Shown here piece after piece: positions 1 through 19,973 of a stretch of 19,973 nucleotides of DNA. Position numbers and translations under genes: made by a program. The notes under the pieces are model-generated. The model was given only the letters and a program-made list of their open reading frames with translations. It was not told where the DNA came from and ran no database searches. Source of the DNA: Discostella pseudostelligera (lineage: Eukaryota; Bacillariophyta; Thalassiosirophyceae; Thalassiosirales; Thalassiosiraceae); assembly GCA_036940085.1 (NCBI GenBank), contig JALLBK010000307.1:1-19973 (forward strand), in the 5' to 3' direction. Numbering within the stretch: the stretch's first letter is position 1; each line of letters starts with the position of its first letter.

Positions 1-1
1 G

Positions 2-907
2 GTACGCAAATCAGGTTTGGGTACTCAAAAGTTTTGCCTTCGCACATGGCCTAAAGATTGTTTGAAGGAGAGAGATGAGAAGCGTATGGTTGTGTATGTA
101 GATGCACGCAAAGGACAAGTCTGTTCTGAGAAGGAATGTACTCAATGCAGGCACACACATTCTGTTGAATACTTCCACAGAAACAGAAGGACAATAACTG
201 GATTGTCTCCTCGATGTCTTATATGCACGTTTATTCCTACTATGATTGAACATGCAAAACAACGGAATAAACTCAGAGTTAAGAAGGGACGGAAGATGCC
301 AAAGGTCACTGTGACCGCAGAATTCATAATACCTACAACATGTGCTCTTTCTGGTGTAGAGCTCGTTTTCTGCTCTGGACATGTCAATCTAGCATCGCTA
401 GATCGTATCAACGACAGTGGAGGTTACACTAATGGGGATGTATGCCTTGTGGACATACGCTTCAACACACGTGCGAAGTGGACCTCTGATAAGTATCAAG
501 CTGCTCTTGGATCTGGTTGGAAGCACTTCGTTGAAACTTGTGGAAAGTCTATGCCATCGCCAGAGACACAGATCAGTGGATTGACCCTGAAGCAGAAAAT
601 GCGTTGCTTAAGTACTGCAGGTAATGAATTCAGATCCATCAAATTGATTAGGGATCTGTGGGAGCATCATCGTGGATGTTGCTACTATAGCAACATTCCG
701 ATGAGTTGGGGACACATTGATGAAGATGCCTGGACTGTGTCTGTGGAGAGGTTGAATCAGGGCTCATATACCCCTGACAACACAGTACTCATATGTGCCG
801 AGTTCAACTCGACTGAGTACAGGACGGACAGGTTTGAACATTTATTTGATGGTAAACCGCAAGGATGGAATCGTGATGTCGTAAATTGGTATCGCACACG
901 TGAATAA
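2..907 (+). CDS. Zinc-finger protein with two HNH-like modules, 5' partial
   Basis: The frame is open from base 2, so the gene probably starts left of the window. The first in-frame ATG is at 86; a TTG at 17 is not a credible eukaryotic start. Residue numbers count from that TTG codon. A zinc-ribbon-like region has C41-x2-C44 and C67-x2-C70 around a YFHRN..GLSPRC segment, as in recombination endonuclease VII-like proteins. Two related modules follow. One runs 109-155 (C109, SGVEL, then SLDRIN, GGYTNGDV, FN). The other runs 222-268 (C222, SNIPM, then SVERLN, GSYTPDN, FN). This C-x2-SG-x-P/E ... (S)xDRI ... GYTxxNV ... N pattern is the HNH-like form common in giant-virus and algal proteins. A nuclease role is inferred. 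The classical HNH histidines are not obvious, so activity is uncertain. The gene converges on the next one across about 266 bp. Confidence 0.6.
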   Translation, partial: VRKSGLGTQKFCLRTWPKDCLKERDEKRMVVYVDARKGQVCSEKECTQCRHTHSVEYFHRNRRTITGLSPRCLICTFIPTMIEHAKQRNKLRVKKGRKMPKVTVTAEFIIPTTCALSGVELVFCSGHVNLASLDRINDSGGYTNGDVCLVDIRFNTRAKWTSDKYQAALGSGWKHFVETCGKSMPSPETQISGLTLKQKMRCLSTAGNEFRSIKLIRDLWEHHRGCCYYSNIPMSWGHIDEDAWTVSVERLNQGSYTPDNTVLICAEFNSTEYRTDRFEHLFDGKPQGWNRDVVNWYRTRE

Positions 908-1173
908 TATTCGTCCCTGTTCAGAGCTCTTCTCGAGAAAAAGTGGAATTGATGTCAAAACAGGGGTGTGGAGTGTTAGAATGTTGCCTTATATTATTGC
1001 AAGGACGTTTAGATGACAGGCCCTGCATAGACGTATTAGTAAACCCATAATCCTCTAACTCTCACACATTCAGAAATGCAAGTTCATTGCAGAACCCTCC
1101 TCCTCCAAAAAACTTTCAGGCGATGCATTCTCACTCTCGCTTGTTGCATCGAAGGAAGATCTTCCATCACGCG
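908..1173. other. Convergent 3' intergenic region
   Basis: This 266 bp lies between two genes that run toward each other, so it must contain both 3' UTRs and polyadenylation sites. I see no ORF, RNA gene or clear repeat. A short CCTGTT / AACAGG inverted pair near 917-966 is too far apart to be a convincing hairpin. Confidence 0.5.
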
Positions 1174-3618
1174 TTATGTTGTATTTGAAAGCAATTTCGC
1201 CAATGCATTCCTCCCAGCGTCTTCCGTCACTACCGACATTTCCTCGTCGCTTGACTTTCCCGTAGCAGCACTAGCATGTAATGATTCCTCGTCATCATCA
1301 TCTCTCGCGCATGAGCCATCATCGGGTCCTTCTTTAGGATTTGGATTCGGTTGTTTTGCTAGTAACGATTGCACACCTGGCTGTGGATTCTTTTTGCGTG
1401 GCATTTGCTTGCCTTTCTTCGTTGACGATTTCTTCGCTGCCTTCTTCGGTGGTGATTTTCGAGTGTTCCTTCGCGCTCGATTCTTGGTGGTTTTTGTCTG
1501 TTGCTGCTTGGGTTGTCCAGAGAGCAAGAGACTAAGCGCTCTCATACCCATCCCGCTGGCAACCGAAACTGCGTCGTCGATCTGGACTGATGCAGAATTA
1601 GCAGGTTGAAACTCCGATTGGTCGTTGTCACTTGGCATGGACTCGTCATCGAAGTTATCAGAGTTGTCATCGCCTCCAGCCATGGATAGTAGCGCCCGCA
1701 ATGCATTCTTCCCTGCACCCGTGGCTATCGAATATTCACCATCTTGCAAACATGCATTGAATGGTGTTTCGACTTGTTCTGCAGAAGATAGCAACGACAG
1801 CAATGCATTCTTCCCTGCCCCTGTTGCAATTGAAACTTCATCTGCGTCGAATTCCTCCTGCTGTAGTTCCAAGAAGTCATCGTGCTCCCTTGGACGACTT
1901 TTACTTATATGATCGACGGTGATCGAGGTTTGGGCATCCGTTGCGGTAGTAGAATACAAGTCATCGAAAATTGCACCATCTGGGGGAACGTTGGTGTCAA
2001 GTGAACTACTGGTATTGTGTCTCGAACGAACTCTGATCTCTTTGACCACAGCTTCTCTAATCTGTTTCGCCTCATCCTTGAAATCAGCAAACGATTCCAG
2101 AAGGAGTGAACGTAGTGCAACTGAGAAAGTGTCTGGAAATGACAAAAGGGGTATATCTGGAGATTGTGTCGCAATTTCATGACGGGGGAGATCTGATTCG
2201 CCTCTGCTGGAAGTAGTGGGATTTGAATCTGCCTTGCCACTTAATTTGTGCAACAAATCTGAATATTTGGATGGATCCAACAAATTATTCAATGTATTCC
2301 CAACAAGCTCTCTCTGCTTCGGTTGCAACTCACTACCAGTTAGTCGAGACTTTTGCAGGTGTGATGAGACTGATGTAAGATTTGAACAATGCTGTTCCAC
2401 TAGCTTTTGCAATTCCAATGAACCGGTCGTGTTATCCTCATCCTCGGTTCCCAATTTATTCAATTCAGATGCAGTCATTCCAAAAGTAGCCGTAGTCGTC
2501 ACATTTGTAATATCTTTTCTTGATCTTTTCGGCTTCTTCTTTGATGAACTGGCAAAGTATGCTCTATAGAAAGTGGGAGATCCTGCCAATCCTTCTAAGC
2601 TATGCGGTCCATGATACTCACAATATTCGAAGAATGCATTCGTACCTAGCATCTTGTCAATAATGTAGGCGGCATCGCGTGCTATTCCACAATGACATCG
2701 CCATGACTCAGTACTATTGTTGCATGTGCTATTCCTTTCTGCTTCAGAATTAGTTATCGCATCCAATCCGCATTGTCCTACATGAGCAAGACATAACTCT
2801 CGCAATCGCAGGAGCAGTAGATAGTTCCATCGATCAATTCGCACTGGAGAACGGAATTTTCTTCGATATAATTTATCTTCGTCGCTATTGATGCCAATCG
2901 GTAGCAAAGACCAAGCTTCCTTCAACAATTGTTCGTCGATGTTGTGATGATGATTTACCGATTTGGTTCGTTGAACAAGAACATTATTTGATCGGGGTGG
3001 TGGTGCCTCGGGTAGGACATTCGTTTGATGGAGGGTGTAGAGAATGAATACTGCGAATATGGCATTGAAAGCACAATTGGATTGGGAGGTATCCACGACG
3101 TTCCAACGTAATGGTTCTTCAGAATCAGTTTCATATTTGAACGATTCTTCCAATAAATAGAAGCAACTTGAATAGAGTAATTGGACATACTCTCCCCTAT
3201 CGACACGAGGGGGTATTGTGCGAGTATGGATAGCACCGAAGCGAGCATTACGAAAACATTCTTTGAAGCGAGCGAATGATGATCCTAGTGTGGAATGATT
3301 GTGTGCTTTGCTCGGATTGTTTTGGTTGGTCGAAACTCTTTTGTGGATGCAACCCTGCTGACTCGAAGCAGATGCCGTCGTCGCCTTTGCACTATTCTCG
3401 TTAGAACAATACCGATACCGCAGTTCTATCAAATCCAATAATATCGCACGTTGCAAATTCCCACCAACGGTGTGCGGATCGGTAGGGTCCCCACCAAGTT
3501 GGGATGTCGCGTCAAATAGCAATGGTGCATCATTATTGTCGCTGGGAGGAGATCGACGTCTGGGTTCTTTTGGCTTCAATGTGCCCCATGCAGGTTTTCG
3601 TACTCTGTAAGGGAACAT
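1174..3618 (-). CDS. SNAPC1: SNAPC1 (SNAP43)-like subunit of the snRNA-activating complex
   Basis: Single-exon, 814 aa. Residues about 112-360 resemble the SNAPC1 domain: a FARFKECFRNARFGAIHTRT start, AIFAVFILYTLHQT (186-199), FRSPVRIDRWNYLL (255-268), and ARDAAYIIDKMLGTNAFF (313-330). These match the order of the human SNAP43 blocks (GTIFCGR, ALYLLYGLYNTQ, KIRV..W, DAAYIFRKL..AF). SNAP43 is part of the nuclear complex that binds the proximal sequence element of snRNA promoters for RNA polymerases II and III. The remaining 450 residues are low-complexity. They contain a lysine/arginine-rich tract (about 715-750), likely a nuclear localisation or DNA-contact segment, and four copies of a 17-residue motif (consensus S-[IV]-[AV]-T-G-x-G-K-N-A-L-x-x-L-L-S). 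The protein is about twice the usual length. The family call is by pattern recognition and the C-terminus is unexplained. The shared upstream region has E2F-like boxes. Confidence 0.62.
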   Translation of the reverse strand: MFPYRVRKPAWGTLKPKEPRRRSPPSDNNDAPLLFDATSQLGGDPTDPHTVGGNLQRAILLDLIELRYRYCSNENSAKATTASASSQQGCIHKRVSTNQNNPSKAHNHSTLGSSFARFKECFRNARFGAIHTRTIPPRVDRGEYVQLLYSSCFYLLEESFKYETDSEEPLRWNVVDTSQSNCAFNAIFAVFILYTLHQTNVLPEAPPPRSNNVLVQRTKSVNHHHNIDEQLLKEAWSLLPIGINSDEDKLYRRKFRSPVRIDRWNYLLLLRLRELCLAHVGQCGLDAITNSEAERNSTCNNSTESWRCHCGIARDAAYIIDKMLGTNAFFEYCEYHGPHSLEGLAGSPTFYRAYFASSSKKKPKRSRKDITNVTTTATFGMTASELNKLGTEDEDNTTGSLELQKLVEQHCSNLTSVSSHLQKSRLTGSELQPKQRELVGNTLNNLLDPSKYSDLLHKLSGKADSNPTTSSRGESDLPRHEIATQSPDIPLLSFPDTFSVALRSLLLESFADFKDEAKQIREAVVKEIRVRSRHNTSSSLDTNVPPDGAIFDDLYSTTATDAQTSITVDHISKSRPREHDDFLELQQEEFDADEVSIATGAGKNALLSLLSSAEQVETPFNACLQDGEYSIATGAGKNALRALLSMAGGDDNSDNFDDESMPSDNDQSEFQPANSASVQIDDAVSVASGMGMRALSLLLSGQPKQQQTKTTKNRARRNTRKSPPKKAAKKSSTKKGKQMPRKKNPQPGVQSLLAKQPNPNPKEGPDDGSCARDDDDEESLHASAATGKSSDEEMSVVTEDAGRNALAKLLSNTT
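1186..1836 (-). repeat. Four-copy 17-residue motif encoded in the SNAPC1-like tail
   Basis: In coding order the copies lie at 1786-1836, 1684-1734, 1519-1569 and 1186-1239. All fit [VYM]-S-[IV]-[AV]-[TS]-x-x-G-[KMR]-x-A-L-x-x-L-L-S; the last carries one extra residue. Copies 1 and 2 share an 18-base identical stretch (1801-1818 and 1699-1716), offset 102 bp, so that pair is a recent duplication. Copies 3 and 4 are diverged at DNA level but conserved in protein. Confidence 0.85.
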
Positions 3619-4142
3619 CGCAGCCCGTCCATTCGATCAATGGGAGAGGTTGCCTGAGAGATCCTGTCGGTGTGTGAGAGTATCTGGAGGGTATCGAATA
3701 CTAAGTGTACCATTGCCGGCAATGTTCATGGTGCATCCGCTGATGTCTCGTGTGGTGGTGCGTGGCGGCGGGAAGCGGGATGGCGGGAAGACATCTTCTC
3801 ATGGCGGGAAGACATCATTATGGCGGGCGAGCTCGCTGGCCAAAGTCTCCCGCCAAAACTTCTCCGCCGGCGCTTCCTCTGAGTTTCCCGTTCAGGGATC
3901 GTTCAAGAAGTAGTACTAATTCCTTTATGTAGAAGCTTCCATGTGGATGCAATCTTTCCGATGAAATTCATGTGTGGAAAGCGCTCTTTCTTCTGTGCAC
4001 CAAACCGAAGCCAACCAGCAGCGGCCAGCGGCCAGCGCCGGCCGCCAACATTCAGCCGCAGCCGCAGCCGCAGTTGCACCGACGCCGACGGCCATGGCGG
4101 CCAGCAGCACCAGTAGGGCCACAAATAAATAGTACGAAGAGA
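3619..4142. promoter_or_regulatory. Bidirectional promoter region between SNAPC1-like and trypsin-like genes
   Basis: This 524 bp region separates divergent start codons. It contains a cluster of GGCGGG boxes (annotated separately). From about 4015 to 4100 it is very GC-rich, with imperfect GCGGCCA and CAGCCG tandem units that would form the protease 5' leader. No in-frame ATG precedes 4143, and the protease frame has a stop at 3930. No further gene is supported. Confidence 0.6.
3767..3858. promoter_or_regulatory. Cluster of five E2F/DP-like GGCGGG boxes
   Basis: GGCGGGAAG occurs at 3767-3775, 3782-3790 and 3803-3811, a variant GGCGGGCGA at 3822-3830, and an inverted TTTTGGCGGGAG at 3847-3858. 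Boxes two and three sit in a repeated unit ATGGCGGGAAGACATC with a 21 bp period (3780-3795 and 3801-3816). The sequence matches the E2F/DP consensus TTTSSCGC/GGCGGGAA. Binding is inferred. The cluster lies about 150-240 bp upstream of the SNAPC1-like ATG. Confidence 0.55.
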
Positions 4143-6260
4143 ATGCCAACCTGTACGAAGAATTTGCTATGGCATCTGACCGCGAGTGGGCTAGTGGCTG
4201 TGGCAGCTACCACAGGCAACAGTGATGGTGCGGTGGCTATGCATGTTTCTGTAGGTGTAGATAATCCAGCGTCATTGTCGCATCGACGACGCACCATCCA
4301 AGATGCAGCTGGCCAACGCACCCGTCATCATCGACGGTCACAACCACGACGGTCACGACGACAACGAGTACAATCGGGTAATGAGCTGTCTCATCCTCCT
4401 GCTCGACGACGGCAGCTAGATCTTGATTTGAAAATACTAGCTGACTTAGACAATGAATCGTCGGCATCCACTGTCTATCATTCAACATCTCAACTACTAC
4501 CCCTCCCTGCGGACATGCTGTCACACCTCCCACATAGACTACTGGACGAAAGTAATAGTCATACCAATGAAGTTGATGGTGATGATGCCACCGCTCTATC
4601 CATTCAACCTCGAATCATCAACGGTCTGCCCACCGCACCCAATCGCTACCCCTACCTCTCCTCCCTCATTCAGAATTTCGACATGAAACACATGTGCGGG
4701 GGAACGTTAATCGCACCCGACATAATATTAACTGCCGGACATTGCAGTGGGGCTTTTGATACCATCCAGGTTGGTCGATATGATAGAGTCAATCAACAAG
4801 TCGGGACATTTGACCATTTACTTGTAGAAAAACACATGGTTCATCCGGGGTTTAGCAATGTCATCATGAATGATTTTGCATTGGCCAAATTATATGGTAC
4901 ATCGACTGTCGAACCTGTCCGTATTAATAATCGACGGAATCTCCCATCGGTGGGGGAACAATTGTCTGTCATGGGATGGGGGGTAACCGTCGAGGGGATG
5001 ACCGAAACATCCTCGGATGTACTGCGCAGTATTAATGTCAGTGCACTTAGTAATGATGCATGCAACAATTCCACGGGCATGTATCAGGGCAAATTTGTTA
5101 GTTTGGCCGGATACATTGTCGAGAATATGTTGTGTGCGTGGAATACCAATCAGGATGCTTGTCAGGGTGATTCGGGAGGGCCATTGATCTACACGGACGA
5201 TGAGAGAGACGAGGATATTCAGGTGGGCATTGTGAGTTGGGGGCTGGGATGCGCCAGTTCCTTCCCGGGGGTGTATTCTCGAATTTCCTCCGAGTATAGT
5301 TGGATCCGTGAGACTGTATGTGCCAATTCGGTTAGTCCACCAAGTTACTTCGTCTGTGATGGCGGTGTGGTCTCGACGAGTGGGTGGGCGATGGCTACGT
5401 CCGAGGTTACCATTGCGATTGAATTGGATGGTGCACCCGAAGATACGAGCTTTGTGTTAGAGGAGGATCCAGAGTCGGTAATTGCCATGGGGAGGACGGC
5501 ACTGATTGACGGTCTGTCGCATGTACCCTTTGATACTTTCAATGCTACGTTATCGACGGTGAACCGCGTGATGTTCGTGGCACCAAACAAACTGTATCGT
5601 TTGACAGTGTTAGATCGAGGATTTAATGGAATACAACCAAAATCGGGTATGGATCGACAATCTCGATTTCGAATGTGTCATGGCAATGTTAGTGGCGACG
5701 AATGCATCAACGCCGCAACTGACTCGGATGTAGTAATTTGTAATGGTGCTGGTGATTTCGACGTCTCGAGGTCAATCTACTGCTTTGTGGAGCAGGTGGG
5801 AACACTATCGCCCTCTACGAGTCCAACAATAGTGCAGAAGCCACCAACGTATGCTCCATTGGTGCTACCTATCATGGATGATGATCGGTTACCCACCATG
5901 TCTCCGTCTCTCGTACCAACGCCTGAGCCAAGTGCCCAGATAACAATGGAACCCTCGATCGTTAATGGTACAGCTGCTCCGACAAAGGTTGTTCCTACGT
6001 CATTTTTATTGGGTACTTCGCTGCAAGCCTTTTCCAACCCCGGCGAAACGGGTGAAGGTGTGTCAAACGACATTGTTGTTGAAGTTAATCAGACAAATGC
6101 GGAGGTAAATAACACTGGCGTCGGGGTCAAGGAAACTGGTGCCAATCAGCCTGTCAATACGAGCTTGGGAAAGACAGATTCATCTTCTTCGTCAGGAAGA
6201 GCGTTTGTTGTTGCATCAATGGTGGCCATCGCTATTTCAACTGTCGTTTTCGCCATATGA
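4143..6260 (+). CDS. Secreted trypsin-like serine protease with C-terminal anchor
   Basis: 705 aa. The ATG at 4143 gives a plausible signal peptide (residues 1-32, hydrophobic LTASGLVAVAATTG); the frame has no upstream ATG before a stop at 3930. A very basic propeptide (47-76) leads to the activation site R157|IING. The S1 chymotrypsin-fold domain (158-about 393) keeps the triad H200 (TAGHC), D244 (NDFALAKL) and S344 (GDSGGP). D338 is at the specificity site, so cleavage after Lys/Arg is expected. Residues about 419-515 resemble the beta-rich domain that often follows such proteases in diatoms (IELDGAPEDTSFVLEE ... YRLTVLDRGFNGI), though its usual DGICC motif is lost. A Pro/Ser/Thr-rich linker (552-620) leads to a hydrophobic tail ending exactly at the C-terminus after a serine run, as in a GPI-anchor signal or a tail anchor. 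Substrate unknown. It converges on the antiporter gene across 163 bp. Confidence 0.88.
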   Translation: MPTCTKNLLWHLTASGLVAVAATTGNSDGAVAMHVSVGVDNPASLSHRRRTIQDAAGQRTRHHRRSQPRRSRRQRVQSGNELSHPPARRRQLDLDLKILADLDNESSASTVYHSTSQLLPLPADMLSHLPHRLLDESNSHTNEVDGDDATALSIQPRIINGLPTAPNRYPYLSSLIQNFDMKHMCGGTLIAPDIILTAGHCSGAFDTIQVGRYDRVNQQVGTFDHLLVEKHMVHPGFSNVIMNDFALAKLYGTSTVEPVRINNRRNLPSVGEQLSVMGWGVTVEGMTETSSDVLRSINVSALSNDACNNSTGMYQGKFVSLAGYIVENMLCAWNTNQDACQGDSGGPLIYTDDERDEDIQVGIVSWGLGCASSFPGVYSRISSEYSWIRETVCANSVSPPSYFVCDGGVVSTSGWAMATSEVTIAIELDGAPEDTSFVLEEDPESVIAMGRTALIDGLSHVPFDTFNATLSTVNRVMFVAPNKLYRLTVLDRGFNGIQPKSGMDRQSRFRMCHGNVSGDECINAATDSDVVICNGAGDFDVSRSIYCFVEQVGTLSPSTSPTIVQKPPTYAPLVLPIMDDDRLPTMSPSLVPTPEPSAQITMEPSIVNGTAAPTKVVPTSFLLGTSLQAFSNPGETGEGVSNDIVVEVNQTNAEVNNTGVGVKETGANQPVNTSLGKTDSSSSSGRAFVVASMVAIAISTVVFAI

Positions 6261-6423
6261 TGCGATTTTATTTGTGCGATGGAAAGGACGCCGTAGTGGG
6301 TAATGATTGAGAGAAGGTCAAAAATGATAACAATAACAGTTACTTCTCTTATCCTCGGCATCAATAATTTGACCCATGTGACTTGCAAATCGATTGGATG
6401 TATGTTTTGCGTCATCACAAATT

Positions 6424-7917
6424 TCAATCAAACTTATCCTTCTCCAAAGAAGTGGCAATTCTTGCCCCCAGTTCCTCGGCGAGTGGTGTAAGTGCCATGG
6501 TTAAACTGACAGCAGTCAACATGAGCTTCGTCGTAGCTTCGTCCAAAATACCATGCGATCGCGCCATTCGGAACGCAACGAAGGAAAATTCAGAAACCTC
6601 ACTTAATAGGAAACCGGCCCGTAGAGACTCCGCTAGAGTCAGCCCAAATACTCGACACAAAGCAGTGATAATTGCTCCCTTTCCGGCCATTATGGCAAGT
6701 ACAATCGATGCGACCAAACCGAACTGAGATGTGACGAGTCCTAGATCGATTTCGAACCCAACGCTGAAGAAGAAGAGCCCAACTAGAACTCCACGAAAGG
6801 GTGATATTTCAGCTTCTATCTTCTCCTTGTGCTTCGATGATGCAAGTATCATCCCCGACACGAAGGAACCTAGTGTATTGCTTAAACCTAATCCTTCCGT
6901 AAAAAACGACATTCCGAGCACTATTGCTAAAATCAAGCCCACGAAAGCCTCCTGGTTATGCGCCGACACAACCCAATCGAACAATGGATCGAATACAAAC
7001 TTTCCACACACTCCCAGGGTAGATAGTGCCATGGCAAAAGCTACTCCTGCCGATGCAAACGCCTTTCCCAAAGCATCTCCTCCCCCCGCAAGTAATGGTG
7101 TGACAACCAATAATGGCACGACGGCCAAATCCTGTAATATGAGCACTCCCAACGAGGACTTGCCATGACGTGTTTCCAACTGTTGTTTATCCTTGAGCAG
7201 TTGCAAAACAAACGCCGAGCTTGACAATGCAAGTCCACCACCAAGCACTACCATAGCCGCCGATGAAAGGCCACAAAGTTTGGCAATACCCGCCACAGTG
7301 CTGGCGGTCAATATAACCTGAGCTAAACCCAACCCAAACACATCCTTCTTCATACTCATCAGTGTGTCGAAATTGATGTGCAGTCCCATCTCGAATAGAA
7401 AGAAAACAATTCCTAAATCAGCCAACATTTCCGTGCGATGAACGTCGGCGATGAGTCCACCCTTGATGCCATTGGGACCGAGTGCCATGCCCGCGGCGAG
7501 GAAGCCAAGAATGTTCGAAATGCCCAAACGTTTGCAAATTGGTGCGACGACTGCGGTTGTGGCAAGTAGTGAAAGTGTGTCGGATTTCGCGCCTTCCATA
7601 TAACTCGATAGTCCAGATAGGAGAGCAGCTACCATGTTAGAAGAGGAGGGTATGGAGGTGACAGTCGCCCCGTCTATGTGGCCGCCGCGGGGTATGCCGC
7701 AGACGGATGTGACGGTGCCAGTGGCAGAGGCCGCGGCGGAATGATTGCTCCCATCGTCATTACAAGAAATGGTCGTCGGTGGTGATGGTCGAGCAAACAA
7801 TACTGATGAACGTGGATAGAACGGGGTATAGCTATGAGATCGTGCGTCGCTGCCTGTTGAGAAGATGGCAGCGCTGGCGGCGGCAATCAATACGGTGGAT
7901 TTCATCTTCCTGTTCAT
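6424..7917 (-). CDS. CPA2-family (KefB/KEA-type) cation/proton antiporter, membrane domain only
   Basis: 497 aa. An N-terminal signal-like stretch (5-25) and a Ser/Thr-rich low-acid leader to about residue 95 suggest a secretory or plastid presequence; no clear ASA|F site is visible, so plastid location is inferred. Residues 112-485 form the Na+/H+ exchanger fold of about 11-12 helices. Hallmarks are LGFLAAGMALGPNG (137-150), ADLGIVFFLFEMGLHI (166-181), GGGLALSSSAFVLQLL, LILQDLAVVPLLVV (259-272), FFFSVGFEIDL and SEVSEFSFVAF. The Q262-D263 pair in helix 5 is typical of K+/H+ antiporters of the KefC/KEA group. The regulatory TrkA-N/RCK domain found in KefC and KEA proteins is missing, and there is no room for it before the converging protease gene. 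A second in-frame ATG at codon 5 is also possible. Its promoter holds an array of CACGTG boxes. Confidence 0.85.
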   Translation of the reverse strand: MNRKMKSTVLIAAASAAIFSTGSDARSHSYTPFYPRSSVLFARPSPPTTISCNDDGSNHSAAASATGTVTSVCGIPRGGHIDGATVTSIPSSSNMVAALLSGLSSYMEGAKSDTLSLLATTAVVAPICKRLGISNILGFLAAGMALGPNGIKGGLIADVHRTEMLADLGIVFFLFEMGLHINFDTLMSMKKDVFGLGLAQVILTASTVAGIAKLCGLSSAAMVVLGGGLALSSSAFVLQLLKDKQQLETRHGKSSLGVLILQDLAVVPLLVVTPLLAGGGDALGKAFASAGVAFAMALSTLGVCGKFVFDPLFDWVVSAHNQEAFVGLILAIVLGMSFFTEGLGLSNTLGSFVSGMILASSKHKEKIEAEISPFRGVLVGLFFFSVGFEIDLGLVTSQFGLVASIVLAIMAGKGAIITALCRVFGLTLAESLRAGFLLSEVSEFSFVAFRMARSHGILDEATTKLMLTAVSLTMALTPLAEELGARIATSLEKDKFD

Positions 7918-8296
7918 GGTGATGCACTGTTATTTGGGTGTGAGGTTCGCGAGAAGCGGCGCTCGAACTCGAGTGACGTGTTAATTGTTTGGAGTTGAGC
8001 TTGACATAATTTTTCGCTGGATTCTGGCAGGAAGAATCATTCCACGTGGCAGGAGAGTCGATATGATATTCCACGTGGCAGAGTGAGTCAACAAGATATT
8101 CCACGTGGCAGGGGCAGGGTGAGATCAGAGATATCAGTGCCACGTACAGCCACCACCGTTCCAACCGGCGGCTGCGTGGTTCATCAGAGTCTACATCATA
8201 AACAACAGAGTACTCCTATGAATAAAGAGGCGTTATTATTATTGTCAAGTGCTACCATTTCCATCGGTCAACAGTCTATTGCTACAAAACATCAGC
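7918..8296. promoter_or_regulatory. Promoter of the antiporter gene and 3' end of the Tic20-like gene
   Basis: These 379 bp separate two minus-strand genes. They contain a TGACGTG at 7974-7980, the triple CACGTG array at 8039-8111, a half-site GCCACGTAC at 8139-8147, and an abbreviated box ATTCTGGCAG at 8021-8030. Short ORFs here look like chance. Confidence 0.65.
8039..8111. promoter_or_regulatory. Triple G-box array (ATTCCACGTGGCAG)
   Basis: Three perfect copies of the 14-mer lie at 8039-8052, 8068-8081 and 8098-8111, spaced 29 and 30 bp. Copies two and three also share the preceding GAT. The core CCACGTGG is a palindromic G-box, the known target of bZIP and bHLH factors in plants and algae. 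The array is 122-194 bp upstream of the antiporter ATG. Which factor binds is inferred. Confidence 0.75.
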
Positions 8297-9552
8297 TCAT
8301 TTTTTGTCAGATTTTTCATCTTCGTCATCCTTCTTAAACGGTACGAACCTTCCACTATCGTCGAACATATCAATTGTAGGCATGCGTTGCTTCACCGACT
8401 GAGATATGATAGGTATGTTACTCGGTTCCTTACCCAACAAGGAGCTGATTGTACAATACAACAGTGTCAGCAGAAGCGTACCAAAGATGACATCAGAGAA
8501 TAACTCTCCAGCCGCATTGCTAACAGGTGATCCAACGCTTCCTGCAATTATTCCTCCCAAACCAAGTACCAATGATGGAAAGATCAGGGCGATATCAAGA
8601 AATATAGCTTGTTGCATGTTGAATCGAACAAGACGATTGAGAGATGGATTTCCGGAAAGAAAGTTCAACGCGAAGAACGCAACAAACCCAGAGAAGGGAA
8701 TTGATCGGTACAGTGCGTACAATAGTGCCACTATCACCACAAATGGATTGGCGCCCGCATCATCCGAGCTGAGTAAGAATCGGCCATATTGCAATCCGTC
8801 CATCAGTGGAAAGAGGTAAGGAAGAACTGATACAATCCTGTCTGATAATGTTGGTTCTTTTTCGTTGAGGAATTCAAGCTTTGCCTCGGCAAGTAAAGCT
8901 TTCTGTTCCATTAGTTTGGCTTCCTTCGCAGCTTCTTCAGCGAGCCGCTTCTCCTCTCGGGCTAGCGCCTCCAACTGATTTCGAAACCTGTCAACAGTTA
9001 CAAAATCATTTAGTTGGAGAGCCCCGTCACCAGACTTATCGAAGACGTCCATTAATTGCTTCACTCTCTGTTCTGATATTTCAGTCTGAATTGGAAAGCA
9101 GGAGAGATTTTTTGAAGATTAGTGTAATGCTCAGTTCGAAGATCACAGATCAATTCGTCAATTAATCTACATACCTTGAGTTCTTTCTCGAGCCCCGCCT
9201 TCAGCTCGCTCAAGCTAACTTCTCCATCCAAATTTATGTCAAACTTCCGAAATGCTTTCTCGGCCGCCAATGCGAGTTGATTTGCCTTGTCGGCCTCAAG
9301 TGCTGCAGCCTCGGCACGAAGCTTGGCCGCCATTTTCTTGAGGCGTTCGATCTCATTATCCTGTGCGTTGTCGTCTTCCGTGCCATAGAGCTGGAATACC
9401 GATGCCGATGACGGGATAATATTGGACGGTGTGATTAAGCTCGCTGCGCGAGTTGCTGGTAGTTGAGCTCGCGCTGCTGGATTGGTGACGAAAGCTTCTG
9501 CCGCGGAGATGGCGACGGCGGCTATTGCGGTGGTCTTGAAATGTTGATACAT
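8297..9552 (-). CDS. TIC20: Plastid-targeted EF-hand/Tic20 fusion protein (two exons)
   Basis: Exons 9175-9552 and 8297-9085 join in phase 0 to give 388 aa. The presequence has a signal peptide cleaved at about A20|F21 (AEA|FVTNP) and a basic Ala/Ser/Thr-rich transit stretch, the diatom pattern for complex plastids. A helical region (about 66-100) precedes two EF-hands: loop DINLDGEVSLSE (105-116, canonical) and loop DKSGDGALQLND (142-153, Asp rather than Glu at position 12). The intron splits the pair exactly between the two hands. A charged coiled coil (155-200) leads to a Tic20-like domain (about 209-353) with LPYLFPLMDGLQYGRFLL, a middle helix pair, and RFNMQQAIFLDIALIFPSL, the family hallmark. 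Tic20 is a channel component of the inner-envelope import complex. Calcium control of import is inferred from the fusion. The tail is Asp/Lys-rich. Confidence 0.82.
9086..9174 (-). other. Intron of the EF-hand/Tic20 gene
   Basis: 89 nt, donor AAG|GTATGT at 9174 and acceptor TTCAG|ACT at 9086. Phase 0. Removal restores the normal spacing between EF-hand 1 and EF-hand 2 (joined residues KELK|TEIS). Reading through instead gives a stop before the second hand. Confidence 0.9.
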
Positions 9553-9743
9553 TGTAACTAGAGATTATGTTGTCGCTTCTACTGATGAATAATTTATGAG
9601 CACATCGATCTGAATTCTGAATCGGCATCGCAGGGGTCTCGGTGTGGTGGCGGTGGACGCAGCAGATGCTGACGAGTTGTTGAAATGGTGTCTTCGGAAC
9701 TCTCAATTCAAATTAATACTGGATCCTACGTAGAACGAATCTT

Positions 9744-9753
9744 TGCCACGTCA
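9744..9753 (-). promoter_or_regulatory. TGACGTGGCA box upstream of the Tic20-like gene
   Basis: On the minus strand the decamer TGACGTGGCA reads toward the gene, about 190 bp before its ATG. It is a hybrid C/G-box of the bZIP-binding type and shares ACGTGGCA with the triple array upstream of the antiporter gene. Confidence 0.45.
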
Positions 9754-9919
9754 TTGCGCTGCCAACACAACATCAACATCACGCACAATCACACACCATA
9801 AACAAAAACCGATACTGCCATACTATTATCATCATCATCTGCAGCTGCAGCAGTCTGCAGCGTCAAGAAGAAGATGATTATGGAGAAAAAATAATAGAAG
9901 TCCATGGAGGATGTCAACT

Positions 9920-10165
9920 CTGCCGCATCATCACACAGACTCATCGAAGCTCCTCGAATAGTGAATCATTATTACCACCTCAATCACCTTCATTTAATAT
10001 TCACCACGTCGAAATCTGCCGCATCACAAACTTATCGACGCTCTTCGAAGAGTGAACCATTACTGCAACCTGCAACCCCTAATCACCGTCACAAACTACT
10101 TTGAATATTGAATCATTACCATTACTGCCACCTCCAATAAATCTTCATTTATGTGCACCACGTCG
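9920..10165. repeat. Diverged tandem repeat
   Basis: CTGCCGCATCA starts at 9920 and again at 10016 (96 bp apart). CGAATAGTGAATCATT (9955), CGAAGAGTGAACCATT (about 10048) and GAATATTGAATCATT (10103) are related. CACCACGTC recurs at 10002 and 10156 after similar CTTCATTT stretches. Copies differ by substitutions and indels, so the period is irregular. Confidence 0.5.
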
Positions 10166-10319
10166 TTATGCCATCTGACTCGATGCATTCCCACCACTTT
10201 CTATCTCTCGCTCTCTGAATTGAGTATTGAGTGAGATGAGTCATTTCCATCCTACACTCGACAATGAGCAGGTTACGTATGTTATGGCAAACTCATCGAG
10301 TCATCATTAGCACCCACAA

Positions 10320-11597
10320 TCAAACATATTCTATTTGGTATCTGCTGACATGGCGAAAAAGCACGAATCCATATCGCAAAGTTATCAGAGCATAAACAAG
10401 GAAAATTGCCGCCAAAGTAGCGCTCTGCTTCATGATTGTTTCTAAAACTCTTCGCACATCATCCTCTGTCCATTCAGGACACATCAGGAGAGGGTCATCC
10501 TGTTCGCAACCGGTACAACTCCCATCTGAATCTAGATAGCAAGCGAGACTAGAGTATTCCTCTAATGGAACATCGACAATGTTCAGAGCGTAGATGAGAC
10601 TCGTCGCAAAAATCGTCGCCACGGTAAAGATTGTCATCATTATTGTCCCTATAAAGAGAACGACCACCCCTTGCTTAAATCGCCTTTGTCTTCTATTGAA
10701 CACTGTGTAAAATTTGAGGAAGTATCCAACTGCGGCCGCAAGCGTGAATGCACCCCCCGACAAAAGGTACACGAGGGCAATCCAGTACACATCTTGTAGT
10801 TCTTGTGTCAACGCAGATTGGGATGAGAATAGCAAATACCCGATCGTATAGCACCCAATGATAGGAAACGTCAGCCACAGTGGAATATTGGACTCTTTTG
10901 ATCTTTGAACGATGGGCAAGGTGATGATTGCTTGCAAAATGCAGAGAGTCAACCACAACAACAGTGCGAAGCAACATGCCCAAATGCCGATGGAAGTGTA
11001 AAGTATTTGACTTGACACGACATATTTCCCTTGCGCACTATCTCTTATTTCTGTGCAATCGGTTGAATTGTATTTGTCCAAGCACCACTTTTTTTCGGAT
11101 GGGTAGTCAACCCCACCCAAAATAGGCACCTCGCATTGAGCGTTGGCCGTTCCCGGGTCGCAAAATATTTCTCTGGAAGTCCTCATCGAAGGGTCACCCC
11201 ACCAATGTCTTGTATGCACCGCATTGACCGAGTAATAATCTAGGAGTAGCGCGCGTGTATTGCGGATGTTCGTGATGGAGCAGACAGAGAAAGGGAGATG
11301 TGTCAAAATCCTGCCATATCCAACTCCGGATCGTATAGCTACAATACTCTCTTACTCACCAAACAATCCAATCATGAAAAATATCTGTATGGGCAATAAC
11401 CAAAATAGGCACCACATCCATCGGACTGGATGGCCATTGAATAAAAATTAGTTTCGATTCTATCGAAAGCTGCAATAATGAAAATTGCTCAAATGATTCT
11501 TACCTGATCCTACTAGATTCACCTCTNTCAGCATTTTAGAATGTGTGTTTTCCGTCATTGTCACGGCCGATGACCATTTCCCCATCTCTCCTAGCAT
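10320..11597 (-). CDS. Six-TM membrane protein of unknown family (three exons)
   Basis: Exons 11504-11597, 11360-11425 and 10320-11239 keep one frame through two phase-1 introns and give 359 aa; starting instead at the ATG at 11558 gives 346 aa. I do not recognise the family. A short soluble start leads to helix 1 in exon 2 (WMWCLFWLLPIQIFFMIGLF), then an outside-type loop of about 70 residues with four Cys and an NST glycosylation site. Helices 2-5 follow, with RRQRR after helix 4. A second Cys-rich acidic loop (CYLDSDGSCTGC ... LLMC) precedes helix 6, and the tail ends RHVSRYQIEYV. Reading only the long exon loses helix 1 and begins with intron. One unresolved base (11527) lies in exon 1 but no base there makes a stop. 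The last exon is secure; exon 1 is less sure, and translation could begin at the ATG inside exon 2. The start codon is 16 bp from the stop of the cap-binding gene. Confidence 0.65.
11240..11359 (-). other. Intron 2 of the six-TM gene
   Basis: 120 nt, donor TTTG|GTGAGT (strong consensus) and acceptor CTCCTAG|AT. Phase 1: G from exon 2 and AT from exon 3 form GAT (Asp). It joins a hydrophobic exon to the long exon in frame. Confidence 0.75.
11426..11503 (-). other. Intron 1 of the six-TM gene
   Basis: 78 nt, donor ATCAG|GTAAGA, a CTAAT branch-point-like site followed by a T-rich stretch, acceptor CCATCCAG|TC. Phase 1. A second possible acceptor (TTGCAG, 11471-11476 on the minus strand) puts a stop in the frame before the next donor, so it was not chosen. 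Confidence 0.5.
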
Positions 11598-11613
11598 GTT
11601 CTTCTAGAACCTA

Positions 11614-14600
11614 TCAAAGTATTTTCTCCAAAGATCGTGCGAGGCTTAGCAAAATAACCTTGCCCTGTTCACCATCACATGACGAAACTAACGCCGCGCA
11701 TATCGATGCCAGCTTGTGACCATCGGCATCCATGCCGGCCAATCCATCATGCACATGTGGTGTTGCGAGGCTAACTGAATCTGCTCCTCCTGATGACGAT
11801 TGTGTCACTTGTACAAGTGATTCGATATGAAAAAGTAGTGCACGCAATAGTCTCTTCATTCCATCGGCAACATCTGCGCACTCCAACGAAACCTTTTTGT
11901 CGGAAGTACACATACTCACAATCTCGCATGCTCGTTCGATGACAAATTTTAGTATTGGCACGGTGGACTTCAGCGCCTCGTCCAAGAGCAGCGCTACAGT
12001 TTGCGAGCTCTTTTCGTCATGTTGGCCGTCATCAATGATCATACCAATCCCCCCATCAAGGTCAATCCTTGAAACATCAAAACGCGAGCATGCATCGCAA
12101 CGTATCGCCAACGAGACAAACTTCCACCAGTGAGTGAGTACGCAGCTACTGCCTGCAGAGATGGAAAGCTCATCAGCTAATGACCACTTCGCCACAGCCA
12201 TGCAACTCACAATCTTGTTATTCATCAAGCACTCCACCAATGCATTAACCATGGACACATCCCACAGCGGGACGAAATTTCTCATCTCTTCCAACATAGA
12301 CACTTCACCTGCCAATAGCAATTCGTCGTCATCAAGCTTTCCAGAAGACATGCTATCAAACATATCAGCATCTCGTGCCAATGCCGCTAGGACAACAGGT
12401 TTGAATCGCGTAATAGCATCTGTTATATCCGCAAGTAAATCATCTGTGTCATCTACTTCGTCATCCATCATAACATCACTTGGATCCACCCCTTCATTGT
12501 CGGCCGCTGTGCAAGATTTCCATGCCTTTCTCGTGAGCCTGATCGCTCTTAGCCTCTCGCGTAGAATAGGATGGAACAATGCCCGAATAATCAACCTCGC
12601 CCTCCACCAGACACTTTTGTGATACATCGAGTTATCCACATTCGCGCCCGCTGCGTGGGATTCTGAAACTTCATCTGATATTATGTACTGGCGAATGTTT
12701 TCAGGATCGTCAGCGGTATTCCACAAACGGTGGATTAGATCCTTTTCCATCGAGGATATTTCTTTCTCCAGACTTTCGTTATCAAGAACTGATTCAACCA
12801 ACGCACTCCCCGATGGCAAGCAATCTTTGACTACCGCCACCATTCCTTCGCTTGACACGGAAGCAACAGAACGCAGGGCTACCTTAATAAACTCGCCACG
12901 ACTATTCCTACCACTACTCCCTGCATATGGTGCCCAATGGTCCCAATATGCCCTGGGCCATTGATAGTCCGTGTTAACCAAATGAAATCCTAGCCACGTT
13001 CCCAAATTGTCCCTCGCTGATGGGGTCAAACTAGGAATGAAATCTTGAAACATACCACTAATTGCCAATGCAATAGCTTGAGGCACGAGAGTGGGTTGTA
13101 ACTTCGTCAATTCCAATAATATTCGTGAGATGTATAGGTGGGAATGGAGTGGGGAGGAAGATGGAGTGGAGGAATTGATGGGAGTGGTTTGCACAAGAAG
13201 AGATAGAAGTGTTTCGATGATTCCATATTCGATTCCCTTGGAGGCAGCCGCATGCGCGTTTCCCAAAGATGACGACGGTGGTTTGAAAAGGTAACTCACT
13301 GCCCAAATTTGCTCGGCAATCTCCTTAGCAGTATTCCTTTCGGCGCCGGCTTCACTGACCATAGGACGATGACACAGCAATACGTCGCGTATTGCGTCTG
13401 ATAAAAAGAAGCGGTCGATGAGTGAGAATGTATTCACATACGAGTCAAGGTTTGGATTGGTCTCCTTCTTTTTGTCATCTTCCTCCTCATGGTCTCCGTC
13501 GTCAGCAGGGTTGGATGGAGCATCAAAGATGGCTAACCGACCAAAGACGATTCCATCCAATGACCTACAGCGAATCTCAGTATTTTCATTTCCTCCATCA
13601 ACACCCCTTCCACCATCTTCCATGGGAAGCAGGTATGGAATTGACTTGCAACGCCGTTCTTCCCCTCCGACCAAGTCAAGCAAGAGCAGTTCCCCCTCGT
13701 ATGACATTGGTACTGTCTCCATTGTTAATGCCTCCATGCTCATGTTCCCTCGCTCTACCGTAAGCGCTTTCCACGGAGCATCATCAACGAGTGCAAATCG
13801 GGTCATTGGAAAGGAGGATGAATGTTCAGTCGACGATGCAATCAATTTTCGAACAGTTCGTAGTAAATCTTGCAAGGTATCGGCACACGGAGCGGGCTGA
13901 TCTCCCATGTCTCCCTCCATGCCATCCTCCTCCTCATCGTCCTCGTCTTCATCATCACCGTCGATAACACCCGCGGCTAGGGCATCGTCCAATTCTCCCT
14001 TGAGCAATATACTCGATGATCCACATCCCGGATCAAACTCACTTACATAGCCCGAGGAGATACCAACAATGTTATTTTCAATGGATTCGACCATCTCCGA
14101 TAGTCGATGTGGCGTGTTCCCTTTTCCTCCTCTTCCATCTTGCGCAATAATGATTGGTAGCATGTAGGGAATAGTGGATAATACCAATGACGCTAATAGC
14201 TGACTAGCACGAGACAATGCTCGAGAGTGCACGACATTCCCCGAGGATGCAGTAGTATTGACACAGTAGGCTGCACGAATAGCACCCTCCACCAACATCT
14301 CCAACAATCCCAAGAGTGATTTCTCCCCTTCCCCTGCATTTTCCGAGGGAGTGTCATGTCCATCGATCGAGACAATACCCACACATGCCAAATGAGCAAG
14401 GTAGCGCAACAGTAATTTACTCCGAGCATAGGCGTCCAATTGCATTCCGTTCCCAAATCCACCAGTACATTCAGCAACATTGCGTTGGTCCTCTTTTGAT
14501 TTTAGGAGTGATACTTGCTCCTCTTCACTTAGCATCATCCTTGCGTTCATAACATTCTCCGTGGCATCATTGTTGTTTTGGGAATTTGCTTCAAATGTAG

Positions 14601-15591
14601 TAGAACATTCCAACGCCATATCTAAGTCTCGTCCAAACAATCTCATTCCTAGTGTGACACAACGTTGTGCAAATCCAGAATGAGTTTCCTTTGGTGCCTT
14701 GGTGTCCACACCCAAGGTTAATGCAGCGTAGGAGGGTGTTTGGAGGGGTAAATTCGATGAACAGGAGACGAGAAGTGTGGCGAGTGAGCCTGCCTCGATG
14801 GATGCATTGATGACTTTTTTGTTGGATGAGGATGATTCTTGATTCAGTTCATCGGTAGTAGTGCCATCAGCATCATTGCTATCTTGCTTGTTTTCATCAT
14901 TACCTGTATCTGCATTATCATCATCGGCACCAAATTTGAGGAATAGTGGTGCATTCGACGGACCACACAATACCTCAACTAGGTCGGAAACGTTGGTACC
15001 AATTGCCTTGACGATTGGTCGGATGACAGCATCATCATGTGCACTATTTTTGTTGTTGTCGTTGGCGGCATTCTCCAATTCCATGGTAGCATCATTCTCA
15101 GTAGTAGTAGTAGTAGCTGCATTGGAATTCGTAGTAGCCGTAGCTAACACCACCTCCGCCGCCCCGCCCAAATCACCCATCTTGGCCACCATGGCCGTTA
15201 ATTGTTTCATCATGGCATTTTGGGGGGAAACACTTTTAGTTTCGGTGGTGAATCGATTGGCCGGATGACGCTGCTGTCCATGATTGCCGCCACCACCGCC
15301 ATAATTGCTACCGCCACCTCCTCTGTACCCGCCACCCCTGTAGCCACCTCCACCACCACCCCCTCGACCGCCACTTCCTCTGCCACCACCACCACCGCCG
15401 CCGCCACCACGATGGCCATACTGACCGTCAGGATCATCGCGTCGATAGGGATGGTGGAACCTACCACCTCGGCCACTGCCGCCGCCGCGGCCTCGACCAC
15501 CACCGCGATATCCACCACCTCGATAGCCGCCACCACCAGCAGAAGCTAGTCTGGGATTATTGTAACGATCCGATGACAAGGCTCCATCCAT
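11614..15591 (-). CDS. NCBP1: Nuclear cap-binding protein subunit 1 (CBP80) with RGG-rich N-terminus
   Basis: Single-exon, 1325 aa; animal CBP80 is about 790 aa. The MIF4G-type helical repeats are recognisable in order: KLLLRYLAHLACVGIV (about 392-407), RFFLSDAIRDVLLC (about 730), LLELTKLQPTLVPQAIALAISGMF followed by WLGFHLVNTDYQWPRAYWDHW (about 825-890), and FVPLWDVSMVNALVECLMNNKIVSCMAVAKWSLADEL (about 1105-1140). These match the human CBP80 blocks IELCKLQPGSLPQVLAQA, WFSHHLSNFQFRWSWEDW and MIAVLVDKMIRTQIVDCAAVANWIF. CBP80 pairs with CBP20 to bind the 5' cap of polymerase II transcripts in the nucleus and supports splicing, snRNA export and decay. The extra length comes from an RGG/YRGGG tract (about 15-105), acidic loops (such as DGDDEDEDDEEEDG) and Asn/Thr-rich linkers. 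It shares a promoter with the SPRY gene and lies 16 bp from the next start downstream. Confidence 0.85.
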   Translation of the reverse strand: MDGALSSDRYNNPRLASAGGGGYRGGGYRGGGRGRGGGSGRGGRFHHPYRRDDPDGQYGHRGGGGGGGGGRGSGGRGGGGGGGYRGGGYRGGGGSNYGGGGGNHGQQRHPANRFTTETKSVSPQNAMMKQLTAMVAKMGDLGGAAEVVLATATTNSNAATTTTTENDATMELENAANDNNKNSAHDDAVIRPIVKAIGTNVSDLVEVLCGPSNAPLFLKFGADDDNADTGNDENKQDSNDADGTTTDELNQESSSSNKKVINASIEAGSLATLLVSCSSNLPLQTPSYAALTLGVDTKAPKETHSGFAQRCVTLGMRLFGRDLDMALECSTTFEANSQNNNDATENVMNARMMLSEEEQVSLLKSKEDQRNVAECTGGFGNGMQLDAYARSKLLLRYLAHLACVGIVSIDGHDTPSENAGEGEKSLLGLLEMLVEGAIRAAYCVNTTASSGNVVHSRALSRASQLLASLVLSTIPYMLPIIIAQDGRGGKGNTPHRLSEMVESIENNIVGISSGYVSEFDPGCGSSSILLKGELDDALAAGVIDGDDEDEDDEEEDGMEGDMGDQPAPCADTLQDLLRTVRKLIASSTEHSSSFPMTRFALVDDAPWKALTVERGNMSMEALTMETVPMSYEGELLLLDLVGGEERRCKSIPYLLPMEDGGRGVDGGNENTEIRCRSLDGIVFGRLAIFDAPSNPADDGDHEEEDDKKKETNPNLDSYVNTFSLIDRFFLSDAIRDVLLCHRPMVSEAGAERNTAKEIAEQIWAVSYLFKPPSSSLGNAHAAASKGIEYGIIETLLSLLVQTTPINSSTPSSSPLHSHLYISRILLELTKLQPTLVPQAIALAISGMFQDFIPSLTPSARDNLGTWLGFHLVNTDYQWPRAYWDHWAPYAGSSGRNSRGEFIKVALRSVASVSSEGMVAVVKDCLPSGSALVESVLDNESLEKEISSMEKDLIHRLWNTADDPENIRQYIISDEVSESHAAGANVDNSMYHKSVWWRARLIIRALFHPILRERLRAIRLTRKAWKSCTAADNEGVDPSDVMMDDEVDDTDDLLADITDAITRFKPVVLAALARDADMFDSMSSGKLDDDELLLAGEVSMLEEMRNFVPLWDVSMVNALVECLMNNKIVSCMAVAKWSLADELSISAGSSCVLTHWWKFVSLAIRCDACSRFDVSRIDLDGGIGMIIDDGQHDEKSSQTVALLLDEALKSTVPILKFVIERACEIVSMCTSDKKVSLECADVADGMKRLLRALLFHIESLVQVTQSSSGGADSVSLATPHVHDGLAGMDADGHKLASICAALVSSCDGEQGKVILLSLARSLEKIL
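15280..15536 (-). repeat. GGN trinucleotide tract encoding the RGG/YRGGG region
   Basis: On the minus strand this is a nearly continuous run of GGT, GGC and GGA codons broken by CGA/CGT and TAC/TAT. It encodes YRGGGYRGGGRGRGGGSGRGGR and, after a His/Arg patch, a second RGSGGRGGGGGGGYRGGG block. The imperfect unit argues for protein-level selection as well as slippage. Confidence 0.8.
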
Positions 15592-16126
15592 TGTTTATTG
15601 AATTACGCCGACTGATAGTCTCCCTCTTTGTTTCTCCGCTCTCTATCAAACGTCAGCAGCAAGCGGCGACCATGGTCCATCCACCTGAATTTTGAAGAGC
15701 GTCACTACTCACTACTTGTGGTCATCCATTTTGGCGGGAAGGAAGATCTAGCAGGACAGACCTAGAGATGATGGGGGGGAGGATGACAGACGTGGAGATG
15801 GATTGGGTGGCGAGGATAAAAATTGAAATGTCATTTTGGTCAATTTTCAATCTTCAACTTGTTCCAATGTAGAATGCAGTAAACTTAAGTATGGTAGCGA
15901 TGGCTTGGAATTGAAATTGAAGTCTCTCCTTTTGCTTTTTGGTGCGCCACGCGGATCGCGACGAACGACCAACCCCAACTCGAAGCGAAGCCAAAGGCCC
16001 AAAGTCTAATGCCGGGGGGTTGATGATTTTGGGGGGTGCATCAATGAAATAAATCCTGGAGGTTACGATCGTCGTTTATTATAAGTGTATGGGCGTCAGC
16101 GTCAGTGTTCAGAGAGAGAGAGAGAG
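15592..16126. promoter_or_regulatory. Bidirectional promoter between NCBP1 and the SPRY gene
   Basis: 535 bp between divergent starts. It holds a perfect TTTTGGCGGGAA at 15729-15740, a 30 bp imperfect direct repeat (GACAGACCTAGAGATG at 15755, GACAGACGTGGAGATG at 15785), and a TTTATTATAAG at about 16076 that could be a TATA-like element. It ends with a GA microsatellite and a short upstream ORF next to the SPRY start. Confidence 0.6.
15729..15740 (+). promoter_or_regulatory. E2F/DP-like site TTTTGGCGGGAA
   Basis: This is an exact match to the strong form of the E2F consensus. It lies about 140 bp upstream of the NCBP1 ATG and about 390 bp from the SPRY ATG. The same box, inverted with one mismatch, occurs upstream of the SNAPC1-like gene. 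Confidence 0.5.
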
Positions 16127-16130
16127 ATGA
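16089..16130 (+). other. 13-codon upstream ORF overlapping the SPRY start codon
   Basis: ATG at 16089 opens a 13-codon frame whose TGA (16128-16130) overlaps the main ATG (16127-16129) as ATGA. An (AG)8 run (16111-16127) lies between. If transcription starts downstream of the TATA-like element at about 16076 by the usual 30 bp, the upstream ATG may not be in the mRNA. Confidence 0.4.
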
Positions 16131-19100
16131 GCGGCAACATCAATTATGAGATTTGCGACGTCGTCGACGGCGACTTCGACGGCGACGGTGATGTTGGAAA
16201 TCACCATCATCTTCAGCAACAACTACATCATCATCATACATCACCAGATGACGTTAACAGCACCACCATTATCATATACGAGAATTTGAACGAAGACAGC
16301 CATGATACCGATGCCACCTTTCTCATCTCGCCAGCACCACCATCCTCCGTGGTCATCATGCACAGCATTGCCTCCTATTTATCACTGGGCGATGCCATGA
16401 GCATGTCCGTTGCGGCGGCCGCAACAACTGCCTCCTCTGCATCTGGTCTTGCTTCCCGGGGAGGTGGTGGAATGGGATTCCAAACTCCCTCTCCAACACG
16501 GGGGGAGATTTTACGTTCGGCAGCATCGGCGCCTATGCACCGTCAGACAACAATTGATACTGCTGCTGCAACTTCTACTATTGCACAATGTCATTCGTTT
16601 GAACATCATCATGACCGACATTCACTGGCAAATACACTATTACTGCTATCACCAGAGGAAATGGAGGAGGAGGAGGAAGATGAATGCATGGCGGAAATTA
16701 TTGCCAGTGCTTCTGCTTCTGCTGGTGGAGGTGACTTTAACGCAAAGAGTTTCTGGGGGAGGATGGACCAGGGGGAGAATCACAACATTCACGTGCAAAA
16801 CAATCATGATAATGACGACGACGATGATGGGTTGATTCTTGGAGTAGGAGAAGAAGATGAAGAGAATGAAGAAGATTGGTTCGTTGGCGGGGGAATACGG
16901 GGAATGTCGTCCTCTCCTATAGATGAAGACCAACCAGCACAACTGCCACAACATCCATATCCACTACAGGCACCACCGCCATCACTACCAACTCCTCCTG
17001 CTCGTGCAGAAGCAGCATCATGGACACCTGCCGGACAGGCCACGGGGGAATGTGAAAATGATAATAATTGCGCAGTGCGATATTCTCCTCCGCACACTCC
17101 TCAGCCGCTACCACCCTCCTACCCACAAAAGAGCCATAATCATCCTCACGACATTCATTTGCAAAAACTACAACAACGACAACGGAAACAATTATTGCAA
17201 AACAAATTAGCCGCGGCGGTATTTTCCCATCCCCATCCATTACGTCAATACTGTTTAGATGCGTACGCCACCGCATTGGGATTGAGCGCCGAACGTCGTC
17301 GACGTCGGATGATAATGATGATGACTAGGTCGCCGGGAGGGACGGGGATGGCGGTGTCATCTTCTTCACAGGGGATCGAAGGGCGTGATGATGGTGAAAC
17401 AACACGTCTGCCAACTTCCAAACAAGGCACTCGTCCTTCCAATACTGTTGCTGCTAATTCCAACACCATGACAATCTCTCCAGCATCCTACTTTGCTCCC
17501 TCCCAACAACAAGGTCCTCCGCTGATTCATATTCTACTTACGGCAGTCATATACGACAACATACCACTATCAATCATCCTCGAACTACTCGAATCGACCT
17601 GTGACTTGTCAATATCTACGCTTTGGGCTACTGGACACATTACTACCTCGACTATGGAACATATCTTTTCATCCATATGGAATATCGCCTCTCACATCTT
17701 GAACATACTATCCAAATTCAATCCCTTTCATGTATTGGAATTCATACTCAATGCTCAACGACGTGCCATGGGAAAGACTGGCGATGTCTTGGTGAGTGGA
17801 ATACAAAGTGTGGCCACGGGAGTGGGGTCGGTGAGTAATGCGGCATTGAATCGATTGTCACGTTCAGGATTGGCATTGGCGGGAGGAGTAGTGGGGAGTC
17901 GAAGTTCGAGTCATCATGTTGGAGAGGGTGGGGGGGTGGGACATCATCATCATCATAATCATCATCATAGGGCGGGCGGTGTGGCGGTGGGAGATAAAAT
18001 TTTGGATAGCAAGGTTAGTAGTTTTATACGTTTATCTTGGATATATCTCTATTCCCAATCATTTGTCAACTCTTTCTTGATGTCTTATCGTCATTCGCAA
18101 TAACACAGCTCTTTCACAGACTTCAAAAGATGGAGAGCGTGTCGAGACTAGTTGCCTACTCGGAGAGGGTCGGAGAGGAGGCATTCAGTGCCCATGCGAA
18201 GAAGCGTGCACAGCGTATGATGCATTACACTGTATCCTTTCGACCATTTACGGCCACAATCGTGGCTGGTGGGGGCAATGGAGCTACAGGTGGCAGCAGC
18301 AAGAAAAAATCCGGTAAAATGAAGCACAGCGTTTCCTTCGAACGATCGGTCTGTGGTGGTACCACTCCGGACGATCGAGATGGGGACAATGGATCGGTGT
18401 CATCGGAATCGATTAATTCCTCGGGGAGTTTATTCATGCGCACTCCAACGTCATTCCCTCCAACACCTACTAGTCGACTGTACTACTTTGAAAGAGGAAG
18501 TCAGGTGCGTTGGTGCATACTCAATGTTTCGTCTATCTTTCCTACTCCCCAATTCACCATTCAATTCTCTCTTTTCGCCTGTGTGCTATGTATCTGATCG
18601 TTCTCGCCTCCCACGCCCTTCACCTACAGTTCACTGAAAACGTAGTATTCCTTGCAAGAGATCAACTCCGCGTCGAAAGGGGTGTGATCGACCAAAATTT
18701 ACAAACCCGTGCCATGGCAAAGGCACTCATAGATGGTAGTCGACTTGCGGTATTCGATGCCACATGTGTTGGCTATGGCATAGTACTGTCGTGTGGGCAA
18801 CATATTGCTACCAAAGTTGGGAATGAATTGTACAGCAGTGCTAGGAGTATGATCCCGGTGATGCGGAACACCTATGTTTATTTTGAGATATCCGTATCGC
18901 CATCCATGATAAGGAACGACCCGAACAGCAGTGGAATGCACCCGGTGGTGGATACAGCAACGTTGTTAGTTGGTCTATCTACATTGGAAATGCCATTGGA
19001 TACATTAGTTGGTGCCTATCCGGGAACGGTGGGACTGTGTAGCTCGGGTCAAATATTACAATCGGGACAATGGCGTTCATTATCAAATACGGAAGATAGT

Positions 19101-19565
19101 TGCTACGGAAGCAGCTCCACCGTCGGTTGTCTGGTGTACCTCGATGACAGTTCGGCATATGAGACCTCCGATGGACCCCACGTTACCGTCGATGTTACGT
19201 TCAATATCAATGGTGTTATTGTCCCACCCTATTCATCAAGTTCCAATGATGCGACTACGTCGTCATTGTCTGCGATGCAAGAAGGATCATCTGATGGATG
19301 CATTGAACCAACCCTATCCTTAATTGCCCCCAAAGCTCATGAACTGTTTCCCACCGTTACTCTCCACAGTTCCAGAACAAGTGTCATGTGCCGATTCAAT
19401 TCCGAGGATTTGCTTGCCACCTCACGGACAGAAATTGGTGCCCAACCGGGTGTGGTAGTGTATGCAGTCGATGGGAGTGTCATATTAGACGAGAGTGAGG
19501 AGGATGAATTCTTGGAAAGCTCGTCTCGTTGCAGTGATTTTCGTTACAGTCATGTTTCTCTGTGA
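16127..19565 (+). CDS. Large low-complexity protein with C-terminal SPRY domain (three exons)
   Basis: Exons 16127-18013, 18109-18504 and 18630-19565 join in phase 0 at both junctions to give 1072 aa. The ATG at 16127 is the first in frame; an upstream GTG is not a start. Residues 1-480 are low-complexity, with His runs, acidic stretches, Pro-rich segments and an Arg run. Residues about 465-600 are predominantly hydrophobic or amphipathic (IHILLTAVIYDNIPLSIILELLE ... IWNIASHILNILSKFNPFHVLEFIL), possibly membrane-associated, then a Gly/His-rich stretch. Exon 2 has a conserved-looking MESVSRLVAYSERVGEEAFSAHAKKRAQR segment. Exon 3 holds a SPRY-like domain (about 842-1032): NTYVYFEISVSP, LLVGLSTLEMPLDTLVGAYPGTVGL, TVGCLVYLDD, DVTFNINGVIVPP and LFPTVTLHSSRTSVMCRF. 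SPRY domains are protein-binding modules, so an adaptor role is inferred. Partner unknown. Confidence 0.8.
18014..18108 (+). other. Intron 1 of the SPRY gene
   Basis: 95 nt, donor AGCAAG|GTTAGT, T/C-rich tail and acceptor AACACAG|CTC. Phase 0, joining DSK to LFHRLQK. Without splicing the first frame stops at 18101-18103. Confidence 0.85.
18505..18629 (+). other. Intron 2 of the SPRY gene
   Basis: 125 nt, donor GTCAG|GTGCGT, pyrimidine-rich 3' part and acceptor CACCTACAG|TTC. Phase 0, joining ERGSQ to FTENVVFLARDQ. Confidence 0.88.
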
Positions 19566-19973
19566 GAGACACGAAGTTGATTCCTTGACGAATACTCAAT
19601 CAATGCTCCCACCTCTGTAGAGTGTGATTAGTTTGAAGTATAATTCCATAAAGTGCTATTAACACCGATTCATAGCTAGCACTTCGTTCATCGAATTCAA
19701 AGCCATTCGCCACAATATTCATCCAGCTGGAACCTGTGGCTTATGATAATTCCAAGTGGAACTCAACAAGGCACAAAAAAGTTGGTCATGCAGAAATACT
19801 AGCTTGCTTCAAACAAGATAGAAGTGAACTATGACCAAGATGAGCTCATGACTATGGGTGGAGGAGAAGTCATCTGATCCTTACTCGACACCTACAATTG
19901 ATGAGAAATGTCTACTGATTCCTCCCAAGAAGAATGCCAACACTGAGCCCTCTCCACCCTTTCTCAAATCAGC
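19566..19973. other. 3' flank of the SPRY gene, possible partial exon at the window edge
   Basis: The first part should hold the SPRY 3' UTR. From 19852 to the window end a plus-strand frame stays open for 40 codons with a protein-like composition (contains CLLIPPKKNANTEPSPPF) but has no ATG. A minus-strand frame is also open for about 30 codons from the window end. Neither can be called a gene from this window alone. Confidence 0.25.

What the first reader, a model, noticed from the sequence alone, without database searches (positions are those of the whole stretch)
8297..9552. EF-hand pair fused to a Tic20-type plastid import channel
After removing an 89 nt phase-0 intron, one protein carries a plastid presequence, two EF-hands, a coiled coil and a Tic20 membrane domain. 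Known Tic20 proteins consist of a transit peptide plus the membrane domain, and calcium effects on import in plants have been linked to Tic32/calmodulin. A built-in calcium sensor on the channel would be a direct switch for import. Loop 1 is canonical. Loop 2 has Asp at position 12, which often lowers Ca2+ or favours Mg2+ binding, so the two hands may act differently.
Basis: partly seen in the sequence, partly recalled or inferred. Interest (0 to 1): 0.8.

Follow-up and report, generated by a model that had tools for sequence, protein, structure and literature searches.

The report
Calcium-binding Tic20 of diatom plastids
This diatom gene encodes a chloroplast protein-import membrane protein (Tic20) with a built-in pair of calcium-binding EF-hands; the fusion is real, but it belongs to a kind already described in print for diatoms and their relatives.

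Summary
After removal of a GT-AG, 89-nt, phase-0 intron (9086-9174), 8297-9552 (minus) encodes 388 aa: plastid-type presequence, EF-hand pair (Pfam E 1.1e-9), long helices, TIC20 domain (E 5.1e-16, residues 200-356). In 18 of 18 relatives chosen for display, 14 transcript-derived, the exons are joined at this junction. Novelty does not hold. EF-hand-Tic20 fusions are in print: Dorrell 2017 (which cites Méheust 2016) and Chen 2019, who place the kelp protein's EF-hands in the stroma and suggest Ca2+ modulation. Added here: (i) Ca2+-type loops are conserved (loop 1 strictly canonical in 183 of 187, loop 2 in 175 of 187 rows), and this protein's loop-2 Asp12 is rare (4 of 203); (ii) the assembly also encodes an EF-hand-free Tic20, about 30% identical and closer by profile to green Tic20. 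Most likely this is a stroma-facing Ca2+-sensing Tic20 paralogue, perhaps reading the high-light/H2O2 stromal Ca2+ rises reported in a diatom (PMC11663583); that link is my inference. Verdict: already known; low to moderate interest.

The parts
9175..9552 (-). Exon 1: presequence, N-terminal helix, EF-hand 1 (residues 1-126)
9086..9174 (-). 89-nt phase-0 intron, GTATGT...TTCAG
   Evidence: junction joined in 18 of 18 displayed relatives; 11 of 16 models without exon 1, and P0072, read into intron at the same place
8297..9085 (-). Exon 2: EF-hand 2, long helix, TIC20 domain, charged tail, stop (residues 127-388)
9388..9552 (-). Plastid-type presequence (about residues 1-55) with SAAEA|FVTNP; Phe21 is F in 149 of 151 rows with a residue there (36 of 187 rows have a gap)
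   Evidence: meaning of the Phe (ASAFAP-type motif) is recalled; the end of the presequence is my estimate
9262..9372 (-). N-terminal helix (residues 61-97) running into EF-hand 1
   Evidence: AlphaFold2 model of relative P0005, H56-102, transferred by alignment
9205..9240 (-). EF-hand loop 1 DINLDGEVSLSE (residues 105-116), canonical
9005..9040 (-). EF-hand loop 2 DKSGDGALQLND (residues 142-153), Asp at position 12
8855..8992 (-). Long helix (residues 158-203) between EF-hand 2 and the membrane domain
   Evidence: AlphaFold2 model H155-196 of relative P0005, transferred by alignment
8396..8866 (-). TIC20 membrane domain (residues 200-356)
   Evidence: Pfam PF16166; fold match to Tic20 of 7vcf/7xzi/8z9y on the P0005 model

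Best explanation
This is a diatom member of the EF-hand-Tic20 family of ochrophytes, a nucleus-encoded plastid membrane protein. A presequence takes it across the plastid membranes. By analogy with the kelp protein, the Tic20 domain spans the innermost membrane with both ends in the stroma, so the EF-hand lobe, carried on long helices that continue its outer EF helices, sits at the stromal face. Proposed working: at low stromal Ca2+ the lobe is closed; when stromal Ca2+ rises (in a diatom, under high light or H2O2), loop 1 and more weakly loop 2 bind Ca2+, the lobe opens, and the movement of its outer helices, or a newly exposed surface, changes how this Tic20 meets the incoming preprotein or stromal partners. 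It acts beside a second, EF-hand-free Tic20. Shown here: gene structure, domains, ligand conservation, the second Tic20. Shown by others for the kelp protein expressed in a diatom: stromal EF-hands and topology. Inferred: Ca2+ binding, conformational change, effect on import.
Against: No Ca2+ binding or Ca2+-dependent import was reported for any EF-hand-Tic20 in the parts of papers that I read. Loop 2 here has Asp12, expected (recalled) to lower Ca2+ affinity. The orientation of EF part to membrane part is not determined (pTM 0.48), and Foldseek alone gave no match at E 0.001 or better. The plain Tic20 scores higher against green Tic20 (27.7/24.0 bits against 11.6/4.5), so the EF form may not be the main import channel. 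The kelp protein is not a simple copy: its reported ligand positions put the loops 67 residues apart against 37 here, and I did not align it.
Confidence: 0.5

Rival explanations
1. The EF-hand pair is a structural, permanently Mg2+/Ca2+-filled module that holds the stromal helices or an oligomer together, not a sensor.
For: Asp12 in loop 2 of this protein favours Mg2+ by recalled EF-hand chemistry; conservation of ligands fits a structural metal site equally well; the flanking helices are about as conserved as the EF pair (0.785 and 0.717 against 0.792).
Against: Position 12 of loop 2 is Glu in 199 of 203 rows, the canonical choice for Ca2+; diatom stromal Ca2+ is dynamic (PMC11663583, abstract).
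Confidence: 0.25
2. The protein is a specialised Tic20 paralogue (assembly, stress or other side function) and the plain Tic20 is the general import channel; Ca2+ therefore acts on a side branch only.
For: Second Tic20 without EF-hands in this assembly, present beside the EF form also in Thalassiosira profunda and Thalassiosira sp. AJA248-18 by name; the two forms lie on two sides of a branch with SH-aLRT support 100; plain form closer by profile to green Tic20.
Against: Strong conservation of the TIC20 part of the EF form (mean 0.751 on 60 rows); diatoms transformed with the kelp EF form grew faster (PMC6720183). With the two green rows added, the EF form stays one clade (100) but branches from inside the plain rows on weak branches (54-89), so the order of events is open.
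Confidence: 0.25
3. Annotation artefact: two neighbouring genes or a wrong splice.
For: Exon 2 alone holds a 251-aa ORF starting with ATG; 16 of 203 rows lack loop 1; 57 other GT-AG pairs also leave an open frame.
Against: 18 of 18 displayed relatives, 14 transcript-derived, are joined at this junction; 11 of the 16 short models read into intron; 187 of 203 rows have both loops, 186 of them 37 residues apart.
Confidence: 0.01

Closest known systems
Ochrophyte chimeric EF-hand-Tic20 (Dorrell 2017, PMC5462543, passages; Méheust 2016, not held)
   Different: No difference visible in the passages read; sequences were not compared here.
SjTic20-14, EF-hand-Tic20 of the kelp Saccharina japonica (Chen 2019, PMC6720183)
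   Same: Bipartite presequence, EF-hand region with two sets of four Ca2+ sites, TIC20 domain with four predicted membrane spans; the paper states that the EF-hand form occurs in Bacillariophyta and suggests Ca2+ modulation.
   Different: Reported Ca2+ sites begin 67 residues apart (113 and 180), here 37 (105 and 142). Kelp has 14 predicted tandem Tic20 genes; one EF-form copy was found in this assembly. Its sequence was not aligned here.
Tic20 of the TIC complex (Chlamydomonas 7xzi/7vcf, Arabidopsis Tic20-I 8z9y)
   Different: No EF-hands (recalled); sequence similarity very low (11.6 and 4.5 bits by profile of the EF form).
Mitochondrial Ca2+-regulated ATP-Mg/Pi carrier (regulatory domain 4zcv/4zcu)
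   Different: Unrelated membrane domain; four EF-hands facing the intermembrane space (recalled); calmodulins and CaBP1 match the EF part equally well.

Membership tests
Tic20 (PF16166) | Significant match to the TIC20 profile over most of its length | tested here: met
   59.4 bits, cut-off 28.6, profile 27-180 of 181
Tic20 (PF16166) | Tic20 membrane fold | tested here: met
Tic20 (PF16166) | Innermost plastid membrane, N-in/C-in | not testable with these tools
   Reported for the kelp protein expressed in Phaeodactylum (PMC6720183)
Tic20 (PF16166) | Acts in preprotein import | not testable with these tools
   Needs experiment
Ochrophyte EF-hand-Tic20 | EF-hand pair N-terminal to TIC20 in one polypeptide | tested here: met
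   joined in 18 of 18 displayed relatives
Ochrophyte EF-hand-Tic20 | Bipartite plastid presequence | tested here: inconclusive
   Hydrophobic N-terminus and Phe21 conserved in 149 of 151 rows with a residue fit it; no targeting predictor was available
Ochrophyte EF-hand-Tic20 | Common descent with the published kelp protein | not tested
   Its sequence was not fetched; Dorrell 2017 infers one fusion in the ochrophyte ancestor
Ca2+-binding EF-hand pair | Two loops with ligands at 1, 3, 5, 12 and Gly at 6 | tested here: met
   Both loops; loop 2 with Asp instead of Glu at 12
Ca2+-binding EF-hand pair | Measured Ca2+ binding | not testable with these tools
   Needs calorimetry

The most novel reading that the evidence does not exclude
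Diatoms run two anciently separate Tic20 proteins, one plain and one with a stromal Ca2+ sensor, so that the light- and H2O2-driven rise of stromal Ca2+ adjusts import through the EF-hand form only, with E12 to D12 changes in loop 2 tuning its threshold in some species.
Probability: 0.2. Interest if true: 0.65.

Novelty: already known. Interest (0 to 1): 0.3.

Why it matters
Little is known about how secondary plastids control protein import. The fusion gives a direct, testable place for Ca2+ to act on import, and diatom stromal Ca2+ is now measurable (PMC11663583). The architecture and the basic idea are already published, so what this work adds is the ligand conservation, the rarity of Asp12, and the pairing with an EF-hand-free Tic20.

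Tried and rejected
Two-gene or mis-splice reading: rejected on relatives, though 57 other GT-AG pairs also leave an open frame. Loop-2 Asp12 as a family trait: rejected, 4 of 203 rows. Coiled coil: neither confirmed nor excluded. Placing the EF form relative to green Tic20 by tree: unresolved; the two green rows have end branches above 2 and odd composition, and in that tree the EF clade came out inside the plain rows on weakly supported branches, so 'two sister clades' rests on the tree without them. Both trees used the quick method and rows that I chose (18 of each form). Breadth outside diatoms: not tested by me; where a listed relative bears an organism name it is a diatom, and I rely on Chen 2019 and Dorrell 2017. 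No cyanobacterial or red-algal rows entered my trees. Méheust 2016 could not be read. PMC7460673 names Tic20 only in its reference list, where it cites Chen 2019; PMC7596299 names a Phaeodactylum Tic20 gene in one sentence; PMC5948301 has neither term.

Strict loop test: 5 of the 12 rows failing loop 2 with Glu at 12 have Thr at position 3 (P0040, P0245, P0252, P0265, P0276; the last also lacks Gly6), which can still be an oxygen ligand, so the count is conservative. The 16 of 203 rows without loop 1 were left out of the two-loop counts. Many rows are near kin; one search repeats the count on 60 rows under 80% identity drawn from the first 121 (loop 1 60 of 60; loop 2 with E12 56 of 60).

Nothing linking diatom stromal Ca2+ elevations to EF-hand-Tic20 came up: 0 papers hold 'Tic20' and 'stromal calcium'; of 4 papers holding Tic20, calcium, diatom and protein import, I opened only Chen 2019; 'EF-hand', 'Tic' and 'protein import' do not occur as whole words in PMC11663583. 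The library is open-licence only, so this is no proof of absence.

Full report
What was checked. The region 8297-9552 lies on the minus strand of a 19,973-base contig (C307) of a 23.0-Mb, 963-contig assembly; its nearest named relatives are Thalassiosira diatoms. Joining 9552-9175 to 9085-8297 across an 89-nt GTATGT...TTCAG intron gives a 388-residue protein. A stop lies 5 codons upstream of the ATG. Pfam finds TIC20 (59.4 bits, cut-off 28.6, residues 200-356) and EF-hand_7 (38.9 bits, cut-off 30, residues 98-156).

Is the splice right? By frame alone it is one of 58 open GT-AG choices. RNA-seq is not available here. As a stand-in, 18 of 18 relatives that I chose for display out of 121 rows read continuously through the junction KELK|TEIS or its equivalent; 14 of them have an MMETSP source or name. 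Of the 16 models without exon 1, 11 carry Q directly before TEIS, which is what an intron's final CAG gives when read through; among the other 186 relatives only P0072 does, and it holds a 30-residue insertion between the loops there, which looks like a retained intron. The intron position is thus shared with relatives.

Parts of the protein. The presequence is variable (mean conservation 0.249 on 60 rows under 80% identity), but Phe21 after SAAEA is F in 149 of 151 rows that have a residue there; this fits the diatom ASAFAP-type motif (recalled). The EF pair averages 0.792 and TIC20 0.751. The ten ligand and glycine positions average 0.983 against 0.755 for other EF positions; 3 of 20000 random sets of ten EF positions do as well. 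Over 203 rows (the query, the 120 listed and 82 further ones), 187 have both loops: loop 1 is strictly canonical in 183, loop 2 in 175; position 12 of loop 2 is Glu in 199 of 203 and Asp in 4, the query included.

A second Tic20. A TIC20 search of the whole assembly, six frames and without regard to introns, finds two places: this gene and C310:4559-4990, a 296-residue protein with TIC20 and no EF-hand by Pfam. A search with the exon-2 protein finds the same two. Assembly completeness is not given. Both forms occur together, by name, in Thalassiosira profunda and Thalassiosira sp. AJA248-18. On 36 rows that I chose (18 of each form; unrooted, quick method) the two are separated by a branch with SH-aLRT support 100, with mean identity 0.296 between and 0.668 (EF) and 0.616 (plain) within forms. 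A profile of the plain form scores 27.7 and 24.0 bits on the Chlamydomonas Tic20 and Arabidopsis Tic20-I segments, that of the EF form 11.6 and 4.5. When those two green segments are put in the tree, the EF form stays one clade but branches from inside the plain rows, on branches of support 54-89 and with very long green branches, so the order of events is open. The assembly also has matches over the cut-off to Tic110 (C220, 27.5 bits, cut-off 27) and Tic22 (C783, 33.2 bits, cut-off 23).

What is in print. Chen 2019 (PMC6720183; I read parts 1 and 2 of 4, abstract into the methods, plus passages of legends and references) describe an EF-hand-Tic20 from kelp with the same order of parts. By split GFP in Phaeodactylum they place the EF-hand domain and both ends in the stroma; they report EF-hand Tic20s in stramenopiles, Bacillariophyta included, and dinoflagellates, and suggest that Ca2+ may modulate the translocon, untested. 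Two points differ from our protein: the kelp Ca2+ sites begin at 113 and 180, 67 residues apart, against 37 here (and in 186 of 187 rows); and their tree puts the S. japonica Tic20 in another clade than some stramenopile Tic20s. I did not align the kelp sequence. Dorrell 2017 (PMC5462543, passages) list the fusion as probably formed in the ochrophyte ancestor and previously reported by Méheust 2016 (not held). A database name reads 'Chloroplast import apparatus Tic20-like/EF-hand domain pair' (P0288). The architecture and the idea of a Ca2+ switch are therefore known.

Most likely working. With both ends in the stroma, the EF lobe would read stromal Ca2+. [quoted passage not shown] EF-hand, Tic and protein import do not occur there as whole words. 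I propose that Ca2+ opens the EF lobe and, through the long helices that continue its outer helices, alters this Tic20's meeting with preprotein or stromal partners. The analogy is with mitochondrial carriers that bear an N-terminal EF-hand module. This is inference. A structural metal site, or a side role next to the plain Tic20, are live rivals.

Verdict. A correct observation of a real and conserved fusion, not new. What could be of use to specialists is the ligand conservation, the rarity of Asp12, and the co-existence of two distant Tic20 forms.

Noticed in passing
L002:1066-1956 (TIC20 match at G000 C310:4559-4990, +): Second Tic20 gene of the same assembly, 296 aa, TIC20 only (49.8 bits), no EF-hands; 164 relatives found, named ones from diatoms.
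   Followed up: yes
8041-8109: Three direct copies of TCCACGTGGC (8041, 8070, 8100; spacing 29-30) with a palindromic CACGTG core, the only plus-strand copies in the window, upstream of the antiporter gene at 6424-7917 and downstream of the Tic20 gene; looks like a cluster of G-box/E-box type sites.
   Followed up: no
6424-7917: Minus-strand ORF of 497 aa, Na_H_Exchanger (PF00999, E 5e-60), KefB/KEA-like by its look (recalled); signal-like N-terminus.
   Followed up: partly
4143-6260: 705-aa ORF with a trypsin domain (E 2.1e-43) and hydrophobic C-terminus.
   Followed up: partly
11614-15591: 1325-aa ORF with MIF4G-like matches below the cut-offs (21.5 and 19.2 bits, cut-offs 27 and 22), perhaps a large cap-binding protein; Gly-rich N-terminus.
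   Followed up: no
P0060, P0102, P0260, P0318, P0322 (relatives): Some relatives have a degenerate loop 2, e.g. P0060 Asn at 1 and 5, P0102 Thr at 5, P0260 Met at 6, P0318 Gly at 5, P0322 Thr at 5; a few have a changed loop 1 (P0301, P0307, P0309, P0311).
   Followed up: partly
P0072 (relative): Database model that appears to keep the intron as a 30-residue insertion between the two EF loops.
   Followed up: partly
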